A stretch of 64,000 nt of DNA from an uncultured Saprospiraceae bacterium (lineage in GTDB: Bacteria > Bacteroidota > Bacteroidia > Chitinophagales > Saprospiraceae), in NCBI GenBank assembly GCA_937950315.1, contig CALFDU010000060.1, forward strand, positions 1-64,000, in the 5' to 3' direction. The position numbers and the translations under genes are program-made. A model generated the notes under the pieces. The model did not search any database and was not told where the DNA came from. It was given only the letters and a program-made list of their open reading frames with translations. Below, in pieces: positions 1 through 64,000 of this stretch. The first letter of the stretch is position 1. Every line of letters begins with the position of its first letter.

Positions 1-79
1 CGATTTTGATGCCAAGTCTGCCTCAGTCTTTTATGGACAAGGAAGAAGATGGAATGTATCATTACAAGCTAGTTTTTAA
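1..79 (+). CDS. C-terminal tail of an outer-membrane protein (partial)
   Basis: The frame that starts with the codon at 2-4 is open and ends in TAA at 77-79. The last residues read GRRWNVSLQASF. Alternating hydrophobic residues ending in a terminal Phe are the usual final beta-strand of outer-membrane barrels, and the GRR(W/F)N form is common at the end of TonB-dependent receptors. Only about 25 residues are visible, so the exact family cannot be fixed. The next gene begins 18 bp later on the same strand, so the two may be co-transcribed. Confidence 0.5.
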   Translation, partial: DFDAKSASVFYGQGRRWNVSLQASF

Positions 80-97
80 TACAAAAAATACAACAAC

Positions 98-2305
98 ATG
101 ATTAGAGCATTTACTGTTCTCGCAATTTTATTTTTCTCTCAGTGCTTGATGGCGCAGATTGATATCTCCGAAGCACGATCAATGCCTATCGGAGCGGAAG
201 TTACTATAGTAGGGGTAGCAACAAACGGGGGTGAATTGGGTATCATCCGTTATTTACAAGATGAAACAGGAGGAATCGCTGTGTATCCTGGTACAGGTAC
301 AATTGGAGATTTTCCTGATGACGTTGCACAAGGTGATCTTGTAGAAGTAACAGGACCATTGAAAGAATTTAATGGCTTGTTAGAAGTTGATCCAGTATTA
401 TCGTACAACATTATTTCTAGTAATAATCCGATGCCTGATCCAATAGCAATAACTCCCTCTGAAATCACAGAAGAAACTGAGGCGCTATTGGTGTCTATTG
501 AAGGTGCTACCTTCGTTGCTGGAGGAAATACTTTTTCTGTAGGAAGTTATGATTTCACTGCCAATGGAGAAACAGGAGAACTTTTTGTGCGATCAAATCA
601 CCCGCTGATTGGTGAAGAAATTCCTTTAGCAAAAGTAAACCTGACTGGAATTGGTTCACAGTTTAATTCTATCTATCAAATATTATTGAGAGACCTCGAT
701 GATATTGAAATTGCGGATGATTTCTTCTTTACATCAGCTCCTGCACAGACAGGTCTTACCCAAGAAGGGTTTGATGTACGATGGCAAACCAATAATGCTG
801 GAAGTTCTATTATAAAATATGGAACATCTCCTGACAATCTATCTAACACAATAGAAATTGAAGATTTAACGACCGAGCATGAAGTAAGCCTTACAGGACT
901 AGAACCAGCTAGTTTTTATTACGTGCAAGTTTGTTCTGACAATGGATCATCAACAGTAAGTTCTGCAATTCAACTTTATAGTACTGCTTCTAATTCTTCT
1001 GGTGATATGAAAATCTATTTCAATCACAATGTTGATGGAAGCCTTTCTTCTGGATCATTTGCTGATGGTTATACAGGAGCGACAATGGAAGCCGAGATTA
1101 TCAAGAGAATTGAAGCGGCAGAGTCAACGATTGATGCTGCCATCTATAATGTCAATAGAGATCCTATTATTGCCGCATTGAATGCAGCACATGAAAGAGG
1201 AGTAGTCGTAAGATATATTGCAGACAATGAAACAGCCAACTTGGCATTGGCAGATGCTGCTGCTGATTTTCCAGTAATAAGAGGAAACAGTGAAGGTCTT
1301 ATGCACAACAAGTTTCTAGTTTTTGATGCCAACAGTACAGACAATGCATGGTTGATGTCAGGATCTACAAATCTAACGGAGCAGAATATTGCAACAGATT
1401 TCAATAACATGATATTCATTCAGGATGTTTCTTTGGCAAAAGCATACACGATAGAGTTTGAAGAAATGTGGGGTAGTACAGATCCAACTCCAGGTGTTTT
1501 TTCAGTTCAATTTGGACCAGATAAAAGAAACAATACGCCTCATACCTTCTTAATAAATGGAACTACAATAGAATCATTTTTCTCTCCATCTGATAATACT
1601 ACGATTGCAATTGCAAAGGCGATTCAGTCAGCACAAGATGAATTACAATTTGCAATTCTATCTTTTACCAACAACGAGTTGGGTGATGCAGTTCTTGATG
1701 CGCACAATAGTGGAGTAGAAGTAAGAGGAATTATTGATAACATCAATGATCAAGGAGCAGAATTTGACTATTTGATGGGACAAGGAGTAAATGTATCTCC
1801 AGATAACAACACAAAACAAACGCACCATAAATATGCTATCGTTGATGGAAATAGTCCAGGGTCAGATCCTCAAGTTGTAGTGGGATCACACAACTGGTCG
1901 GCGGGCGCTGAAACTAGAAACGATGAGAATACATTGATCATTCACAGTGCATCATTTGCGAATGTATTTTTGCAAGAATTTGAAGCAAGGTGGTGTGAGG
2001 TAATGGGTGGAAATGCTTGTACAACGGCTATTCAAGAGCAGGGTATCGATGGAGTAGAAGTTTCAGTTTTCCCTAATCCTACTTCCGCTTTCGCAAATGT
2101 TTCATTGGATTTTGACAAGTCACAGCAAGTGGTGATGAACTTGTTGAATAGCAATGGTCAGCTTTTGCAGAGTACCATTAAGCAAGTTGCTCAAGGACCA
2201 TCAATGGAGCAAATTGATTTAAGCAATGTAGCAGCTGGTGTTTACTACGTACAGTTGAAATCAGGAAAACAACAATTGACGAAAAGAATAACAGTTGTAA
2301 AATAA
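98..2305 (+). CDS. Secreted phospholipase D-like protein with T9SS type A sorting domain
   Basis: Signal peptide at residues 1-20 ending in AQ. Residues about 22-205 look like an OB-fold/DUF5689-type beta domain. Residues about 210-300 resemble a fibronectin type III domain (EHEVSLTGLEPASFYYVQV). Two phospholipase D domains follow, each with an HxKxxxxD motif: His403/Lys405/Asp409 and His576/Lys578/Asp583, the second followed by GSHNWS. Two HKD motifs in one chain form a complete active site in this superfamily. The last ~75 residues (VFPNPTSAF to the terminal KRITVVK) are a T9SS type A sorting domain, so the enzyme is exported across the outer membrane. In secreted PLD proteins of this layout the substrate may be nucleic acid or phospholipid; the sequence does not decide. 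A strong terminator follows. Confidence 0.85.
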   Translation: MIRAFTVLAILFFSQCLMAQIDISEARSMPIGAEVTIVGVATNGGELGIIRYLQDETGGIAVYPGTGTIGDFPDDVAQGDLVEVTGPLKEFNGLLEVDPVLSYNIISSNNPMPDPIAITPSEITEETEALLVSIEGATFVAGGNTFSVGSYDFTANGETGELFVRSNHPLIGEEIPLAKVNLTGIGSQFNSIYQILLRDLDDIEIADDFFFTSAPAQTGLTQEGFDVRWQTNNAGSSIIKYGTSPDNLSNTIEIEDLTTEHEVSLTGLEPASFYYVQVCSDNGSSTVSSAIQLYSTASNSSGDMKIYFNHNVDGSLSSGSFADGYTGATMEAEIIKRIEAAESTIDAAIYNVNRDPIIAALNAAHERGVVVRYIADNETANLALADAAADFPVIRGNSEGLMHNKFLVFDANSTDNAWLMSGSTNLTEQNIATDFNNMIFIQDVSLAKAYTIEFEEMWGSTDPTPGVFSVQFGPDKRNNTPHTFLINGTTIESFFSPSDNTTIAIAKAIQSAQDELQFAILSFTNNELGDAVLDAHNSGVEVRGIIDNINDQGAEFDYLMGQGVNVSPDNNTKQTHHKYAIVDGNSPGSDPQVVVGSHNWSAGAETRNDENTLIIHSASFANVFLQEFEARWCEVMGGNACTTAIQEQGIDGVEVSVFPNPTSAFANVSLDFDKSQQVVMNLLNSNGQLLQSTIKQVAQGPSMEQIDLSNVAAGVYYVQLKSGKQQLTKRITVVK

Positions 2306-2333
2306 ATAGATTCTAAAATTGAATCTAATAGAA

Positions 2334-2359
2334 AGCCAGACCTAGGTCTGGCTTTTTTT
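2334..2359 (+). terminator. Rho-independent terminator after the PLD-like gene
   Basis: Perfect inverted repeat AGCCAGACCTAGGTCTGGCT (8-bp stem, CTAG loop) followed directly by seven T residues, 29 bp after the stop codon. Confidence 0.9.
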
Positions 2360-2425
2360 GTACCTAATTAACAGAGAATCAACGACATATTTGATCAAAT
2401 CACCATATGAATAAGATAAATTCCA

Positions 2426-2433
2426 TACTTTTG
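2426..2433 (+). promoter_or_regulatory. Candidate -7 box of the mdh promoter
   Basis: TACTTTTG matches the Bacteroidota -7 consensus TAnnTTTG exactly, 37 bp upstream of the mdh start and downstream of the preceding terminator. No convincing TTG -33 element lies at the usual spacing. Confidence 0.5.
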
Positions 2434-2470
2434 TGCCGCAAACAAAATTTTAAACAAACAACATATACAA

Positions 2471-3406
2471 ATGAGTAAAGTCACAGTTGTAGGTGCTGGA
2501 AACGTTGGAGCAACAGTTGCCAATGTTCTTGCCCACAAAGACATCGTAAACGAAGTAGTGCTTTTGGACCTGAAAGGGAACATGGCAAAAGGAAAAGCAC
2601 TTGATAGTTGGCAACAAGCTCCTATCGATTATTACTCCACAAAACTAAAAGGTACATCTAACTACAAAGACACAAAGGATTCTGATGTAGTAGTAATTAC
2701 TGCTGGTATTCCAAGAAGACCTGGAATGAGTCGTGATGACTTGATTGCTACAAACGCAAAGATTGTAGTTTCTTGCACTAAATCAATCTTAGAATATTCT
2801 CCTAACCCAATCATCATTGTTGTATCAAATCCTCTTGATGTAATGACTTATGCTGCTCACAAAGCTTCTAAGTTAAATGCAAAGAGAGTTATCGGTATGG
2901 CTGGTATATTGGATACGGCTAGATACAGAGCTTTCTTAGCTACAGAATTGAAAGTTTCACCTAAAGACATCCAAGCAGTATTGATGGGTGGACATGGTGA
3001 TACAATGGTGCCATTACCAAGATATACTACAGTTGCAGGTATTCCAGTAACTGAAATGATCGACAGTAAGAAATTGGATAAGATCGTTGAAAGAACGAAA
3101 AAAGGTGGAGGCGAATTGGTGAAACTAATGGGAACGTCAGCTTGGTATGCACCAGGTGCTGCTGCTGCTCAGATGGTAGAATCAATCATCAAAGATGAAA
3201 ACAGAATCTATCCTTGTGCTGTAAGATTGAATGGTCAGTATGGTCTTAAAAATACGTACTTAGGTGCTCCATGTAAATTAGGTAAAAATGGAGTTACTCA
3301 GATTCTTGATCTTAAATTGAATGCTGCAGAGAAAAAATTATTAAAGGCATCTGCAAAGCATGTAGATAAAGTGATCAAAGTTTTCTCAAAAATGAAATTG
3401 GTATAA
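2471..3406 (+). CDS. mdh: Malate dehydrogenase
   Basis: Converts malate and NAD+ to oxaloacetate and NADH in the TCA cycle, in the cytoplasm. The 311-residue chain is normal for the LDH-like malate dehydrogenases. Visible marks are the Rossmann motif VGAGNVGATVA at residues 6-16, the substrate loop PRRPGMSRDDL with paired arginines that favour malate over lactate, the VSNPLDVMTY segment, and the catalytic His in MGGHGDTMVPL. The gene has its own candidate promoter and follows a terminator. A peroxiredoxin-like gene begins 13 bp after the stop, with no terminator between them, although a hairpin lies inside that next gene. Confidence 0.96.
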   Translation: MSKVTVVGAGNVGATVANVLAHKDIVNEVVLLDLKGNMAKGKALDSWQQAPIDYYSTKLKGTSNYKDTKDSDVVVITAGIPRRPGMSRDDLIATNAKIVVSCTKSILEYSPNPIIIVVSNPLDVMTYAAHKASKLNAKRVIGMAGILDTARYRAFLATELKVSPKDIQAVLMGGHGDTMVPLPRYTTVAGIPVTEMIDSKKLDKIVERTKKGGGELVKLMGTSAWYAPGAAAAQMVESIIKDENRIYPCAVRLNGQYGLKNTYLGAPCKLGKNGVTQILDLKLNAAEKKLLKASAKHVDKVIKVFSKMKLV

Positions 3407-3419
3407 GCAATATGCTACT

Positions 3420-3950
3420 ATGATCACGAAAGAGATACTAGTATCAACAAATACTAATAAAGAGAACAATCTTTATGAAATGTCAATAGAAAGACCAGTT
3501 TTACTGGTCTTTCTTCGTCATTTTGGATGTATCTATTGTCGTGAAGCTTTACATGATCTCGCTGATCTAAGAAAGGATATTGAAAATAGAAATACTCAAA
3601 TCGTTATTGTTCATTTGTCGGAATTCGAATTGGCCAAGACTTACCTAGAAAAATATGGTCTTGATGATATAGAACAAATATCAGATCCTGATTGTGATTT
3701 ATACGCCAAGTTTGGTCTAGTCAAAGGAAGTATGGGACAACTCTTTGGTCTCAAAGTTTGGACTCGTGGATTTGGGCAGATGGCCAAAGGAAATATGTAC
3801 AGCATCAAGCAGGTAGGCGATGGATTTCAGATGCCCGGTTTATTTGTCTTGGCTGAAGGATCAGTAAAAGATATGTTTTTACACAACTCAATCGCCGATA
3901 AGCCCAATTACCTCGAATTAATAGATGGTGTTATAGAAAAATTAAAATGA
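3420..3950 (+). CDS. Peroxiredoxin-like AhpC/TSA family protein
   Basis: Thioredoxin-fold protein of 176 residues. The core RPVLLVFLRHFGCIYCREAL holds a CxxC at the end of the first beta-strand, as in the SelL/AhpC-TSA-2 type of peroxiredoxin-like proteins. The later SDPDCDLYAKFGLVKGSMGQLFGLKVW segment and the C-terminal GFQMPGLFVL strand fit the same fold. Its role is probably thiol-disulfide exchange or peroxide reduction in the cytoplasm, since no signal peptide is seen; substrate unknown. The ATG is 13 bp after the mdh stop, implying read-through expression with mdh. The first ~24 residues precede the conserved domain, and a perfect 10-bp hairpin sits in codons 24-32. Confidence 0.8.
   Translation: MITKEILVSTNTNKENNLYEMSIERPVLLVFLRHFGCIYCREALHDLADLRKDIENRNTQIVIVHLSEFELAKTYLEKYGLDDIEQISDPDCDLYAKFGLVKGSMGQLFGLKVWTRGFGQMAKGNMYSIKQVGDGFQMPGLFVLAEGSVKDMFLHNSIADKPNYLELIDGVIEKLK
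3489..3513 (+). other. Perfect hairpin inside a coding region, possible attenuator
   Basis: GAAAGACCAG, a 5-nt loop (TTTTA), then CTGGTCTTTC form a perfect 10-bp stem, followed by TTCGTCATTTT. It lies 83 bp downstream of the mdh stop and within codons 24-32 of the peroxiredoxin-like gene. The shape is terminator-like but the U-tract is interrupted. Confidence 0.5.
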
Positions 3951-3994
3951 AATTTTTCAACACCGTATTGCGTTAATTATTCAAAGTGCTTTTT

Positions 3995-4885
3995 ATGAAA
4001 ACGATCATTATTACATTTATCCTCATCATTGCAAGCCTAAATTTGAGTGGTCAGGACGATTCTCAATTGATCAAGGATATTCATTACTATGCGGACATTG
4101 TGGCCAATGCCATGGACTATGATCACAAAATAAGAGCCAATGAGCAATTGGTTAAGCTGGTCGACGAAGCAATCGCCTCAGATGTAGATGTGGATTTTGA
4201 AGCAATAAAGTGGATAGTTGAAGTCAAACCTACTGATGGTTCTTTTTCTATAATAAGTTGGCCTATACAAACTTCATTAGATGCTCACAGATACGAAGCG
4301 TATGTTTTTAAAGGAGATAAGGTGATCAAATTGAATGATCTATCTGATGATTTGATCGATGATTATGATTACATGATAGGAGATAAGGACAATTGGTTTG
4401 GTCAGATGTATTATGGCATCCACGAGTTTGATTCTCAAGATGGAATCAAATATGTTTTATTCGGATACAATGCCTTTACAAGTCACGAGAATATAAAAAT
4501 GGCCGACATTTTTTACTTCGATGACAATGATGAACCAGTTTTTGGACAGCAGTTGTTTGCTTCTGATATGAAAGATCTCAGGGGTGCAAAAAATAGAGTC
4601 ATGCTTAGGTATTCAGATGATGCTCCCATCAACTTAAATTATAATCCTGGCCTCGGCATGATTGTCTATGATCACCTAATTCCAAGAATGGGACAGATAG
4701 CAGGTCAAGGTATCATTTTGACTGGTGACGGAAGCTATGAAGGTTATGGCTTGAATGAAGGTATCTGGATACACAAAGAAAAGTTGTTTGACCACATTTA
4801 TGAAGATGCTCCTATTCCTACACCCGTATTAAACGATGGAAGAAAGTCTAAGAAAGATTTATTTGGGAAAACCAAAAGCAACTAA
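3995..4885 (+). CDS. Secreted protein of unknown function
   Basis: Exported protein of 296 residues. The chosen ATG gives a clean signal peptide (MKTIIITFILIIASLNLSGQ); an upstream GTG at 3986 would add only MLF and is less likely. The mature part is acidic and rich in Asp, Tyr and Phe, with mixed alpha/beta character and no motif that I can tie to an enzyme. Secreted proteins of this size and composition are common, uncharacterised members of Bacteroidota genomes. It follows the peroxiredoxin-like gene by 44 bp on the same strand. The next genes run on the opposite strand. Confidence 0.75.
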   Translation: MKTIIITFILIIASLNLSGQDDSQLIKDIHYYADIVANAMDYDHKIRANEQLVKLVDEAIASDVDVDFEAIKWIVEVKPTDGSFSIISWPIQTSLDAHRYEAYVFKGDKVIKLNDLSDDLIDDYDYMIGDKDNWFGQMYYGIHEFDSQDGIKYVLFGYNAFTSHENIKMADIFYFDDNDEPVFGQQLFASDMKDLRGAKNRVMLRYSDDAPINLNYNPGLGMIVYDHLIPRMGQIAGQGIILTGDGSYEGYGLNEGIWIHKEKLFDHIYEDAPIPTPVLNDGRKSKKDLFGKTKSN

Positions 4886-4934
4886 TCAGATTATCAATCA
4901 TTGATCAATATGCGTGTAAAACCAGCGAAGCTTA

Positions 4935-5414
4935 CTAGAAATTAACGATCACAAGGCCACATTGTCTATCCGGACCGGCAGTGGTCTTTTCAAAACTTTG
5001 TTCGACTAGAATTTTACCTACTTTTCGTTGTAGTGGCAGATCGTTCATTGATGTGTTTTCAACATCAGGTCTAGCCATTAATATATTACCAGATTTATCA
5101 ATGCAGCAGATTATTTTCAAAACACCTTTGTGGATAGGGTCAGCTTCTGCTTTTATCACTTCAAGTTTTTCGTAAAAGTCGGCACCCATCATCTTTCTTC
5201 CATAGATGCCATTGCCAGACTCATCCAGATCACTATATTCAAGCTGCGCCGCACCAATAATCTCTTGTTCCTGTTCTTGCTGAATGGTTAATGGTTTGTC
5301 TTCCTCAATGACATTTTCTGGGACAGTCTCATTTGTTTTTGGAGTATTACAAGCAAGAATGCAAGAAGCAATCAAAAGGGTAGCTATGGCTTTGCTTAAA
5401 GAGTTTTTGTACAC
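4935..5414 (-). CDS. Lipoprotein related to the C-terminal domain of the adjacent TonB-like protein
   Basis: Starts with GTG (no ATG is available) and a lipoprotein signal ending LLIASCILAC. The mature protein is a short Thr/Glu-rich linker followed by a domain that aligns with the end of the upstream gene product: SGNGIYGRK against SGNGIFGRK, ICCIDKSGNI against KTCVNRAGKV, and RQCGLVIVNF against EQCGVVKINI. It is therefore a TonB-C-like domain on a membrane-anchored lipoprotein with no transmembrane energy-transducing helix. Transcribed with the TonB-like gene (53-bp gap). Its function is not known; it could compete with or modulate the transducer. Confidence 0.7.
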   Translation of the reverse strand: MYKNSLSKAIATLLIASCILACNTPKTNETVPENVIEEDKPLTIQQEQEQEIIGAAQLEYSDLDESGNGIYGRKMMGADFYEKLEVIKAEADPIHKGVLKIICCIDKSGNILMARPDVENTSMNDLPLQRKVGKILVEQSFEKTTAGPDRQCGLVIVNF

Positions 5415-5467
5415 TTTATTTATCTTATGGGATGTAAAATACTGGGTTGAACCAGGATTAATTATTC

Positions 5468-6493
5468 TTAATTACCGTTGAATGCATTGGTTTTATCAAT
5501 GTTGATTTTCACTACTCCACATTGCTCTCCCGGAGCATTGATGTCTGGCTCAAACAAATATTGTGATACCAATGATAAAGCTTTCTTTAGCGTATTATTA
5601 TCGTACACATCCGTGTTGATTTCATCAAGTTCAACATAGGTAACTTTCCCTGCTCGATTAACACAAGTCTTTACCCATATTTTCTTTTTCTGTCCTTGCT
5701 CAACGCCATTCATCACACCGCCAAGTTTGGATCTATTTACAAAGACCACTTTTCTTCCGAATATTCCATTTCCTGAGCCATCAAATTCACCTGTTCCGAT
5801 TCCGCCGTCTCCAATGCCACTGTCTCCATCATTTCCACCGTCATCACTTCCAGGTCCATCTCCGCTATTTCCTTTACCCGTTCCTCCTTCACTTCCATTG
5901 GTGGTTGCAGGATTGTCTCCTTGTGGACTGTCATTGGAAGAATTGGTTTTACCACTTGAATTATTCGTTGGAGTATTATTAGATACTTCTGGTACAGGAT
6001 CTGGATCTGGAATCGGTTCTGGCTCAGGTTCTGGTTCCAATTCTGGCTCTTCCATTTCTATTTCCTCCTCAACCGCCTCAATCGGTGATTCTTCCAGTGT
6101 GGTTGTTTCACTAACCACAGGTACAGTTGGTTTTGGAGTTACAGGAGTAGGCTTTGGTACCTTTGGTGTAGGCTTGGTTACTTTCACCTGATCTACCTTA
6201 TTTTCTTTGATTTTTGTAACAGGATCCATTTTTGGTTTCGACTTACCTGAAGCAGCCTTGGATTTAGTACTATTTGAGCTTGACTCACGGGTAAATTCAA
6301 TGTCCGTAAAATCTACAGTAATCGCAAATTGCTTGTCCTTTGCTTTTTCTGGTGTGTGTGGACATGCTTTTAATAACAATAGCATCAATAAAAGCAGAAT
6401 TCCATGAATAACCATGGAGATTTTTCTTGCTCTTTTTCTGTTGTAATCTTCTGGATTCAGATCTAAGACATCAACCGCTGCTGTATTAGCCAT
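5468..6493 (-). CDS. TonB-like energy transducer
   Basis: 341 residues. A cytoplasmic N-terminus with RKRARK precedes one transmembrane helix at residues 25-43. A long periplasmic linker follows with PKPTP-type repeats (about 100-140), an acidic Glu/Pro/Asp-Pro stretch (about 145-175), and a Gly/Ser/Asp-rich stretch (about 180-245). The C-terminal domain begins at SGNGIFGRK and has the TonB-type pattern of a strand with V.R.GKV, then a helix, then YLFEPD. Proteins of this type carry proton-motive force to outer-membrane transporters. No exbB or exbD lies nearby, so it must use a complex encoded elsewhere. The EQCG motif near the end is shared with the downstream lipoprotein. Confidence 0.8.
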   Translation of the reverse strand: MANTAAVDVLDLNPEDYNRKRARKISMVIHGILLLLMLLLLKACPHTPEKAKDKQFAITVDFTDIEFTRESSSNSTKSKAASGKSKPKMDPVTKIKENKVDQVKVTKPTPKVPKPTPVTPKPTVPVVSETTTLEESPIEAVEEEIEMEEPELEPEPEPEPIPDPDPVPEVSNNTPTNNSSGKTNSSNDSPQGDNPATTNGSEGGTGKGNSGDGPGSDDGGNDGDSGIGDGGIGTGEFDGSGNGIFGRKVVFVNRSKLGGVMNGVEQGQKKKIWVKTCVNRAGKVTYVELDEINTDVYDNNTLKKALSLVSQYLFEPDINAPGEQCGVVKINIDKTNAFNGN

Positions 6494-6573
6494 ATTTACT
6501 GCATTTTATTACAAATTATAACTTTATTACACCGCAAATATTAAATAAATCCTTAAAGTATAATAATGTTATT

Positions 6574-8640
6574 TTAAACTGGGTCAGCTTCTCCGTCTGG
6601 AACAACTTTCCCTATCATCTTAACGATGAAAAATAGTGCCAGAATACATAAAATGAAGATAATTAAGCAAATAATAAAGCCTCCTCCCAGCATTATTGAG
6701 ATTGTGATGCCGGTTATGCTAAAGATTCCAACCAACATAGCATAGGGAAATTGGGTTTTAATGTGGTCTAAATGGTTGCAATCAGAGGCCAAAGAGGACA
6801 AAATAGTCGTATCTGATATCGGTGAAATATGATCTCCCAATACTGACGCAGCCAACACAGTCGAAATCACAGCCAACAAAATCTCATAACTGATCGCATC
6901 TCCCATACCCGCTGCTGCACAAACAGCATAAGCCGTTGGGATAGCAATCGGATACAAAATCGCCATGGTACTCCAGCTGGAACCTGTGGAGAATGCTATG
7001 AATGCCGCCAAAATAAATATTACAGCAGGCAAAAGCACCGGACTTAAATTTCCTTCCAATGCCGCACTGATATAATCCGCAGTATGCAATTGATCCGTTG
7101 TAATTGCCAATGCCCAAGCCATCGTTAATATCATCAATGCCGGAATCATGGTTTTAAAGCCTGTGATCATCCAATGCGTTGCATCCAGTAATTTCATTGT
7201 TTTGGTTGCCGTAGAAATAACCAAAGCCATTATCACACCGATCAGTGATGACCACATCAAGGCAACATAAGAATTTGATGCTCCAATGATAGACCCCAAC
7301 TTACCAAAGAACCCAAGTTCTCCCTTTGTAAGTAGTGCTAGATCTGACCAAATGGATCCCCAACTTTCGTAATTGGTATTTCCTCCTAATCCATATAAAT
7401 CAGTTCGCAAGGAGTCAAATCCTGTGATCAACAATCCTAATATCGTCACCAAAATGACTGAAGCAACCGGAATGATTGCATGCGATGCCTTCATCTTCGC
7501 ACCTTTGACTGGTGTTAAGTCTTCCATGTCGGGTTCATCTGGATTATCAGAACTTGCCGAAGAAACTTTTCCAGTTGTCCTAGCCCTCATTTCCGCCTGA
7601 TACATTGGTCCAAAGTCTTTCTTTTGATAGATGATGATCACAATAAAAATGATCGTCAGGATAGGGTAAAATGAATATTTCAAACTTGATAAAAAGACTG
7701 CATAAGGTGTCACGTTCATTTCAATACCAATCTTAGCAATACCATCATCAATGTAACCCAATTCAGCCCCAATCCATGTCGTAATAAAAGCAATAGCACT
7801 TACAGGTGCTGCAGTACTATCAACAATATAAGCGAGCTTTTCTCTTGAAATTTTAAACTTGTCGGTGACCGATCTCATGGTATTTCCGACGATCAAAGTG
7901 TTGGCATAATCGTCAAAAAATATTGCGATTCCCATCAACCAGGTGATAAATTGAGCAGACCTAGGTGACCGCGCGTATTTTGATAAACTATTTACAACAC
8001 CTTGCATCCCGCCGTTCTTGGATATCAACGCTACCATTCCGCCAATCAACAATGAAAACAATATTACTGATAGGTGATCTGCATTAGCCAATGCACCTAC
8101 AATATATTCTGTTAATACTCTAAAAAATGAACTGATGACTCCTCCAATATTGCCAAGGCCAAATCCACCAGCAATTACAGCTCCTGACCAGATCCCAATA
8201 AACAGAGCAATGATCACTTCCTTAAACACCAAAGCAATGATGATAGCCAATAAAGGAGGCACAATGGATAGCCACAATGGGATACTCTTCATTGAAACCA
8301 CTTGGGTGTTCTCATCCTGACGGAGATGCATCAGTTTTTGAGAATTTTCCGATTTAATAAAATTCAAACCATTCATCATAAGCGCGTCCGAAGGCAATTG
8401 TGCAATACCATTTGAAAAACGCAGTGCCACATCTTCTCCATTTACCGAGATGCTTGATTGACCTGTAGTTTGTTCTGGTAATCTTATACTAATGATTGCC
8501 TTGTCTTGGGTAATCCTAAAATTATTGATGCTTAGCTGACTTAATCCTTGATTTCCTCGTAAATTTGCATCATCCTGAGCTGTGGCTGCGTTTATCCCAA
8601 ATAGCAGTGTAATAAGAATTAATCGTATCAAATAAGACAT
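6574..8640 (-). CDS. NhaC-type Na+/H+ antiporter with periplasmic N-terminal extension
   Basis: Integral membrane protein of 688 residues. Residues 1-22 are a signal peptide ending in TAQ. Residues about 23-115 form a soluble beta-type domain (TQDKAIISIRLP, SISVNGEDVALRF). Transmembrane segments begin at about residue 122 and continue to the C-terminus. The membrane part has NhaC/YheM-type features: IFFDDYANTLIVGNTMRSVTD, AAPVSAIAFITTWIG, a FSTGSSWSTMAILYPIAIP segment, and GDHISPISDTTILSS. It likely exchanges sodium for protons across the inner membrane. Plain NhaC proteins are about 450-520 residues and lack the secreted front domain. The start codon faces the next gene's start only 8 bp away. 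Confidence 0.85.
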   Translation of the reverse strand: MSYLIRLILITLLFGINAATAQDDANLRGNQGLSQLSINNFRITQDKAIISIRLPEQTTGQSSISVNGEDVALRFSNGIAQLPSDALMMNGLNFIKSENSQKLMHLRQDENTQVVSMKSIPLWLSIVPPLLAIIIALVFKEVIIALFIGIWSGAVIAGGFGLGNIGGVISSFFRVLTEYIVGALANADHLSVILFSLLIGGMVALISKNGGMQGVVNSLSKYARSPRSAQFITWLMGIAIFFDDYANTLIVGNTMRSVTDKFKISREKLAYIVDSTAAPVSAIAFITTWIGAELGYIDDGIAKIGIEMNVTPYAVFLSSLKYSFYPILTIIFIVIIIYQKKDFGPMYQAEMRARTTGKVSSASSDNPDEPDMEDLTPVKGAKMKASHAIIPVASVILVTILGLLITGFDSLRTDLYGLGGNTNYESWGSIWSDLALLTKGELGFFGKLGSIIGASNSYVALMWSSLIGVIMALVISTATKTMKLLDATHWMITGFKTMIPALMILTMAWALAITTDQLHTADYISAALEGNLSPVLLPAVIFILAAFIAFSTGSSWSTMAILYPIAIPTAYAVCAAAGMGDAISYEILLAVISTVLAASVLGDHISPISDTTILSSLASDCNHLDHIKTQFPYAMLVGIFSITGITISIMLGGGFIICLIIFILCILALFFIVKMIGKVVPDGEADPV

Positions 8641-8648
8641 CAGTAAGA

Positions 8649-10952
8649 ATGTTAGAATTAAACAATGTTTTCTCCAAGATAATTAGAATTGCAACCTTTC
8701 AAAAAATTCTGTTCTCATTCATTTTAATATCTCTTATGAGCCTTTCGGCAAATGGGCAAAATTTTGATTTGAAAGAGTACTCTTTTGAAGTAAATGGGGA
8801 GATTTTGGATAATCCTGTTACTGGAGGATATACTGCGCCACAATTGAATGAAATTGACTTAAATATGGATGGTCAGCTTGACTTATTGGTCTTTGATAGA
8901 AGAGGAGATGTCGCACGAACATACTTTCATGATGGTATTCCTGGCTCACTTAGTTACAAGCATGATCCATTTTATGAGGCGTCATTGCCTGCTTTGAAAG
9001 GTTTTGTGAAAGTAGCTGATTACAACGGTGACGGTATCCCTGATCTATTTACAGGTCCTAGAGATACGTCTGGAGGAATTGCCGTTTACAAAGGATCTTG
9101 GGATGGGACACAACTGAGATTTAGCCTTTATATAAACGGAGACTTTCCAGTCAATATACTCACATTGATCATAAACAATGCTCCTACAAATGTTTTTGTA
9201 AGTAAATTTGATGTTCCTGAAATTAAGGATTTGGACAATGATGGAGACCTAGATGTTCTTTCCTTTGAAGTGGGTGGGACATTCATAAACTATTATCAAA
9301 ACATGGCAGTTGAAAACAACTTAGGTCTCGATACTTTTGATTTTAGATTGGGCGATTTTTGTTGGGGCAAATTTGCTGAAGGAGGATTTGATGGTTCAAT
9401 ATTTTTAAGCGATAACCCCAATGAGTGTGGAGAAGAATTTGGACCTCAGATTGATTTTGAAGAGAGACATGCAGGTTCGACTATTGAAGCTTTTGATTAT
9501 CAGTGTGATGGAGACTTTGATCTTTTGTTGGGAGACCTTGTTAGTTCTTCCGTGGTTTTAATCGTTAATGAACCAGTGAATGGACAGGACTTTGCTGTTG
9601 ACTATGTGGAACAGTTTCCTGAAAACGATCCTTTTGATGTTTATGTTTTTCCGAGTATCTGGACCCTGGATGCGGACCATGATGGAGACCTGGATATTGT
9701 AGCATGTCCCAACGAAGATTCTGGCGTAGACAATGTGTCTAATTTTCATTTGTACTTAAATACTGGTAATGGTTGTAATATGGAATTTGAGCCAGAACAA
9801 GAAGATTTTTTGAATGATACAAGTATTGATTTAGGGACGGATGCCAATCCTGCTTTTCTAGATTACAACCAAGATGGTTTATTAGATTTATTGGTAGGTA
9901 CGACAGGTGAGCATAATGAAACTGGTCAACCAGAAAAAATAGGATTGGTTCTTTATGAAAATGTTGGAGATCAAAACAATCCTAAATTTAAATTGGTAGA
10001 TGATGATTACTTAGGTTTCTCGTCCAATTCTATGTTTAGTGAGAACCCAACAGTGGCTGTTGGAGATATCAGTGGTGATGGCATAGATGATATTCTTATT
10101 GGTGAGTTGGCAGGAGAGTTATATTATTTTGAAAACCTGAGTGCTCTTGGAGATGAATATACATTTGCGCAAGCGGTCTTTCCATTCATGGATTTAAGGG
10201 TAGGAAATTCTGTCGAACCATATATTTATGATTACAATGGAGATGGTCTCGGAGACATATTTCTTGGTGAACAAAATGCCAATGTCAATGATGGGGTAGG
10301 AACCATAAATTATGCGCAAAACAGAGGTACCGTTGGGGATCCATTTTTTGACTCGGATTTATTTGATTTGCCAAACTCTGTTGTCTTTAATTTTGTAAAC
10401 ACTAGAGCGATTGGTCAGACAAGTACCTTTGCCTCACCAGCCATATTTAAAGCAGGAAATAGGTTGCTTGGATTATTTGGAACCATGGAAGGATGTCTGC
10501 AATTGTGGGAGTTGGTAGAAGGTGATGTTACGGCAGAAGCGGTGCAACTTGAGGGATGTTTTGGTGGAATTCAAGAAGGTTCTCAGACTTCATTGGATAT
10601 CGCGGATTTAGACAATGATGGTTTCTTTGAAGTAGTGGTTGGGAATAAGAGAGGAGGAATTGCTTTTTACAATACGACCATACAGGTAGATGGAACCATT
10701 AGCAATGTAGAAGAAGAGTTATTGAGTAAAGTCAGCATTGATTTATTTCCTAATCCAGCAAATGAAATTTTAAACATTGAGTCAGAATTGGATTTATCTA
10801 AATATACATTGGTAAATATTTTTGGTCAAACAATCAATGAAGGCATATTGACAGGCAACGAAGTTTTGATCAATCACTTATCATCAGGTGTTTATTTTAT
10901 TACTTTTGAGCTTGACGGAGTACCAGTAAGTAAGAAATTTATCAAAGAGTAA
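8649..10952 (+). CDS. FG-GAP/VCBS repeat protein with T9SS type A sorting domain
   Basis: Secreted 767-residue protein with a long N-region before the signal peptide (cleavage near SANGQ, about residue 37). The body carries repeated Asp-rich calcium-binding turns typical of FG-GAP/VCBS beta-propellers: DLNMDGQLDLL, DYNGDGIPDLF, DLDNDGDLDVL, DADHDGDLDIV, DYNQDGLLDLL, DISGDGIDDIL, DYNGDGLGDIF and DLDNDGFFEVV. The last ~75 residues (SIDLFPNPANEIL to KKFIKE) are a T9SS type A sorting domain. The propeller probably mediates binding or adhesion at the cell surface; no catalytic motif is seen. The start ATG is the only in-frame candidate. The downstream gldC starts 6 bp after its stop, so they form an operon. 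Confidence 0.88.
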   Translation: MLELNNVFSKIIRIATFQKILFSFILISLMSLSANGQNFDLKEYSFEVNGEILDNPVTGGYTAPQLNEIDLNMDGQLDLLVFDRRGDVARTYFHDGIPGSLSYKHDPFYEASLPALKGFVKVADYNGDGIPDLFTGPRDTSGGIAVYKGSWDGTQLRFSLYINGDFPVNILTLIINNAPTNVFVSKFDVPEIKDLDNDGDLDVLSFEVGGTFINYYQNMAVENNLGLDTFDFRLGDFCWGKFAEGGFDGSIFLSDNPNECGEEFGPQIDFEERHAGSTIEAFDYQCDGDFDLLLGDLVSSSVVLIVNEPVNGQDFAVDYVEQFPENDPFDVYVFPSIWTLDADHDGDLDIVACPNEDSGVDNVSNFHLYLNTGNGCNMEFEPEQEDFLNDTSIDLGTDANPAFLDYNQDGLLDLLVGTTGEHNETGQPEKIGLVLYENVGDQNNPKFKLVDDDYLGFSSNSMFSENPTVAVGDISGDGIDDILIGELAGELYYFENLSALGDEYTFAQAVFPFMDLRVGNSVEPYIYDYNGDGLGDIFLGEQNANVNDGVGTINYAQNRGTVGDPFFDSDLFDLPNSVVFNFVNTRAIGQTSTFASPAIFKAGNRLLGLFGTMEGCLQLWELVEGDVTAEAVQLEGCFGGIQEGSQTSLDIADLDNDGFFEVVVGNKRGGIAFYNTTIQVDGTISNVEEELLSKVSIDLFPNPANEILNIESELDLSKYTLVNIFGQTINEGILTGNEVLINHLSSGVYFITFELDGVPVSKKFIKE

Positions 10953-10958
10953 TAGACT

Positions 10959-11300
10959 ATGAAATCGAAGATAGAAATAAACGTAACATTAGATGATAAT
11001 AAGGTGCCGGAAACGATAGAGTGGCAGTCTTCTGATCAAGCCGAACAAGGTTTTAAGGAGGTTAAGGCGATGTTTGTTGCTTTGTTTGATAAAGAGACAT
11101 TGGATACTTATAAGATCGATCTATGGACCAAAGAGCTTCAAGTTATGGAAATGGATCGTTTTGTATTTCAAGGTCTTAGAAGCTTAGCTGATACGTACAT
11201 GAAGGCAACCAACAATGCAGAAATGGCCAACGATATGAGGCGGTTCGTACAATATTTTGGCGAAAAAACTGGAATCATTCCTCCGTCAGAGCAACAATAA
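10959..11300 (+). CDS. gldC: Gliding motility protein GldC
   Basis: Small 113-residue soluble protein matching the GldC family in length and in its pattern: an N-terminal EINVTLDDNKVPETIEWQ strand pair, a central MFVALFDKETLDTYKIDLWT segment, and MRRFVQYFGEKTGI near the end. GldC is accessory to gliding motility in Flavobacterium johnsoniae; its biochemical role is not settled. Its presence supports a gliding, T9SS-bearing lineage, consistent with the sorting domains in this window. It sits 6 bp after the FG-GAP T9SS gene. gldB is not adjacent here. Confidence 0.9.
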   Translation: MKSKIEINVTLDDNKVPETIEWQSSDQAEQGFKEVKAMFVALFDKETLDTYKIDLWTKELQVMEMDRFVFQGLRSLADTYMKATNNAEMANDMRRFVQYFGEKTGIIPPSEQQ

Positions 11301-11307
11301 GAAAGTT

Positions 11308-11844
11308 CTATTCTTCAGTTAGCTCAGCTCTGGTTAATACATATTCCCATACTAGGATCAAATCTTCCATCATGTCATCTTTTACCTTTCCAGTAAAAGT
11401 ATTCTTGATATAAGTGTCTGATGCTTGAAATTGAAAGGTCAGAATATCCTTGTTGACCAACCGCCCCAATGAAATTTTCTTTTCACCTCCAGCAATAATG
11501 TAAGAGAAGAACTGTCCTTCTATGGTTTCATCCTTGATTAATAAACCATTGATCAATTCTGCTTCAAATCCAGGCGTCCCGCAGATGTTGTAACCATTGG
11601 CATAGGGTAAGATGTACCAATACAGCGGATACTCATCATAATCAGATTGGATTATGTTGGTTTTATGAAAAAGAGTACCTCTTATGTTGACATTCCACTT
11701 TCCAGCTATAGGATCTTGGGGATCGGTGTACGAAAGTATCTCCAAGGCTTCAGCATCTGTCTTTATACACTGCGTCTGTGCGCTTAATGAAAACGGGATA
11801 AATAATGCAAAACATAAGTGAAATAGGCTATTTCTTAGCTTCAT
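11308..11844 (-). CDS. Secreted protein of unknown function
   Basis: The ATG at 11842-11844 gives a good signal peptide (MKLRNSLFHLCFALFIPFSLSAQ); a longer reading frame upstream would add 14 basic residues and hide it. The mature ~155 residues look like a beta-rich lipocalin-like fold: GKWNVNIRGTLF early on, then ILPYANGYNICG and GKVKDDMMEDLILVWEY near the end, which resembles small extracytoplasmic proteins that describe the effect of a ligand or additive. No catalytic motif is seen. It converges with gldC, with a 7-bp gap between the stop codons. Confidence 0.65.
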   Translation of the reverse strand: MKLRNSLFHLCFALFIPFSLSAQTQCIKTDAEALEILSYTDPQDPIAGKWNVNIRGTLFHKTNIIQSDYDEYPLYWYILPYANGYNICGTPGFEAELINGLLIKDETIEGQFFSYIIAGGEKKISLGRLVNKDILTFQFQASDTYIKNTFTGKVKDDMMEDLILVWEYVLTRAELTEE

Positions 11845-12143
11845 GGATCTTTTTTTGTGCAATTTTAGAATAATATTCTGTGCCATTTTTTCTAACGCAT
11901 AAATTTAATCCATAGTTTCAAAAAATCAGTAACTAAAGTGTTAACATTTATCTAAGGGTAAACCCCTAGATGAAGGCAATAATAATGAGAGTTTTACAAA
12001 TTATAAAAATTATTAATATGACTCGAGGTTGGCATATTTTTCTTTAAAAACTTAAAGTTTTAGTTAAAATGAATAAATAGACCAAACGAAATGATATTCT
12101 GGGCGTCTATATAAGTGTAATCCAAATTTTTAAATTTTATAAC
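11845..12143. other. AT-rich intergenic region
   Basis: About 300 bp with no convincing gene. It contains the leader of the small gene at 12144 and presumably the promoter for the secreted protein on the minus strand. No exact TAnnTTTG box was found. Confidence 0.6.
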
Positions 12144-12260
12144 ATGAACATTCTAAAAGACTTTTTCAATAAGTTGTTCAAAAAGGCAGACAAAAGCCTT
12201 GAGAAAACAGCTGGATTGAAAAGCTACAACGAAGAGTACGAAAAATGGTTAGGAGTCTAA
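12144..12260 (+). CDS. 38-residue basic small protein (candidate)
   Basis: ATG to TAA frame of 38 codons beginning MNILKDFFNKLFKKADKS and ending YEKWLGV. The first half is an amphipathic Lys/Phe/Leu helix and the second half is charged and aromatic. It stands alone in about 950 bp of otherwise gene-poor DNA. The short inverted sequence GGAG/CTCC followed by ATTTTT just past the stop could be a weak terminator. The composition (NILKDFFNKLF) is that of a membrane-associating peptide. There is no homology evidence available here, so coding status rests on its clean frame, plausible start and composition. Confidence 0.4.
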   Translation: MNILKDFFNKLFKKADKSLEKTAGLKSYNEEYEKWLGV

Positions 12261-12799
12261 AAGCTCCCATTTTTCATTACTACACATTAACAATCATACT
12301 CCCAACTTCCAAACCATAGATTTGGCCTAGTATTTCTTTCCATTTACTTTCCTTAATTTATACTGAGAATACGGTTGTTTTTTCTATAGTTGCAATTTGC
12401 TTCTATGGCTTTGCTATGTCTAATATATACTTGTTGCGAGTATAAGGATTCGATTTTATTTAATCGAAAGTATTCTCTTTGCTAAGAGAAAATGACCTGA
12501 TATAGCTACTCTAGAATTTCTTACTTATCAATCTTCATAACAATTACTCATTACAATATTGTTGCAAATCTCAATAGATGATGCAAAATTTAGTTTGTAA
12601 GAATAATAAAGGTTAGAAAAATTAAATTTCCGTGAGTTGCTATATCATAATTGATTCATACTAAGATTAACAGATGGAAAATCGTTTAGGTGAATCAATG
12701 GTCATAATTCGTGCTTCTTGAAATAATTTATATCGTCTATTAAAAATGTGTCATAAAGAATGACGCATTCTTAATGATAAAAGTAATGAGCTCTTTAAA
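12261..12799. other. 539-bp gene-poor gap with paired hairpins
   Basis: No frame of convincing length or composition on either strand. The strongest local structure is the pair of hairpins at 12449-12490. The minus-strand DUF4252 operon ends at its right edge. Confidence 0.6.
12449..12490. other. Two adjacent perfect hairpins
   Basis: TTCGATT, 6-nt loop, AATCGAA (12449-12468), then four bases, then TTCTCTT, 4-nt loop, AAGAGAA (12473-12490). Both have 7-bp perfect stems. They lie inside the gene-poor gap and are not attached to a visible gene end or start. Confidence 0.45.
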
Positions 12800-13318
12800 T
12801 TATTTGTTATCGTCGAGTTTTCCCAGATGCTCCATGCCGTCAATTTCAATTGACTCCGCTAATTTGGATAACTTATTCAATTGAATGTCCCCAAAGAAAC
12901 TCAGAAGAACAAAGCTGTCAGGACTGCCTACCAAGAGTAGTAATTCATTGACGACATTGCCATCATCACTGTCTTTTACCAAAAATTCTACATCCGAATC
13001 ATCATCTCTTACCGTCATCAATACTTCGTATTCATTGGTGTTGATTAATCCTTTGGCTTCATTGTAAAAGGCAACGCCTCTTTTATCTGTGGTCAATATT
13101 TTAAGAGATCTAACCCCTTTGATTGCGTCTCTAAGGTCATCATCCATATCGTCATCATCAAGCTTATTGATCAATGAAAACATTTTAGGACTTATGTAGA
13201 CAACTGAAAAATCTTCATTGTCTTTATATTTTGAAAAATACTTGTCTATAGCGTCTTGTTGCCCGTAAGAAAAACTATACGCAAACACAAAAACCAAACA
13301 TGCAATAATCTGTTTCAT
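12800..13318 (-). CDS. DUF4252 domain protein
   Basis: Exported 172-residue protein with a signal peptide (MKQIIACLVFVFAYSFSYGQ). The mature part fits the DUF4252 family of Bacteroidota: an early YFSKYKDNEDFSVVYISPKMF segment, an acidic DDDDMDDDL stretch, RSLKILTTD, and VLLSFFGDIQLNKLSKLAESI near the end. The family has no assigned function and commonly follows ECF sigma and anti-sigma genes, as here. It is the third gene of the operon, 15 bp after the anti-sigma gene. It is likely part of the sigma regulon or acts on the envelope signal. Confidence 0.82.
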   Translation of the reverse strand: MKQIIACLVFVFAYSFSYGQQDAIDKYFSKYKDNEDFSVVYISPKMFSLINKLDDDDMDDDLRDAIKGVRSLKILTTDKRGVAFYNEAKGLINTNEYEVLMTVRDDDSDVEFLVKDSDDGNVVNELLLLVGSPDSFVLLSFFGDIQLNKLSKLAESIEIDGMEHLGKLDDNK

Positions 13319-13333
13319 AACTATTCTAATTTG

Positions 13334-13828
13334 TTATTTTTTTAAAATTTTGTTGACTGAAAGCTTAGCGATATTGTTCTTCAATATACGCTCGCTCTTA
13401 TCTACTTTATTGGATAGAAATGCCAGTGCTTCCTTGGTGATTCTGAGTGCTTCTTTTGGATCATCTACTTCTATGCATCCTGCACACGCAATGGTTTCAG
13501 GAGTAGAAGGGGAGATATAGTTATTCCAGACAGTTAATGCACCAAGAACAATGAATAATGCTGCAGCAATATTCCTGACATTGGTAAAACTTATAATTTT
13601 TCTGACCTTGGGTTCTTCTTGTTCTGCTAGCTTTTCAATTGGGAACGCTGTAATACTGGTTCCAATGTCTTTCTGCATGTTGAAAAAACCAAACAATCCT
13701 GCTTCTTCAGGGTACTTCGAAGAACCTTCGCTTGTACGCAGGTAGGATCGTAGCTGGTCTTCTTCTTCCAGACTACTGGTTCCTTCCCAGTACTTGGCCA
13801 TCAGTTCATTAAATTTATTTATTTCCAT
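13334..13828 (-). CDS. Anti-sigma factor-like membrane protein
   Basis: 164 residues. The cytoplasmic N-terminus (NKFNELMAKYWEGTSSLEEEDQLRSYL) matches the short N-terminal helices seen in Bacteroidota anti-sigma-like proteins paired with ECF factors. One transmembrane helix lies at about residues 86-104 (NIAAALFIVLGALTVWNNY). The rest is a small extracytoplasmic domain with a CAGC pair and helical, Lys-rich end. It most likely holds the preceding sigma factor at the inner membrane. The gene starts 3 bp after the sigma stop, so the two are tightly coupled. Confidence 0.75.
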   Translation of the reverse strand: MEINKFNELMAKYWEGTSSLEEEDQLRSYLRTSEGSSKYPEEAGLFGFFNMQKDIGTSITAFPIEKLAEQEEPKVRKIISFTNVRNIAAALFIVLGALTVWNNYISPSTPETIACAGCIEVDDPKEALRITKEALAFLSNKVDKSERILKNNIAKLSVNKILKK

Positions 13829-13831
13829 CTG

Positions 13832-14332
13832 TTATAATTCTATTTGGCTTAAAGCAAGTTGTAAGGCTTTTCTTGCACGATGTATATATACCTTAACTTT
13901 GCTCAAAGACCAGTTTGTTATTTCTGATATTTCTTTATAAGTATATCCTTCGATATCTCTTAATTGGATGACTGTCTTTAGTTCATCCGGCATTTTTTCA
14001 ATCACCAATCGTACTCTTCTCAATGTATCCTTTTGCTCGAGTTGCACATCAGGTGTCACCATCCTGTCTTTTAGGTCATATTGAGTTTCCAATTCTTGGT
14101 GACCTTTCTTCCTTGCTCTTAGCTTATCATAAGCAAGGTTTCTAGTTACCGTCATGCACCATGCCTCTTGATTATCAAGCGTGAGGAAATGGTCTTTCTT
14201 TTTCCAAATCTTAATCAGAAGATCTTGCACGATTTCTTCTGCATCATGGGTATTGTTCACCAGGCGCAGAGCAAAGCGATAGAGCTTATTCTTATATGGC
14301 AATACGATATTCATGATGTCTTGATAGTTCAT
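13832..14332 (-). CDS. ECF RNA polymerase sigma factor
   Basis: 166 residues, normal for group 4 sigma-70 proteins. Region 2 is seen as YRFALRLVNNTHDAEEIVQDLLIKIWKK, and region 4 as MPDELKTVIQLRDIEGYTYKEISEITNWSLSKVKVYIHRARKAL, with a helix-turn-helix that binds the -35-type element. It directs RNA polymerase to envelope-response promoters. It heads an operon with an anti-sigma-like gene and a DUF4252 gene. A 126-bp divergent spacer separates it from the LptF/LptG-like gene. No exact housekeeping -7 box is seen just upstream; autoregulation is possible. Confidence 0.92.
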   Translation of the reverse strand: MNYQDIMNIVLPYKNKLYRFALRLVNNTHDAEEIVQDLLIKIWKKKDHFLTLDNQEAWCMTVTRNLAYDKLRARKKGHQELETQYDLKDRMVTPDVQLEQKDTLRRVRLVIEKMPDELKTVIQLRDIEGYTYKEISEITNWSLSKVKVYIHRARKALQLALSQIEL

Positions 14333-14458
14333 TAATTCTGATGCATTACACTTAGATGACGGGAGGCTTTCTGAATATGTTACAAATACCTAAAATTATT
14401 TCATTTATATATTATGGAAAGGAAGATGTACGTTTATTAGTTCTAGTATATTTACAAC

Positions 14459-16069
14459 GTGAAAATTTTAGACAAATTGGTATTGAAGGGCTTTATTGGC
14501 CCGTATATAGTGGCATTTCTGATTGCTGAGTTTGTCTTAGTTATGCAATTTTTATGGAAATATATCGATGAAATCATCGGTAAAGGGATTTCAATTGGTG
14601 TTCTATTTGAGTTGATATTCTACTTTGCTGTTACGATTATTCCTATGGCAATCCCAATAACGATTTTAATATCATCGGTGATGGTATTTGGCAATCTTTC
14701 TGAAAAACATGAATTGTCAAGTTTTAAGTCAGCAGGTGTTTCATTGTTTAGGGTTTTAGCAGCTGGATTTGCGATTTCTGTCCTCACCGGAATGTTTTCA
14801 TTTTTTGCTTCCAATTTCTTGAAGCCCAATGCCAATTATCAGTTTTTTCATAGACTCAATTCCATCAGAAAGCAAAAGTTGTCCTTGAGCATAGAGCCTG
14901 GTGTTTTCAATCGCGATTTTAAGGATTTCGTTATGCACGTAGGTGACGTAGATGAAAACGGAAGAGATATAGGAGACATTCTTATTTACGACCACAGTGG
15001 CGTGAGTAACAATCTTATCAACGTCGTAAGTGCTGATCATGGAGAGATGTTCTCATCAGATGATGGCAGTTATTTTATTATGAAATTGTATGACGGCCAT
15101 CAATACAATGAGGAAGCTTCTAAATTAAATAAGGAGACCAAAGTACGTTCTTATCCAATGACAAGAACCAATTTCAACGAGTGGACTAAGATCTTTGACA
15201 TGTCTCAATTTGAAATGGAAGCCATTGAAGTCAATATGGATCGTAGAAAATATGACCTTCTCAATTCTTGGCAGCTCAAAACAGAGATTGATACTTTTAG
15301 TTCCAAGCAACTCCAGAATAAAAATTTGGAGTACTTTAAATTTACTGGCTTTTTCAAGGAAAATAAAACAATCAAAGACAAGGAAGTAAAGGCAAAAGAA
15401 AAAGCAACCGAGGAAGCGAAGAAAGGGCAAGACTCGAAGAGTAGACCCAAGCTCCAGTTTGAATCTCAAACTTCAATCAAAAAAAGCAAGGACAATTTAG
15501 AGAAGACGCTAAATACAATTACCAAGCCTGTTCAATCCAAGAAAGCGAAAAAGTTTAAGTATAAACCTTTCAATAAAGATTCTGTTTCTTCTTTAATACA
15601 GCACTATTCCAAACAATCAGAAATTGGTAGATATGTTTCTTCTGCCAATGTGAGTGCAGTAAGAGATAAAGATTTCTTTTTTAACAAACAAAGAGAATAC
15701 AAGAATCTCGAAAAGCAAAAAAATGTATATATCCTAAGACGTCATCAACAATTTAGTTGGGCTTGTATATGCGTCCTATTTTTATTTATAGGTGCTCCAT
15801 TGGGAAGTATAATTAGAAAGGGTGGTTATGGTTATCCACTATTGGTCTCCATTATTTTATTTATGATTTTTGTGATCTTAAATATACTTGGGGAGAAGAT
15901 GAATAAGAGTCAAGCTTTAAGTCCATACCTTGCTGCGTGGCTTCCTGTTTTGGTTCTTTTACCTTTTGCCATTTACATCACAAAGAAGGCGGTAAATGAC
16001 GAACAGTTTGAAACTTCATTCTTGTTGAGAATTAAAAACTTGTTCACAAGATCTACTTTAAGTAATTGA
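14459..16069 (+). CDS. LptF/LptG-family permease
   Basis: Inner-membrane component of the lipopolysaccharide exporter LptB2FG. It starts with GTG. Three transmembrane helices lie at about residues 14-36, 46-78 and 100-122, then a periplasmic jellyroll-type domain (FKDFVMHVGDVDENGRDIGDILIYDH, MKLYDGHQYN), and three more helices at about 431-451, 459-481 and 490-511 (GAPLGSIIRKGGYGYPLLVS is the usual signature). At 536 residues it is longer than the ~360 of proteobacterial LptF/G because of a Lys/Glu-rich insertion at about residues 298-375. Long versions occur in Bacteroidota. A partner permease is not in the window. Its 3' end overlaps yigZ by 17 bp. Confidence 0.88.
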   Translation: MKILDKLVLKGFIGPYIVAFLIAEFVLVMQFLWKYIDEIIGKGISIGVLFELIFYFAVTIIPMAIPITILISSVMVFGNLSEKHELSSFKSAGVSLFRVLAAGFAISVLTGMFSFFASNFLKPNANYQFFHRLNSIRKQKLSLSIEPGVFNRDFKDFVMHVGDVDENGRDIGDILIYDHSGVSNNLINVVSADHGEMFSSDDGSYFIMKLYDGHQYNEEASKLNKETKVRSYPMTRTNFNEWTKIFDMSQFEMEAIEVNMDRRKYDLLNSWQLKTEIDTFSSKQLQNKNLEYFKFTGFFKENKTIKDKEVKAKEKATEEAKKGQDSKSRPKLQFESQTSIKKSKDNLEKTLNTITKPVQSKKAKKFKYKPFNKDSVSSLIQHYSKQSEIGRYVSSANVSAVRDKDFFFNKQREYKNLEKQKNVYILRRHQQFSWACICVLFLFIGAPLGSIIRKGGYGYPLLVSIILFMIFVILNILGEKMNKSQALSPYLAAWLPVLVLLPFAIYITKKAVNDEQFETSFLLRIKNLFTRSTLSN

Positions 16070-16709
16070 TTTTCAATCCACTTACATGCACTTGATCATT
16101 GATTTGTTCGAGTGAAACGCCTAGCATTTTTGACTTCAAGACATCTATTTTCTCTTTAGTAACAGACTTTGGTAGTTCAATTTTCAGACTTCCTTCTTCT
16201 TCTAGTTTCTTTTCAATTATAGGAATACTCAGCTGTTTAAGTTCGCTCATCAAGTTACCCATTATACTGTAGTCAAATTTTAATTCAACAATATGAGCAA
16301 GCGTTTTTTCGATGATGGTTGCATTATCAATGGCCATCGCACAGGATGCCCTATAGGCTGATATCAATCCACTGGTACCTAGATTGGTTCCGCCATAGTA
16401 TCTCACTGAAATGCAAGCAAGGTCGTACAGATTGTGTTTGATGATCTGTCCATACATTGGTTTGCCCGCCGTTCCTGATGGCTCACCATCATCTGAAAAC
16501 CTATAGATCTCATTTTCAAAATTCATTCGGTAAGCAAAGCAATGATGACTCGCTTTGATATGTTCCTTTCTGATCTTATTTAGAGTTTCCTCAAATATTT
16601 CTACATTGGTTGTTGGGAATAAGTAACCTATAAACTTAGAACCTTTTTCTTTAAACTCGCTCAAGGTGAGTTTGTCAATGGTATGGTATATGTCTTCCGT
16701 ATGTGCCAT
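16053..16709 (-). CDS. yigZ: YigZ/IMPACT family protein
   Basis: 218 residues, the usual length of YigZ. The N-terminal UPF0029 domain has the diagnostic KGSKFIGYL, HHCFAYRM, RFSDDGEPSGTAGKPM and RYYGGTNLGTSGLISAY segments. The C-terminal part is the DUF1949 ferredoxin-like domain (VELKFDYSIMGNLMSELKQ). Eukaryotic IMPACT relatives regulate Gcn2 during translation stress; the bacterial role is unknown. It overlaps the DMT transporter gene by one base at its start, so the two form an operon. It is convergent with, and overlaps by 17 bp, the LptF/LptG-like gene. Confidence 0.93.
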   Translation of the reverse strand: MAHTEDIYHTIDKLTLSEFKEKGSKFIGYLFPTTNVEIFEETLNKIRKEHIKASHHCFAYRMNFENEIYRFSDDGEPSGTAGKPMYGQIIKHNLYDLACISVRYYGGTNLGTSGLISAYRASCAMAIDNATIIEKTLAHIVELKFDYSIMGNLMSELKQLSIPIIEKKLEEEGSLKIELPKSVTKEKIDVLKSKMLGVSLEQINDQVHVSGLKINYLK

Positions 16710-17569
16710 TAAGAGACGATAAGGATAATAGCTATGATGGCGGTAATAACACCCATTACTTTCGTTTTATTTATTTCCTCTTTGAAAACAACAAAACCCA
16801 ATATGACTCCAGATAGAATGGTTCCAACATTTATAAATGGGAACATTACCGACGCATCTACTCCAACGGATAGTGACTTTAATAATAAATAGATTGAAAA
16901 GAAATTAGGAATACCCAAACAGATGCCTGCTATCAAATCTTTTCTTCCAATCTTAATCCTACCTGTTACTATTTTGAATATCAATCCAATGCATCCTGCG
17001 GTAAAAAATAAAAAGCATACAAATCCAATATCACCGTTGGGAGCAATCTTTTTTACATCGACATAATATAAGAGCAGCTCAATCAGCCCACTTCCCAGAA
17101 GTGTTAACAAGGGCAGGTACCAATATTTGCGCAAAGCGTTAAACTCGTCTGCACCATTTTTTTTAGGTAAATTAATGATAATGATACTTAAGATCGCCAA
17201 AGCAATACCAATAATTCTAAGGATAATAATGGGTTCTCCGAAAAACAGCATGGCAGCGACCACTGGGAAAAGCAACGACATTTTCTGAAACAAGGTCCCT
17301 ATCACTACGCCGGTTTTTTGCACGGTTAAGGCAACTACATTGAATATAGTGACGAATATAAAACCAAGGAAAAGTGCATAAGGGAACCAAGCTTGGTCAA
17401 TAGCATCCATGCCAAATGGCAGCTCACCCAGTACAACAACCCCTGTTAGGACGGCAGTAAGGTAGTTTACCACAATCGCATTTAGATTGTTTATTCCATA
17501 TCTGGGAAACAACTTGAAGCAGATTAGGATAAGAACATTTGCGACAAGCGTCAAAATCATTAAGCTCAT
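16709..17569 (-). CDS. DMT superfamily (EamA-type) transporter
   Basis: Hydrophobic protein of 286 residues with about ten predicted transmembrane helices in two similar halves, the layout of EamA transporters. Helix-rich segments such as LNAIVVNYLTAVLTGVVVLG, VVIGTLFQKMSLLFPVVAAM and VMFPFINVGTILSGVILGFV, and the ending FVVFKEEINKTKVMGVITAI are typical. It probably exports or imports a small metabolite; the substrate cannot be read from sequence. It leads a two-gene operon with yigZ and has a TACTTTTG -7 box just upstream. Confidence 0.85.
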   Translation of the reverse strand: MSLMILTLVANVLILICFKLFPRYGINNLNAIVVNYLTAVLTGVVVLGELPFGMDAIDQAWFPYALFLGFIFVTIFNVVALTVQKTGVVIGTLFQKMSLLFPVVAAMLFFGEPIIILRIIGIALAILSIIIINLPKKNGADEFNALRKYWYLPLLTLLGSGLIELLLYYVDVKKIAPNGDIGFVCFLFFTAGCIGLIFKIVTGRIKIGRKDLIAGICLGIPNFFSIYLLLKSLSVGVDASVMFPFINVGTILSGVILGFVVFKEEINKTKVMGVITAIIAIILIVS

Positions 17570-17573
17570 AAGA

Positions 17574-17581
17574 CAAAAGTA
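17574..17581 (-). promoter_or_regulatory. Candidate -7 box for the DMT transporter/yigZ operon
   Basis: Read on the minus strand this is TACTTTTG, an exact TAnnTTTG match. It ends only 4 bp upstream of the ATG, implying a very short leader. Confidence 0.45.
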
Positions 17582-17689
17582 AGTTTTCGTGGATAAAATG
17601 GATTCATTTAGTTAACAATTCATTATAAATCTCTTTTCATGTTATTGAGAGCAAATGATAGGAAGTCGAGGTAAATTTGAACTAAACAT

Positions 17690-17697
17690 TATATTTG
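17690..17697 (+). promoter_or_regulatory. Candidate -7 box for the DUF1599/BT_3928 operon
   Basis: TATATTTG, an exact TAnnTTTG match 15 bp upstream of the TTG start. No TTG -33 element at standard spacing. Confidence 0.5.
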
Positions 17698-17712
17698 TAA
17701 AAATTTAATGCA

Positions 17713-18273
17713 TTGAGCAAAACAATAAGTCAGTTTGATCAGATTTTAGGGAAAACCAAGCACCTTTTCGAAGCCAAATCGATGGATTATGGTCCTTCTT
17801 GGAGGGTTTTAAGACCTTCTTCCATTACGGATCAACTCTACATCAAAGCAGCCAGAATCAGAAGCATTGAGACCAAAGAAAAACAAATGGTTGCAGATGA
17901 CGTTACTGGAGAATACTTGGCCTTGATCAATTATAGTATTATGGCCATCATTCAAGGTAAACTTGGAGTGACGGATAATCATCTTTCTGTTCCGATGGAT
18001 TCTTTGGTGAAAGAGTATGATGAGATTGTGCACGAGACAAGAACACTACTTGAGGCTAAGAACCACGATTATGGAGAAGCATGGAGAATGATGAGAATCA
18101 GCAGCTATACTGATCTTATTTTGGTAAAACTATTGAGACTCAAACAAATGGAACAAAATACAGAAAAGAATAAGGTATCAGAAGGACCAAAATCTAACTA
18201 TCAAGATATTCTTAATTATTCGGTATTCGCATTGATAAAATTTTCAGAAATAGGAAAATATAATTTGACATGA
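17713..18273 (+). CDS. DUF1599 domain protein (tandem repeat)
   Basis: 186 residues containing two copies of the same ~85-residue unit. Compare DYGPSWRVLRPSSITDQLYIKA with DYGEAWRMMRISSYTDLILVKL; each ends with an aligned Asn-Tyr-Ser segment (LINYSIMAIIQ, ILNYSVFALIK). The family is DUF1599, which I recall also being listed as a nucleotide-modification-associated domain. It starts at TTG; the nearby ATG at 17708 runs into a stop after two codons, and the next in-frame ATG would delete the first motif. It overlaps the BT_3928 gene by ATGA. DUF1599 and BT_3928 are a conserved pair in Bacteroidota, often with tpiA, which is not here. Confidence 0.85.
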   Translation: MSKTISQFDQILGKTKHLFEAKSMDYGPSWRVLRPSSITDQLYIKAARIRSIETKEKQMVADDVTGEYLALINYSIMAIIQGKLGVTDNHLSVPMDSLVKEYDEIVHETRTLLEAKNHDYGEAWRMMRISSYTDLILVKLLRLKQMEQNTEKNKVSEGPKSNYQDILNYSVFALIKFSEIGKYNLT

Positions 18274-19775
18274 ATTTAAGTATCTCACTCATTTCATTTA
18301 CGCTGCCTTCATTGGTCGTAACTTTTACCATTGTCGCGATAGTGATGACCTTATTGATGGTATTTGTATTTAAAAATCACAACAACAAGTTGGTAACTTA
18401 CCTGCAGAACTTTTTAGGGGTATGGTATTTATTTTCTGGTTTTGTAAAGGCAATTGATCCATTGGGAACTTCATATAAATTGGAACAATACTTTACAGAG
18501 TTTGAAACAACATTTGAACCCACTTGGATAGGATTCATCAGTCCAATGTTTCCATGGATGTCGAGTATGGCGATATACATTTCGATCTTTGTGATCATTC
18601 TTGAAATATTATTGGGAATAGCCTTGATAATAGGGTGGAGGCCTAATTTTACGGGAAGGGTTTTCTTCGCACTTTTGGTTTTCTTCACAGCTTTGACGGG
18701 ATTCACCTATTTAACTGGGTATGTAGGAGAAGGAACCAACTTCTTTGAATTCTCAAAATGGGGAGCTTTCAATGAGAACAATATGAAAGTGAAAGATTGT
18801 GGATGCTTTGGTGATTTTATCAAGTTGCTCCCAAAAACGTCATTCTTTAAGGATGTGTTTTTGTTGATTCCGGCCATCATTGTTCTGTATAAACACAAGG
18901 ATTGGCATCAGTTGTTTTCGAGTGGAATCAGAAGCAGCATAATGGTAGCTTCGACGTTAGGGTTATTGATATATTGTATTAGTAATTTTTCATGGGATAT
19001 ACCACACACAGATTTTAGGCCGTTTAAAGCAGGTGCGAATATCAAGGCTGAGAGAAATGCCCAGCTTGATGCAATGGGTAGTGTTCAAATCCTAAAGTGG
19101 ATATTAAAGAATAAAGCTGACGGGAAAGTGGTTGAACTTTCAAATGCAGTATACATGAAAGAATTTCAATCTTATCCGAAAGCGGAGTGGGAAATCATTG
19201 ATCAAATCAAATCAAAGCCAGCGATTGAAGCAAACAAGATTAGCGAGATGGAGTTCAGCTCATTTGATGGATACGATCTTACGGATGAAATACTGGATGA
19301 TTCAGAAGCAAGTTTCCTGATTGTAGCACACAAAATGTATGCTACCGGTTTTGAGGATACGAAAGTGGTTTTGGATACAATATGGAAAATGGATACCGTA
19401 CAAGTCGCTGAAAAAGACAAAGAAGAGGTGATAGTCAGAAGCTTTGATCGAGCTGTAGAGAAGACTGTGAAATTCACCAATTATAAGTGGGATGAAGATT
19501 ATTTAGCGGATTGGAAAGAAAAAATTAAACCCTTGGCAGATAAAGCAAAGGAAAAAGGAGTGAAAATGTACGTTGTTTCTGGTGGAACAAGTGAAGAGGT
19601 AGTTGAGAGTTTGGTGCGTGAAACAGGCATAAATGCAAAGTTTTTGACTGCAGATGACATTCTTTTGAAGACAATTGTGAGATCAAATCCAGGAATTGTA
19701 CTTTGGAAGAATGGAACGATTGTGAATAAATGGCATAAGTCTAAATTTCCGGGCTTTGATAATTGTGGCATTTAG
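18270..19775 (+). CDS. BT_3928-type DoxX-domain membrane protein
   Basis: 501 residues. The N-terminal ~230 residues hold a DoxX/MauE-like membrane domain: YLQNFLGVWYLFSGFVKAIDPLGTSYKLEQYF, then helices at ISIFVIILEILLGIALIIGW and VFFALLVFFTALTGFTYLTG, a KDCGCFGDFIKL motif with paired cysteines, and further helices. The C-terminal ~270 residues are periplasmic with a thioredoxin-like region (KMYVVSGGTSEEVVESLV). The CGCFGD motif recurs in MauE-type proteins that link quinones to thiol chemistry. The whole matches the BT_3928 family. It is coupled by ATGA overlap to the DUF1599 gene. Function not established. Confidence 0.85.
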   Translation: MNLSISLISFTLPSLVVTFTIVAIVMTLLMVFVFKNHNNKLVTYLQNFLGVWYLFSGFVKAIDPLGTSYKLEQYFTEFETTFEPTWIGFISPMFPWMSSMAIYISIFVIILEILLGIALIIGWRPNFTGRVFFALLVFFTALTGFTYLTGYVGEGTNFFEFSKWGAFNENNMKVKDCGCFGDFIKLLPKTSFFKDVFLLIPAIIVLYKHKDWHQLFSSGIRSSIMVASTLGLLIYCISNFSWDIPHTDFRPFKAGANIKAERNAQLDAMGSVQILKWILKNKADGKVVELSNAVYMKEFQSYPKAEWEIIDQIKSKPAIEANKISEMEFSSFDGYDLTDEILDDSEASFLIVAHKMYATGFEDTKVVLDTIWKMDTVQVAEKDKEEVIVRSFDRAVEKTVKFTNYKWDEDYLADWKEKIKPLADKAKEKGVKMYVVSGGTSEEVVESLVRETGINAKFLTADDILLKTIVRSNPGIVLWKNGTIVNKWHKSKFPGFDNCGI

Positions 19776-19802
19776 AGGTTTATTATTGGAATTTATTAGA
19801 AG

Positions 19803-19824
19803 AATTAGATAAGTATATCTAATT
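19803..19824. promoter_or_regulatory. Palindrome overlapping the nusB -7 box
   Basis: AATTAGAT, 6-nt spacer, ATCTAATT, an 8-bp perfect inverted repeat 27 bp after the BT_3928 stop. Its right arm overlaps the TAATTTTG -7 box. It could be an operator or, with the short T-run after it, a weak terminator. Confidence 0.4.
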
Positions 19825-19827
19825 TTG
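19820..19827 (+). promoter_or_regulatory. Candidate -7 box for nusB
   Basis: TAATTTTG, an exact TAnnTTTG match, 38 bp upstream of the nusB ATG. Confidence 0.45.
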
Positions 19828-19865
19828 CATCATATTGGTTAAAATAGTTATTTGACATCTGAGTT

Positions 19866-20798
19866 ATGCTAAGTAGACGCTGTATTCGTGTGAAGATTAT
19901 GCAATTATTGTATGCTCTTAACAAAGACGAAGTCCTTTCAAGTAAGGAATTAAAGAAGACCTATAAAAGTTGGGTCGATATGAGCTTTGAACTGTTCTTG
20001 TTCAATATTTATGTGATTACTGAAATATGCAAACTCTCTCTTGCCGATGTCGAAAGAAGGAAGAAAAAGCACATTCCTAAAGACATAGATAAAGCCTTTA
20101 CAGCCAAATTATATGAGAATGAAACAATACAAAGTATTGTTTCTGATAAAAAGCTAATCAAGAAATTTGAGAAGTTTGAATTTGAAACTAGGGTAAACCC
20201 TGATTACTTAGGCAAAATTTATGACGAGTTTAGTAAAACAGAAGCATACGAAGCTTTTATATTAAAAGAATCATCAAAGGATGATTATGTAGAAATCTTA
20301 CTTGAACTGTATAGATTGTGTCGAGGTAATGAGTTTTTTAACGAAATGTTGGAAGATTCATATTTTAACTGGATTGATGATAAGTCACTGGTTATCGGTG
20401 CTTTAAAGAAGTATCTGAAGGCTCAACCGACTGAAAGTGGTCATTTTGATACATTTTATCCTGATGATGAAACAACCAAAGAGTTTGGTGATATGTTATT
20501 AAAGGAGACGGTGAAGCAAGATGCTTCGTTATCAACACAAATTGGTCCTGTTATTAAGAATTGGGATCAAGAAAGAGTGGCAGTTATAGATATGATTTTG
20601 TTGAAAATGGCAGTTACAGAGATGATTGAGTGTAAAACCATCCCTGAAAAGGTCACAATCAATGAATATGTTGAAATTTCAAAAAAATATAGTACTCCTA
20701 AAAGTAAAGAGTTTATCAACGGAGTGTTAGACCAAGTATACAAAGACCTAGATGAGGCAGGAAAGATTGAGAAAGAGGGTCGTGGCTTGACAAATTAG
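19866..20798 (+). CDS. nusB: Transcription antitermination factor NusB
   Basis: Binds boxA RNA with NusE (S10) during rRNA antitermination. The start MLSRRCIRVKIMQLLYAL is the typical Bacteroidota NusB beginning. The canonical NusB fold is in the C-terminal half: WDQERVAVIDMILLKMAVTEM, IPEKVTINEYVEISKKYSTPKSKEFINGVLDQV. The chain has 310 residues, about double E. coli NusB, because of a helical N-terminal and central region; this length is normal for the phylum. It has its own candidate promoter after the BT_3928 gene. An OmpA-like gene follows after 39 bp. Confidence 0.95.
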   Translation: MLSRRCIRVKIMQLLYALNKDEVLSSKELKKTYKSWVDMSFELFLFNIYVITEICKLSLADVERRKKKHIPKDIDKAFTAKLYENETIQSIVSDKKLIKKFEKFEFETRVNPDYLGKIYDEFSKTEAYEAFILKESSKDDYVEILLELYRLCRGNEFFNEMLEDSYFNWIDDKSLVIGALKKYLKAQPTESGHFDTFYPDDETTKEFGDMLLKETVKQDASLSTQIGPVIKNWDQERVAVIDMILLKMAVTEMIECKTIPEKVTINEYVEISKKYSTPKSKEFINGVLDQVYKDLDEAGKIEKEGRGLTN

Positions 20799-20837
20799 TA
20801 TACATAGTTTAAATTGAATAAATAAATTGTAATTCCC

Positions 20838-21386
20838 ATGAGAAATATTTCTTTAAAACTCGTTATTGCCTTCCTATTTATAGGAGGAATAGCAACTGCA
20901 CAGTCTGCAGAAAAAAGGACCATTCTGGTAAATGGTGAAGCTACTGAGGTGATGGTTACTCCCGATGGAGTAATTGAATCTACCATCAAGGCTAGACCAG
21001 CTTACATGAATGGATACGTGAAGGCACCGGCTAATTTAGCTAGACCTGTCGTTGATAATCCTGTTCTAGCAGAAATTGCAACTTCAACTTCCACTGGAAC
21101 AGAGGATACTAAAATATCTTTTGATTCAGGAAAATTTGTTCTCGACAACTCAGGAACAACTACACTTACCAAAGTAATTGGTAATTTAGACTCAGCCGAA
21201 AAAGGCTTTATTCTTTTAAGATCAAAATTCGAAGCTTCATCAACAGCTAGTAACATGATCGCTCAAAAGAGAGTTTATGCTTGTAAAAAATATTTAGAAT
21301 CTAAAGGTGTAGCACCTAACAAAATTCTTATATCACTCGAGCCAGGAAATGCCGACTCTGGTGATGTAAATGTATTTATAAGATAA
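20838..21386 (+). CDS. Small secreted protein with a degenerate OmpA-like domain
   Basis: 182 residues with signal peptide (MRNISLKLVIAFLFIGGIATAQ). The central region carries a variable linker. Residues about 92-182 resemble the OmpA C-terminal fold: ISFDSGKFVLDNSGTTTLTKV as the first strand and helix, then a strand (ILLRSKFE), then AQKRVYACKKYLESKGVAPNKI, which copies the NxxLSxxRAxxVxxYLxxxGV pattern. The final NVFIR fits the last strand. The Asp and Arg that bind peptidoglycan in true OmpA are not clearly kept, so peptidoglycan binding is uncertain. A terminator follows. Confidence 0.6.
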   Translation: MRNISLKLVIAFLFIGGIATAQSAEKRTILVNGEATEVMVTPDGVIESTIKARPAYMNGYVKAPANLARPVVDNPVLAEIATSTSTGTEDTKISFDSGKFVLDNSGTTTLTKVIGNLDSAEKGFILLRSKFEASSTASNMIAQKRVYACKKYLESKGVAPNKILISLEPGNADSGDVNVFIR

Positions 21387-21410
21387 GATTCTAATTTTGG
21401 AAGATAATTG

Positions 21411-21441
21411 AAAGGCCTTTGCTCTAGCAAGGGCCTTTTTT
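21411..21441 (+). terminator. Rho-independent terminator
   Basis: AAAGGCC, then TTTGC, loop TCTA, GCAA, GGGCCTTT and a run of T. The two arms pair over about 11 bp with one internal mismatch. It ends the nusB/OmpA-like unit. Confidence 0.8.
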
Positions 21442-21630
21442 ATGCATGGATTGTTTTTAGGCCTACCAATTAGATTTTATTAGATCTAATCAAACTTGTA
21501 AGACAAATTATAATGACAGTAGGGACTTATAATGAAAATGGCTTGTATCATGGTCTCTTACACAAGAATCTAAAAATAGGTACAAACCGACATGAGAATT
21601 ATCATTAACTTGGTAATTACAAAATATTCC

Positions 21631-23823
21631 ATGTCAAAATATCCGGTTATATTCTACATGCTTTTTTTGACAAGTTCTTTGTCTGGTCAAAATGGAATAT
21701 TGACCGAATCCAATGTGAGTATTGAAACACTGGTCAGGAATTCACTGGTTAAAGGAAATTGCAAAAATGTCAGTAACATACGCTCGATTGGGAATGACTC
21801 CATCAGTATTGGTCGGTTCAGAAACGGTAATTCGGCGATTGGAATTTCTTCTGGGATCATTCTATCTACTGGAGATATTAATCTAGCACAGGGTCCTAAC
21901 AATAGACCTGAATCAGGTTTTGCCTTAAACGCTGCTCCAGGTAATGATGTAGATCTTGATATACCAGCTACCGGTAGTTTGTATGATATAACGGCCATTG
22001 AGTTTGATTTCGTTCCGTTTGGAGACAACGTATCTTTCAATTACGTATTTGCTTCTGAAGAATATTGTGAATTTGTAGGAACTACCTTTAATGACGTTTT
22101 TGGATTTTTTGTAAGTGGTCCAGGAATCAATGGTGATTTTGAAAATGACGCAATTAATGTAGCAACAATCAGTACAACCAATCAAGATGTTAGTATTAAC
22201 AATGTCAATCATTTATTGAATGAGGAATTTTATGTAGATAATGTTGCAAACTTAGATGCTGAAGCTTGTAATATTGATGCTACACCTTTAGTAGAAGATT
22301 TTATAGAATATGATGGGTTAACCGTGCCGCTTAGTGCTTCTTTTTCTGTGATACCTTGCGAAACATATCATATTCGATTGGTTATTGCGGATGTAGGTGA
22401 TCCCATATTGGATTCTGCTGTTTTATTAGAAGCCAATAGCTTTGATTTAGGAGAACAAATAAATCTAACAGTGGATGTTCCTGGTAGTGATGAACCTGTC
22501 GCCTTTGAAGAATGTGTGGATGCCCAATTTGTTTTTTCAAGGAATTCTCTTAGTGATTTGGATGAAGAGATTATTGTAGATTTTAGCATCAGTCAGGATA
22601 GTAGAGCTATAAATGGAATTGACTTTGAAGAAATTCCTTTAAGCATAACCATAGCTCCTGGTGATACAAACTTTGTTTTACCGATTGAAATTATAGAAGA
22701 TGGGGTGGTCGAAGGTCCAGAGAATCTAAAATTGAATATACCTTATGATTGTGATTGTCTAGATCCAGTATTCAACGAACTTATTATCAACGATCCTTTA
22801 GGTCTTTCGGCAAACTTTCAAGAAATATTTGTGTGCGCAAATGAACCGTTTAAAATTACTCCAAACATTATGGGAGGAGTATTACCTTATTCTTACACAT
22901 GGAGTAATGGGAGTGAAGTAGATTCTTTGGAAAATATAGTTAATGAAGACACCCAATTTATTGTTACCGTAACAGACTTTTGTGGGAATTTTAGTGTTGC
23001 AACTTTAGATGTTTTTATTCAATCAACGCCAAGTGCATTGCTAGCAGGTACCTACGATATTTGCACAAGCAGTGAAAATGGAATTCCTGTAGAACTAGAA
23101 GGAAACCCTCCTTGGACATTGGCTTACAGTATAGATGGGATTGAGCAAGAATCAATTATCAATATAGAAACAAGTACGGTTTATATAGATGGATCAAGAG
23201 AAGGAGTTTATACACTTACGGCTTTCAGTGATGCTTATTGTGAAGGTAATGTTACAGGTAGTGCTATTGTCGAAAATGACTTTGTGATCGATTTTGAATT
23301 AACCCAACCGAGTTGTATAAATAGAAAGGATGGTACTATTGAGATTGTCAATATTGATATTCCAACTCCTTACACCTTAAGTTGGAATATTGAGAGTCAG
23401 CAAGATTTGTTATTAAGCAATATTGGAGAAGGTAGCTATGTCTTAAGTATTGAAGACGCCAATGGATGTAGTTTTGAAAAAATCATAGACTTGATTGCGG
23501 TAAGCCAAGATATTGAGGATTGTATTTCGATCTATATTCCAAATGTTTTTAATCCAGGGCTTCAAGGAGTCAATAATGCATTCAGTATTTTCTACGGTAA
23601 TGATAGCGGAATTGTATCTATCAATTCTTTACAAATATTCGATCGTTGGGGATCATTGGTTTTTGAAAAAATAAATTTCTTACCAGAAAGCGGATCTCAA
23701 ATCTGGGATGGCAGATTTAATGATGGTGAATTGAATTCAGGAGTGTATGTTTACGTTTTGTCAATCCAATATGAGAATGGATTGACAAAACAACTGAGTG
23801 GTGATGTAAGTATCATCAAGTAA
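21631..23823 (+). CDS. Choice-of-anchor-L protein with type B (gliding-associated) T9SS domain
   Basis: About 730 residues. The ATG at 21631 gives signal peptide MSKYPVIFYMLFLTSSLSGQ; an in-frame ATG at 21592 would add 13 residues. The N-terminal domain has choice-of-anchor-L features: SSGIILSTGDI, FDFVPFGDNVSFNYVFASEEY and NDVFGFFVSGPGI. A Calx-beta-like segment follows (SQDSRAINGIDFEE, EDGVVEGPENLKLNI), then SprB-like beta modules. The C-terminal ~95 residues (IYIPNVFNPG, LQIFDRWGSLVFE, LNSGVYVYVLSIQYENG, GDVSIIK) are the gliding motility-associated type B sorting domain. It should be cell-surface attached or secreted, with an adhesin-like role. A neighbouring paralogue of this layout is at 54716. 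Confidence 0.88.
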   Translation: MSKYPVIFYMLFLTSSLSGQNGILTESNVSIETLVRNSLVKGNCKNVSNIRSIGNDSISIGRFRNGNSAIGISSGIILSTGDINLAQGPNNRPESGFALNAAPGNDVDLDIPATGSLYDITAIEFDFVPFGDNVSFNYVFASEEYCEFVGTTFNDVFGFFVSGPGINGDFENDAINVATISTTNQDVSINNVNHLLNEEFYVDNVANLDAEACNIDATPLVEDFIEYDGLTVPLSASFSVIPCETYHIRLVIADVGDPILDSAVLLEANSFDLGEQINLTVDVPGSDEPVAFEECVDAQFVFSRNSLSDLDEEIIVDFSISQDSRAINGIDFEEIPLSITIAPGDTNFVLPIEIIEDGVVEGPENLKLNIPYDCDCLDPVFNELIINDPLGLSANFQEIFVCANEPFKITPNIMGGVLPYSYTWSNGSEVDSLENIVNEDTQFIVTVTDFCGNFSVATLDVFIQSTPSALLAGTYDICTSSENGIPVELEGNPPWTLAYSIDGIEQESIINIETSTVYIDGSREGVYTLTAFSDAYCEGNVTGSAIVENDFVIDFELTQPSCINRKDGTIEIVNIDIPTPYTLSWNIESQQDLLLSNIGEGSYVLSIEDANGCSFEKIIDLIAVSQDIEDCISIYIPNVFNPGLQGVNNAFSIFYGNDSGIVSINSLQIFDRWGSLVFEKINFLPESGSQIWDGRFNDGELNSGVYVYVLSIQYENGLTKQLSGDVSIIK

Positions 23824-23842
23824 TTTTGTTGTTAGATCTGCA

Positions 23843-25531
23843 CTAACTTTCACTCCTAAGTCTCAAAGATTCCCCTCCTTGTAATATTAATGCAAACAAG
23901 ACAACGAATAAGGCTCCCAAGGCATTCAACCACAAAAAGGCAATACCAAACCATTCAAACCACCAGAAGCAGATGATTAATATTTCGGATATGATGGCCG
24001 CTATGAAAATTGCATTTGATTTGATATGCTTGATAAAGAAAGCAACCAAAAATACTCCTAGTATGGTTCCATAAAACAAAGACCCTATGATATTTACAAA
24101 CTGAATTAAATTTTCAAATAGTTGGCAGGAAAGAGCAAATGATATCGCAATCACACCCCAGCCAAGCGTCATCATTCTCGATGCATTTAGATAATGGGAA
24201 TCAGTGGCTTTTTGATTGATTCCACGTTTGTATATGTCGACAACCGTTGTAGTAGCTAGTGCATTCAATTCAGAGGCAGTAGAGGACATGGCTGCACATA
24301 AAAATACTGCTAGCAAAAGTCCCACCAATCCTTTGGGGAAGTTGTTGAGAATGAAATTGATGAATACATAATCTTTGTCGTTGGTCTTGGCACCAGGTAG
24401 CGCTTTACCAATCAGCTCTTTTACAGATGTTCGTATTTCTTGTTCTTGTGCCGTATAGCTTCCATACGCATCTTTAAAATTTTGGGAAGGTGTATCTAGA
24501 TTTGCATTGGCTACCAGTTCTTTCTTTATAGTATAAATAGAATTTAATTGATCCTCGTATCCAATCAATTCATCAGCATACTCTGTCGATCTGACATCCT
24601 CTAAGGTTTTTGTGTTGAAGAAAGCCGGGGAAGGATTGAATTGATAAAAAACAAAAACCATTACTCCTGTCAATAAAATGAAAAATTGCATTGGTACTTT
24701 AAGAAAACCATTGAAGATTAAACCCCATTGGCTTTCTTTCTTGTTTTTACCGGAAAGGTATCGCTGTACTTGTGATTGGTCTGTACCAAAATAGGACAAC
24801 ATTAAGAATGTACCACCTAAGATTCCAGTCCAAACCGTATACTTATTGTTGAGATCAAAACTGAAATCAAGGATATTCATTTTGTTGCCAGCCGCAGCCA
24901 CTTTCAAACTTTCCATAAAACCGATCCCTGTGGGCATTTTATCCAAAATCAAATAGAAAGCAATAAACATCCCAAGGAAGATGATTGCCATCTGGTATTT
25001 CTGTGTTACATTCACGGCCTTAGTTCCTCCGATCATAGTGTAAAAAATAACCAAGATTCCAATTATAATAATCAGCAGATCAAGATTCCAGCCTAATACG
25101 GTTGATAAAACAATAGCAGGAGCAAATATCGTAATACCTGCAGCCAATCCTCTCTGAATCAAAAAGAGCAAGGAGGTAAGAAATCGAGTTTTATAATCAA
25201 ACCTTGATTCTAAAAACTCGTAGGCAGTATAGACTTTTAGTTTAGAGTAAAGCGGTATGAAAAACAAACAAATGATTACCATCGCTATAGGTAATCCAAA
25301 GTAGAATTGAACAAAACCCATTCCATCATGGAAGGCTTGACCTGGGGTAGATAGGAACGTTATAGCCGAAGCTTGCGTAGCCATTACCGATAGTCCCACA
25401 GTCCACCATCTAGCTTCTCGGTCGCCAACTAAAAAACTGTCCAAGCTTTTTCTTTTGCGAGTTACCCATGAACCATAGCCAACGATTAGAAATAGGGTAG
25501 TACTTAATACAATCCAATCTATAGTAGGCAT
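23843..25531 (-). CDS. Sodium:solute symporter family protein
   Basis: 562-residue inner-membrane protein with about 13 helices of the SSS fold. Typical segments are DSFLVGDREARWWTVGLSVMATQASAITFLSTPGQAF, LESRFDYKTRFLTSLLFLIQRG, YTMIGGTKAVNVTQKYQM and YFGTDQSQVQRYLSGKNKKESQWG. An extra ~80-residue charged loop lies between the helix at about 295 and the one at about 400. The substrate cannot be read. It is the last gene of a tight operon: its ATG directly follows the TAG of a 34-codon gene, which overlaps a PIG-L deacetylase gene. Sodium-driven uptake of a product of that enzyme is an inference. Confidence 0.88.
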   Translation of the reverse strand: MPTIDWIVLSTTLFLIVGYGSWVTRKRKSLDSFLVGDREARWWTVGLSVMATQASAITFLSTPGQAFHDGMGFVQFYFGLPIAMVIICLFFIPLYSKLKVYTAYEFLESRFDYKTRFLTSLLFLIQRGLAAGITIFAPAIVLSTVLGWNLDLLIIIIGILVIFYTMIGGTKAVNVTQKYQMAIIFLGMFIAFYLILDKMPTGIGFMESLKVAAAGNKMNILDFSFDLNNKYTVWTGILGGTFLMLSYFGTDQSQVQRYLSGKNKKESQWGLIFNGFLKVPMQFFILLTGVMVFVFYQFNPSPAFFNTKTLEDVRSTEYADELIGYEDQLNSIYTIKKELVANANLDTPSQNFKDAYGSYTAQEQEIRTSVKELIGKALPGAKTNDKDYVFINFILNNFPKGLVGLLLAVFLCAAMSSTASELNALATTTVVDIYKRGINQKATDSHYLNASRMMTLGWGVIAISFALSCQLFENLIQFVNIIGSLFYGTILGVFLVAFFIKHIKSNAIFIAAIISEILIICFWWFEWFGIAFLWLNALGALFVVLFALILQGGESLRLRSES

Positions 25532-25636
25532 CTAATTCAGGCTTTTCATGAGGAAGTAACAAAACAAAATGAATAGAGCATTGAAGGCAATCATAAAGAA
25601 ATATATTTTGTAATTATTCTCTTTTTGATTTTCCAT
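25532..25636 (-). CDS. 34-residue single-helix membrane peptide
   Basis: ATG to TAG frame on the minus strand, 34 residues. It begins MENQKENNYK, then one hydrophobic helix rich in Phe, Ile and Leu (IYFFMIAFNALFILFCYFLM), and ends in KSLN. Its ATG overlaps the TAA of the upstream deacetylase gene in the sequence TAATG. Its TAG is directly followed by the ATG of the symporter (TAGATG). Both junctions are typical of translational coupling, which supports it as a real gene. A short acidic/basic N-terminus with one helix suits a small subunit or regulator of the symporter, as known for other small membrane proteins. No function is known. Confidence 0.75.
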   Translation of the reverse strand: MENQKENNYKIYFFMIAFNALFILFCYFLMKSLN

Positions 25637-28140
25637 TAGTTCTCTTCACTTAAGGCTAGCATGTTGGCAAAAATTCTATACGCACCAGGTACTCCAGCCG
25701 GTAATTGTCTGAACCAAGAAAAGTTGGAGTAAACAAAATGTCCTTTTCCATATTCTGCAATCAACATACCGCCTTCACTTGGATCTTCTCCTTTGTCATT
25801 GCAAGAAATAATGGTTTCATAATTATCGTCCCATTCACTGGCAAAGTACAAGCCACGTTCTTGAATCCAATTATCAAAATCGTCTTGCGATATTTTGTTT
25901 GGATGGTTTAGCACTTTATGATCTGGATTAACAATACGCATCTCCGCATCTTCCTGAGATACTCTAAATCGACCTAAGCTCACGGGGTAAGGCCCAAAGT
26001 CTTTTGATTTAAGTCGTCTTGAAGTATTGTATTGTGTGATGAATGTACCTCCTGCTTCTACATATGCAATCAAATTATCTTGGTACACATCGATATCTTC
26101 CAAGGTATTCAATGCTCTAATTCCTAATACAACAGCATCATACTTGGCAAGTGCTTTTGGTTCTGTTGCACTCAATTCGATTTCTTCCACTTCATAACCA
26201 ATATATCTTAGGCATTCTGGCACTTTATCTCCAGCTCCCATGATGTATCCAATTTTATTTCCAGCTGTTTCAATGTTGATTTTAGCAACCTTTGCTTCTT
26301 CTGGTCTCAGAACTGATTGAGCAGGTATGTGGTCGTATTCAATTTCTATCAGGTCATTACTAAAGCCTCTTCCGTTAAAAGTAGCTGTCGGTTTTAGACT
26401 TCCGATTGATTGACCTTTGGGGGGAGTTACGTTAAATTTAATCTTTTGTATTGCGTCTTTGGTTACAAGGTTGTAATCTATTGAAGTCGGGGAAACCAGC
26501 CAACCATCTGGCGCATCTAAACGTAACTTACCAGATACATTGTTGGTGCCAGCTTGCACAGTAACTTCTACTTCCTTTGAGTCATTGCTAGGGAAAATGA
26601 TTACGTCTTCTTCAATTGAAACAAATACCGGATCAGTAACTTCAAACGGTTTGTAAATTTCACCCTTACTTGGATCAGTAAAGCGATAAACAACATCTTT
26701 ATTGAAATCAATGTCAGTCCCTAAAATATCAACTATAAATTCTGCAGAAAAACTCCTAGGCGTTTCCGGCTTGCCGATCATGTCTTTGTCCTTCACTGCA
26801 AACATACCCATACTGCCTTTGTTCTTTAACCAATAGTGAGACGAGTTAGCAGCATTGGAAGGAATTTGAAATTCCAAATATTCTTCTAGTGTAATATTGT
26901 TGTCTAAAGCTTTAGAGCCACCACCCAAGCTTTCACCTGAGTTAAGCGTTACTGACTTTAGATTCATAGGTACTGAACTTCGATTGACTGCTTCAATTTT
27001 AACTTCTATAGAATCGCCTACAACTACTCTATGAGCATTGGCACTTGCCTCAAGATATAATCCTGAACAAGCAGCTATGATATCCTTAATCTCTTCAATT
27101 TTTATAGACTTCCAATGCCCAGGTCTTAACTGTTCGATTTTTTTGTATATCTCAACCAACTGTGATACATTTTCATGAGGGTTCACAAAGTTGAATGATG
27201 ATAATAATTGATCCACCATGGTTCCTATTTCTGCTCCACCTTCAACCCTTGACCAAGTTGTATTTATTCCTTCAAATGGATCAGCTTTGGTTTCTGGCAT
27301 CTCTCCATTCAATAACTCCAAGTATTCCGTATATGATCCTCTTGTTCCAGAAGATCCGAAACCTTGACAAGCATGTTTACTTCTAGCTTCTGCAGCAATT
27401 TCTGTATTTGATTTTCCAAGTAAAGGATAGTAGGCGCCTATGTCCATAGACATCAAGTTTGTTTTATCCGCTTCCGCAAATTTTTCACGACTGCCATAAA
27501 ACCACCATGAGGTGTTGAAGAACAATCTTTGCGCCGCCCAAGGTTGAATACCTTCAGCAAATTGTTCTGGGTAGGCAGATCTACTGTTTACCATATCAAA
27601 AGCTTCTACTGAAAGCATCGCAGACGAAGTATGATGTCCATGTGTTCTTCCAGGTGTTCTATGATCAAATCTATTGATGATGATATCTGGTTTAAACTTT
27701 CTTATAACTCGCACGACGTCCGCAAGAACTTCATCTTTGTTCCATATGGCCAAAGTTTCATCAGGGTGTTTGCTATATCCAAAATCGATGGCTCTACTAA
27801 AAAACTGCTGTCCTCCATCTACCGATCTAGCCATCTGCAATTCTTGTGTCCTTAAAACACCTAATAACTCTTGAATTTCTGTTCCAATCAAATTTTGACC
27901 TCCATCGCCTCGAGTAAGCGATAAATAAGCAGTTCTTGCTTTTAAATCATTGGATAAGTAGGAGATTAATCTTGTGTTTTCATCATCCGGATGCGCTGCC
28001 ACATACAGAGCAGTTCCTAAGAAATTTAGTTTTTCTACAGCATGATAAATCTCGGCCGAAGTATAAACATTTGGTTTTTGACCACAAATACTGCAAATAA
28101 AAGCCAATTGTAATAAAATGGATAACAGAATTTTCGACAT
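25636..28140 (-). CDS. Secreted PIG-L family deacetylase
   Basis: 834 residues with a signal peptide (cleavage near CSICGQ, residue 21). The LmbE/PIG-L catalytic domain occupies about 35-260: AAHPDDENTRLISYL with the zinc-binding HPDD, then RTAYLSLTRGDGGQN, IGTEIQELLGVLRTQELQMA and RTHGHHTSSAM with the second metal-binding histidines. The middle is a beta-sandwich region (VEVTVQAGTNNVSGKLRLDAP). The last ~215 residues resemble a glutamine-amidotransferase-like fold (YIMGAGDKVPECLRYIGYEV, YVEAGGTFITQYN). PIG-L enzymes remove acetyl groups from N-acetylglucosamine-type sugars. It is the first gene of the operon with the 34-residue peptide and the symporter. Confidence 0.87.
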   Translation of the reverse strand: MSKILLSILLQLAFICSICGQKPNVYTSAEIYHAVEKLNFLGTALYVAAHPDDENTRLISYLSNDLKARTAYLSLTRGDGGQNLIGTEIQELLGVLRTQELQMARSVDGGQQFFSRAIDFGYSKHPDETLAIWNKDEVLADVVRVIRKFKPDIIINRFDHRTPGRTHGHHTSSAMLSVEAFDMVNSRSAYPEQFAEGIQPWAAQRLFFNTSWWFYGSREKFAEADKTNLMSMDIGAYYPLLGKSNTEIAAEARSKHACQGFGSSGTRGSYTEYLELLNGEMPETKADPFEGINTTWSRVEGGAEIGTMVDQLLSSFNFVNPHENVSQLVEIYKKIEQLRPGHWKSIKIEEIKDIIAACSGLYLEASANAHRVVVGDSIEVKIEAVNRSSVPMNLKSVTLNSGESLGGGSKALDNNITLEEYLEFQIPSNAANSSHYWLKNKGSMGMFAVKDKDMIGKPETPRSFSAEFIVDILGTDIDFNKDVVYRFTDPSKGEIYKPFEVTDPVFVSIEEDVIIFPSNDSKEVEVTVQAGTNNVSGKLRLDAPDGWLVSPTSIDYNLVTKDAIQKIKFNVTPPKGQSIGSLKPTATFNGRGFSNDLIEIEYDHIPAQSVLRPEEAKVAKINIETAGNKIGYIMGAGDKVPECLRYIGYEVEEIELSATEPKALAKYDAVVLGIRALNTLEDIDVYQDNLIAYVEAGGTFITQYNTSRRLKSKDFGPYPVSLGRFRVSQEDAEMRIVNPDHKVLNHPNKISQDDFDNWIQERGLYFASEWDDNYETIISCNDKGEDPSEGGMLIAEYGKGHFVYSNFSWFRQLPAGVPGAYRIFANMLALSEEN

Positions 28141-28241
28141 CTTTGTGTTACTAGTTTTAAATATTATTGAATTTGCTTTTTCATAAGAACCTTACTCAAT
28201 TCCTTTACAGTCAATAATTTACAAATTAAATTAAACCACAA

Positions 28242-29807
28242 ATGTACAGAATCGCAGTTCTTTTTCTAACATTATTTTTGACTATAAATGAAACTGTTGC
28301 TCAGACGGACTTCACCTGGAGCGAAGATATAGCTTGCATCATTTATTCTCATTGTACTACTTGTCATAATAGCAATGGAGTGGCTCCTTTTGCCCTTGAA
28401 TCATATGATGATGTTGTCACATTTAAAGATAATATTTTGCTGCAAGTAACCAATAGAAGCATGCCACCTTGGCCAGCCCAAAGTCCTTTTGGTTTGCAAG
28501 GAGACAATTCACTTTCAGATGAAGAAATAAATGCAATATCGGAATGGGTGATAAATGAAACGCCTATGGGTGATATAGCCAATGAACCAACGGTTCCGGT
28601 TTTTGACACGGATATAGTCATACAAGATCCAGACTTAATCATTGAAATACCAGAATTTACGGTACCAAATCTGTCAGACAATGATCTTTATAAATGTTTT
28701 GTTTTCCCAATGAATTTTGGAGAAGATATTTATGTCACTGGCATCGAAGTAGTTCCTGGAAATAAAAGAGCCGTACACCATGTTTTGCTCTACGAAGACG
28801 ATTCTAATATTCCAATAAGCTTGGATAATGCGGATCCGGAGATTGGTTATCAGTGCTTTGGTGGGATTGGATCCAACAATGCTACACTCGTAGGGGGATG
28901 GGCTCCAGGAGGAGATCCTCAGTTTATGCCAGAAGGAATGGGTATTAGAATTTCAGCCAATACTAATTTGGTGGCTCAAGTACATTATCCTTCCTATGCT
29001 GTAGGCGAAGTTGATCAAACCGACATTAGAATCAAGTATACCACTGCCAATCAAAGAAATTTATCTGTTTCGCCAGTTTTAAATCATTTCACAAGTATGA
29101 TCGATGGGCCATTGATCATTCAACCCAATGATGTAAGGACATTCAATCAGGTTTGGACAGTTCCTACAAAAATGACCATTACTGGTGTAGCACCACATGC
29201 GCACTTGATATGTACTTCAATGAAGTCTTGGGCAGAGACGCCATCAGGCGAAATTATTGACCTTGTAGATATTCCAAATTGGGACTTTGATTGGCAAAAA
29301 TTCTATGGATATAATCGTCCAGTTGTACTTGAACAAGGAACTAGAATATTTGGGCGAGCAACATACGATAATACAGTCAACAACCATCACAATCCAAATT
29401 TTCCTCCTCAATTAATTACGTTAGGAGAAGATACAGATGAAGAAATGATGGTTTTCTTTTATACCATGACATTTTATCAACCAGGAGATGAAAATTTGGT
29501 TTTTGCTGAGCACAATCATGCAGGTCATGTAGAAGATTGTGGGTTTGCGCTGACAGATGTGGATGAACAATTGATATCATCTAAGATACATTTACATCCA
29601 AATCCAGTATCAAAGACCTTGTATATTGACAGCGAATTATCAGTAACTAATATTATAGTTTTTAACTTGCTTGGTCATAAAGTGATAGATGTAAGCGGGG
29701 GAGAGATAACTGCCGTAGATACTTCAGAATTAGCGCCTGGCACTTATTCTATTCAGATTCGATCAGAAGGATTAATCACCAGTCAGTTGTTTGTTGTAGA
29801 GAGGTAG
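28242..29807 (+). CDS. Cytochrome c plus copper-monooxygenase-like protein with T9SS type A domain
   Basis: 521 residues with signal peptide (cleavage after VAQ, residue 21). A c-type haem site CTTCH at residues 38-42 is followed by a small helical domain with a MPPWP motif likely supplying the Met ligand. The next ~330 residues match the copper type II monooxygenase fold: RAVHHVLLYED, GGWAPGGDPQFMPEGMGI, AQVHYP, GVAPHAHLICTSMKSWA and MMVFFYTMTFYQPG. The HH, HYP and HAH motifs are candidate copper ligands. The final ~75 residues are a T9SS type A sorting domain. It may be a redox enzyme or a sensor at the surface. It is divergent from the PIG-L operon. Confidence 0.82.
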   Translation: MYRIAVLFLTLFLTINETVAQTDFTWSEDIACIIYSHCTTCHNSNGVAPFALESYDDVVTFKDNILLQVTNRSMPPWPAQSPFGLQGDNSLSDEEINAISEWVINETPMGDIANEPTVPVFDTDIVIQDPDLIIEIPEFTVPNLSDNDLYKCFVFPMNFGEDIYVTGIEVVPGNKRAVHHVLLYEDDSNIPISLDNADPEIGYQCFGGIGSNNATLVGGWAPGGDPQFMPEGMGIRISANTNLVAQVHYPSYAVGEVDQTDIRIKYTTANQRNLSVSPVLNHFTSMIDGPLIIQPNDVRTFNQVWTVPTKMTITGVAPHAHLICTSMKSWAETPSGEIIDLVDIPNWDFDWQKFYGYNRPVVLEQGTRIFGRATYDNTVNNHHNPNFPPQLITLGEDTDEEMMVFFYTMTFYQPGDENLVFAEHNHAGHVEDCGFALTDVDEQLISSKIHLHPNPVSKTLYIDSELSVTNIIVFNLLGHKVIDVSGGEITAVDTSELAPGTYSIQIRSEGLITSQLFVVER

Positions 29808-29832
29808 AATAAGGATGAAAATTAAAAATAGG

Positions 29833-29868
29833 AAGGTGGAATCATCATTAGATGATTTCACCTTTTTT
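29833..29868. terminator. Bidirectional terminator between convergent genes
   Basis: AAGGTG, GAATCATC, loop ATTA, GATGATTT, CACCTT with T-run (and the reverse for the minus strand). The stem is about 14 bp with one mismatch. It lies between the T9SS gene and the small membrane protein gene, overlapping the latter's stop. Confidence 0.8.
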
Positions 29869-30076
29869 AATTAGATGGCTCAGGCATTTGGCAATCTTGC
29901 TCTGGTGTTTTACCACAAACAGTACATTCTCCAATCTGATTTTTTAACATTGGATTGTTGGTAGCACATGTTCCTCTAAATTCGTTTCCTGTAACCAAAT
30001 ATCTAATATTGATCAGAGCGAACGAAATACCGAATACACTGAAGATAATTAATAAGGTATATAAAAACTGACTCAT
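29867..30076 (-). CDS. Small conserved membrane protein with Cys motifs
   Basis: 69 residues from the ATG at 30074-30076; a longer frame upstream would add 12 residues before the natural start. One N-terminal transmembrane helix (SQFLYTLLIIFSVFGISFALINI) is followed by a short soluble tail: FRGTCATNNPML, IGECTVCGKTPEQDC. This short helix-plus-Cys pattern (usually called membrane or secreted protein) recurs across Bacteroidota. The Cys residues could bind metal. No function is assigned. It is divergent from mazG with a 60-bp spacer. Confidence 0.8.
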   Translation of the reverse strand: MSQFLYTLLIIFSVFGISFALINIRYLVTGNEFRGTCATNNPMLKNQIGECTVCGKTPEQDCQMPEPSN

Positions 30077-30136
30077 CGAAATTGAGTTATATTTACTTAA
30101 TAATAATATCAACGAAAGTACTGCTAAATAGTTTTA

Positions 30137-30907
30137 ATGGATAATAAATCAAAAGCTTTTATTCGATTGTTGGAGATTATGGACGATTTAAGAGAGAAAT
30201 GTCCGTGGGATCGCAAGCAAACCATGGAAACCCTACGAAATTTAACGATTGAAGAAACGTATGAGCTTGCAGATGCCATTCTTGACAAAGATTTGTCTGG
30301 CGTAAAAGAAGAGTTGGGCGATCTTATGCTGCATATGGTATTTTATGCCAAAATTGCTGAAGAACAGAAAGCATTTGATATTGCAGATGTATTGAATGAC
30401 GTGTGTGAAAAGCTGATCAATAGACATCCACATATTTATGGAGATGTTGTAGCTGAAGACGAAGAAGCAGTAAAAAAGAACTGGGAGCAACTGAAGTTAC
30501 GAGAAGGAAAGAAGTCAGTATTGGGAGGAGTGCCAAGGTCATTACCTGCGATGGTTAAGGCTTATCGTATGCAAGAGAAGACAGCTCAGGTTGGATTTGA
30601 ATGGGAGAACGTTTCTCAAGTATGGGAAAAAGTGGAAGAAGAGTTGGCCGAGTTAAAAGAAGCCATTGAATTGAAAGACCAAAATAAAATTGAAGAGGAA
30701 TATGGTGATGTATTGTTTTCTCTGATCAACTATGGTCGTTTTTTGAATGTTGATCCAGAAACCTCGCTCGAGAAAATTAATAAAAAATTCAAAGCAAGAT
30801 TTGAATACATTGAAAAACAAGCACCTAAATCTTTGGGTGAGATGACTTTGGAAGAAATGGATCAACTATGGAATGAAGCAAAATCTATCGACCACCTCGC
30901 GAAGTAG
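30137..30907 (+). CDS. mazG: Nucleoside triphosphate pyrophosphohydrolase MazG
   Basis: 256 residues, the full-length double-domain form. The first domain has LREKCPWDRKQTMETLRNLTIEETYELADAI with EExxE metal ligands and VKEELGDLMLHMVFYAKIAEE. The second has ELAELKEAIELKDQNKIEEEYGDVLFSLINYGRFL. The sequence RHPHIYGDV and NWEQLKLREGKKSVLGGVP linkers are the usual MazG markers. It hydrolyses non-canonical or excess NTPs to NMP and pyrophosphate in the cytoplasm. Its 3' end overlaps the convergent DUF6438 gene by 23 bp. Confidence 0.95.
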   Translation: MDNKSKAFIRLLEIMDDLREKCPWDRKQTMETLRNLTIEETYELADAILDKDLSGVKEELGDLMLHMVFYAKIAEEQKAFDIADVLNDVCEKLINRHPHIYGDVVAEDEEAVKKNWEQLKLREGKKSVLGGVPRSLPAMVKAYRMQEKTAQVGFEWENVSQVWEKVEEELAELKEAIELKDQNKIEEEYGDVLFSLINYGRFLNVDPETSLEKINKKFKARFEYIEKQAPKSLGEMTLEEMDQLWNEAKSIDHLAK

Positions 30908-31658
30908 TTTTCTTGTTGAATTCAGCATTTAGGATATCAGGATCATTCTGCAATATTTGCAAAAGCATATCACCGTCAATCATTTTTTCATCATAGGTGA
31001 TCAACCATAAATTCAAATTTGGTGCAACCTTATTGATGATTCTTACACCGTAAAGTTCCTTTTTTTTACTAAACCATTTGGTCAGTGCGATGTCTGATTT
31101 TGGTTCAATAATTATTTCTGACTTAATTGCTTTTGCAGAATTTTCATTCTTTTCTTTATCGACTCTTGGTTCTTTTTTACGTTTTTCGATTACATTCCAA
31201 TCTTTAGAAGAGGCGATATTTTCAATCATAACTTGCAAATCCTTGATTGGCCTTGGGCGATCAAGTTTGCCCTCAATGGTTTTGACTTCTGAATCCTTAT
31301 TCTTGTAGGTCAACTTGACGGTAGGAGCGTCTGGTACCATTGATTCGTAGAAATCTTGGTAGTTTGTTAAGTCGGCGTTTTCAAAAGATTTAATGATGTT
31401 TTTGTAGGTTTCTTTGCTCAATTGCTTGTCGTAGATACCTAGTTTCTCAGCGTGTTTTTCACCATAATATTTGGTGTAACCTCCTTCGTATATTTCAATA
31501 GTATAAACGGGGCATTTACCAAAGCAGCTTCCTTTTGACATTTTAATCCTAATATCGGAATCAGTTAAATCTGCAATTGGTTTTGTAGATTTACAGGAAT
31601 AGCATAATAATGCCGAAAATACTAGGAAATATGCCGAAAAATTAAGTCTAAATTTCAA
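30885..31658 (-). CDS. DUF6438 domain lipoprotein
   Basis: 257 residues starting at TTG; no ATG gives the signal peptide. Residues 1-22 end in LCYSC, a lipobox-like site. The DUF6438 domain is visible as MSKGSCFGKCPVYTIEIYEGGYTKYYGEK, a GxCFGxCPVY pattern with two Cys, followed by helices (SKETYKNIIKSFENADL) and LTYKNKDSEVKTIEGKL. The C-terminal part after about residue 170 is a second, charged domain (KKELYGVRIINKVAPNLNLWLITYD) that I do not recognise. Envelope location; function unknown. It overlaps mazG by 23 bp at the 3' end. Confidence 0.8.
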   Translation of the reverse strand: MKFRLNFSAYFLVFSALLCYSCKSTKPIADLTDSDIRIKMSKGSCFGKCPVYTIEIYEGGYTKYYGEKHAEKLGIYDKQLSKETYKNIIKSFENADLTNYQDFYESMVPDAPTVKLTYKNKDSEVKTIEGKLDRPRPIKDLQVMIENIASSKDWNVIEKRKKEPRVDKEKNENSAKAIKSEIIIEPKSDIALTKWFSKKKELYGVRIINKVAPNLNLWLITYDEKMIDGDMLLQILQNDPDILNAEFNKKTTSRGGR

Positions 31659-31889
31659 AATATAAGCTAATTATTGTCAATTTGAATATGTGAAGTAATT
31701 TAAGCTTTTAAATGAAATATTGCCTTAATTTCATTGAATTTAGCTCCAGATTAAGTCAAAGCGTACAGGTGAGTAAAGCCAAATGTAGATAGAAGCTATT
31801 TTGTTAATGTGTATAGTTTTCTTTTGTAAGCCGAAAATTACCTACTTTAATATTGTTGTTATCGGTTCTTTCCTATTTTGTGAATAGAT

Positions 31890-32393
31890 ATGAAATTAAA
31901 ACATTATTTAATTCTTCTGATTAGCATGCTGGTTGCATCATGCACTGAAACCCCGTCTTCAGTAGCTAAGGCCATCGAGATAAAATCTGACTACAAAGCA
32001 AAGATTAATGCTTCTGCAGGAGATTATTTTGAAGATGATGCATTCAAGCCAATGCCTATATTCTTCAATGTGGGAACAATGGATATAAATGAATCAACTT
32101 CAGCTGAAACAATTATACTATCTGATAAGTTATCTAAAGGTAAAACTGTAAAAATCAAGCCTGTTAGCCTTCTGAGATTTGAGAAGGATACTGCGTTCAA
32201 TAATTACATAATATCAGTACCAGCAGATTCCACTAAGAACGTTTTAAATATCCATGATTACCACGATTTTAGTCAAGAACACTATCAAATTAAGTTTCTT
32301 TTGGAAGATTGGTTTAGAGGTAATTGTAAATTAGGTAGGTGTGGTAATTTTGAATGGCAAAGTGAAGTACAAGCCTTAAAGCTGATAGAGTAG
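31890..32393 (+). CDS. Putative lipoprotein of unknown function
   Basis: 167 residues. Signal peptide ends in MLVASC (Cys18), a typical lipobox. The rest is of mixed composition with YFEDDAFKPMPIFFNVGTMDI, then a beta-rich middle and NCKLGRCGNFEW near the end, where two Cys could form a disulfide. I do not recognise the family. The next gene on the same strand starts 8 bp later, so the two are likely co-transcribed. Confidence 0.65.
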   Translation: MKLKHYLILLISMLVASCTETPSSVAKAIEIKSDYKAKINASAGDYFEDDAFKPMPIFFNVGTMDINESTSAETIILSDKLSKGKTVKIKPVSLLRFEKDTAFNNYIISVPADSTKNVLNIHDYHDFSQEHYQIKFLLEDWFRGNCKLGRCGNFEWQSEVQALKLIE

Positions 32394-32401
32394 AAGAATC
32401 A

Positions 32402-33631
32402 ATGAAGATAGGGGACAACTTAAGTTTGGATTATCTCAAAGACATCAAAGGAGATACTATTCCGATAGAAGGAGATTTTAGCCTTTTGATTTGTGATGAT
32501 ATTGAAAATATATCAGGGATATGGGATTATGTCAACACCAAAGGAATATTGAACTCTTACCAATATTTAAAGGCTTTAGAACAAGCAAATCCAGAAGGAC
32601 TTAAATCATATTATTGCCTGCTTACGGATAGGAAAGAAGCACTCGGAATGTTTCTGTTTCAAATCAAGGATTTCAATCTGCGAAAATCATTAAATGTACA
32701 CACACATAGTAACCATGTTTTTGATAAATTATGGGCAAGTGTAAAGAATGGCTTTATTTCTAATATTAATCACCATTTATTAATTGTTGGTAATGTTCTG
32801 ATTACGGGTCAGTTTGGTATCAATTACTGCAATAAACTAAACATAGATCAGAAGCTTAAGTACTTAAATCTATCGGTAGACGCTTTTGCTGAATTCATGA
32901 ATAAAAATAAAGGCTTTAGAATTAAAAGTATCTTACTTAAAGACTTTGAAAAGGAAGAGGATTCAAATGTGCAGATACCAAAGTATTCCAAATTTACGGT
33001 AGATCCATCGATGCATATCGATATCAGATGGGATTCATTTGATGATTATTTGGCGGACATAAAGTCAAAATATAGAGTAAGATATAAAAGAGCAGTAAAG
33101 AAGGGGAGTGCACTTAATGTTAAGTCTTTCAACCTAGAAGATCTTCAACAATACAAAAATCGAATGCATGAACTTTACAAGCAAATTAGTCAGAATGTAA
33201 GTTTCAATTTGTTTGATCTACATGCAGAATATTTTATTGAACTTAAGAAAAATTTAGGTGAGGATATCTCTATCAAAGGCATTTTCATAGATGATACTTT
33301 GGTAGCTTATTATAGCCTTATCTATGATGATGATCATAAGGAAATGGATGCCCACTTTTTGGGCTATGAGTTGTCGTCAAATCATGACAATCAGACGTAT
33401 TTAAATATTCTTTATTGGATCTTACAAGATTCAATTGATAAGAAAGTGAAAAAAGTAAATCTATCACGTACCGCTATGGAGATTAAATCTTCAGTAGGTG
33501 CAGAAGGTGAAACATTGTTCCTTTTGGCAAAGCACAGAAATGGTTTTATCAATTGGTTGGTCGGCAAATTTTTGAATAGTTATGTGCCAGATAATAGCTG
33601 GCTGCCGAGATCTCCATTTAAGTCCAATTAG
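32402..33631 (+). CDS. GNAT/FemAB-like acyltransferase-type protein
   Basis: 409 residues, soluble, no signal peptide. The C-terminal part has the pattern of FemAB/GNAT-fold proteins: YRVRYKRAVKKGSALNVKSF, a long helix (QYKNRMHELYKQISQN), then FIELKKNLGEDISIKGIFIDDTLVAYYSLIYDD, QTYLNILYWILQDSIDKKVKKVNLSRTAMEIKSSVGAEG. That order (substrate-contact helix, beta-strand, helix with ...KSSVGA) is typical of peptidoglycan-biosynthesis-like or GNAT proteins with unknown acceptors. The N-terminal half (~210 residues) is a second lobe of the same type. Its stop overlaps the convergent fbp gene by 4 bp. Confidence 0.6.
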   Translation: MKIGDNLSLDYLKDIKGDTIPIEGDFSLLICDDIENISGIWDYVNTKGILNSYQYLKALEQANPEGLKSYYCLLTDRKEALGMFLFQIKDFNLRKSLNVHTHSNHVFDKLWASVKNGFISNINHHLLIVGNVLITGQFGINYCNKLNIDQKLKYLNLSVDAFAEFMNKNKGFRIKSILLKDFEKEEDSNVQIPKYSKFTVDPSMHIDIRWDSFDDYLADIKSKYRVRYKRAVKKGSALNVKSFNLEDLQQYKNRMHELYKQISQNVSFNLFDLHAEYFIELKKNLGEDISIKGIFIDDTLVAYYSLIYDDDHKEMDAHFLGYELSSNHDNQTYLNILYWILQDSIDKKVKKVNLSRTAMEIKSSVGAEGETLFLLAKHRNGFINWLVGKFLNSYVPDNSWLPRSPFKSN

Positions 33632-34629
33632 ATTTCATGTAATGTATATTTCCGTATAAAATCTTTCATTTCATTGACCATTGCCGGTGATCCGATTACA
33701 ATGGTCGAACGCTGATGGATGCTTCTTGGAGTAACTTCCATAATTCTTTCTAATCTTGTATTGATAGCATGACCACCAGCTTGTTCCACAACAAATGACA
33801 TAGGAACGCATTCATACAGCAACCGTAATTTTCCTTGCGGATATTTGCGGGTATTGGGATACAAGAATATTCCACCTTGAAAGAGCATTCTGTGTACATC
33901 GGAAACCATACTTCCGATGTATCTCAATCTTAAATTAAGATCAGAACAATAGTCGATATATCTTCTCATTTCCACATCGAATTTCAAGTAGTAACCTTGG
34001 TTTACACTGTAATAATTTCCTCTGTCAGGAATTCGAATATTTTCATGAGATAAACAAAATTCTCCAATGCTCGGATCTAAAGTAAAACCATTTACACCAT
34101 TGCCAGTCGTATACACAAGCATCGTTGAAGTTCCGTACAAAACATATCCAGCAGCAACTACTTCAACTCCTTTCTGTAAGAAGCTTTTTTCATCAATAGG
34201 TTCATTGATATCTTGTACTTTATAAATTCCAAAAATGGTTCCGACTGACACGTTTACATCAATGTTTGAAGAACCATCTAGTGGATCCATAGCGACCAAG
34301 TAACCTGGTGTTTTTTCTTTGACTTTTGGGAGATGAATAATTTTTTCATTTTCCTCAGAAACGATGGCTGCACATTCTCCACTATTGCTTAATAATGCAA
34401 TCATTTTTTCATTGGCGAATATGTCCAATTTTTGAACCATGTCACCCGTTGAGTTTTCACTTCCAGCGATTCCTAGAATATTAACTAGCCCAGCTTTATT
34501 GACTTCACGGTTTACAATTTTCGCTGCGACTCCAATGTCTCTCAGCAGTGCAGAAAGTTTACCTGAACTATCTTCATGCAGATTTTCATTGTGTAAAATG
34601 AATTCATCCAGTGTGGTAATCTTGCTCAT
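33628..34629 (-). CDS. fbp: Class 1 fructose-1,6-bisphosphatase
   Basis: Hydrolyses fructose 1,6-bisphosphate to fructose 6-phosphate in gluconeogenesis. 333 residues, normal length. The metal-binding motif AMDPLDGSSNID is at about residues 113-124 (Asp115, Asp118). Other marks are NSGECAAIVSEENE with the Glu metal ligands, RYIGSMVSDVHRMLFQGGIFLYP and KLRLLYECVPMSFVVEQAGG. Start ATG with SKITTLDEF is the usual N-terminus. A promoter-like TTG-N20-TACATTCG lies upstream. Its stop overlaps the acyltransferase-like gene by 4 bp. Confidence 0.96.
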   Translation of the reverse strand: MSKITTLDEFILHNENLHEDSSGKLSALLRDIGVAAKIVNREVNKAGLVNILGIAGSENSTGDMVQKLDIFANEKMIALLSNSGECAAIVSEENEKIIHLPKVKEKTPGYLVAMDPLDGSSNIDVNVSVGTIFGIYKVQDINEPIDEKSFLQKGVEVVAAGYVLYGTSTMLVYTTGNGVNGFTLDPSIGEFCLSHENIRIPDRGNYYSVNQGYYLKFDVEMRRYIDYCSDLNLRLRYIGSMVSDVHRMLFQGGIFLYPNTRKYPQGKLRLLYECVPMSFVVEQAGGHAINTRLERIMEVTPRSIHQRSTIVIGSPAMVNEMKDFIRKYTLHEI

Positions 34630-34647
34630 TCTATATCAATTTGAAAA

Positions 34648-34678
34648 CGAATGTAACGAGACAGTAAATGAAATTCAA
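34648..34678 (-). promoter_or_regulatory. Candidate fbp promoter
   Basis: On the minus strand TTG (34676-34678) is followed by 20 bases and then TACATTCG (34648-34655), one mismatch to TAnnTTTG. The -7 box ends 18 bp before the ATG. Both elements and the spacing fit the Bacteroidota housekeeping promoter. Confidence 0.5.
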
Positions 34679-34885
34679 CCTTCTTAAGAGATAAGTAAAT
34701 AGAAAAATTAAAGCAGTAATGAGAGCCCTATTTTTGTTGAGCCCTTAGTGTTCAAAGGACACTTGACAAAATTTTCAAATATGATTTTCTAGCAATTTCT
34801 ACACTACTAAACGGGAGAAACGAAGCCTAAAGGGAGAAGGATAAAAAGTTTAAGAACATGATTGTAGGTTCTCTAATTTGGGTTC

Positions 34886-35902
34886 TTAAGTTCTTTGATT
34901 AATTAAATCTAAAGCTACATCTACAATCATATCTTCTTGGCCTCCAACCATTTTACGGCGCCCCAATTCTTCCAAAATAGTTCTTGTATCTAGGCCATAT
35001 TTTTTGGCTGCGCGTTCTGAGTGCAATAAAAAACTAGAATATACACCTGCATATCCTAGTGATAATGTTTCACGATCTACCCGGACAGGTCTTTCTTGTA
35101 AAGGTCTGATCAAATCGTCAGCAGCATCCATCAATTTATAAACATCTGAATTGTGTTCTATGCCCATTTTATTCAATACTGCAACCAATACTTCCAACGG
35201 TGCATTACCTGCTCCTGCGCCCATTCCAGCCAATGAAGCATCCAATCGATTAGCTCCATGCTTAAGCGCCATAACAGTATTGGCAACTCCAAGAGAAAGA
35301 TTGTGGTGACAATGAATTCCTATTTCTGTTTCAGGTTTAAGTACCTCTTTAAATGCTTTGATTCGATCTGCAACATCTTCCATCAGCAATGCCCCAGCCG
35401 AATCAGTTACGTACACACAATCAGCGCCTGCATTTTCCATAATTTTTGCTTGCTCTGCGAGGTCTTTGGGTTCGTTCATATGTGCCATCATTAAAAAGCC
35501 GCCCACATCCATTCCTAGCTTTTTTGCTGCATTGATGTGTTGTGGCGCTATGTCTGCTTCAGTACAATGTGTGGCAATTCTGACAGATTGAACACCTAAG
35601 TCATTCGCTTTTTTTAGGTCATCAATGGTAGCAATACCAGGAAGTATCAATGTGGTGAGGGTAGCGTGCCTTAATGATGCGGCTATTCCATCAAGCCAAT
35701 CCCAGTCTGAGTGTGCGCCAAATCCATAATTGAAGCTTCCTCCAGCCAATCCATCGCCATGTGAAATTTCAATTGCATCAACTTTAGCATCATCCAAGGC
35801 CAGCGCAATTTCCTTAATCTTTTCCTTCGAGTATTGATGCCTGATGGCATGCATGCCGTCTCTCAATGTTACATCTTGAATGTAAATCTTTTTGTTCATC
35901 AT
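34886..35902 (-). CDS. dmpG/mhpE: 4-hydroxy-2-oxovalerate aldolase
   Basis: Cleaves 4-hydroxy-2-oxopentanoate to pyruvate and acetaldehyde. The DmpG/MhpE signature is intact: [18 protein letters not shown] at the N-terminus (catalytic Arg, Asp, His), [21 protein letters not shown], and the metal-binding [11 protein letters not shown]. Length about 338 residues is normal. Start is chosen at ATG 35900-35902, because the longer frame begins with TTG at 35932 and would overlap the upstream gene by 23 bp; ATG 35897-35899 is equally possible. In this family acetaldehyde is passed by a tunnel to the acylating dehydrogenase, whose gene lies directly upstream. Confidence 0.94.
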
Positions 35903-35909
35903 CGATGGT

Positions 35910-36836
35910 TTATGAATGGTTTTGATTGACAATTCTTTCTGCGGTTGCTCTTGCAGCTGAGGTCATAATATCTAAATTTCCAGCATACTCTGGAAGATAA
36001 TGTCCAGCGCCCACCACCTTTAGTAGAACTGTGGTTTTTAATCCATGCTGTAGTCCTAATCCTTCAATAAAAACAGGCTCAGATTCTGGTATTTCATCAA
36101 ATTGAATGTCTTGATGTAGCTCATAACCAGGTACATATTTTTGAACCTCGGCAACCATATCGTGGATGCTTGCTCGTATTTTTCCTCTATCAGCATCTTC
36201 TGATAATGTGATGACTGTATCACGCATCACCAATGGCGGTTCAGCAGGGTTCAAGACAATGATGGCTTTGCCTTTTTTTGCTTTTCCTACAGACTCGATG
36301 GCGTGTGAAGTTGTTTCTGTAAATTCGTCAATATTGGCACGAGTGCCAGGGCCGGCAGATTTACTTGCAATCGATGCGATGATCTCGCCATAATGCACTG
36401 AGGCGATACGGCTGATAGCGGCTACGATTGGAATGGTAGCTTGACCGCCGCAGGTCACCATATTCACATTTTGAACATCTATGTTTTCATTAAAATTAAC
36501 TGGAGGAACTAGAAATGGACCGATTGCAGCTGGTGTTAAATCAATGACTTTTTTATCAGAAAATTCCTGGATTATGTTCCAATTATATCTGTGAGCTTTC
36601 GCGGATGTGGCATCAAAAATTATTTTGATATCATTCCATTCTGACATTTTTATCAAACCATCAATTCCTGTGTGGCAAGTTTCTACTCCCATTCTTTTAG
36701 CTCTGGCTAGTCCATCAGAATTTTCATCAATGCCGACCATAACTGACATCTCAAGAGCTTCAGAAAGTCGTATGATTTTAATCATAAGATCTGTTCCAAT
36801 ATTTCCTGGACCGATGATAGCTACTTTTGTTTTCAT
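35910..36836 (-). CDS. dmpF/mhpF: Acetaldehyde dehydrogenase (acylating)
   Basis: Oxidises acetaldehyde with NAD+ and CoA to acetyl-CoA. 308 residues, the usual length of DmpF/MhpF/BphJ. The Rossmann motif [10 protein letters not shown] is at 9-18; the catalytic Cys129 lies in [29 protein letters not shown] and [37 protein letters not shown] are family-specific. It forms a complex with the aldolase. It overlaps the hydratase gene by 4 bp at its start and precedes the aldolase by 7 bp. Confidence 0.95.
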
Positions 36837-37609
36837 TCCGAAAAGTTTACCGACACAGAACCTAATCCTTCAAAGTGCGCCGTAATTAAATCTCCAGCAT
36901 TTACAGAAACCATAGGCCCCAATGCACCAGTAAAGATGACTTCTCCTGCCTTCAGGGGATGCCCCATTTCTACCATTTTATTCGCCAACCAAATCGTTGC
37001 ATTGATTGGAGAGCCCAGACATGCTGCTCCAGATCCGCTTGATGCAGCTTCATTGTTTTTAAACATTTCCATTTCACAACCTACAAGATCCATTTCGATC
37101 AATCTAGTAGGAGAGTGTCCCAATACATAATGGCTAGCAGAAGCATTGTCAGCAACAGTATCCGTAATCTTGATATTCCAATCCTTAATTCGACTACCCA
37201 CAATTTCAATGGCTGGTAGAGCATATTCAACAGCATTTATTATATCCACTGTTGTCAGATTGGTTCCGGTAAGGTCCTTTCCAAGCACAAAAGCGATTTC
37301 GGCTTCAACCTTTGGTTGCATCAATTCCGACATACTGACTGACTGGCCAGTGAGAATCTCCATATCATGGAATAATATACCAAAATCTGGCTGATCGACA
37401 CCAAGTTGCGTCTGTACAGCTGTGGATGTTAATCCAATTTTCTTACCTGTGATACGCGCGCCGTTATTAAGCCTGAACTCAGTATTGATTTTTTGAATTT
37501 CGTACGCCTTGGGAATATCTGTAATTCCAATTTCATTCCTAAGAGGATCTATGGGGATTTTAGATTCACTTGCTTTTCTGAGCCTTTCGGCAAATGTGGT
37601 TGCGTGCAC
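36833..37609 (-). CDS. dmpE/mhpD: 2-oxopent-4-enoate hydratase
   Basis: Adds water to 2-hydroxypenta-2,4-dienoate to give 4-hydroxy-2-oxopentanoate. 258 residues, starting with GTG. The sequence aligns with DmpE/Mhp[28 protein letters not shown], the metal-ligand region [41 protein letters not shown] and [14 protein letters not shown]. The related 4-oxalocrotonate decarboxylase is a possible alternative, but these segments fit the hydratase better. It is the first gene of the three-gene operon (hydratase, dehydrogenase, aldolase). No dioxygenase or semialdehyde-processing genes are near. Confidence 0.88.
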
Positions 37610-37761
37610 AGCGATAAGAGTTTTTGTTTTGGATAAAGTGGTCTTTATATACTTTTCAAAGTTAGGAATGTCGGATTATTTGTTTGTTATCATTGAAGCT
37701 ATACCAATAGGGGCATATCTTATAATAGCTATTTAACATAATATTAATTATAGGCAAATAG

Positions 37762-38517
37762 CTAGCTGAGATGCCTGAATAATATAGCTTCTTTGATTTC
37801 TTTCTTTTTCAGTTTGTTATTGTTCTTGTACAGTAACTCTCGTGTAATCTTAATTTGTTTCTTGGTCATTTTGTAGATAAACTTGTAATTGCTTGCAGAT
37901 TTTCTCTTTTCATATCGAGTTATATTTTTCTCAGAAATATAATCTAGAAATTCTTCGATCATCTTGATGGATTCTTTTTTCCCAAATTCCCATCTAGCAA
38001 TTAAGGCATAATTTCCATTAATCGTTTCTAGGTCTTCAAACATGTCTTCAACATCATCATTGACTTCTGTGACCAGGTCAAAATATCGCCAATCAGGTAA
38101 GGTGTATTTTGTATTTAAATCCTTGGCACGGTCATATATAATTTGTCTCATCAATCTAACGTCACAGGACTTATAGTAATAATAATATTCAGGAGATCCT
38201 TCTGTAGGCATTTTTCCTGACCTTAGCTTCAGCTCATGGCTTTGATATTTCTGAATATGCTTTGAATATTCAGCGAGTTTTGATTTGGGGACGCCACATG
38301 CAAGCATGTCCTTATGTATTTCTTTCCAATACTTATTCAGTTCAGATTTCTTTATTTTCCAATTGGATTCTAAATATTGATCAAGCTTATATATGCTGAT
38401 TTGAAGCTGTATAAGATGCTTTGTAAGTGCTTTTTTGCCCTTTATTTTACTATCTTTCATCAACTTCGATAGTTCTCTGTATTCAAATAAAGTCCTAATC
38501 TTCTTTTTCATGTACAC
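37762..38517 (-). CDS. Charged cytoplasmic protein of unknown function
   Basis: 251 residues, very rich in Lys, Glu and Tyr, without a signal peptide or transmembrane helix. Helical segments dominate (KKIRTLFEYRELSKLMKDSK, KKALTKHLIQLQISIYKLDQYL). Notable patches are SPEYYYYYKSCD and the basic C-terminus KNNNKLKKKEIKEAILF. No family is recognised. It stands alone between the meta-cleavage operon and the VCBS lipoprotein gene, divergent from the latter. Confidence 0.6.
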   Translation of the reverse strand: MYMKKKIRTLFEYRELSKLMKDSKIKGKKALTKHLIQLQISIYKLDQYLESNWKIKKSELNKYWKEIHKDMLACGVPKSKLAEYSKHIQKYQSHELKLRSGKMPTEGSPEYYYYYKSCDVRLMRQIIYDRAKDLNTKYTLPDWRYFDLVTEVNDDVEDMFEDLETINGNYALIARWEFGKKESIKMIEEFLDYISEKNITRYEKRKSASNYKFIYKMTKKQIKITRELLYKNNNKLKKKEIKEAILFRHLS

Positions 38518-38589
38518 TTTGAGTTTATATATTGTAAACTACATAATTCGTAGCTGATTTTATTATCTTTCGGTTCAGTTCTTAAAAAT

Positions 38590-41500
38590 ATGAAATATAC
38601 TCACCTTCTATTCTTTTTATCACTAGTACTATGCATCATTTCTTGTCAAAATGATGGAGATCAAAATAATGCAGTTCAATCCAAAGTTCAAGGTAACATT
38701 ACAAATAATAAAGCTACTATAAAGGTGGCTTCGTTTGAAAAACTACCTCCTGAACGAACTGGGATAAATTTTACAAACCGAATCAAAGAAACACAAAATT
38801 TAAATATCTATAATTTTGAATATTTCTACAACGGTGCTGGCGTATCTGTTGGGGATGTTAACAATGATGGTCTACCCGATTTATATTTTTCGTGCAATCA
38901 ATGTCCAAATAAATTGTACATAAACAAAGGGAATTTACAATTTGAAAATATTACCAAAACTTCTGGTATCGAAGCTCGCGGTAAATTTAAGACTGGTACT
39001 GCTATGGTTGATATAAACAACGATGGTCTGCTAGATATTTTTGCCTTAAGATCTGGTAAGGATGAATTGGTGGATAGAAGAAATTATGTTTTCATAAACA
39101 ACGGTGATTTGACATTCCAAAATAAATCTTCTACCCTTGGCATTGATGCGCCGACCAATACCATGCATGTAAATTTCCTAGATTTTGATAGAGATGGAGA
39201 TATAGATGTGTTTTATGGGAATCATCCTTTGGACCTATTTACTAACAACCAGCTGAAGGTCAAAAAGAGGCCAGGTGGTGGGTTTGAGATAAACAATATT
39301 GCCTCAAATCAAGAAGAAGCTCAGAAATTATACAGAAATGACAATGGCAAATTTGTCAATATCGCTGAAAGTGCAGGTATCGGTAAAAGAGGATTTGCCT
39401 TGAGCTCCATCGTCTCAGACTTTAATGATGACGGCTATCCAGACCTATATATAGGCAATGATTACATCGATCCAGACAATCTTTATATCAATCAAAAGAA
39501 TGGTAAGTTTAAAGATGAGCGAGCTAAGTATTTTAAGGTCATGAGCCAAAATACGATGGGTACAGATTATGAGGATGTCAACAATGATGGATTGCCTGAT
39601 TTAATCGCTACCGATATGCTTGCATCCACTAGGCAGCGTCAACAGGAACTAGGCACAAACATGTTTAGAGATTATTTTGACCAATCTGTAGCCTATGGTT
39701 ACGGTGCTCAAATTTTTAAAAATACATTGCAGATCAATCAAGGCAATGGAAGTTACAGTGATCAGTCTTATCTAAGAGGAGTTCATGCAACAGATTGGAC
39801 GTGGGCGTCATTGCTTGCCGATTTTAATAATGACGGAAGTAAAGATTTGTATGTGACCAATGGTTTTCGAAGAGATATTTCAGATCTTGATTTCATGGAT
39901 TTTAGAGATGCAAACCAAGGTGTTGCTATTGATGTAGACAACATTCAAGAATTGATGGAACTGATTCCTTCCAAGAAAGTCAGCAATCAATTTTTTGTTA
40001 ACAATGGCCAGGGTCAATTCAGTGATTTAACCAAAGAAGCAAATCTAAATGATCCTGGATTTTCCCATGGAGCAGTTTATGCTGATTTAGACAATGATGG
40101 TGATTTGGAATTGATAGTAAACAACTTAGATGAACCTGCTTCTATTTATAAAAACAATACACGAGAAACTGATCCTTCAAATTCTAACTTCTTGAGTGTA
40201 AGACTTCAAGGACCGAATGGAAATAGATTTGGTATTGGTGCAAAAGTGTATGTTCATGCAGGTGCAGATGTAATGATGCAAGAGTATAGACCGATGAAGG
40301 GTTATATGTCCTGTGTGGAAAACAGATTGCATTTTGGATTGGGTTCAAAAAATCAAGTTGATAAATTAATCATTGAATGGCCTGACGGAAGAACTGAAAC
40401 AATACAAAAGATAGAAGCCAACCAACATTTTATCGCTCAATATTCAAACGCCAAGGGTAGAAAGCAAAAGACAACACTCCCCTCTCCTTTGTTTGAAAAG
40501 GCTAAAATACCTGGTTTGGTCTACAAGCATAAAGATTTAAAATTTAATGACTTTAATCGCGAACCATTGTTGATGCATAAGTATAGTGATTCAGGACCTG
40601 CATTTGCTATTGGAGACTTGAATGGTGATGGTCTTGATGATTATTATATTGGTGGAGCGAAGAATTCTAAAGGCTCTGTTACATTACAACTGCAACAAGG
40701 AGGTTTTGGATCTAAAAAAACCATCAACTCAAAAGATGATGCAAAATATGAAGATGTAGATGCGACATTTTTTGATGCCGACGGTGATGGCGATTTGGAT
40801 TTATTTGTTGTCAGTGGAGGGTCAGAAAATGATAGAGGAAGCAATTTGTTTGCGGATAGACTTTATTTGAATGATGGCAAAGGCTCATTTGCCTTGAGCA
40901 AAAATATTCCTGCCATTACAGAAAATGGATCGTGCGTATCAGCTGGAGATTATGATGGGGATGGTGACATGGATCTTTTTGTTGGAGCGGGTGTTGTTCC
41001 TGGAAGATTTCCAGAAGGAGGAGTATCTAGAATTTTAGAAAACAATGATGGTTTGTTTACTGATAAGACTGAATCTCTTTTTAAAGAAAAATCTTTAGGA
41101 ATCGTTTCATCTTCTCAATGGGTAGATTTGAATGGAGATAAAAAATTGGAGCTGATCATAAGTGGAGAATGGATGCCTATAAGAGTATTTGGACTGGAGG
41201 GAAATGAGATGGTTGAGATGACCAAGCAATTTGGTTTGGAAGGTACAAATGGTCTTTGGCAAAGTCTCAAAGTAATAGATATAGATAATGATGGAGATCA
41301 GGATATTATTGCTGGTAATTACGGTCTTAATACAAGGTATAGAGCAAGCAGTAAAGATCCACTTACATGTTATGGTGGTGACCTCGATAATAATGATTTT
41401 CTAGACCCAATTATTTGTGAAGTTTCAAACGGAAAAAGCTATCCACTTGCACGTAAAGTTGTCTTGAGTTCTACCTTGCCAATGATAAAGAAAAAGGCAC

Positions 41501-41940
41501 TTAAAAACGTTGACTATGCCAAAGCAAGTATGGATGAAATATTTGATGAATCGGTATTGAAAGATGTACCTATTTATGAAGTAAACGAACTTGAAACATG
41601 TATTTTCATAAACAATGGAAGTCAGTTTGAAAAACAACAATTACCACTGGAAGCACAGAGTTTTCCTGTGTGCGCTATTGAGTATGATGCATCAAATAAA
41701 AGTTTGTTTCTCGCAGGTAATATTGACGGAATGGAGGTAATAAACGGTCCAAATAACGCAGGAAATGGTCTTATGCTGCAAAAACAAGGAAAAAACTGGA
41801 AACCACTGCTACCATTGGAGTCTGGAATATCTATCCCCTACTCTACCAGGGCTTTAAAGCTATTAAACACCAAGAAACATGGTAAGCTATTGATTGCCGC
41901 AAATCACAATGGCCCATTACAAGCTTTCGCTCAAAATTAA
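38590..41940 (+). CDS. VCBS/FG-GAP repeat lipoprotein with ASPIC/UnbV domain
   Basis: 1116 residues. Signal peptide ends IISC (Cys19), a lipobox, so the protein is anchored to a membrane. At least twelve Asp-rich calcium-binding turns of the FG-GAP type are seen, for example DVNNDGLPDLY, DINNDGLLDIF, DFDRDGDIDVF, DFNDDGYPDLY, DFNNDGSKDLY, DLNGDGLDDYY, DADGDGDLDLF and DIDNDGDQDII, in two blocks. Between the blocks lies an ASPIC/UnbV domain (NGNRFGIGAKVYVHAGAD, LHFGLGSKNQVDKLIIEWPDGR). The whole resembles CRTAC1-type proteins common in Bacteroidota. A surface-binding role is likely; ligand unknown. Its stop overlaps the convergent aldo/keto reductase gene by 4 bp. Confidence 0.88.
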   Translation: MKYTHLLFFLSLVLCIISCQNDGDQNNAVQSKVQGNITNNKATIKVASFEKLPPERTGINFTNRIKETQNLNIYNFEYFYNGAGVSVGDVNNDGLPDLYFSCNQCPNKLYINKGNLQFENITKTSGIEARGKFKTGTAMVDINNDGLLDIFALRSGKDELVDRRNYVFINNGDLTFQNKSSTLGIDAPTNTMHVNFLDFDRDGDIDVFYGNHPLDLFTNNQLKVKKRPGGGFEINNIASNQEEAQKLYRNDNGKFVNIAESAGIGKRGFALSSIVSDFNDDGYPDLYIGNDYIDPDNLYINQKNGKFKDERAKYFKVMSQNTMGTDYEDVNNDGLPDLIATDMLASTRQRQQELGTNMFRDYFDQSVAYGYGAQIFKNTLQINQGNGSYSDQSYLRGVHATDWTWASLLADFNNDGSKDLYVTNGFRRDISDLDFMDFRDANQGVAIDVDNIQELMELIPSKKVSNQFFVNNGQGQFSDLTKEANLNDPGFSHGAVYADLDNDGDLELIVNNLDEPASIYKNNTRETDPSNSNFLSVRLQGPNGNRFGIGAKVYVHAGADVMMQEYRPMKGYMSCVENRLHFGLGSKNQVDKLIIEWPDGRTETIQKIEANQHFIAQYSNAKGRKQKTTLPSPLFEKAKIPGLVYKHKDLKFNDFNREPLLMHKYSDSGPAFAIGDLNGDGLDDYYIGGAKNSKGSVTLQLQQGGFGSKKTINSKDDAKYEDVDATFFDADGDGDLDLFVVSGGSENDRGSNLFADRLYLNDGKGSFALSKNIPAITENGSCVSAGDYDGDGDMDLFVGAGVVPGRFPEGGVSRILENNDGLFTDKTESLFKEKSLGIVSSSQWVDLNGDKKLELIISGEWMPIRVFGLEGNEMVEMTKQFGLEGTNGLWQSLKVIDIDNDGDQDIIAGNYGLNTRYRASSKDPLTCYGGDLDNNDFLDPIICEVSNGKSYPLARKVVLSSTLPMIKKKALKNVDYAKASMDEIFDESVLKDVPIYEVNELETCIFINNGSQFEKQQLPLEAQSFPVCAIEYDASNKSLFLAGNIDGMEVINGPNNAGNGLMLQKQGKNWKPLLPLESGISIPYSTRALKLLNTKKHGKLLIAANHNGPLQAFAQN

Positions 41941-42971
41941 GGGCACGGGTTAGGAAATTCTTCATGGATTTTTTCGATATCAGCCATGCATTCGGCATCA
42001 AGTTTTAGACTGGCTGAACCTATGTTTTCTTTGAGTTGATTGACAGAGGTTGCACCTACAATGTTGCTTCCTAGAAACTTTCTTTCTGTCACAAAAGACA
42101 GCGCCATTTGAGTCATTAAAAGATTGTGTTTTTGGGATATTTTCAAGTACTTTTCTGTGACTCGAAATGCTTTTTCTCCGATGTATCTGGTCATACGATC
42201 TTTGTGCTTATTCAATCGATCATTTGGGGTGTCTTTTTTCATGTGGAATTTACCAGTCAATAGACCCATCCCCAGAGGAGAATATGCCAGTAAATCTATC
42301 TTCTCAAACAAGGAAATTTCAGCGAGTCCGATCTCGAAAGTTCTGTTCAATAATGAGTATGGATTTTGAATTGAAACGGGCATTGGTAGATCGTGTTTTC
42401 TGCACAATTCAACACAACGCATCACACCCCATGGCGATTCATTTGAAAGACCCCAAGATCTTATTTTTCCTTCTTTGATTAAAGAAGACAATTTTTGAAT
42501 GACGCTAAGGAAATTATCTTCCCAACCATCAAGCTCTGTGACTCCGCGTGTACCAAAACGATTGTTCTGGCGCTCTGGCCAGTGTAGTTGATAAAGATCA
42601 AGGTAATCTGTTTGTAGCCTTTTTAAACTACCGTCTAGGGCAATATCAATTGATTGATCAGTAAAGTCTAACTCGGATCTAATCCACGTAATGCCTGCTG
42701 AAGGCCCAGTCACCTTAGAGGCTATGATTACATCTTTCCGATTTTGATTCTTAAGCCAAGTACCAACATATTTTTCTGTAAGTCCTTGCGTTTCTTTTCT
42801 TATAGGGACAGCATAAATTTCTGCCGCATCAAAAAAATTAATCCCATTTGCGTAAGCATAATCCATGATATCATGTGATTCTGATTCCGAATTTTGTTCA
42901 CCAAAAGTCATTGTTCCTAGGCAAATTTTACTTACCTGTATTCCACTTTTACCTAATTCTCTTTTTTCCAT
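41937..42971 (-). CDS. tas: Aldo/keto reductase, Tas-like
   Basis: 344 residues, (beta/alpha)8-barrel of the AKR superfamily. Family marks are the start MEKRELGKSGIQVSKICLGTMTFG, the active-site region FFDAAEIYAVPIRKETQGLTEKYVG (catalytic Asp and Tyr), DLYQLHWPER, and the NADPH-binding GSNIVGATSVNQLKENIGS. The AVP.RKETQGLTE form is specific to E. coli Tas-type reductases. Physiological substrate unknown. It follows the coiled-coil gene by 6 bp on the minus strand, so the two may be co-transcribed. Confidence 0.9.
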   Translation of the reverse strand: MEKRELGKSGIQVSKICLGTMTFGEQNSESESHDIMDYAYANGINFFDAAEIYAVPIRKETQGLTEKYVGTWLKNQNRKDVIIASKVTGPSAGITWIRSELDFTDQSIDIALDGSLKRLQTDYLDLYQLHWPERQNNRFGTRGVTELDGWEDNFLSVIQKLSSLIKEGKIRSWGLSNESPWGVMRCVELCRKHDLPMPVSIQNPYSLLNRTFEIGLAEISLFEKIDLLAYSPLGMGLLTGKFHMKKDTPNDRLNKHKDRMTRYIGEKAFRVTEKYLKISQKHNLLMTQMALSFVTERKFLGSNIVGATSVNQLKENIGSASLKLDAECMADIEKIHEEFPNPCP

Positions 42972-42977
42972 TATTCT

Positions 42978-43922
42978 TTATTGTGAAAGAAGAATTCTAT
43001 CTCTCTCTTTGAGTAATTCTGCTAAATTCTGTTTGTTGTTTTGAAATTCTTTATCAAGTGATTGTTTGATTCTATCCACTTTGTCTTTTACCACAAGGAC
43101 TGAATTCAATGTATTTTTAATTTTCTGTTGTATGATCCAATCGGTGATTAGATTGTCTAAAAAGTAATCTGTAAACTTATTAAGTTCATTAAAGTTTAAG
43201 GTAAGCCTCATATTTGTTTCACCGAGATCACTCATTTCTTTTGCAAAATAATCAAGACTACGTTGTGTGACTGCTAAGGCGCGCGAAGCTTCACTTAATT
43301 TACTTCTTTTCATCATTTCAGCATATCCGCTTGAATTTCTACCTCTCCATCTTCCCCAATCCAATGCTTGTCTGAGTATTCCAGTTAAACCGTCTAAGTT
43401 CTTATATGCATTAGAAGATGCTGTTATGGCTTCTGCTATTTCCTTACCGAGGATTACAGAATGATCGTATTTTTTTAAAACAAGAGCAACTTCCTCCCTT
43501 TTTGGGTTGCCTGAATTTAAGAGTTCTTCTTGTCTATGTCTTTTCAGGTCTTCAACTTCTTTTTTAACTTTTGGAAAGGAGATGGATTTCTTTTGTAGTA
43601 AGTCTTTTTCGTATTCAATAATATCGATTTCTTCTCTGAGGGCATTATATTTTAAAGAGACCGCCAAATATTCTTGGCGTTCAGTTTCAAGTTGTTTCTC
43701 TTTGTCTCCTAGGATTTTATAAAAAAGTGGTCTAAAACCTTTGTTTTCAAGAGATTTGACGTCTTTTTCCTCTTTTTTTAATTGAGAGGTAATTTGCTCT
43801 AGTTCTTTGTACTTTTCTGCTAATGTGTTTGATACGTCCTCTAAGTGCGCGTTGACTCTTTTTAGGCTGTACAACTCCTCTATCTTTGACTTAAGTCGAG
43901 TAAGAATTGAATTATCTGACAT
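42978..43922 (-). CDS. Coiled-coil protein of unknown function
   Basis: 314 residues, no signal peptide or transmembrane helix. Residues about 1-140 are a heptad-rich coiled coil (LKSKIEELYSLKRVNAHLEDV, YKELEQITSQLKKEEKDVKSL). A central globular-like part contains LDGLTGILRQALDWGRWRGRN. The last ~90 residues are again helical (NTLNSVLVVKDKVDRIKQSL). Likely a scaffold or cytoskeletal-like protein; no family is recognised. It is divergent from the LEA-like gene at 44046 with a 123-bp spacer. Confidence 0.65.
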   Translation of the reverse strand: MSDNSILTRLKSKIEELYSLKRVNAHLEDVSNTLAEKYKELEQITSQLKKEEKDVKSLENKGFRPLFYKILGDKEKQLETERQEYLAVSLKYNALREEIDIIEYEKDLLQKKSISFPKVKKEVEDLKRHRQEELLNSGNPKREEVALVLKKYDHSVILGKEIAEAITASSNAYKNLDGLTGILRQALDWGRWRGRNSSGYAEMMKRSKLSEASRALAVTQRSLDYFAKEMSDLGETNMRLTLNFNELNKFTDYFLDNLITDWIIQQKIKNTLNSVLVVKDKVDRIKQSLDKEFQNNKQNLAELLKERDRILLSQ

Positions 43923-44045
43923 TTTTTCGGCTAACTTTTATTAAACTCCTGTAAATCAATGATAAAACTATGAAATATTAACAGCACAACTACTTTGTTA
44001 TTACTATCTTTATAAACATAATATATTTAAAAACATTAATTCGAA

Positions 44046-44921
44046 ATGGGTATTGTAAACGATTTAAAGAAAATATTTTTTGGAGCTAGTTCTGTGGCAA
44101 AGTCTGCTGCTGAGTCAACGGGCGACTACCTCAAGGAAGAAGGAGGTGATATTCTTGCAAAAGGCAAAGAAATGGCAGAGGAGGCAGGAAAGGCAGTATT
44201 GGATAAAACTGCAGACCTCAAAGATGCTGTTGTTGATGGTTCGGAAGGTATTTTAGGATCTGCAAAAGATAAACTTGATGACGTTGTTGCAGGAGGAGGA
44301 ATCATTGGGACAGCAAAAGAAACTTTAACTGGTGTTGTTGACGATATTTCTGAAAGTTCAATAGTACAGTCTGCCAAGGAGAAAATGTCAAATATTGCAG
44401 ATGATTTGGCCGAAAACCCACTGGTACAATCAGCGCAAGAGAAAGCGGAGAATCTAGGAAGAAAAATATTGGATTCGGGAGGGGATGCAGCTGAAAAAGG
44501 ACTTGAAATGTCAGAAACCGTAGGAGAAAAATTATTAGAAGCAAAAGATCGAGTTGCCGATAGAGCAAGTGAAATAAGTGACAACATTTCTGAGAAAATG
44601 GATGAGACTATGAAAAAAGCTCAAGCATGGGAAGCAGAACAAGCAAATAAACCGCCAAAAGGAGAGTTTGCAAAGGAAGATCTTGACGCAGGCGGATCTC
44701 TATTGGAAGGAAGCGATGATTTCTTTGCAAAAGCAGATAAATTTGGAGATGGTGATTATGATGCAGTAAATGAAGGGAAAGTGGTGGTTCAGGAAATTGA
44801 AGAAGCACCAAAAGATTTAAGTAAATCGATTGCAGATTTGGCAGGATTTGATGATGCTGATGGAGATGGAAACCCTCTTGTTGATGATGCAGATATAATA
44901 AATGATGATACTGATGGCTGA
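44046..44921 (+). CDS. LEA/apolipoprotein-like amphipathic helix protein
   Basis: 291 residues. From about residue 15 to 200 the sequence is a run of Ala/Lys/Glu/Asp-rich amphipathic helices with an approximately 11-residue rhythm (AKEKMSNIADDLAENPLVQSA, AAEKGLEMSETVGEKLLEA), like late-embryogenesis-abundant or YtxH-type proteins that stay flexible and protect membranes or proteins under stress. The C-terminal ~75 residues are very acidic with calcium-loop-like DDADGDGNPLVDDAD. No signal peptide. It precedes an ECF sigma gene by 53 bp on the same strand, hinting at stress regulation. No specific function is known. Confidence 0.65.
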   Translation: MGIVNDLKKIFFGASSVAKSAAESTGDYLKEEGGDILAKGKEMAEEAGKAVLDKTADLKDAVVDGSEGILGSAKDKLDDVVAGGGIIGTAKETLTGVVDDISESSIVQSAKEKMSNIADDLAENPLVQSAQEKAENLGRKILDSGGDAAEKGLEMSETVGEKLLEAKDRVADRASEISDNISEKMDETMKKAQAWEAEQANKPPKGEFAKEDLDAGGSLLEGSDDFFAKADKFGDGDYDAVNEGKVVVQEIEEAPKDLSKSIADLAGFDDADGDGNPLVDDADIINDDTDG

Positions 44922-44974
44922 TAAGCAGCGTTTTATCACTATTAAGAGTCTATTAAATAGGTAATAAGAATAAT

Positions 44975-45526
44975 TTGAATTTAAAAACACGTCAAGAATA
45001 TGATCTCGTTAAAGCCTGTCTTACAGGTGATGAGGCTGCTTTTAAAGCGCTTTTTGACTTGTTTGCGCCCACTATGATGGGAGTTTGTGGCAGATATGCT
45101 GTAGATAAGCAGGAAGCGGAAGATTGGATGCAAGAAGGTTTTATTCGTGCATTTAATAATCTAGGCTCTTTTAAATTTGAAGGATCTTTTGAAGGATGGT
45201 TGAGAAGAATTATGGTGAACAACGCCTTGAAGCATCTCAATAAGCCTTCTAGACAAAAAGAACAAACAGAATTAGACCAATATCTTGATACTGGATATGA
45301 TGCTGATATTTTATCAACATTGGCGGTAGAAGAAATTATCAAGGTAGTAGATCAACTTCCAGAAGGTTATAAGACTGTTTTTAATCTCAATGTAATTGAA
45401 GGTTTTAATCACAAAGAGATAAGCGAAAAATTAGGTATAACTGAATCGACTTCCAGATCACAACTTGTAAAAGCCAAGAAGGCTTTGAAGAATAAATTAA
45501 ACAAATTAATGAAGTTAGCCGGGTGA
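44975..45526 (+). CDS. ECF RNA polymerase sigma factor
   Basis: 183 residues starting at TTG (no in-frame ATG precedes region 2). Region 2 is AVDKQEAEDWMQEGFIRAFNNLGSFKFEGSFEGWLRRIMVN; region 4 is LPEGYKTVFNLNVIEGFNHKEISEKLGITESTSRSQLVKAKKAL with the helix-turn-helix. It is followed, with a GTGA overlap, by a gene encoding an anti-sigma-like membrane segment joined to a beta-barrel, so the pair is likely a regulator and its membrane partner. Confidence 0.93.
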   Translation: MNLKTRQEYDLVKACLTGDEAAFKALFDLFAPTMMGVCGRYAVDKQEAEDWMQEGFIRAFNNLGSFKFEGSFEGWLRRIMVNNALKHLNKPSRQKEQTELDQYLDTGYDADILSTLAVEEIIKVVDQLPEGYKTVFNLNVIEGFNHKEISEKLGITESTSRSQLVKAKKALKNKLNKLMKLAG

Positions 45527-46917
45527 GAAACTTTGAAGATATTTTACGTGACAAGCTTTACGAAGCAACCAATGATTATTCAGACTCAGTTTGGAAAAAT
45601 ATAAAAGGACAGATACCAATCGAAAAGAAGAGAAATACACATCTTCTTTGGATGGCATCATTCTTACTTGTATTTGCCATGATGATTACGATGGTACAAC
45701 AGTACCCTAACTGGAAAATTGATGAATCTGCAAAGAAAGCTGTTGAAGTTGAAAATGATGGAATTAGATATAGTTCTATTGAATTCTCCCCACAATACAA
45801 TTCACAAACTATAGGTGATGTAGAAAATGTCGTTAAAGACAATCTAGATCAGTTAAATACCAATACACAAACTATAAAAGAACAATCGGCTGATGCGTCT
45901 CTCACTACCCTGTCAGATGCATCTAGAAGTAATATCATTCAAACGAGGATTGATAATATTGAAAAGGATAAAACAGGAATTGCTATTGAAAATGCGATTC
46001 CTTTTTCGTTTATAGAAGGTCCATCAATACCAACCGACCAAAAGGAAATTTTTACCCAAGCTAGAAATACACAAAATAACCTAACTTCTATTTCAAGGTT
46101 CAATTCGGGGTTAAAATTGCCAGTGACCCTACCTGAGAATATTTTGAAAAAATCTAAAGGGAATGATGTTCATTGTGAAGTTTTAAGGGGAAAGCAAAGC
46201 AAGTATTATATTTCGGCTAGACACATAAATTCTTATGCATTCAATGAGCTTAGTGCTAAGTCTTCAGCTTCTGATGAATACATCGATAGCAGACATGCAA
46301 CGGAGTCAAAGAGATACTCGTTTACAGATGAAGTTACTTTTGGTGTAGAGCACAGAAATGGTTTTTTTGCAGAACTAGGTATTCGGTATGATCAGATAAA
46401 TGAAAAATTCAATTACTTAGATCCTAATGCATTCCAGTCAGCAACCATCGTCACTGTTGATACGGTTTTCAATGACAATATTGAGGAAGTGCTTATAGAT
46501 ACCATTACTACGGTTTTGGCTGGTGAGCGTGAAATATTAAGTAACAATCACTTCAAAAAATTGAGCATTCCTTTTTCAGTTGGATACGAATATCCCTTAA
46601 ATAAGAAAGTATCACTTGCCGCCAAAGCAGGATTGGTGGTGAACGTATTATCTCATTATGAAGGAAAAATATTCGATGAAGAATTAAATGTCGTCAGCAT
46701 TGAAGAAAGACAATCAAGCAACAATCCTCTTTTTAATAAACTAGTTCATAGTGTTTCTGGAAGTGCATTCCTTCAATACAAGATGAATAAGAATATGGAA
46801 TTCCTTGTTGGAGTGAATGCGTATAAAAATCTTAATGCAACTTCATTTGAAACAAATCCAATCGATCAAAAGTATACTTCATTGGGTATTTTTATCGGAG
46901 GGAAATATAATTTATAA
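45523..46917 (+). CDS. Anti-sigma-like N-terminus fused to an outer-membrane beta-barrel-type domain
   Basis: 464 residues, GTG start overlapping the sigma gene stop (GTGA). Residues 1-35 (FEDILRDKLYEATNDYSDSVWKNIKGQIP) match the short cytoplasmic motif (VWxxI) found in Bacteroidota proteins next to ECF sigma genes. One transmembrane helix lies at about 41-60. A low-complexity linker of ~190 residues follows. The last ~200 residues alternate polar and hydrophobic residues (TFGVEHRNGFFAELGIRYD, FLVGVNAYKNLNAT, GIFIGGKYNL) like porin-family beta-barrel domains. An inner-membrane anchor joined to a barrel domain suggests a single chain spanning the periplasm. This arrangement is known in the phylum but its mechanism is unclear. 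Confidence 0.72.
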   Translation: MRNFEDILRDKLYEATNDYSDSVWKNIKGQIPIEKKRNTHLLWMASFLLVFAMMITMVQQYPNWKIDESAKKAVEVENDGIRYSSIEFSPQYNSQTIGDVENVVKDNLDQLNTNTQTIKEQSADASLTTLSDASRSNIIQTRIDNIEKDKTGIAIENAIPFSFIEGPSIPTDQKEIFTQARNTQNNLTSISRFNSGLKLPVTLPENILKKSKGNDVHCEVLRGKQSKYYISARHINSYAFNELSAKSSASDEYIDSRHATESKRYSFTDEVTFGVEHRNGFFAELGIRYDQINEKFNYLDPNAFQSATIVTVDTVFNDNIEEVLIDTITTVLAGEREILSNNHFKKLSIPFSVGYEYPLNKKVSLAAKAGLVVNVLSHYEGKIFDEELNVVSIEERQSSNNPLFNKLVHSVSGSAFLQYKMNKNMEFLVGVNAYKNLNATSFETNPIDQKYTSLGIFIGGKYNL

Positions 46918-46949
46918 AACAGTGTACAGTAAAACAGTGTACAGTAAAA
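46915..46949. repeat. 15-bp tandem repeat at a gene junction
   Basis: TAAAACAGTGTACAG occurs twice in tandem at 46915-46944, followed by a third partial copy (TAAAA). The first unit contains the TAA stop of the barrel-fusion gene; each unit contains an in-frame GTG for the next gene. The unit length is a multiple of three. Confidence 0.85.
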
Positions 46950-46957
46950 ATATAGCT

Positions 46958-47863
46958 TTGAAGAAATATTTACTCTTGGGTGTTGGTGTTTGCTTATTCT
47001 TTTTGACTTCATGTAATAAAGAAAAGGACAACTTTGTTCCTTATGAATTAGATGGCAGCGTATCCAATTTGATTAAGGCCTTGTCAAATGAAGGGAATAC
47101 ATTTTCTGTAGCTCCAGCAACAGATCAAATTATTAAGATTGACGAAAAAGCGCAATTGAAAGTAAATGCATCATCATTGCTTTCTAATGGAAACACTGAC
47201 ATAAGGTTACAATGGCAGAATGCAAACTCTGCGATTGACATGGAATTGTTGGCATTGCCAAATTTCACCAATGGGAAATATCTTGTTCCAGTTTATTCTT
47301 TCCAAATTGAAGCTACGCAAGAAGACGCTGAGATAGGTATCAATATTAACTCCCCGATGGAATTACGAATTGAGTCAAACTATGATGCGGAAGCAGGTTT
47401 GTTCTTTTTGTCCAACGAAGGATGGAGCTCAATGGGGAGCCAAGGACTAGTGTTTGAGGAGTGGATTGACGAAAATGGACAAGGTAAAAGTGGTTACAGG
47501 ATCAATATTGCACAAAAAGGTTGGTATAGTATATCAACCAAGGTTGACTTATCAGCTGAGACATTTAGTAGCTTTTGTATTGAATTATCGGGAGAATATA
47601 CCCAAGGAAATACAAAGTCTTTTGTAGTTTTGGAAAATGAAGTTGTAGCGCCGATGACAAGAGTTAGAGAATCTGGATCATTTTGTACGACAATGAACAT
47701 ACCGAACAACCAACCAATGAAGCTAGTTGTTATGTCTAATCTAAGAGAGAACATATATCAAATGTTCTTTTCGGAGCAAATAATGGAAAATGGTTTGATT
47801 GTTGCCCCTATTATGGAAGAAAAGTCGATTGACGAAATAAAGTCAATCCTAGAAAATATATAA
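46958..47863 (+). CDS. Lipoprotein of unknown function in the sigma locus
   Basis: The TTG at 46958 gives an ideal lipoprotein signal (KKYLLLGVGVCLFFLTSC). In-frame GTG codons at 46922 and 46937 are alternatives that would add 7-12 residues; a still longer frame would overlap the barrel gene by 100 bp and is unlikely. The mature ~285 residues are beta-rich (LQWQNANSAIDMELLALPNFTNGKYLVPVYSFQIEA), with a glycine-turn pattern. No family recognised. It lies last in the LEA-like/sigma/anti-sigma-barrel cluster before a strong terminator, so it is probably part of the same regulon. Confidence 0.65.
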   Translation: MKKYLLLGVGVCLFFLTSCNKEKDNFVPYELDGSVSNLIKALSNEGNTFSVAPATDQIIKIDEKAQLKVNASSLLSNGNTDIRLQWQNANSAIDMELLALPNFTNGKYLVPVYSFQIEATQEDAEIGININSPMELRIESNYDAEAGLFFLSNEGWSSMGSQGLVFEEWIDENGQGKSGYRINIAQKGWYSISTKVDLSAETFSSFCIELSGEYTQGNTKSFVVLENEVVAPMTRVRESGSFCTTMNIPNNQPMKLVVMSNLRENIYQMFFSEQIMENGLIVAPIMEEKSIDEIKSILENI

Positions 47864-47888
47864 GAAGCATTTTATGCATTAGAGAGTT

Positions 47889-47922
47889 GCCTGTCCATAC
47901 TTCTGTATGGCAGGCATTTTTT
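47889..47922 (+). terminator. Rho-independent terminator
   Basis: GCCTG-T-CCATAC, loop TTCT, GTATGG-C-AGGC, then TTTTTT after CA. Long stem with one bulge, 26 bp after the lipoprotein stop. Confidence 0.85.
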
Positions 47923-47939
47923 ATTCTCTTCGTTTATCT

Positions 47940-48419
47940 CTACAATAGTCCTTTTATGTCAGCAGGTGAATAGTTGATTGATTTCAATACTTTCCCATCA
48001 TCAATACGATAAACCAAGTATTCTCCACCTCTCTCTTCAATTCTTGAGTCCATTCCTTTGTTGTCTAGGTAGTGTTTTTGAGTTGCTTTGGCCTCTTCCA
48101 TGGTTTTGCATGTTTTACTCATATTTGATCTTTGGACTTCATCAAAAAGTGTTTTGAACTTATCGGCAAGTCCAAACTCTAGAATGGCTCCAGATAATAC
48201 ATATTGTATATCACAAAAAGCATCAGCTACTTCAACCAAATCGTTGTTGTCAATGGCTTCTTTTAATTCAGCAAGTTCTTCTTCAAGTAAGTTTATCCTT
48301 AATCTTGTTCTATCTAGATCAGGAATAATCGGGCTTTCTAGTACAGGTAAGTTGAAAGTATCATGAAAATCTGCTACTGAGCTTAATGCTTGGGGTTCGT
48401 CAATCTTTCTTATTGGCAT
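47940..48419 (-). CDS. MazG-like nucleotide pyrophosphohydrolase
   Basis: 159-residue all-alpha NTP pyrophosphohydrolase. Two metal-binding helices are visible: RINLLEEELAELKEAIDNNDL (EExxE type) and VEVADAFCDIQYVLSGAILEFGL (DAxxD type), the pattern of single-domain MazG/PRA-PH/DR2231-like enzymes. The last ~50 residues (RIEERGGEYLVYRIDDGKVLKSINYSPADIKG) form a beta extension typical of phage and bacterial phosphoribosyl-ATP-pyrophosphohydrolase-like proteins. It likely removes damaged or surplus nucleotides. It starts one base before the T9SS BNR gene ends on the same strand. Confidence 0.85.
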   Translation of the reverse strand: MPIRKIDEPQALSSVADFHDTFNLPVLESPIIPDLDRTRLRINLLEEELAELKEAIDNNDLVEVADAFCDIQYVLSGAILEFGLADKFKTLFDEVQRSNMSKTCKTMEEAKATQKHYLDNKGMDSRIEERGGEYLVYRIDDGKVLKSINYSPADIKGLL

Positions 48420-48420
48420 T

Positions 48421-50925
48421 TTATTGTTTGATTAGTCTTTTAGATATGTTTATTTGTTTGTTGTTGTCTTTAATATTCACAATGTATGTACCTGAAGGCA
48501 GGTTTCCAATTTGAATATTGGATTTGTTAGTTTGTTGAATTACTCTCTTTCCATTTACATCATAAACTGTAATAAGATTATTGGCAGAAATACCCTCTAT
48601 AGTAAAGAAGTCTTGAGTAGGATTAGGATAAATTACTAGATTCTCCAAAGCTTCATTTTCATTTGATGATGGGAACGATTCAAGAGGGGTTTGATAAATC
48701 CCATTTCCATGAGTGGCAACCCAAAGTGTATTATCAGCCAATGAAATCTTTAGATCTATTGCAATAAATGCGGTGGGTAAGCCGGTTTGATATGGCTCCC
48801 ATGAATCTCCTCCATTTTTGCTAATATACACACCTAAGTCATTTCCAATATATATTTCATCAAGGTCAAAAGGATTGACTATAACTGCATTAGTAGGAAC
48901 ATCAGGAAGATTATTACTGATATCTGTCCAACTTGAACCAAAATCATTGGTTCTAAATACATGGGGTGTTCCAAATCCACTGTAGACAGCAATAGCACTT
49001 TCTGGTTGACCAGGAAAGACTGTGACATCATTTACAATTCTATTGGTAACAGGACTTACTTCAGTAAAAGACAAACCACCATCTCTTGTATTGAATAAAG
49101 CAGCTGGATTGTCTTCTGGAGCGGTTCCAGCGTACACGACATCTTCATCGATATCAGATACATCCAAGGCAAAAATAGGATCTCCATTTAATTGGGTTTC
49201 ATTGTTCATTCGAATCCATGACTCTGCTCCATCATCAGATCTATAAAAGAACCTGGCTCCTGCATACATCCGATCTGGATTTGTTTTTGAAATTACATAA
49301 GGTGCAATAAACAAAGGGTTGTCGTTTGTCAAATTTGGAGACCTAGTAAACCAATTATCTCCACGGTTGACACTTTTAGCAATTCTTAGATTTTGTGAAG
49401 AACCATAAATGATATCATTGTTTAATTGGTTGATTGCTGTCCAGCTTCCATCTCCTCCTATCTCTCTAGACCATGCTTGGGAGCCAGAGAATTGTGATGT
49501 ACTATTGTCCTGCAATCCACCCAAGGCGATATTGGTTTCAGTGTCTGATACTGAAAAGCCATTATAAAATTGCGTAGTTTGTAATCCAGCATTGGCACTC
49601 CGGAATGTCTCTCCACCATCAAATGAAAGATATACACCCCCATCATTTCCAAACAAAACCAGGTCTTCAACTTCAGGATGATGTAAAACAAAATGATGAT
49701 CTGAATGAGAGAAATTGGGCGGCCCATCAGGTCCTAGGATATCGACATCGCCGAGTGTTACCCCTCCATTGCTAATTTCTCTTAAAAAATCTCCAGCATC
49801 AGTACTTTTAAAGATGTTTATGCCTACAGTAATGACTTCGTTGGGATTGGTTGGATGAATTGAAACATCGTGTGAAAACCATCCTTGCCATCTTGAATAG
49901 TCAGTTTCGTTTCTCAATTCAAAATTTTGACCACCATCTTCAGATCTTAAAAGCCAAGTGAATCCATCAGCTCCACTGAAACCATTTCCAACCGAAGCAT
50001 AAACGATATTGGGGTCAGAACTACTTTGAGCCAAAAGTATTTTTCCATTGAAACTTGCAGGCACCCCAGTTGATTGAACCCATGTATTTCCTCCATCATC
50101 AGAGGTATAAATACCTTTTCCAGGTGTGTCAAAGTTTCCGCAAGCAATCACTATTTTTTCTGGGTCAGTAGGATCGATTTCTACGTCTGTGACCAATGGG
50201 TTTTCGAATACGTTTTCCCATGTCTCTCCTTGGTCCGTACTTTTGAGAACTCCTTGGGTAGTGCCAGCGTATACAATATTAGGATCAGTTTTGGCTATTT
50301 TGATCATCCAAACCCCTTCATTCTGGCTGTAGCTCCAATCCAAGGAATGGCTCCAAGTCTGACCTCCATCCAAGGATTTTAAAATACCAATACCATAGGA
50401 TCCTCTTGTTGCTCTGTATGCACCATCATTTCCTGTTACTTCTACATTATATACTTCCCCTGTTCCAATTAACATGACGGTACTGTCTTGATCGGCAAAA
50501 GCAATCGTACTCACACCCAATACAGGAAAACCAGTTTCAATTCGCTCCCAAGTTAGATTTAAGCCTAAATCTCTGCTTCTCCATAATCCACCGCTTGCCG
50601 AGCCAACGTATATCGTATTGGCATCTTGAGGGTTTATTCCAATGGTCAAACATCTACCGGCGGTGTTTAATGGTCCCATTGCAGTCCAATTGGCTTCTCT
50701 GCTATTCACTTGGGTTTTGAGCGCCTTGCTATGTTCTCGATATGCATCCATATAACCTGATGTCGGAACACCATCAGGGTAAGCTTGAATTTTTGAAAAT
50801 TGCTCCATGGCTAAGTAAGAACCCGGAATCCTATTTGCGGAAGCGACATTATTATGTTCTGAAGAAGTACAAGCGAATACAATGAGCATGCAAATGATCG
50901 ATAGAGTAAAATTGATATTTTTCAT
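48421..50925 (-). CDS. BNR/sortilin-like repeat protein with lipobox and T9SS type A domain
   Basis: 834 residues. The signal peptide ends in VFAC (Cys19), a lipobox-like site. The body is a string of BNR/sortilin-type beta-propeller repeats with SxDxGxTW loops: LKSLDGGQTWSHS, LKSTDQGETWENV, YTSDDGGNTWVQS, LRSEDGGQNFELR, FKSTDAGDFLREI, LSFDGGETFRSAN, FRSDDGAESWIRM, YISKNGGDSWEPY. The last ~75 residues (LVIYPNPTQDFFTI to ISKRLIKQ) are a T9SS type A sorting domain. Such proteins are often named T9SS glycosyl hydrolases, although no glycosidase active site is evident. Its candidate -7 box is TAAATTTG upstream. The next gene on this strand is the MazG-like gene. Confidence 0.86.
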   Translation of the reverse strand: MKNINFTLSIICMLIVFACTSSEHNNVASANRIPGSYLAMEQFSKIQAYPDGVPTSGYMDAYREHSKALKTQVNSREANWTAMGPLNTAGRCLTIGINPQDANTIYVGSASGGLWRSRDLGLNLTWERIETGFPVLGVSTIAFADQDSTVMLIGTGEVYNVEVTGNDGAYRATRGSYGIGILKSLDGGQTWSHSLDWSYSQNEGVWMIKIAKTDPNIVYAGTTQGVLKSTDQGETWENVFENPLVTDVEIDPTDPEKIVIACGNFDTPGKGIYTSDDGGNTWVQSTGVPASFNGKILLAQSSSDPNIVYASVGNGFSGADGFTWLLRSEDGGQNFELRNETDYSRWQGWFSHDVSIHPTNPNEVITVGINIFKSTDAGDFLREISNGGVTLGDVDILGPDGPPNFSHSDHHFVLHHPEVEDLVLFGNDGGVYLSFDGGETFRSANAGLQTTQFYNGFSVSDTETNIALGGLQDNSTSQFSGSQAWSREIGGDGSWTAINQLNNDIIYGSSQNLRIAKSVNRGDNWFTRSPNLTNDNPLFIAPYVISKTNPDRMYAGARFFYRSDDGAESWIRMNNETQLNGDPIFALDVSDIDEDVVYAGTAPEDNPAALFNTRDGGLSFTEVSPVTNRIVNDVTVFPGQPESAIAVYSGFGTPHVFRTNDFGSSWTDISNNLPDVPTNAVIVNPFDLDEIYIGNDLGVYISKNGGDSWEPYQTGLPTAFIAIDLKISLADNTLWVATHGNGIYQTPLESFPSSNENEALENLVIYPNPTQDFFTIEGISANNLITVYDVNGKRVIQQTNKSNIQIGNLPSGTYIVNIKDNNKQINISKRLIKQ

Positions 50926-50942
50926 ATATCTCTAATATATGT

Positions 50943-50950
50943 CAAATTTA
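50943..50950 (-). promoter_or_regulatory. Candidate -7 box for the BNR T9SS gene
   Basis: On the minus strand TAAATTTG, an exact TAnnTTTG match, 17 bp upstream of the ATG. Confidence 0.45.
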
Positions 50951-51011
50951 AATATTGACACCGATTATACTTTGAATAAAGTATTGGGAGACAAACATGA
51001 GAATATGGTAT

Positions 51012-51044
51012 AAAAAAAGCCGCAAACAAATCGTTTGCAGCTTT
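51012..51044 (-). terminator. Rho-independent terminator of ndk
   Basis: On the minus strand AAAGCTGCAAAC, loop, GTTTGCGGCTTT followed by a T-run. It lies 23 bp downstream of the ndk stop. Confidence 0.85.
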
Positions 51045-51066
51045 ATTATTTGCCTAAAAATAAAGT

Positions 51067-51486
51067 CTAGTAAATTTCAGTCTGTGCGAAATGAAAGTTT
51101 GATTCAATATCTGCATTTGCGTCACTATCTGATCCGTGTACTGCATTTTCACCAACATTGGTTGCGTACAAAGCTCTTATTGTTCCCGCTTCAGCTTCCT
51201 CAGGGTTGGTTGCCCCAATCAATTTTCTGAAATCCTCAACGGCATTGTCTTTTTCCAAAATTGCTGCTACGATAGGTCCTGATGACATAAAATCAACCAA
51301 CTCACCGTAAAAAGGTCTTTCCTTGTGTACTTCATAAAATGCACCAGCCGTATCTTTTGAAAGTTTGGTGTATTTCATCGCTACAATTTTAAATCCACCT
51401 TCAACAATCTTCTGAAGGATGTTTCCTATATGACCACCTCTGACTGCATCAGGTTTGATCATTGTAAATGTTCTGTTACTTGCCAT
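51067..51486 (-). CDS. ndk: Nucleoside diphosphate kinase
   Basis: Transfers the gamma-phosphate from ATP to NDPs via a phosphohistidine. 139 residues, normal. Visible marks: [18 protein letters not shown] at the N-terminus, [16 protein letters not shown], the Kpn-loop region [22 protein letters not shown], and the active-site His117 in [12 protein letters not shown]. The gene stands alone between a -7 box and its own terminator. Confidence 0.97.
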
Positions 51487-51512
51487 GTTTATTGTTGTTT
51501 TATTATTGAGCG

Positions 51513-51520
51513 CAAATGTA
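51513..51520 (-). promoter_or_regulatory. Candidate -7 box for ndk
   Basis: On the minus strand TACATTTG, an exact TAnnTTTG match, 26 bp upstream of the ATG. Confidence 0.5.
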
Positions 51521-51623
51521 TAAAATGGAATTGGTTTATAGGTTGTTAAATCAAGATTTAAAGACTAATAAAAGCTAATAAATAGAGGTTTTCTGTTAAT
51601 TTTTATCAATTTTGCACACGATT

Positions 51624-52622
51624 ATGGAAAACATCAAAGATTTAAAGAATATTCTCTCCTATCCTAAGGATGTTGTTATCATCAGCCATAGGAATCCAGA
51701 TGGAGATGCTATTGGCTCCAGTATGGCCTTTAGATACTTCCTAGAATCATTTGGTCATGTAGTTAAAGTTATATATCCAAGTGACTACCCAAATAGTTTT
51801 GCATTCATAAAAGGCATCGAAGATTGTTTGATCTATGATAGTGATCCTATGAAGGCTGAAGAAACAATTAAGAAAGCTGGAGTGATTGCATGTTTAGACT
51901 TTAATTCTCTTGATCGTATTGACAAGATGGGTAAAATTGTTGGAGATTCTAAAGCGACCAAAATCCTTATCGATCATCACCTTGATCCCGAACCTTTTTC
52001 TGATTACGAACTTTCAGAAACAACCGCAAGTTCTACTTGTGAATTGGTGTATAAGTTTATTCAACTCATGGATGAGGATAGAAAGCTCAATACTTTTATC
52101 AGTGAGTTGTTGTTCATCGGTCTGATTACGGATACCGGTTCATTCAAATATTCGACCAATCCTTATACTTATGAGGTTGCATCTTCATTGAAGAAAAAAG
52201 GTGCTGATGACTACAAGATCCAAGACCTTATTCACAACACCATGTCAGTAAAGCAAGTTTCATTGCTTGGACATTGCTTGGCCAATAGGATGGAAATCAT
52301 TCCTGAATATGGAACAGGTATTATTACGCTTACTAGGCAAGATTATGAAGACTTTGACATTGGTAGAGGAGATACAGAAGGAATTGTAAATCATATCTTA
52401 ATGATGAAGGGAATGAATGTAGCTGCATTCATAACGGAACAACCTACTATTGTGAAATTGTCTTTGAGATCAAAAGGAGATATTTCTGTTCAAGATATGG
52501 CAAGAAAATATTTTAATGGTGGAGGCCACAAGAATGCTAGTGGTGGAGCGCTATATAGTAAACTGGATACTGTGGTTGAAAAATTCAAATCAGTGCTTCC
52601 GGAATTTGTTGAGAAAAAATAA
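51624..52622 (+). CDS. nrnA: DHH/DHHA1 phosphoesterase (NrnA-type)
   Basis: Degrades short oligoribonucleotides (nanoRNA) and 3'-phosphoadenosine 5'-phosphate. 332 residues from ATG 51624; a TTG four codons earlier is less likely. Motifs: ISHRNPDGDAIGSSMAF (DxD), CLDFNSLDRI, the DHH motif in IDHHLDPEPF, GLITDTGSFKYS, and the DHHA1 GGGHKNASGG near residue 305. It is the first of three closely spaced genes (nrnA, FKBP lipoprotein, prfB). Confidence 0.92.
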   Translation: MENIKDLKNILSYPKDVVIISHRNPDGDAIGSSMAFRYFLESFGHVVKVIYPSDYPNSFAFIKGIEDCLIYDSDPMKAEETIKKAGVIACLDFNSLDRIDKMGKIVGDSKATKILIDHHLDPEPFSDYELSETTASSTCELVYKFIQLMDEDRKLNTFISELLFIGLITDTGSFKYSTNPYTYEVASSLKKKGADDYKIQDLIHNTMSVKQVSLLGHCLANRMEIIPEYGTGIITLTRQDYEDFDIGRGDTEGIVNHILMMKGMNVAAFITEQPTIVKLSLRSKGDISVQDMARKYFNGGGHKNASGGALYSKLDTVVEKFKSVLPEFVEKK

Positions 52623-52630
52623 AAATAAGA

Positions 52631-53527
52631 ATGATAAGAATTGTATTAATAAGTTTGTTGGCGATGAGTCTTTTGGCTGCTTGTGGACAAGCAGGCGGAT
52701 CAAAAGAAGACATGGTGAAAGGATATAAAACAGTCACCCATAAATCTACTGGTGGAGCAACAGCCAACATCGGAGATTTTGTTTCATTTAATTTGGATAT
52801 TTACGATGATAAAAGAGAGTTGATTGATAGTTCGCCAAGGACGGAAGATCGACCTGTACTCCAAATAATGGATGAGAGTGATATCCCTAACAAAGCAAAT
52901 CCTGCTATGGCTTTGATGGCAAAAATTGCTGTTGGAGATAGTGTTTCTTTGTTTATACCTAAGGATTCTATGCCTGCTCAACAAGCAGTAACCATGACGA
53001 GTGAGTTTATAGAATATGTGATTGTTCCTACAGAAATATTGACGCAAGAGGCCTTTGATAAAAAGGTGGCAGACAGACAAGCGCAAGAAATGAAATTGGC
53101 CCAAGAAGCCATGGCAGAAGCTCCAAGAATCATTGCTGGTATCGAAGAAACACTGAAAGATTATCTTGCTGGTAAAAAAGTAGGTGAATTGAAAGAAGGC
53201 CCTGATGGCTTAAAGATTATAATCATTGAAGAAGGAGAAGGACCGACGGCCAATGATGGAAACTTTGTCTCAGTAAGTTATGCTGGATATCTGAAAGACA
53301 TGAGTACTTTCGATGATAGCTACAAACGAGGAAAGCCATATGCGTTTACCTTAGGAAGAGGATCAGTAATTACTGGATGGGATAAAGGATTGGTGTACTT
53401 AAACAAAGGCGCAAAAGCAATATTGGATATTCCATATGAAATGGCATATGGTGCTGCAGGAAGACCGCCAAGTATTCCAGCCAAGTCTCCCCTACTATTC
53501 TATGTTGAACTGGAGGACATTAACTAA
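52631..53527 (+). CDS. FKBP-type peptidyl-prolyl isomerase lipoprotein
   Basis: 298 residues. Lipoprotein signal ends LLAAC (Cys18). Two FKBP-like domains are visible. The N-terminal one (GDFVSFNLDIYDDKRELIDSS, MAKIAVGDSVSLFIPKDS) is degenerate and lacks the usual active-site aromatic cluster. The C-terminal one (DGNFVSVSYAGYLKDMSTFDDSY, FTLGRGSVITGWDKGLVYLNKGAKAILDIPYEMAYG) is complete, with GWDKGL and YEMAYG active-site segments. It catalyses proline isomerisation in the envelope as a folding helper. Tandem FKBP lipoproteins are common in Bacteroidota. It lies 8 bp after nrnA and 23 bp before prfB. Confidence 0.9.
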   Translation: MIRIVLISLLAMSLLAACGQAGGSKEDMVKGYKTVTHKSTGGATANIGDFVSFNLDIYDDKRELIDSSPRTEDRPVLQIMDESDIPNKANPAMALMAKIAVGDSVSLFIPKDSMPAQQAVTMTSEFIEYVIVPTEILTQEAFDKKVADRQAQEMKLAQEAMAEAPRIIAGIEETLKDYLAGKKVGELKEGPDGLKIIIIEEGEGPTANDGNFVSVSYAGYLKDMSTFDDSYKRGKPYAFTLGRGSVITGWDKGLVYLNKGAKAILDIPYEMAYGAAGRPPSIPAKSPLLFYVELEDIN

Positions 53528-53550
53528 TACTACACACAAAAGAGGGCAAT

Positions 53551-54628
53551 ATGAACGCAGATCAACTGAATGGACTGCAAAAGCGATTGACATCGATAAG
53601 GGGGTATCTTTGACATCGAGACTCGCTTTAATAATGTAATGAACAAGGAGGAACTTTCTGGTGATCCAGGTTTTTGGGATGATCCTAAGAAAGCGGAAGA
53701 AATTCTTCGTGAAATTAAGACGGATAGGAATTGGCTGGATCGATACAAGAGCTTAGAAACTGCTGTTGAAGATCTCGAGGTTCTTTATGAATTCCAGAAA
53801 ATGGGAGAAGCAACCGAAGAAGAGGTTGATAAAAAGCATGAAGAAATCATCAATGCGATCGAGGAGATTGAGTTTAAATCTACCCTGGATCAGCCGGAAG
53901 ATAAGTTGTCATGTATCATTGAAATCAATGCTGGCGCTGGAGGAACAGAAGCATGTGATTGGGCAGATATGCTCATGAGGATGTACCTCATGTATGGCGA
54001 AAAGAATGGTTATAAAGTAAGGGAACTTAATCGAGTACAAGGCGATGTAGCAGGCATAAGAAGTGTTGAACTTCAACTTGAAGGAGAAAATGCTTATGGG
54101 ATGCTGAAATGTGAAAATGGAGTACATCGTTTGGTACGAGTCAGTCCTTATAATTCACAGGGCAAGAGAATGACTTCTTTTGCATCCGTATTCGTTCATC
54201 CCATGGTCGATGACTCTATTGAAATCGAGGTGAATCCAGCAGATATAGAATGGGATACTTTCCGAGCCAGTGGAGCTGGAGGCCAACATGTCAACAAGAC
54301 TGAATCTGCCGTGAGGGTAAGACACCTGCCGAGTGGGATCGCCGTTGAATGCCAGGAAGAAAGATCTCAACACATGAATAGAGAGAAGGCTTTGACAATG
54401 CTAAAGTCAAGACTCTATACTTTGGAACTTGAAAAACAGTTGAAGGAAAAAAGTGCTGTTGAGAATACAAAAATGAAAAATGAATGGGGTTCACAGATCA
54501 GGTCTTATGTACTGGACGATAGAAGAGTCAAAGATCATAGGACCAATCATGAAACTAGGAATCCTGATCAGGTGCTAGATGGCCATCTTACCCCTTTTAT
54601 TAAGGCCTTTTTGCTGTGGAATCCATAG
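53551..54628 (+). CDS. prfB: Peptide chain release factor 2, with programmed +1 frameshift
   Basis: Catalyses release at UGA and UAA. The gene is in two frames: 53551-53610 encodes 20 residues and ends at the slippery CTT before an in-frame TGA (53611-53613). Skipping T53611 continues as GAC from 53612 to the stop at 54628, giving 358 residues, a normal RF2 length. The 3' frame alone would begin at ATG 53639 and lack the N-terminus. The GGQ motif is at about 243-245 ([16 protein letters not shown]). The stop-codon-reading tripeptide is Ser198-Pro199-Tyr200 where E. coli RF2 has SPF; RF1 would have PxT. The gene follows the FKBP gene by 23 bp. Confidence 0.97.
53599..53614 (+). promoter_or_regulatory. 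prfB: prfB programmed +1 frameshift site
   Basis: AGGGGGTATCTTTGAC: a Shine-Dalgarno-like AGGGGG, three bases, slippery CTT, stop TGA, then C. This is the same arrangement as in E. coli prfB. When RF2 is scarce the UGA stalls the ribosome and it shifts to the GAC frame, giving autoregulation. Confidence 0.97.
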
Positions 54629-54715
54629 AGTGAAGAAGACATATAGGCTTATCAATGTTTTTACTTCAATTTTTGTAGTTGTAAATGCTTAATTTACCAC
54701 GAAATCACAACTACT

Positions 54716-56560
54716 TTGCTGTTGAGAATATTTATAATTTCGATTTTATTACTGTTTTCCTATTTGAGTCAAGCTCAAATAGTGGACAATGCATGCATTC
54801 GCATTGACTTTGAGTCAGTTCTTGGAGAAGAACCGATCTCTGGTATGAGTTTGGGAAATCAATACTTTGCTTCAACAGGCATTAGTTTTTCGTTAGAAAA
54901 TGGTGCTATTCCAGTATTGGCAGGATTAGGCCCACCATTGGAAGCCTTTGCAGGTCCTACTGGTCCTGATAGCTCACCTGACGAAGCCATCTTAGGAAAT
55001 TTCATGTTGACAGACGATGGATTGTTGGGAAGTTCCAATTTCTCTCCTTTGGTGATCAGTTTTTCCAATCCTATAGATAGCCTTTCTGCTGTCATCCTTG
55101 ATTTAGACGGTGATGAATTTTTCGATATCATGGCCTTTGATGAAACAGGTCAGTTGATTTATGAAAATACAATCAGAGCTGGTGATCCTATGACTGGCGA
55201 TGGTAGAGCCACTCCTTTTGGATTTAATTTGGATGAATGCGAAGCATCTGTTTACTCTGTTAGTTTTTCAGGAATGAGAAATGATGGAGGTGGTTTTGGT
55301 TTGGCCATGGACAATTTTGTTTTCTGTTTTGAAGGAGTTGATTTGCTGAAGGATTTAGAAGTCAATGTGACCAATATTATTTGTCAAGATAATCCTGGTG
55401 AAATTGAAATAATAAACAACGGAGATTTAAATCTTGAATTTTCTATCGATGGAAATAATTTTGTGGAAGATGGATTTTTTACTGATTTGACAGTTGGAGA
55501 ATATGTAATATTGGTGCGTGATGATAATGGATGTGAGGCTATTTTAAATGCTGTTGTTGAAGCGGATGGCCCGACCATTATTGAGGAATTAATTGTTACA
55601 CACACCAGTTGCGGAGAAACCAATGGATCGTTTGAGGTCATTGCCACCCAAGAGACAGGGGTTATTTATTTCATTGATGCTTTTGATCTATCCAACGATA
55701 ACATTTTTACAGATTTAGAGCCTGGTACATATCCCATAACAGTGATTGGGCCTTCTGGATGTAGTGCTTCACAGATGGTTACCATAAACCCAAGTGTACC
55801 GCTCTTTCTAGATGGGCTTGAGGCTGAAGACGATTCTTGCCAAAAGACCATTGGAGCTATTTCAGTAATTACAACTGGAGGTACTGGTCAATTGTCTTAC
55901 TCGTTGAATGATGGACTCACATTTCAAAATGAATCGGTTTTTGATAGTTTGACAGCAGGCTTTTACGAAGTGTTTTTACAGGATGAATCTTTGTGTTCTT
56001 TTTCGGATACAATTAGTGTAAGTGATACACCTGGTATAGAGATCAGCACCATTCAAGTGACCGAATCAATATGTGAAATACCTAGTGGATCGATTCAATT
56101 CTCAGTGCAAGGAGGTGTAGGCGAACTTGAATATCAAATCAACGATGGTCAATTTCAGAGTATAAGTAATTTTACTGATTTAGGACCTGGAGAATACAAT
56201 ATCAAGATTCAAGACGAGATTGGTTGCGAGTGGGATGCCTTTGCAGAAATACCCTCTCCTATTTGTCCAATATACATTCCCAATACATTTAATCCACTAG
56301 CAACAGATGAAAACGGTACTTTTAGGTTGTTTACTCTGTCAGGGCAAGAAGTTGAAATTTTGAGTTACGAAATTTTTGATAGATGGGGATCAAGGATATA
56401 TTCTGCCTATAATTTCCCAATCCATTCAGAAGGCAATTGGTGGGAAGGAAGAACGGATGGCATCAAATGGGCAAGTGGTGTCTATGTATACAGAATTGAA
56501 GTTCAATTTTTTAATGGAGACCAAGATGTTTATACGGGAGATATTAGTTTAATCCGATAA
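54716..56560 (+). CDS. Secreted protein with type B (gliding-associated) T9SS domain
   Basis: 614 residues starting at TTG (54716; TTG 54722 equally possible, no ATG upstream in frame). Signal peptide ends LSQAQ. An N-terminal jellyroll-like domain (RIDFESVLGEEPISGMSLGNQYFASTGISF, LSAVILDLDGDEFFDIMAFD, GFGLAMDNFVFC) is followed by several SprB-like beta modules (GELEYQINDGQFQSISNF, GEYNIKIQDEIGCEWD, LEFSIDGNNFVEDG, LSYSLNDGLTFQNES). The C-terminal ~95 residues (IYIPNTFNPLATDENG, YEIFDRWGSRIYSAYNF, WASGVYVYRIEVQF, YTGDISLIR) are the type B sorting domain. Probably a surface adhesin. Confidence 0.87.
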   Translation: MLLRIFIISILLLFSYLSQAQIVDNACIRIDFESVLGEEPISGMSLGNQYFASTGISFSLENGAIPVLAGLGPPLEAFAGPTGPDSSPDEAILGNFMLTDDGLLGSSNFSPLVISFSNPIDSLSAVILDLDGDEFFDIMAFDETGQLIYENTIRAGDPMTGDGRATPFGFNLDECEASVYSVSFSGMRNDGGGFGLAMDNFVFCFEGVDLLKDLEVNVTNIICQDNPGEIEIINNGDLNLEFSIDGNNFVEDGFFTDLTVGEYVILVRDDNGCEAILNAVVEADGPTIIEELIVTHTSCGETNGSFEVIATQETGVIYFIDAFDLSNDNIFTDLEPGTYPITVIGPSGCSASQMVTINPSVPLFLDGLEAEDDSCQKTIGAISVITTGGTGQLSYSLNDGLTFQNESVFDSLTAGFYEVFLQDESLCSFSDTISVSDTPGIEISTIQVTESICEIPSGSIQFSVQGGVGELEYQINDGQFQSISNFTDLGPGEYNIKIQDEIGCEWDAFAEIPSPICPIYIPNTFNPLATDENGTFRLFTLSGQEVEILSYEIFDRWGSRIYSAYNFPIHSEGNWWEGRTDGIKWASGVYVYRIEVQFFNGDQDVYTGDISLIR

Positions 56561-56653
56561 GCACTTCCCATGATGTTAAAATAATGTAAAATCGGACATT
56601 CAATCGCTTTGCTAGTATTAAACCGTTTAGTTTTGATAGCAGATCCATTTACT

Positions 56654-57577
56654 ATGAAGAGAATCATTGCACTTACAACCTTTGTATTCATAAGCTTTTG
56701 CCTGAATGCCCAATACAGAGTATCCATTCTTCCTCGACTAAGTCCAGATAAAAAAGTTTACCAAAAAATAGCTTACACAGATGTGGAAGTGACCTACGGT
56801 AGTCCTAGAGTGAAAGGAAGAAAGATTTGGGGTGATCTCGTTCCATATGATGAGATCTGGCGAACAGGAGCCAATGAAGCTACCAACATTTCATTTTCAG
56901 ATAATGTAGAGATTGAGGGAGAACTATTGCCTGCCGGCAAATATGCCTTTTTTGTAATTCCTCAGAAAAATGATAAGTGGACTGTAATCTTTAATAAAAA
57001 TTATGATCAATGGGGTTCTTATTCTTATGATCCAGCGGATGACCAATTAAGAATAGAAGTACTGCCTCGTACATCAAGTGGATATAATGAAGAGCTAAGT
57101 TTTAACTTTGAACAAATTAATTTTCATTATGCTAGGATGACTTTAAATTGGGAATCTTTAGAACTGGGAATTGAAATCAATGCTGAATTTGAACAAAATT
57201 TATTGCAGCGTACCAATGATGAAATTGAAGAAAGCCCAGTAAATACTCATTGGGTAATCTACTTACAAGCTGCAGAATTTTTGGTCAATGAAAATAGAAA
57301 TCCTGAACAATATTTTACTTGGCTCAAAGAATCCGAACGTCTGTCAAAACAAGTGGATGCTACCAGTTGGAATCACCAATACTACCCGATTGAATTTATA
57401 AAAGGTCATCTGTATTGGACACTGGCCAATGCTTATGCCAATCAAGGCGATTATACAACTTGTCTTCAATACGTAGATAAGTTAATGGGAATACAGGGTG
57501 AGGTTACCTTTTATAATTGGGAAAACGAAGCAGAGAATATTGATGGAAAAGTGGCTAAGTGGAGATCTAAAATATGA
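56654..57577 (+). CDS. DUF2911 domain secreted protein
   Basis: 307 residues from ATG 56654, which gives signal peptide MKRIIALTTFVFISFCLNAQ; an earlier in-frame ATG would add 15 residues and hide it. The DUF2911 domain is clear: VEVTYGSPRVKGRKIWGDLVPYDEIWRTGANEATNISF, PAGKYAFFVIPQKNDKWTVIFNK, LRIEVLPR and the barrel-like LNWESLELGIEI. A C-terminal helical part (AEFLVNENRNPEQYFTWLKES, LANAYANQGDYTTCLQYVDKL) looks TPR-like. Family function is unknown. It follows the type B T9SS gene by 93 bp. Confidence 0.88.
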   Translation: MKRIIALTTFVFISFCLNAQYRVSILPRLSPDKKVYQKIAYTDVEVTYGSPRVKGRKIWGDLVPYDEIWRTGANEATNISFSDNVEIEGELLPAGKYAFFVIPQKNDKWTVIFNKNYDQWGSYSYDPADDQLRIEVLPRTSSGYNEELSFNFEQINFHYARMTLNWESLELGIEINAEFEQNLLQRTNDEIEESPVNTHWVIYLQAAEFLVNENRNPEQYFTWLKESERLSKQVDATSWNHQYYPIEFIKGHLYWTLANAYANQGDYTTCLQYVDKLMGIQGEVTFYNWENEAENIDGKVAKWRSKI

Positions 57578-57626
57578 TCTTAGAATGTTTAAAGTTCTTT
57601 TTTTATCATGTTATTTATTGTCTCTT

Positions 57627-58625
57627 TTACTTCTTTAATTTAAAGTAAATCACATCACATACATTCATGTCAGAATTTAAGACTACTCGTTGTTTTGTGT
57701 GGCCATCATCGATGATTAATGCTACAGTATTGGGTGGATACTGCCCAAGGTTGTGTGCATATAATAAAACGTAATTGGGGTTTTTGTCATCTTCACTTAA
57801 GACAACATCGATCTGATGTTCTTCATTTTCAATGCGATGTTTTTCTAGTAACCAATAGCCATTGTAGTTCAAAGAAATGATATCGCCATCATCTTTTTTG
57901 TGGTCATATACGGTGACGCTGAGAATGGTAGATTTCACCTCAATGGTTTTACCTTTATCGACCTTTCTGTTTTTGATTTTTTTGATGCCTGCTTCGTCTT
58001 CTTCCCAGATGAGTTCTACTGGTTTGCCTTTATTCTGAGCAAAATTTATATTGGCTGTACTGGCGTACTCAATGGCAATGTCATCAGGATTGACTTTCGT
58101 CAAATTGATTTTTCCTGGAATACAAGCAATTCCTGTTACATGACCTGTTCCCTGCCAATTTCCTTCGAGGTGAAAAGCACCTTTGGTCTGATAGAAAGAC
58201 AAACTGGCTTTCTTGAGACAGGTTTCTAAATGACGAAAATCTCTATTGGTATTGATGTAATTCTCTACCCTAACATCTTGGTATTTCAATACATCGCCAT
58301 TCCATACTCCGGTGAAATATTTGTCATAGCTGAGATAGCCTTTGTTGTTGGCAAACTTTGCTCTGCAGACCAACAATCCTTCTACTTGATTACCTGTCTG
58401 TGTGATTTCCACATGTAGTTTTCCGGTACTTCCTCTAAATTCAGGTTGTCCATCCCACATGGTTTGAGATACTTCTCCTTCCCAGAGTCCATTGATGTCT
58501 ACCAAGCTAGGCTTTCTGATTTCTTGTAATTGTCTCTTTCCTTTTTTGGGGAAATTGACTTCTACCTGCGCTAGGCAATAGCCTGAGAAAAAAGAACAGA
58601 CGAGACTAAGGAAGAAAATTCTCAT
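57627..58625 (-). CDS. Secreted two-domain beta-rich protein of unknown function
   Basis: 332 residues, signal peptide to GYCLAQ. The N-terminal ~180 residues are lipocalin-like (DINGLWEGEVSQTMWDGQPEF, VEITQTGNQVEGLLVC, HLEGNWQGTGHVTG). The C-terminal ~110 residues (LSVTVYDHKKDDGDIISLNYNGYW, VLLYAHNLGQYPPNTVALIIDDG) are a recurring Bacteroidota beta-domain found in several cell-surface proteins. Function unknown. It begins 6 bp after the neighbouring barrel-like gene on the minus strand. Confidence 0.72.
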   Translation of the reverse strand: MRIFFLSLVCSFFSGYCLAQVEVNFPKKGKRQLQEIRKPSLVDINGLWEGEVSQTMWDGQPEFRGSTGKLHVEITQTGNQVEGLLVCRAKFANNKGYLSYDKYFTGVWNGDVLKYQDVRVENYINTNRDFRHLETCLKKASLSFYQTKGAFHLEGNWQGTGHVTGIACIPGKINLTKVNPDDIAIEYASTANINFAQNKGKPVELIWEEDEAGIKKIKNRKVDKGKTIEVKSTILSVTVYDHKKDDGDIISLNYNGYWLLEKHRIENEEHQIDVVLSEDDKNPNYVLLYAHNLGQYPPNTVALIIDDGHTKQRVVLNSDMNVCDVIYFKLKK

Positions 58626-58631
58626 TGGTGA

Positions 58632-59645
58632 TTAAAATGATTTCTGAATGAAAAAATGAGAGCTTCTATTTAGCAACTTCTGTCCTACTATCAATTGATC
58701 TCCTAGAGAATAATCTGCTGTAATTAGATCATCAAAACTTCGTGAATAAATCCACCCTATCACAAATGCTCCTTGTCCCACACTCACGCTCGCTCCTAGT
58801 AAGTATCCAAATTCTTGATCGTTTATTGGTAGTTCGTCTACACCAGCTGGGGCCAACGAAGAAGATGTTTGCGTCTGAGAAACTACAGTAAGATCATTGT
58901 AATCTTGTCCGCTGGCTAAAAAGCCATAATACAATCCTGCATTGAAATGAATTCCTGGTATGGCTGCCACACCTGCCATCAGTTGAGCTCTTCCGTAGTT
59001 GTGTCTGTGTATTACTTTTTCTTCAGGACTTAACAACTCATCATAGTGTTGTGTTTGAAACAAAATTTCTGGTTGTAAATACATACGCTTATTGATATTC
59101 CATCTCAAGTATGGTCCTACTAGAAATGATCTCCTGTTGGCAAAGAAAAATTCTCTTTGTTCTGTGATGACTCCACTATTGCCTATACCCAATCGCAATC
59201 CTACTCTGATCTTTTTTCTTTCTTTTTTACCTCCGATCTGATCTGTCAGTACATCCATGATCTTGTCAGGCATTCCAGGAATCGGCATTGGCTTAACGGT
59301 TGACTTATCGATAGCTCCATCTGACTTGATTTCTTTGGCTTTGATGACAGGTGTCAAAGTGCCTTCAACACCATCAATATCTTTGTATACGTTCCATACG
59401 ATTGTTTTACCTGACCCAGCAGTTACTCTTCCTATATCTCCATTCAAGGTACGAGGTGTTATTTTGGTACTGTCTGCTTTTAAGAAGTGAATTTTTACAT
59501 CATACAAAGCATCTGCATCCCCTTTTAGATCATAGGCTATGATCATATAATCATCTGTTGTACTCGCTTGTATGTTTTTGATTTCTTGAGACCAAATGGT
59601 CATGCAAGTGGATAGTAGACTAAATACCAGAATTAATTTCTTCAT
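58632..59645 (-). CDS. Putative outer-membrane beta-barrel protein
   Basis: 337 residues from ATG 59643-59645 (signal peptide MKKLILVFSLLSTCMTIWSQ). The N-terminal ~100 residues form an Ig/FN3-like domain (DDYMIIAYDLKGDADALYDVKIHFL, TAGSGKTIVWNVYKD) that also occurs in many Bacteroidota surface proteins. The last ~190 residues alternate in hydrophobicity (VGLRLGIGNSG, FLVGPYLRWNINKRMYLQPEILFQTQ, AGLYYGFLASG, FGYLLGASVSVGQGAFVIGWIYS) and end in Phe, as in small barrels. Likely outer membrane. It is paired with the two-domain secreted protein gene. Confidence 0.7.
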   Translation of the reverse strand: MKKLILVFSLLSTCMTIWSQEIKNIQASTTDDYMIIAYDLKGDADALYDVKIHFLKADSTKITPRTLNGDIGRVTAGSGKTIVWNVYKDIDGVEGTLTPVIKAKEIKSDGAIDKSTVKPMPIPGMPDKIMDVLTDQIGGKKERKKIRVGLRLGIGNSGVITEQREFFFANRRSFLVGPYLRWNINKRMYLQPEILFQTQHYDELLSPEEKVIHRHNYGRAQLMAGVAAIPGIHFNAGLYYGFLASGQDYNDLTVVSQTQTSSSLAPAGVDELPINDQEFGYLLGASVSVGQGAFVIGWIYSRSFDDLITADYSLGDQLIVGQKLLNRSSHFFIQKSF

Positions 59646-59765
59646 GTGTTTTTCCGTGTTTAAATTAAGACGCAAAGATCACAAGGACTGTTACACTATC
59701 CAAGTAATTTAAGCTTTCCTTAATATAACAGAGGAAAATAGCATTAGATTCCCGTATTCATGGGT

Positions 59766-60500
59766 TTATTCGAGATTTAAACTGATTGATTTGGCATTTT
59801 GCCATCCACCATCACTGTAGGATACAGTTCCGAATACCTGATCTCCACCAAAATAAATTTCTGCTTCAAGCAAGTATGATTCATTGCTTGCAGTTTCTAT
59901 CACTGATTGTCGTTTCACCTGGATACTGCAATTTTCATTTTCTGATTCTAGAATACTAAATGATAAGAACTCATTGTCTTCTGTTGTAAATTGAAGATCA
60001 ATCTTTTCTGCAAGAATGGTCAGATTCTGTCCCGTACCTGTGTATCCATCAAAATAACTGAATGAAGCATTGTTGTTTAAATATAGAACGAAATTGTTTT
60101 CGGTAGTGCTTGTAACAGTATTGATTTCTAAAGTGATTGATCCAGTGCTGTTGATCTGCCCTTCACCATTGATCATCATCGTTTCCGAGTTACCAATCAA
60201 GGCAACACTTTCTGGTATGACAAGACGATTGTTTAATCTGTCGCAACCGATATTCTTAAAAGCTTCTGAAGTATTGTTATAACCAGAGATATTTGAAATA
60301 ATGATATCGTTTCTTTCTGAGGTGTCAGGCATGACGTTCATGGTGCTGGTTGCGTGACCAGTAGGACCTAGACGGTACGTGCAATATTCTCCAATGATGT
60401 CGACTTCAACTTCATCTGTTTTGGAGCAAGAAAATAGTATGAATAAAGTTAACGAAAGTATAAGCACTTTTATACCTGTGTTGGGAGAGTGGAAGGTCAT
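59766..60500 (-). CDS. Putative lipoprotein of unknown function
   Basis: 244 residues. Signal ends FILFSC (Cys25), a lipobox-like site. The mature part is beta-rich with many Asn/Thr/Ser (NNRLVIPESVALIGNSETMMING, GSITLEINTVTSTTENNFVLYL). No family recognised. It lies 120 bp upstream of the barrel gene in the same orientation, so a three-gene envelope cluster is possible. Confidence 0.62.
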   Translation of the reverse strand: MTFHSPNTGIKVLILSLTLFILFSCSKTDEVEVDIIGEYCTYRLGPTGHATSTMNVMPDTSERNDIIISNISGYNNTSEAFKNIGCDRLNNRLVIPESVALIGNSETMMINGEGQINSTGSITLEINTVTSTTENNFVLYLNNNASFSYFDGYTGTGQNLTILAEKIDLQFTTEDNEFLSFSILESENENCSIQVKRQSVIETASNESYLLEAEIYFGGDQVFGTVSYSDGGWQNAKSISLNLE

Positions 60501-60744
60501 AATCAGTGGTTTGGGTTCCGAGAAATTTCTTTCTTAATATACTAAAATTCTTAAAGTAATCTGAAATGACTTGACATTTTTTAAAATTTGATAACGTTGT
60601 ATGCTATGATTTCTGAGCTCTCATAAGTTTGTACCATCATATTTGTATTTATTTAATGCGATGTGAGCAAAACTTGTGGTAACTTGTATTTCATAATGAT
60701 TGATGTACCTTCCTATAGACAAATTGTTTCAAACCTAAATAATT

Positions 60745-60948
60745 ATGCGAGATCTTATCATCATTTTAATAGCGGTTGTGGCTTCAGTCTTTATAGCCTT
60801 GCTTTTTAGAAGTTTGTTTAAATTGATAAATTACAAGATGCTTCACGATGGGAAAGATGTCTCACGCATTTCCAAGATTTTTATGCCGACCGTTATTTGG
60901 GCTATATTGATGATTTTGTTCTTTGTATTTGTAGTTCCAAAATATTAG
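60745..60948 (+). CDS. Small two-helix membrane protein
   Basis: 67 residues. Two hydrophobic helices (LIIILIAVVASVFIALLF and IFMPTVIWAILMILFFVFVV) flank a short basic loop (KLINYKMLHDGKDVSRISK). Both ends are likely outside or both inside. No family recognised. It is flanked by gene-poor DNA. Confidence 0.65.
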   Translation: MRDLIIILIAVVASVFIALLFRSLFKLINYKMLHDGKDVSRISKIFMPTVIWAILMILFFVFVVPKY

Positions 60949-61043
60949 TTTGGAATAATCTAGATTTTAGAATGAATATGATCTAAGCGTTTGTATTATT
61001 CTTCAATCTATTTCTTTTCCCTTTTTATTATTGTTAAGATTTT

Positions 61044-61076
61044 ACCGATGGTCAATTCTCAGTCACCGTTGGTCAA
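61044..61076. repeat. 12-bp direct repeat with 21-bp period
   Basis: ACCGATGGTCAA at 61044-61055 and ACCGTTGGTCAA at 61065-61076, one mismatch, start-to-start distance 21 bp (two DNA turns). This spacing is typical of tandem regulator sites, but it may be chance. Confidence 0.4.
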
Positions 61077-61424
61077 GATTCCTTCTCGTAACTTAAGTTA
61101 TTTTTGTTTCTTAAGCTTGCGCAAATGTTTGGGTTTCGTTTTCTTGAAATTTGATTTTGTATTTAAGAATTACAGGACGAGCGCATTATGAAATCATATT
61201 GCAAAGAGTAACGAGTTTTTATAGATCTAATTCTTTGTAATACGCTTCATAAGCGATCCAAATTTTGCTAATTTTAAGTTTTATACTCGAGCATAAAATA
61301 TCCATTTAGACCAAAAAATTAACCCCAATGACCAGTTTGAAACGCAATATCATTCTGTCATTGAATATGATTAAGGATATGTAGTTATTAACAGTTTCAG
61401 AGTTGTTTATAATATCCCCAAATC

Positions 61425-61463
61425 AAAAAAGGTGCTTACAAAATGTTGTATGCGCCTTTTTTT
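61425..61463 (+). terminator. Rho-independent terminator without an assigned upstream gene
   Basis: A-rich lead, GGTGC, TACA, loop, TGTA, GCGCC, then a run of seven T. The stem is about 9-10 bp with a small mismatch. It ends an RNA of unknown start; the only short frame before it (61328-61384, 18 codons) is not convincing. Confidence 0.65.
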
Positions 61464-61737
61464 ATGTATCACATCTATGTTTGTTCTTATTTTCTAATGA
61501 GAAACCTTGTTTTAGATTTCTTATCAAATAGTCCAAATCAAGAACTACACGCTATTTTTAGTGTTAATTGAATGTACAACATCAATCGAGTGATATGATT
61601 AATCTTTCAGTAGGTGATTGTCATAAAATTACGCTTGAAGACTCCGCCAATATTAGATTGTAAGATGTATCTTGTAGCATATCTTACTGCTTCCTAATTT
61701 TCATTTATCGATAGAATTATTCTAAAATTTGTACGCC

Positions 61738-63186
61738 ATGCACAGAATTCTTTTCATCATTACGGGCCTTTTACTTTACGCTACTTTCTCGACTGCACAA
61801 AAGTCATTGGAATTTGCCAAGACGGAAGCCATTAATAATATTGAAGCCAACAAAGACCATTATTTTGATGTAGCTATGAAAATATGGGATTATGCGGAGT
61901 TGGGTTACCAAGAGACGAAAAGTACTTCATTGTTACAGTCTGAATTGAGCAATGCTGGATTCAAAATAGAAGCTGGAGTTGCAGAGATTCCTACAGCGTT
62001 TATTGCTAGTTATGGTTCAGGATATCCTGTGATTGCCTTGCTTGGTGAATTTGATGCGCTGCCAGGTGTTTCTCAGACCAATTCACCTTTTAAGGAAAAG
62101 CGCGAAGATGTAAATGCAGGACATGCTTGTGGGCACCATTTGTTTGGGACAGGATCTGCAGCGGCGGCCATTGAAGTAAAAGAATGGATGGTCAAGAACA
62201 ATGTAAAAGGAACATTGAGATTCTATGGAACACCGGCCGAAGAAGGAGGAGCTGGAAAAGTATACATGGTACGAGAAGGATTGTTTGATGATGTTGATGC
62301 GGTGCTTCATTGGCACCCTAGTAGCAGTAACTCAGCCAATGCCGCTTCGTCTCTGGCCAACAAGTCTGCGAAGTTTAGATTTTATGGAGTATCCTCGCAT
62401 GCGGCTGGATCTCCATGGAACGGAAGATCTGCTTTGGATGGTGTCGAGGCAATGAACTATATGGTGAATCTGATGCGGGAACACATTCCACAAGAATCTA
62501 GATTGCATTATGTAATTACAAGTGGTGGCGAGGCACCGAATGTGGTTCCAGAATTTGCAGAGGTGTTTTATTATTGTAGACATCCAGAAATGTCGATGGT
62601 GAGAAAGAACTTTGATTGGTTGGTGAGTATCGCTGAAGCTGCCGCCAAAGGCACGCAAACAAAAATGGAGTATGAAGTGATTCATGGATTGTTTAATATT
62701 CTACCCAACGAAACATTAGGTAAAGTGGTGCACGAAAATCTTAAGCAAGTAGGTGGAATTGTCTATGACAACGAAGAGGTAAAATTTGCGGAAGCGATCA
62801 TATCCAGCTTTGAATATGCAGACAATGTATCTATAAACCTGGCTGAAAATGTGGCGCCTTTTAAAGTGATCAGAACTGGAACGGGTGGATCAACAGATGT
62901 AGGTGATATAAGCTGGGCAGTGGCTACGGCAGGATTGCGAACGGCGACATGGGTGCCTGGAACATCTGCGCATACCTGGCAAGCAGTTGCAGCGGGAGGA
63001 ACATCGATCGGACAGAAAGGAATGATATTGGCTGCCAAGACCTTGGCCATGTCAGCGATGGACTTCTTTAGTGATACAGTATTGCTCGAAAGGGCCAAAG
63101 AGGAATTGAATGCTCAAAGAGGCGATGATTTTATCTATGAATCCTTGTTGGGTGATCGTAAACCGCCATTAGACTACAGAAAATAG
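61738..63186 (+). CDS. M20 family amidohydrolase (AbgB-like)
   Basis: 482 residues from ATG 61738 (signal peptide MHRILFIITGLLLYATFSTAQ; an in-frame TTG at 61729 is less likely). Metallopeptidase M20/AbgB features: FDVAMKIWDYAELGYQETKS, ALLGEFDALPG, the metal-binding HACGHHLFGTGSAAAA, EEGGAGKVYMVREGLFDDVDAVLHWHP, the dimerisation domain (GVSSHAAGSPWNGRSALDGVEAM), STDVGDISW and TSAHTWQAVAAG. AbgB-type enzymes hydrolyse p-aminobenzoyl-glutamate or related amides; with a signal peptide this one acts outside the cytoplasm. No partner gene (abgA) is nearby. Confidence 0.88.
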   Translation: MHRILFIITGLLLYATFSTAQKSLEFAKTEAINNIEANKDHYFDVAMKIWDYAELGYQETKSTSLLQSELSNAGFKIEAGVAEIPTAFIASYGSGYPVIALLGEFDALPGVSQTNSPFKEKREDVNAGHACGHHLFGTGSAAAAIEVKEWMVKNNVKGTLRFYGTPAEEGGAGKVYMVREGLFDDVDAVLHWHPSSSNSANAASSLANKSAKFRFYGVSSHAAGSPWNGRSALDGVEAMNYMVNLMREHIPQESRLHYVITSGGEAPNVVPEFAEVFYYCRHPEMSMVRKNFDWLVSIAEAAAKGTQTKMEYEVIHGLFNILPNETLGKVVHENLKQVGGIVYDNEEVKFAEAIISSFEYADNVSINLAENVAPFKVIRTGTGGSTDVGDISWAVATAGLRTATWVPGTSAHTWQAVAAGGTSIGQKGMILAAKTLAMSAMDFFSDTVLLERAKEELNAQRGDDFIYESLLGDRKPPLDYRK

Positions 63187-63226
63187 GAACAAACAACTTA
63201 GTAAAACATTTCTCGAAGAAAATATT

Positions 63227-63234
63227 TAACTTTG
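63227..63234 (+). promoter_or_regulatory. Candidate -7 box for the 3-hydroxyacyl-CoA dehydrogenase gene
   Basis: TAACTTTG, an exact TAnnTTTG match, 23 bp upstream of the ATG at 63258. Confidence 0.5.
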
Positions 63235-63257
63235 AGTATACTTTTTAAAATATAGCA

Positions 63258-64000
63258 ATGAGCTTTAAAATTCAGAAAGTCGCAGTTCTAGGATCCGGGG
63301 TGATGGGATCAGGCATAGCGGCACACCTAGCCAACGTCGGACTAGAAGTACTATTATTGGACATCGTTCCATTTGACTTGACAGAGGATCAGAAAAAAGA
63401 TCCCAATATGAGAAACAGCATCGTCAATGGTGCCTTAAAGAAAGCGATCAAGTCCAAACCAGCACCATTCTTTAGAAAATCATTGGTAAGTAGAATTACT
63501 ACCGGAAATTTTGATGACGATATGTCTAAAATTGCAGATTGTGATTGGGTTATCGAGGTGGTGATTGAGAGACTTGATATCAAGAAACAGATTTTTGAAA
63601 AAGTAGAGAAGCATAGAAGGCCAGGATCTCTGATCAGCTCAAACACTTCTGGTATTCCTATCGGAATGTTGGCTGAAGGAAGATCAGAAGATTTTCAGAA
63701 ACATTTCTGCGGAACACACTTTTTCAATCCAGCGAGATACCTAAGATTGTTTGAAATCATTCCTCATGAAGGAACCGATCAGAAAGTCTTGGATTTCTGG
63801 ATGGAATATGGAGATAAGAATATTGGTAAGCAGACGGTGATGGCGAAAGATACGCCGGCCTTTGTAGGTAATCGTATCGGTACCTATTCTATGTACACTC
63901 AAATGCAGTTGGCGATCAAGCATGGTCTTACTGTAGAAGAAACAGATAAGCTGACTGGTCCTGCTATTTTTAGACCGGGTACTGGAACGTTTAGGTTACA
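63258..64000 (+). CDS. 3-hydroxyacyl-CoA dehydrogenase, 5' part (runs off the window)
   Basis: The ATG-initiated frame stays open to the end of the window (247 complete codons). The N-terminus is the NAD-binding domain of 3-hydroxyacyl-CoA dehydrogenase: KVAVLGSGVMGSGIAAHLANVGLEVLLLD, then DCDWVIEVVIERLDIKKQIFEKVE, SSNTSGIPIGMLAEG, CGTHFFNPARYLRLFEIIP, then AKDTPAFVGNRIG. Catalytic His is in GTHFFNP. In Bacteroidota this domain often continues into an enoyl-CoA hydratase domain (~800 residues in all), which cannot be seen here. Role: beta-oxidation of fatty acids. Confidence 0.93.
   Translation, partial: MSFKIQKVAVLGSGVMGSGIAAHLANVGLEVLLLDIVPFDLTEDQKKDPNMRNSIVNGALKKAIKSKPAPFFRKSLVSRITTGNFDDDMSKIADCDWVIEVVIERLDIKKQIFEKVEKHRRPGSLISSNTSGIPIGMLAEGRSEDFQKHFCGTHFFNPARYLRLFEIIPHEGTDQKVLDFWMEYGDKNIGKQTVMAKDTPAFVGNRIGTYSMYTQMQLAIKHGLTVEETDKLTGPAIFRPGTGTFRL

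Follow-up and report, generated by a model that had tools for sequence, protein, structure and literature searches.

The window, a 64,000-nucleotide stretch of contig CALFDU010000060.1 from an uncultured Saprospiraceae bacterium, contains a 34-codon frame between two large genes on the minus strand. The three are read in one direction, in the order PIG-L gene, 34-codon frame and symporter gene, and the locus comprises the following features.

25636..28140, minus strand: PIG-L family de-N-acetylase gene, 834 aa (PF02585), a frequent but optional upstream neighbour

25634..25638, minus strand: TAATG junction read from the sequence, in which the PIG-L stop TAA and the small-gene ATG overlap by one base (base 25636)

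25532..25636, minus strand: putative small one-helix membrane protein gene, 34 codons; frame read from the sequence: MENQKENNYKIYFFMIAFNALFILFCYFLMKSLN

25529..25534, minus strand: TAGATG junction read from the sequence, with the small-gene TAG directly before the symporter ATG, in the same frame

23843..25531, minus strand: symporter gene, sodium:solute symporter (SSS/SLC5 fold), 562 aa (PF00474, TIGR00813, fold matches)

An earlier note on this DNA had placed a 34-codon ATG frame at 25532-25636, flanked by the TAATG and TAGATG junctions. The coordinates are correct and both junctions are seen in the sequence; the note gave no strand, which is the minus strand. The open reading frame exists on the minus strand; the plus-strand reading of the same interval contains a stop. 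In profile searches, the symporter matched PF00474 (SSF, E 3.8e-40) and TIGR00813 (E 2.9e-72), and its sodium coupling is presumed from the family. The upstream protein matched PF02585 (E 1.4e-13, 51.9 bits against a cut-off of 28.2); by eye its start resembles a signal peptide, and it also holds an NPCBM-associated stretch that lies below the Pfam cut-off. Two plus-strand genes flank the group. At 28242-29807, divergent from the PIG-L gene, lie copper type II ascorbate-dependent monooxygenase domains with a type IX secretion sorting tail, and at 21592-23823, convergent with the symporter, a large protein with a CHU_C type IX secretion domain and a Calx-beta domain.

Conservation of the small frame was examined at symporter orthologs from 100 related genomes, which gave 66 junctions that include the symporter start, excluding three duplicate loci (L016, L019 and L025) and one fragment (L063). 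A small-protein profile, seeded with eight sequences and then iterated, detected a matching one-helix frame in 58 of these 66 junctions, training set included; since sequences of these relatives went into training the profile, the figure is partly circular. The 58 frames encode 30-51 aa with the starts as chosen. The closest relative (L002) has an intact 33-codon frame with the symporter ATG directly after it. By the profile, the remaining eight junctions (L011, L052, L055, L056, L058, L059, L061 and L066) hold no matching frame. The earlier note had named the absence of a comparable intact frame in relatives as the outcome that would speak against the gene; most loci have one, and these eight do not. 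At L056 (genome G044), where no family member occurs, a 137-aa frame with hydrophobic final residues ends 4 bases into the symporter gene and is possibly a replacement.

Four checks address the circularity: a search of 395 genomes, 80 named loci, the junctions of genomes with the symporter only, and a helix criterion. In the symporter search of named genomes, the best 80 loci all carried the small frame at the ortholog junction, and none of them had been used in training; they span Tenacibaculum, Aquimarina, Aequorivita, Lutibacter, Zunongwangia, Olleya, two Saprospiraceae MAGs and others. At 27 loci of other SSS genes, representing 23 distinct confirmed SSS starts, no small-protein profile match was better than E 0.16. 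The helix criterion, applied to the same 23 genes, returned a single match, which is the known DUF4212 small subunit; it recovers 75 of the 80 named loci and therefore misses some true ones. The spacing between the small-frame stop and the symporter start is -12 to +8 bases in 206 of 244 loci. A 4-base overlap is the commonest arrangement (55 loci), and the window's own offset of 0, with the stop abutting the ATG, recurs in 19. The 252-locus set excludes four further duplicates and 29 loci, namely the paralog set plus two that hold the symporter of the window itself; a further 80 loci come from genomes selected for having an adjacent profile match, and they therefore add sequences and not an independent count. 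By these comparisons, the 34-codon frame behaves as a protein-coding gene would.

The pattern of substitution points the same way. In 53 disjoint pairs drawn from 138 sequences at a protein identity of at least 55%, a choice that favours conserved pairs, the pN/pS of the small frame was 0.23; the control, the other two frames of those pairs, gave 0.99 and 1.54. The synonymous-rich substitution that the earlier note had named as support is thus present, and as judged from sequence the small frame is under purifying selection. In an alignment of 239 sequences, the predicted helix opens with W (97%, weighted) and Y (98%), followed at helical spacing by V/L, L/I, N/L/H, I, F, Y, T/M and F/Y. The periodicity of conservation is strongest at 100 degrees per residue (p 0.00015 relative to column permutation), with the conserved face at window positions 8, 12, 15/16, 19, 23, 26/27, 30 and 33; one face is therefore constrained, as expected for a helix packing on another protein. 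Across the same sequences, lysine and arginine average 2.62 on the N-terminal flank versus 0.54 on the C-terminal flank, the N-terminal flank being the richer in 198 of 239 sequences and the poorer in 4, with equal numbers in 37, and the predicted topology is therefore N-in/C-out. In the helix of the window, N8 replaces the near-invariant W, and the window's own genus is divergent.

Since the small gene sits between two larger ones, we asked which of them it accompanies. Where a PIG-L gene lies within 450 bases upstream, 103 of 104 loci carry the small gene; where none does, 33 of 40 still carry it, two loci with too little upstream sequence being left uncounted. A PIG-L gene lies within that distance in 67 of 79 named loci, and the distance between it and the small gene varies widely. 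At 11 Tenacibaculum loci, no PIG-L match precedes the symporter within the DNA examined, and all 11 keep the small gene. The small gene is thus mostly kept with or without PIG-L and therefore follows the symporter, not the deacetylase. Of the three-part unit proposed by the earlier note, the conserved one-helix protein beside a symporter stands, but the fixed link to the deacetylase is not supported, given the 33 loci that keep the small gene without it.

In part of genus g151, the small gene and the symporter are separated by a longer distance. In four of its genomes (G123, G134, G150 and G196), no small gene precedes the symporter (L310-L313), and a conserved copy lies about 15 kb away (14.6-15.3 kb); three of these copies were read (L309, L317 and L318, from G123, G134 and G150), and that of G196 is known by place only. 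In four other genomes of the genus (G161, G165, G259 and G271), the small gene is adjacent to the symporter. At L309, L317 and L318, the distant small gene converges on a large transporter gene of the opposite strand, SLC13-like by eye. A small gene kept at such a distance is therefore no cis leader. The earlier note had also read the two junctions as signs of coupled translation at a fixed stoichiometry: the tight stop/start spacing fits coupling, but the g151 arrangement indicates that coupling is not obligatory, and a fixed stoichiometry of the small protein and the symporter is presumptive.

Across 395 Bacteroidota genomes, the small-protein profile matched in 128 and a symporter ortholog (E<=1e-100) was found in 143, with both in 124, the symporter only in 19 and the profile only in 4. 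Five of the 124 both-positive genomes had been in training (G000, G011, G032, G079 and G092). In 119 of the 124, the small gene and the symporter are on the same strand, 0-95 bases apart; in G370 the profile match lies 108 kb from the symporter. The profile therefore undercounts: in 15 of the 19 symporter-only genomes, the junction holds a one-helix frame of the expected size whose end falls -49 to +4 bases from where the symporter starts. Four of the 143 orthologs have neither a profile match nor a junction helix (genomes G209, G232, G240 and G258; loci L291, L293, L294 and L296). The first three belong to genus g152 (L291, L293 and L294) and carry the symporter with no one-helix frame before it. 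In G124, a fourth g152 genome, a PIG-L gene and the small gene lie beside a shortened symporter (L316, G124:C19, about 627-932). That symporter matches the first 22 residues and then at once residues 496-538, through decay or an assembly fault. The pair is therefore broken both ways within this genus, which shows that it is not indispensable everywhere. The remaining profile-only genomes (G298, G372 and G454) have weak matches (E 0.001-0.007) inside longer frames. A search of 72,556 plasmid records gave no symporter match at E<=1e-60.

To place the small helix relative to the transporter, we turned to structure prediction. The nearest solved structures to the symporter by sequence are NIS, the multivitamin transporter, SiaT and SMCT1. 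Two read-through chains were modelled with AlphaFold2, one from the window and one from Aquimarina, in which the stop of the small gene is read through into the symporter in the same frame; the Aquimarina chain includes a 24-codon spacer. In both, the small peptide forms a separate helix, and the models show a helix and no contact. The pLDDT of the helix block is 85-90 in the Aquimarina chain versus 58-65 in the window chain. By Foldseek, SiaT is the best structural match to the window chain, and the Aquimarina chain superposes on SiaT with Z 41.1 over 465 residues at an rmsd of 2.5. The fold matches to SiaT, SMCT1, NIS and SGLT, which span the symporter part only, give the symporter a LeuT-type fold. 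By our count, the predicted symporter helices run from TM0 to TM12 (13 TM), with no equivalent of TM13. The alignment of the Aquimarina chain with SGLT1/2 ends at SGLT residues 548-552, and the clade therefore seems to lack TM13, given the helix numbering assumed for SGLT and the position assumed there for TM13. Coevolution was tried as a route to a docking site: in mean-field DCA (239 paired sequences, Neff 142, 579 columns) the couplings were scattered, and the strongest pairs agreed in membrane depth little better than random ones (p 0.056-0.191); no docking site is therefore claimed. The titles of solved entries of related transporters (SiaT, NIS) name no such helix.

Small membrane proteins encoded beside SSS genes include DUF485 (YjcH with ActP), DUF997 (YhdT with PanF) and DUF3311 (beside MctP-type symporters), all of them longer and with about two helices. 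None of these models appears in the complete match list of 58 members at E<=1, and no Pfam or NCBIfam model covers the small protein in the complete match lists at that threshold. The weak family matches (best E 0.0089 in Pfam and 0.004 in NCBIfam, at most 3 of 58 members per family) were taken as chance. DUF4212/TIGR03647 is likewise a small membrane protein gene directly upstream of an SSS symporter, but its members have about 80 aa and two transmembrane helices (83 aa and, by eye, two hydrophobic stretches in the protein compared here), whereas the peptide here has 34 aa and one hydrophobic stretch. PF13937 and TIGR03647 are absent from the complete match lists of the 58 members at E<=1. 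A homology to DUF4212, suggested by the second helix of that family, which is alike by eye, was rejected (hhalign probability 2.8%). The window's own genome encodes such a DUF4212/TIGR03647 protein of 83 aa (L182, G000:C114, 1394-1645, minus strand), whose gene ends one base before another SSS gene; the symporter linked to it belongs to another clade (22% identity over residues 3-210), and the two provide a natural comparison pair in the same cell.

Single-helix partners are known from other transporters. KdpF is a one-helix subunit whose partner is a P-type ATPase. AcrZ, according to PMC10710835, is a 49-aa protein with one short helix bound to a large transporter. Unlike AcrZ, which goes with an RND pump, and KdpF, the peptide described here has an SSS symporter as its putative partner. 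Another parallel is MAP17 (PDZK1IP1), which PMC10803289 describes as a single-helix auxiliary subunit of human SGLT2/SGLT1 that contacts TM13 of SGLT2. Like MAP17, the peptide is a single transmembrane helix accompanying an SLC5-fold symporter, here by genome position only; unlike the SGLT2 case, the symporter clade seems to lack the TM13 on which MAP17 sits. Neither this peptide nor any one-helix partner of a bacterial SSS symporter was the subject of a paper in the open-access literature searched. The kind of protein is thus already known (DUF4212/TIGR03647; MAP17, AcrZ), and what appears to be new is a widely conserved single-helix partner of a bacterial SSS symporter that bears no family name.

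Taken together, the peptide is in our view probably an accessory subunit, made of a single helix, that belongs to one clade of SSS symporters in Bacteroidota. Its frame is kept as a protein together with that symporter clade. From the junctions, the peptide would be made along with the symporter, often by coupled re-initiation; from its topology and conserved face, it would insert N-in/C-out and pack on a membrane partner, most simply the symporter; and by analogy with MAP17 on SGLT2, it may stabilise or tune the transporter through its fold, stability or turnover. The accessory role for the transporter that the earlier note had suggested is the most likely reading; translation, physical binding, a helping role and a 1:1 stoichiometry are inferred. 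Against an accessory subunit stand the eight relatives' junctions without the frame, the broken pair in g152 and the distant copy in G370, as well as N8 in place of W in the window, the low helix confidence of the window chain, the SiaT and NIS titles without a helix and the lack of a coevolving site.

The same evidence bears on other readings. A regulatory peptide, which would inhibit or tune the symporter under some condition without being a standing subunit, as AcrZ and MntS do on other transporters, would share the conserved helix face, and small transporter regulators are described in PMC10710835; we nevertheless think it unlikely, since in most loci the two genes share a strand and meet at a tight junction, which points to constant joint production and no separate signal. 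A leader or coupling peptide, a short frame that only sets symporter translation in cis and whose product is functionless, would account for the tight junctions, the prevalence of the 4-base overlap and the stop that abuts the ATG in the window. Selection on the amino acids, the conserved face and topology and the copies some 15 kb away in four g151 genomes make it very unlikely.

The peptide could instead belong to PIG-L, or to an envelope complex of both neighbours, for example as an anchor bringing the deacetylase to the transporter. The frequency of PIG-L just upstream in the named loci and its overlap with the small gene in the window would suit such a role, which we regard as highly improbable because most loci without a nearby PIG-L keep the small gene and the peptide lacks any extended segment beyond the membrane. 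Least probable of these readings is that the operon merely carries along a small membrane protein with no relation to its neighbours, or a toxin-like peptide. Hydrophobic peptides of such size can be toxic or stress linked, DinQ and TimP being examples, and the small gene and an intact symporter never occur together in the four g152 genomes examined; however, 124 of the 128 profile-positive genomes carry a symporter ortholog, and the other four are G124, with its shortened symporter, and the three weak matches in longer frames.

As for the substrate, PIG-L enzymes remove N-acetyl groups from sugar compounds. The symporter might take up an amino-sugar or related sugar, perhaps one deacetylated by PIG-L before uptake; an amino-sugar or cyclitol-like substrate would fit. 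A GFO/IDH/MocA-type oxidoreductase gene follows the symporter in 27 of 81 clustered loci (the 80 named loci and the window), among them L137 (7680-8657, plus strand), and is absent in the window; the one representative tested matched PF01408. Another weak hint, here of amino sugars, is a gene of the glucosamine-6-phosphate isomerase family (PF01182) at L310 (G123:C17:8500-9700), on the plus strand at 602-1201 and divergent from the symporter.

SSS/SLC5 symporters are mostly regarded as one-protein transporters, although human SGLT2 depends on a partner with one helix. The accessory subunit proposed here could also be a bacterial counterpart of MAP17, its one helix standing in trans where a 13-TM SLC5-fold symporter lacks the TM13 scaffold helix; we hold this to be quite unlikely. 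If true, scaffold subunits of one helix would be an old answer, reached repeatedly in this transporter fold and widely retained in Bacteroidota. The small gene, which gene finders with a length cut-off could miss, occurs by the profile in about a third of the sampled Bacteroidota (128 of 395), and such transporters may be studied without a subunit; the pair offers a simple bacterial system for asking what such helices do.
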